This document shows positions 1 through 5,154 of a DNA stretch of 5,154 bases, in pieces. A program made the translations under genes and the position numbers. The number at the start of each line of letters is the position of its first letter. The first letter of the stretch is position 1. Under the pieces are notes generated by a model. It ran no database searches and was not told where the DNA came from. It saw only the letters and a list, made by a program, of their open reading frames with translations. Source of the stretch: an uncultured Chromatiaceae bacterium (lineage in GTDB: Bacteria; Pseudomonadota; Gammaproteobacteria; Enterobacterales; Alteromonadaceae); NCBI GenBank assembly GCA_946481195.1, contig CAMLNG010000296.1, positions 1-5,154 on the forward strand, given 5' to 3'.

Positions 1-2233
1 TCCGCTGGAGTGGGGCCCGACGGGCGCAGGTCTGTCAAACGCTGCTTTAGTTACACAAGATCAGATCAATCAGGTTACTCAGATCGCTAAATCTGTCTAC
101 GGTGTTGATGTTGGTGACTGGAACGTAGTACCGGAAGAAACTGACGAAAAACTGTTAGTGAAACTGGACTGGAATATCTCTGATATCCACCGTGCTGCTT
201 ATACCTATCAGTACAACAAAGGTAACCAGACCCAGGGTAACCAGTCGACTTCAACCAACATGCGTTTGTCGTCAAACTGGTACAACAAAGAAGAAACGCT
301 GAACAACCACGCGTTTAAACTTTACTCAGACTGGACCTCAGAATTCTCTACCCAGTTAAGCGCCACTTACATGGACGTTGCCACAGTACAAAAATCACTG
401 GGCGATTTCGGTGAAGTGTCTATCCTGGTACCACGTTTTGGCGGTACACCAACGCAAACTTCTACTATCTCTATCGGTAGCGACATCAGCCGTCACTCAA
501 ATGACCTGAAAAAGAAAACCTGGATCATCGCTGCTGACGGTGAATACCTGATGGACGACCACCGTTTGACCTTCGGTTACCAGCTGAAGCGCCTGGACAT
601 TTTCAACCTGTTCCTGCAGCGCACTAAAGGTCAGTATACTTTCAACGGTATCGCTAACTTCCAAAACCGTCTGGCACAGTCAGTGCGTTACCAGAACTCT
701 GTAACACACAACCCGGACGACGTTGCTGCAAGCTTCGTGCGTGATGAACACGCTCTGTATGCACAGGATGAGTGGGCTGTGACTGATGAGTTCACGCTGA
801 ACTACGGTCTGCGTTATGAGCGTTTAGGTTCTTCTGATAAATCTGTTTATAACAAGTTCTCAGAAGCCCGTACCGGCTATCGTAACGACGAAAACCTGGA
901 CGGTGCAGATATCTTCTTACCACGTGTTGGCTTCAGCTACATGATGACTGAAGATCTGACAGTTCGTGGTGGTGTCGGTCGTTTCTCTGGTGGCCAGCCA
1001 ACCGTTTGGATCTCTAACAGCTACTCTAACCCAGGTGTTGGTACCGGTGATCGTTCACAAAGTAACGTCGCCAACGTCAGCATCACTGAAGTTCCACAGT
1101 CGTTAAAAGACGCAGTGGCTGGCGTGACTACCGGTGGTAACACCAACCTGGTGGACCCGAACTTCAACCTGCCTTCTGACTGGCGTGCGCAGTTAGGCGC
1201 AGACTATATTTTCAGCCTGCCACTGGTGGGTGATGAAATCACCTGGACCACTGAATACCTGTACATCAAGAAACAAGACAGCTCGTACTGGAAAGACGTG
1301 TCTATCCGTGATTCAGAGAAAGTCGGTACTACACCGGATGGCCTGCGTAACATCTATAACGATACCGACGGTGTCGTAGATATCATGCTGACCAATGCCG
1401 ATGAAGACGGTCGTGCCAAAGTATTCAGCACGCAACTGGCGAAAAACTGGGACAGCGGTGTCAGCCTGCGTACTTCATATACCAATATGGATATCACTGA
1501 AGGTGCACCGGCAACCAGCTCTACTGCAGGTTCTAACTACGGTAACAACGCCGTGATCAACCGTAACGACGTGCTGATTGGCCGTGGTTCTTTTGAAACT
1601 GAGCACCGTTTTGTCGTGAATCTGGGTTACGAAACTGAGTTCTTCGCCAACTACGCGACGAACTTCAACCTGTTCTTTGAGCGTAAATCAGGCAAGCCAA
1701 TTACTTATGTTCTGGGTGTAGCTGATTTCAACGGTTCGAACAAAGCGACTAACCCGTACCTGCAGTTAAGCCCGGGCACAACCAACAACTACTTCCTGCC
1801 ATTCATTCCGAAAAAGGGTGATAACAGCGTCGTAACTTTTGCTGATGCCGCGTCTGAAACTGCGTTCTGGAACACAGTAACTGCGCTGGGTCTGGATAAA
1901 TACCAGGGGCAATACCTGCCAAAAGGCGTGAACACCACGCCTTGGGTCACTACACTGGACTTGTCAGTCCGTCAGGAAATCCCAGGGTTTGCTGAAGGTC
2001 ATAAAGGCACTGTGTATTTCACAGTTGATAACCTGCTGAACCTGATCGATAAAGATAAAGGTAAAGTGTACGGCGATGACTTTGGTGACATGACGCTGTC
2101 TAACTTCGTGTTGAATCAAACCAACAACAAGTATGTTTACAGCAACGTGACTTCAAATACCAACAACTGGGACAAGTTCTACACTGAAGAATCAACCTGG
2201 CGCATCAAAGTAGGCGTCAGCTACAAGTTCTAA
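1..2233 (+). CDS. TonB-dependent outer-membrane receptor, Oar-like, C-terminal part (5' end outside window)
   Basis: This is a partial gene. The frame is open from base 2 to the TAA at 2231-2233, giving 743 visible codons; a GTG at 158 is internal, because the frame reads on without a stop to the left edge. The visible part is the beta-barrel of an outer-membrane receptor driven by TonB-ExbBD. It shows alternating hydrophobic/polar strands rich in Tyr, Trp, Asn and Asp, and landmarks typical of Oar-like receptors: YAQDEW near visible residue 253, LNYGLRYE near 266, PRVGFSYM near 307 followed by a GGVGRFSGG segment. It ends in an amphipathic strand with a terminal Phe (VGVSYKF), the usual BAM recognition end. 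Signal peptide, any carboxypeptidase-like N-terminal domain, TonB box and plug would lie upstream. Arg is mostly CGT, Asn mostly AAC and Gln mostly CAG, suggesting strong expression. Family is confident; the ligand is unknown. Confidence 0.93.
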   Translation, partial: PLEWGPTGAGLSNAALVTQDQINQVTQIAKSVYGVDVGDWNVVPEETDEKLLVKLDWNISDIHRAAYTYQYNKGNQTQGNQSTSTNMRLSSNWYNKEETLNNHAFKLYSDWTSEFSTQLSATYMDVATVQKSLGDFGEVSILVPRFGGTPTQTSTISIGSDISRHSNDLKKKTWIIAADGEYLMDDHRLTFGYQLKRLDIFNLFLQRTKGQYTFNGIANFQNRLAQSVRYQNSVTHNPDDVAASFVRDEHALYAQDEWAVTDEFTLNYGLRYERLGSSDKSVYNKFSEARTGYRNDENLDGADIFLPRVGFSYMMTEDLTVRGGVGRFSGGQPTVWISNSYSNPGVGTGDRSQSNVANVSITEVPQSLKDAVAGVTTGGNTNLVDPNFNLPSDWRAQLGADYIFSLPLVGDEITWTTEYLYIKKQDSSYWKDVSIRDSEKVGTTPDGLRNIYNDTDGVVDIMLTNADEDGRAKVFSTQLAKNWDSGVSLRTSYTNMDITEGAPATSSTAGSNYGNNAVINRNDVLIGRGSFETEHRFVVNLGYETEFFANYATNFNLFFERKSGKPITYVLGVADFNGSNKATNPYLQLSPGTTNNYFLPFIPKKGDNSVVTFADAASETAFWNTVTALGLDKYQGQYLPKGVNTTPWVTTLDLSVRQEIPGFAEGHKGTVYFTVDNLLNLIDKDKGKVYGDDFGDMTLSNFVLNQTNNKYVYSNVTSNTNNWDKFYTEESTWRIKVGVSYKF

Positions 2234-2253
2234 GTGGAATTGTTGTAGTGAAG

Positions 2254-2287
2254 AAAAACGCCGGCAAATGCCGGCGTTTTGTTTTTT
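2254..2287 (+). terminator. Intrinsic terminator after the TonB-dependent receptor gene
   Basis: An 11-bp perfect stem pairs 2255-2265 with 2270-2280 (core ACGCCGGC/GCCGGCGT) around a 4-nt AAAT loop. T runs follow at 2277-2280 and 2282-2287, interrupted by one G. It starts 21 bases after the receptor stop codon and separates that gene from udk. The A run on the 5' side makes it roughly symmetrical, so it could also work on the minus strand, but no gene converges on it. Confidence 0.92.
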
Positions 2288-2331
2288 ACTCAATCCGTAG
2301 CAGAGAAGCAGTATTTTCCCTGTAACAGTGG

Positions 2332-2360
2332 TTTCTAATCTGCCGTGAATTGGCGATAAT
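2332..2360 (+). promoter_or_regulatory. Possible sigma70 promoter for udk
   Basis: A GATAAT box at 2355-2360 matches the -10 consensus at 5 of 6 positions. The hexamer TTTCTA at 2332-2337, 17 bases upstream, is a weak -35 match (3 of 6). Transcription would start near 2367, leaving a leader of about 25 nt. The terminator just upstream means udk needs its own promoter somewhere in 2288-2392, and this is the best pair seen by eye. Confidence 0.35.
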
Positions 2361-2392
2361 TAACAAAACATCCTCAAAGAAGAATAATCACC

Positions 2393-3025
2393 GTGGCCAA
2401 ACCAACCATCATCGCCATTGCCGGCGCTTCCGCATCCGGCAAAAGTTTATTTGCTTCCACCGTTTATCAGGAACTGGTGGCAGAATTTGGCGGAGAACGG
2501 ATCTCCGTGTTAGCAGAGGATGCTTATTACCGCAATCAGGATCATCTGTCGATGGACCAACGGGTGCTGACTAACTACGACCATCCAGCGGCCTTTGAAC
2601 ACGAATTATTAGCGCAGCACCTGCAGCAGCTGCGTGATGGCATCGCCGTCGAGATGCCGCAGTATTGTTATAAAACCCATACCCGTAAAGCGGAAACTAT
2701 CAAAGTGCAGCCGGCAAAAGTGGTGCTGGTCGAAGGTATTTTGTTGCTGACCGATGCGCGTTTACGCGAGCAGTTTAATATCACAGTGTTTATGGACACG
2801 CCGCTGGATATTTGTTTGTTACGCCGGATTAAACGTGACGTGGAAGACCGTGGCCGGACTATCAGCTCCATCACTGAGCAATATGAAAACTACGTGCGGC
2901 CGGCATTTTTTGAGTTTATCGCACCGTCAAAACAATATGCCGATATTGTGGTGACCCGCGGTGGCAAAAATCAGATTGCTATTGATATTTTAAAAACCAA
3001 AATCCGCGCGCTGTTATCGAATTAA
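2393..3025 (+). CDS. udk: Uridine kinase (uridine/cytidine kinase)
   Basis: Cytosolic pyrimidine-salvage enzyme that phosphorylates uridine to UMP and cytidine to CMP with ATP or GTP. The 210 residues compare with about 213 in E. coli Udk, and the sequence recalls that protein throughout. The Walker A loop GASASGKS is at 11-18. The nucleoside-binding region has EDAYY at 42-46 and NYDHP at 61-65. The strand [10 protein letters not shown] at 110-119 is followed by TDARLR. The Arg-rich lid is [12 protein letters not shown] at 144-155, and the C-terminal block is [13 protein letters not shown] at 189-201. The start is GTG at 2393: an in-frame TAA at 2357-2359 closes the frame upstream and no ATG lies between. 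A weak purine-rich ribosome site (AAAGAAGA, 2376-2383) is suitably placed. The gene is flanked by terminators on both sides, so it is probably monocistronic, although a nucleoside transporter gene lies just downstream. Confidence 0.97.
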
Positions 3026-3044
3026 GCCGCTAAAATCTGTTGAT

Positions 3045-3072
3045 AAATCCCGCTGCGGCGGGATTTGTTTTT
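3045..3072 (+). terminator. Intrinsic terminator after udk
   Basis: A 9-bp perfect stem, AAATCCCGC (3045-3053) with GCGGGATTT (3058-3066), encloses a 4-nt TGCG loop. T-rich sequence follows (3064-3072, interrupted by G3067). It starts 20 bases after the udk stop and should uncouple udk from the nupC unit. Confidence 0.9.
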
Positions 3073-3092
3073 CCACAATTTTGTGCTGAACA

Positions 3093-3110
3093 TCGCGAAT
3101 TTAGCCGCGA
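3093..3110. repeat. Short inverted repeat TCGCG-N8-CGCGA
   Basis: TCGCG at 3093-3097 and CGCGA at 3106-3110 are perfect inverted copies 8 bases apart, about 90 bases upstream of the predicted nupC start point. This could be a binding site for a dimeric regulator or simply chance; the arms are only 5 bp. No known regulator consensus was recognised. Confidence 0.25.
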
Positions 3111-3144
3111 AAACCAGAAATCGTGCGGGCAGATGATTGTTTGC

Positions 3145-3178
3145 ATTGCTGTTAAATTAGTCTCTTTTCAACTGCAAT
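3145..3178. promoter_or_regulatory. Operator-like imperfect inverted repeat over the nupC promoter
   Basis: ATTGCTGTT (3145-3153) and AACTGCAAT (3170-3178) are inverted copies matching at 8 of 9 positions, with centres 25 bases apart. The right arm overlaps the presumed -35 region and lies just before the -10 box. An octamer overlapping the left arm, TTTGCATT (3140-3147), differs at one position from GTTGCATT, the remembered half-site of CytR, the LacI-family repressor of nucleoside uptake genes in enterobacteria. The position suits a repressor of nucleoside uptake. Which protein binds, if any, is inference. Confidence 0.35.
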
Positions 3179-3194
3179 ACTTCTGCTATATAAT
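3166..3194 (+). promoter_or_regulatory. Probable sigma70 promoter of the nupC operon
   Basis: The -10 box TATAAT at 3189-3194 is a perfect consensus, with TG at 3184-3185 just upstream. The best-spaced -35 is TTTCAA at 3166-3171 (17-base gap, 3 of 6 matches), so recognition would lean on the -10 or on an activator. The start point should lie near 3201-3202. The stretch right after the -10 is CGGCCGGC (3195-3202), a very G+C-rich discriminator of the kind found at promoters inhibited by ppGpp/DksA. This gives a leader of about 175 nt before nupC. Confidence 0.55.
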
Positions 3195-3230
3195 CGGCCG
3201 GCAAAACTTCAAGTTCAGACAACCCCATAC

Positions 3231-3265
3231 GAGCAATTCTCAGTCAGAATCAATGATTCCGGCTC
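3231..3265 (+). promoter_or_regulatory. Upper leader segment with two competing hairpins
   Basis: GAGC (3231-3234) can pair with GCTC (3262-3265) to close a domain. Inside it ATTCT (3236-3240) can pair with AGAAT (3246-3250), or GAATC (3247-3251) can pair with GATTC (3255-3259). The two inner hairpins share bases 3247-3250 and exclude one another. Stems are short (5 bp), so this may be chance, but it lies in the 5' untranslated leader of nupC upstream of the candidate pseudoknot. Confidence 0.25.
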
Positions 3266-3285
3266 CCGCTTTGAAACTGTAACTA

Positions 3286-3370
3286 CTTGATCTTTTGATG
3301 CTATCCTAGGATTTCAGCATCACAAGAACAATAATTCCGCAGTGCTGTAGCGGACCTAAAATCCAAGGAA
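3286..3370 (+). promoter_or_regulatory. Candidate pseudoknot RNA element masking the nupC ribosome binding site
   Basis: Stem 1 is a perfect 7-bp helix, TGATGCT (3296-3302) with AGCATCA (3316-3322). It may be extended across a left-side bulge (3290-3295) by CTTG (3286-3289) with CAAG (3323-3326). Its 13-nt loop contains TCCTAGGATTT (3304-3314), which is complementary to AAATCCAAGGA (3359-3369) except for A3308/A3365. The latter segment includes the nupC Shine-Dalgarno. A second hairpin, TCCGC (3336-3340) with GCGGA (3350-3354), sits between the two partners. Loop-to-ribosome-site pairing with an embedded hairpin is the general plan of translational pseudoknot riboswitches such as preQ1-II, though I do not recognise that or any known family in the bases. 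There is no T run after the hairpins, so control would act on translation. The complementarity is seen directly; regulation and any ligand are inference. Confidence 0.5.
3365..3370 (+). promoter_or_regulatory. nupC Shine-Dalgarno sequence
   Basis: AAGGAA at 3365-3370 lies 7 bases before the ATG at 3378 and 10 before a second in-frame ATG at 3381. It supports both, with the first preferred. It is part of the segment complementary to the hairpin loop at 3304-3314, so access by ribosomes may be controlled. Confidence 0.85.
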
Positions 3371-3377
3371 AATCAAT

Positions 3378-4592
3378 ATGATGAGTTTAGTTGGCATCGC
3401 TGCCATCTTGTTAATCGCTTATCTTTGCTCGACGCACCGCCACGCCATTAAATGGCGTACTGTCGGTGGCGCTTTTGCAATTCAGCTGGCGATTGGTGCT
3501 TTTGTGCTTTATGTGCCGGCCGGTAAAGATGTGCTGATTAGTGTTTCTGATGCTGTTGGTGCAGTCATTGGCTATGCCAACGAAGGTATTTTATTTTTAT
3601 TCGGTGATACGGGCGCAAAAAAATATGGCTTTGTGTTTGCCATTCACGTTCTAACAGTCATCATTTTCTTCTCTTCTTTAATTGCTGTGCTGTATCACAT
3701 TGGCGTGATGCGCGTGGTGATTAGTGTGCTCGGTGGTGGTTTACAAAAGCTGCTCGGTACCAGCCGGCCGGAATCGATGAATAGTGCGGCCAACATTTTT
3801 GTCGGTCAGACTGAAGCGCCATTAGTTGTGCGGCCCTTTATTCCGACCATGACCCGTTCAGAGCTTTTTGCTGTGATGGTCGGGGGCTTGTCGTCAGTGG
3901 CTGGTTCGGTACTGGCGGGTTATGCCGGCATGGGCGTTGAACTCAAATATCTGATTGCTGCTAGTTTTATGGCAGCACCTGGTGGTTTGCTGATGGCTAA
4001 ATTATTGTTGCCGGAAACTGACACACCAAAAAATGATTTAACTGAATTAACCGCAGACGAAAAAAATACCAACGTCATCGACGCAGCTGCAGCAGGCGCA
4101 GCCAGTGGTTTGCAGTTGGCATTAAATGTCGGCGCTATGTTACTGGCCTTTGTCGGTCTGATTGCGCTGGTCAATGGCGTGGTCGGCTGGGTTGGTAGTC
4201 TGGCTGGGTTTGAAGGTCTGACATTACAGCTGATTTTTGGTTATTTATTCCAGCCACTGGCGTTTATTTTAGGTGTGAGCTGGGAAGAAGCCCGGTTGGC
4301 CGGCAGTTTTATCGGTCAGAAACTGGTGATTAATGAATTTGTCGCTTACGTTGATTTTATGAAGCATGTGCAGGCTGGTGAATTGTCAGCGCACACGCAG
4401 ATTATTGTCACGATAGCGCTGTGTGGCTTTGCAAACTTCTCGTCGATTGCCATTTTGCTGGGTGGTCTTGGCAGCATGGCACCAAGCCGGCGTGGAGATA
4501 TTGCAGAGCTGGGTTTAAAAGCACTGTTTGCCGCCACATTAGCAAACCTGATGAGTGCGGCGATCGCAGGCTTTTTCTTCTCGTTAAGTTAA
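3378..4592 (+). CDS. nupC: Na+-coupled concentrative nucleoside transporter (CNT/NupC family)
   Basis: Inner-membrane symporter that takes up nucleosides, uridine in characterised relatives, with sodium. The 404 residues fit the family (about 400-420), and the sequence is closer to Vibrio cholerae CNT than to E. coli NupC. Hydrophobic segments lie near residues 2-18, 29-47, 84-108, 162-185, 190-210, 244-268, 284-300, 341-362 and 380-402, with re-entrant hairpins near 136-160 and 305-330. Binding residues known from V. cholerae CNT are present: GQTE at 143-146, E320 in NEFVAY (319-324), and N353 and S356 in FANFSS (351-356). The sodium-site positions read N139, V142, S173 and V174; the last is Ile in V. 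cholerae as I remember it. A polar loop lies at 214-230. The start is ATG 3378 behind AAGGAA; ATG 3381 is possible. The gene follows a long structured leader and leads a probable operon with the oxygenase 15 bases downstream. Nucleoside specificity beyond the family is inferred. Confidence 0.95.
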
Positions 4593-4607
4593 AAACAGGT
4601 CGAAATT

Positions 4608-5154
4608 ATGACTCAACAACAAGTCCCTACGTTGGACATCAGACGGTTTGCCACCGACAAAGACGCCTTTGTTGCCGAAATTGGCAAAGCCTACACTGAG
4701 TTTGGATTCTGTGGCATCAGTGGCCACGGTATTTCAGACGAAGTGGTTGGGGAAACCTACAAAGCAATTAAGCAATTTTTTGCTTTACCGACTGAAGTAA
4801 AACAGCAGTACCATGTGCCGGGTCAAGGCGGCGCGCGGGGCTACACGGGATTTGGTGTTGAGAAAGCCAAAGACAGCAAGCATCCGGATTTAAAAGAGTT
4901 CTTCCATGTCGGTCGTGAGCTGTCTGGCCCGGCACCACATGAATGTTTATATCCAAATGTCTGGCCAGCTGAAGTACCGGAATTCAAAGCCGCAACTTAT
5001 ACGCTGTATCAGGCGCTGGAAAACTTAGGTTGTCAGGTGCTGGAAGCTTTGGCTTTGTTCTTAAAACAAGAACAAAAATACTTTGCTGACAAAGTGAATT
5101 ACGGCAACTCAATTTTGCGGCCAATTCATTACCCGCCAATCCAGGACACCTCGA
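4608..5154 (+). CDS. 2-oxoglutarate/Fe(II)-dependent dioxygenase, isopenicillin N synthase-like, N-terminal part (3' end outside window)
   Basis: This is a partial gene: 182 codons are visible of roughly 320 expected, with no stop before the window edge. Residues 5-110 form the N-terminal domain of the isopenicillin-N-synthase-like superfamily: VPTLDIRRF at the start, then EFGFCGISGHGI (31-42) and the FFALP motif (57-61). GARGYTGFG (75-83) and LKEFFHVGRE (95-104) follow, then GNSILRPIHYPPI (166-178), the segment that precedes the catalytic core. The HxD...H iron triad and the 2-oxoglutarate Arg should lie beyond the window, so activity cannot be confirmed. ATG 4608 is chosen because AGG (4597-4599) lies 8 bases upstream and the first in-frame upstream stop is the nupC TAA itself (same frame, five codons between). 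The close spacing and lack of a terminator indicate co-transcription with nupC. Relatives hydroxylate thymine, plant hormones or peptides; the substrate here is unknown. Confidence 0.9.
   Translation, partial: MTQQQVPTLDIRRFATDKDAFVAEIGKAYTEFGFCGISGHGISDEVVGETYKAIKQFFALPTEVKQQYHVPGQGGARGYTGFGVEKAKDSKHPDLKEFFHVGRELSGPAPHECLYPNVWPAEVPEFKAATYTLYQALENLGCQVLEALALFLKQEQKYFADKVNYGNSILRPIHYPPIQDTS

Follow-up and report, generated by a model that had tools for sequence, protein, structure and literature searches.

Translational riboswitches such as preQ1-II and SAM-II use a pseudoknot that masks the Shine-Dalgarno (SD) sequence. In CsrA-repressed leaders of the E. coli glgC and cstA type, the known pattern is a GGA in a hairpin loop combined with a second GGA in the SD, and ribosomal protein operons carry mRNA leaders that bind protein and mediate autoregulation. 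Purine and 2'-dG riboswitches occur near nucleoside genes. The xanthine/NMT1 riboswitch is likewise purine-related (PMC7373994). Here we analyze a leader RNA located directly upstream of nupC in a 5,154-nt stretch of DNA (the window, meaning that stretch at its full length), in which the following features lie.

158-2233: TonB-receptor-like beta-barrel gene, only its 3' end in the window
2393..3025, forward strand: udk, uridine kinase, upstream of nupC (NF004018 and TIGR00235 over cut-off)
3045..3072, forward strand: hairpin resembling a terminator downstream of udk; 9-bp stem and UGCG loop, followed by G and a run of five U, identified by direct inspection
3165..3194, forward strand: predicted sigma-70 promoter of nupC, TTTTCA - 18 nt - TATAAT, 10 of 12 consensus matches
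3201..3377, forward strand: conserved nupC leader RNA, whole element, 177 nt, present in all 22 genomes of one genus
3378..4592, forward strand: nupC, concentrative nucleoside transporter, the presumed regulated gene (TIGR00804, 491 bits; PF07662/PF01773/PF07670)
4608-5154: DIOX_N oxygenase gene, start only, beginning 15 nt past nupC

We propose, with a probability of roughly 0.53, that 3201..3377 is a genus-specific, cis-acting RNA of Rheinheimera-like bacteria that responds to a ligand or protein and sets nupC translation, the loop of one hairpin (P4) masking the SD. That a structured leader precedes nupC had been claimed in an initial annotation of this DNA and is borne out by all 22 genomes of this genus. 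The interval given there, 3286..3370, covers just the 3' portion of a larger conserved element.

Like riboswitches of the preQ1-II and SAM-II type, the nupC leader combines a compact sensor-like domain and invariant internal-loop bases with a predicted loop-SD pairing near the start codon. It differs from them in matching no Rfam family, in holding the SD partner in a separate hairpin, P4, with the sensor-like part upstream, and in being found, in our searches, in a single genus and before a single gene. With glgC- and cstA-type CsrA leaders it shares the hairpin-loop GGA and SD GGA; unlike these, it has a 13-15 nt loop with a conserved palindrome and a large conserved 5' domain, and one nupC leader has no loop GGA. 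Conserved RNA structure over the SD and a narrow phylogenetic range are also found in ribosomal protein leaders, whereas the gene downstream here encodes a membrane transporter and not an RNA-binding protein, making autoregulation unlikely. Finally, the nucleoside/purine uptake gene context is shared with purine, 2'-dG and xanthine/NMT1 riboswitches, to none of which the leader has an Rfam match. Overall, the leader appears to work most like a translational riboswitch or a protein-controlled leader, and a riboswitch is a candidate.

The flanking regions contain other structures. The hairpin 3' of udk (3045-3072, with its U run) resembles an intrinsic terminator and is absent from the list produced by our terminator scan, perhaps because its stem is lengthened into the tail by G-U pairs. 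The TonB-receptor gene is likewise followed by a strong hairpin, at window positions 2225-2290, whose tail is U-rich; Rfam models BSnc120, rnk_pseudo and STnc350 match this region below threshold, apparently through nothing more than resemblance to a terminator. Downstream, the start of a DIOX_N-like gene follows nupC in relatives as well (for example L083 and L098), and this oxygenase may be co-regulated with nupC, acting on a nucleoside or base.

The promoter scan found one site against 0.9 expected in shuffles, which is weak taken alone. The element TATAATCG and 4 further nucleotides lie immediately 5' of the leader in all 23 leaders, window included, and leader conservation starts at about the predicted +1 of the 3165-3194 promoter. 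The nupC transcript is expected to start at about 3200-3202. Given that the promoter element keeps a fixed spacing in 23/23 leaders, the transcript should contain the leader, in agreement with the initial annotation, which allows no start downstream of 3300. No intrinsic terminator inside the leader was listed by a scan of 3000-3400, a strict scan whose list also omits the udk hairpin at 3045-3072. The lack of a listed terminator-like site in that interval makes translation the likelier level of control, and the leader probably controls nupC translation.

To define the distribution of the leader, we combined protein and RNA searches. A protein search of 295 genomes of the family of Rheinheimera baltica listed 15 nupC genes with 84-94% identity (L083-L097), and all 15 loci carried the TATAATCG element and the same kind of leader upstream. 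A covariance model, R1, covering the 5'-most 134 nt of the leader, was built from these 15 relatives and the window. Scanned over 395 genomes of the family with strict filters and eight candidates scored per genome, R1 found the leader in 22, with one strong match each, before nupC; a 23rd, G429, gave E 0.71 only. Within the genus of G048 the leader precedes nupC in 22/22 genomes. In total there are 23 leaders counting the window, all immediately 5' of a nupC start and beginning 116-223 nt past the udk stop; 22 are distinct, L121 being omitted because its leader is identical to that of L117. The leader-bearing nupC products are 83-98% identical to that of the window, and from this identity and the presence of the same leader directly before nupC, we infer that the window belongs to the same genus.

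Beyond this genus the searches gave little. In the sister genus, R1 returned nothing convincing among 31 genomes (best in one of them, E 0.96). Across 368 other genomes of the class it gave no match with an E of 0.5 or below, in a scan whose strict filters and limit of eight candidates per genome could have lost diverged members. Among 79 other nupC loci and the window, R1 matched the window alone. An extra R1 match on the other strand of the window (20 bits, E 0.3) was also found; G274 (E 0.18) and G429 also gave weak additional matches, an opposite-strand palindrome and a 22-bit match, both of which we judge to be chance. An 18-base pattern, with two mismatches allowed, occurred at 52 places in 51 of 394 genomes of the order, compared with about 36 for the reversed control, and two of the 52 places were true leaders (G048 and G086). 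At eight other loci with this pattern R1 found nothing convincing (best L140, E 0.49). The DNA of 3190-3400 had no match in 98 relatives of G001, a set that includes none of the 22 leader-bearing genomes, so this result is uninformative. Plasmids yielded no leader match, and a 27-base pattern did not occur exactly in viral contigs.

The initial annotation had recognized no known RNA family, and the leader indeed has no match in Rfam 15 at E up to 5. With laxer filters and E up to 10, the sole match was a snoRNA model on the opposite strand (E 7.8). In seven relatives searched at E up to 1, the lone overlap with a leader was a sub-threshold GlsR16 match that reaches 7 nt into the 3' end of the L130 leader. 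Such a leader is not described in the titles and abstract openings found by literature searches on Rheinheimera, nupC, nucleoside transporters, riboswitches and candidate structured RNAs. A leader-peptide attenuator was rejected because no upstream open reading frame is conserved, the commonest start/stop pair (with a GTG start) occurring in only 8/22 leaders.

We compared the leader with fourfold-degenerate positions of its gene in 10 of the 23 leaders, dropping the L112 rows, which a codon indel put out of register. Between subgroups, fourfold-degenerate sites of nupC are 34-53% identical, compared with 83-97% for the leader block GCAAAAC...AGCAA and 92-97% for the block CCCGCU...UGCU. This comparison indicates that the leader is under strong purifying selection.

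The 5' part of the leader can form a domain with the following components, all on the forward strand.

3209..3214: 5' strand of P1, UCAAGU, pairing with 3285-3290; invariant in 22/22
3215..3231: 5' side of the internal loops, UYAG, ACA (3219-3221, P1b) and ACCCC; 12 of 17 positions invariant
3232..3234: P2, AGC, pairing with GCU at 3268-3270; invariant in 22/22
3242..3264: P3, variable hairpin, 3242-3245/3261-3264 and 3247-3251/3255-3259; pairing largely kept
3271..3284: 3' side of the internal loops, conserved GAAACUGUAACU, with UGU 3278-3280 as P1b; 12 of 14 positions invariant
3285..3290: 3' strand of P1, ACUUGA; invariant in 22/22

This domain is aptamer-like, with invariant internal-loop bases set in a P1/P1b/P2/P3 layout. 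It spans 3201-3290, was absent from the initial annotation, and is the likelier sensor. In minimum-energy folds of the isolated core, all 22 distinct leaders are closed by P1 and P1b, and 21 form a hairpin at P3, L128 differing. In the best nested fold of the leader plus 30 nt of nupC, P1 appears in only 3/22 leaders (L113, L114, L128), and its pair probability within the full leader ranges from 0.01 (window) to 0.97, as computed with a program that models neither pseudoknot nor ligand.

Across the leaders, 92.6% of cells in the named structure can pair, compared with 31-39% when partners are slid, a score favored by the structure having been drawn partly from the same sequences. P3 differs among leaders in sequence and length while 92.0% of its cells pair, and three of its four counted pairs have changed on both sides (16 cells). 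These 16 double-change cells, all in P3, compare with 7.6 (sd 1.7) in shuffles. The covariation score of 0.100 exceeds the 0.068 of shuffles and was reached by none of 500, although kinship alone can beat shuffles without structure. Pairs with a double change (3, compared with 2.7 in shuffles and 5 with partners slid by -3) and pair types (13 compared with 13.1 in shuffles) are not above controls, so the covariation comes entirely from P3. P1, P1b and P2 are invariant and thus draw no support from it. Two other pairings were also considered and rejected: a long-range alternative fold (CCGC/GCGG, CUGU/GCAG), whose partners are present in 11/22 leaders only, and an additional anti-SD on the 3' side of P1 (against CCAAG), for which the ribosome binding site (RBS) ranked top in 0/22 leaders.

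Downstream of P1 lie the elements on which the initial annotation had centered, again on the forward strand.

3291..3327: P4 hairpin, 3296-3302/3316-3322, with lower stem 3291-3293/3325-3327 and loop 3303-3315
3304..3314: P4 loop segment able to pair with the ribosome site at 3359-3369 (10 of 11 positions)
3336..3354: P5 hairpin, 3336-3340/3350-3354; 87.3% of cells paired
3359..3369: Shine-Dalgarno region, sequence AAAUCCAAGGA, complementary to the P4 loop

The pairings described there were confirmed, with 7/7 pairs in the P4 hairpin 3296-3302/3316-3322, 5/5 in the separate hairpin 3336-3340/3350-3354, and 10/11 between loop and RBS, the mismatch being A3308-A3365. Its estimate that the loop match had odds of about 1 in 700 is close to the frequency for the one fixed 11-mer, against which 4/2000 dinucleotide-preserving shuffles of 3201-3350 reached 10 of 11 pairs (~1 in 500); against any 11-mer of 3353-3377, 18/1000 did so. 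On the window sequence alone, the loop-RBS match is suggestive, not overwhelming.

Related leaders provide a further view of this pairing. The SD-region sequence is AUCCAAGGA in 20 of the 22 distinct leaders and ACCCAAGGA in the other two (L125, L133). The seven core loop-RBS pairs, which leave out the central mismatch and three outer positions, hold in 151/154 cells, so the complementarity that had been predicted to persist in related leaders is kept in its core. The central mismatch is unpaired in 22/22 leaders and never repaired, and the three outer pairs erode (5/10, 10/22 and 17/21 cells with letters). Helix covariation, which the initial annotation had also looked to, was uneven: one pair of P5 occurs as U-G, U-A and C-G; P4 is paired in 100% of cells, with eight of ten pairs invariant and two varying one-sidedly; and no loop-RBS pair has changed on both sides.

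We also ranked possible targets of the loop by duplex energy, taking the leader together with 200 nt of nupC. The RBS, within a 3-nt shift, is the best target of the loop in 19/22 leaders; the remaining three have a better partner, the RBS ranking 7 (L125), 7 (L133) and 16 (L132). Nine distinct loop-RBS combinations had a native mean of -9.2 kcal/mol and a permuted mean of -9.24, with 2691/5000 permutations at least as good, and thus no loop-RBS coevolution was seen among them. AUCC precedes AAGGA in 20/22 leaders. It is replaced by ACCC in L125 and L133, whose loops have GGG; these two may have shifted to GGG/CCC pairing, yet L122 carries the loop change alone.

The same motifs invite a protein-based explanation, in which a dimer of CsrA, or another RNA-binding protein, bridges the GGA of the P4 loop and that of the SD and blocks ribosomes, the 5' domain serving stability or a second factor. 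The sequence pattern of CsrA target leaders is indeed present: a loop GGA occurs in 21/22 distinct leaders, L129 having GGG, and a GGA lies within the SD (AAGGA) in 22/22. The gene csrA is found in 21/22 genomes of the genus; it is common in the class, so its presence tells little. This proposal leaves unexplained both why bases of the 5' domain are invariant and why AUCC is conserved ahead of the SD. We regard CsrA as the best protein rival, though rather unlikely.

A different explanation arises from the P4 loop itself, whose octamer 3304-3311 is self-complementary, with G-U allowed, in 22/22 leaders. In L132 the octamer is UCCGCGGA: GC has replaced UA, so that the palindrome CCUAGG has become CCGCGG, and this double change preserves self-complementarity at the cost of one RBS pair. 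Given this invariant self-complementarity, SD masking is not the sole reading of loop conservation. The palindrome could act alone, through a kissing contact of two leaders or through an inner helix, AUC/GAU, that extends P4 and is used by the nested fold of the window; the RBS match would then be a by-product of near-palindromic AUCC..GGA sequences. A central RBS mismatch left unpaired in every leader and the lack of coevolution between loop and RBS both fit such an origin. What it leaves unexplained is the retention of AUCC before the SD in 20/22 leaders despite the low identity of nupC fourfold sites, and dimers of single-mRNA leaders are probably unlikely at cellular concentration. We consider it doubtful that the palindrome is the whole explanation.

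It is also conceivable that the leader is ordinary, its conservation being due to sites that act in the DNA, in promoter escape or in binding a transcription factor, with the pseudoknot match a product of chance. The match frequency against any 11-mer of the RBS region, only ~1 in 55, is compatible with this, as is an unexceptional fold energy: the single-sequence fold of 3201-3400 has z -1.62, with 14/200 shuffles as stable. Conservation, however, runs ~135 nt past the predicted start, and the conserved stretch is broken by a hairpin that varies in sequence and length with pairing largely kept, which makes an ordinary leader very unlikely. Least probable of all is a target for a trans-acting small RNA (with Hfq), for which long invariant runs such as ACUUGAUCUUUUG and GCAAAAC, present in 22/22 distinct leaders, could be single-stranded seed sites, but these runs flank a covarying hairpin and can pair with one another (P1, P1b, P2), which a target does not need.

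A ligand- or protein-responsive leader that sets nupC translation thus remains our preferred reading, and it would operate as follows. Transcription would begin at about 3201, and the first ~90 nt would fold as a sensor-like domain comprising P1 (UCAAGU/ACUUGA), P1b (ACA/UGU), P2 (AGC/GCU) and the variable P3, together with two internal loops, split by P1b, whose bases hardly vary (UYAG, ACCCC / GAAAC, AACU). P4 would adjoin P1 without a gap, and its loop would pair with AUCCAAGGA, covering the SD, while P5 would occupy the space between the P4 loop and its RBS partner. Occupancy of the internal loops by a ligand or protein might then stabilize or undo the SD masking and thereby set the amount of transporter. 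We infer pseudoknot formation, translational rather than transcriptional control, the direction of that control and the existence of a ligand. Any ligand would likeliest be a nucleoside, nucleobase or nucleotide, judging from the gene alone, since the leader is found only before a nucleoside transporter gene. It would be unusual for a riboswitch to be confined to a single gene in a single genus, which counts against our preferred reading.

To our knowledge, no riboswitch is known for pyrimidine nucleosides. It is a tentative and on balance unlikely idea that the nupC leader represents a new class of natural riboswitch, the first to recognize a pyrimidine nucleoside or a related metabolite of salvage (uridine, cytidine, thymidine or one of their phosphates), with 3201-3290 binding it and thereby, by way of P4 and its loop, closing the nupC ribosome site.

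The arrangement of udk and nupC differs among relatives. Among the best 80 listed, the nearest named relatives by nupC are R. baltica (79%) and Alishewanella agri (80%), in which udk-nupC gaps of 20 nt and 16 nt are too short for the leader to fit. At other named nupC loci the upstream gaps run from 11 to 855 nt; these may hold different kinds of leader, and R1 matches none of them. In 15 genomes of the sister genus (L080, L081, L098-L110), the udk stop lies ~15-20 nt before nupC, a spacing in which neither promoter nor leader can fit, and the two genes are probably co-transcribed. In the genus of the window they are ~300-400 nt apart.

If confirmed, the leader would add an orphan cis-regulatory RNA class. 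As a small bounded element (177 nt) with 22 natural variants and a short list of likely ligands, it is directly testable. It would also mean that nupC, which lies no more than ~20 nt from udk in the sister genus, has its own promoter and RNA control in another.
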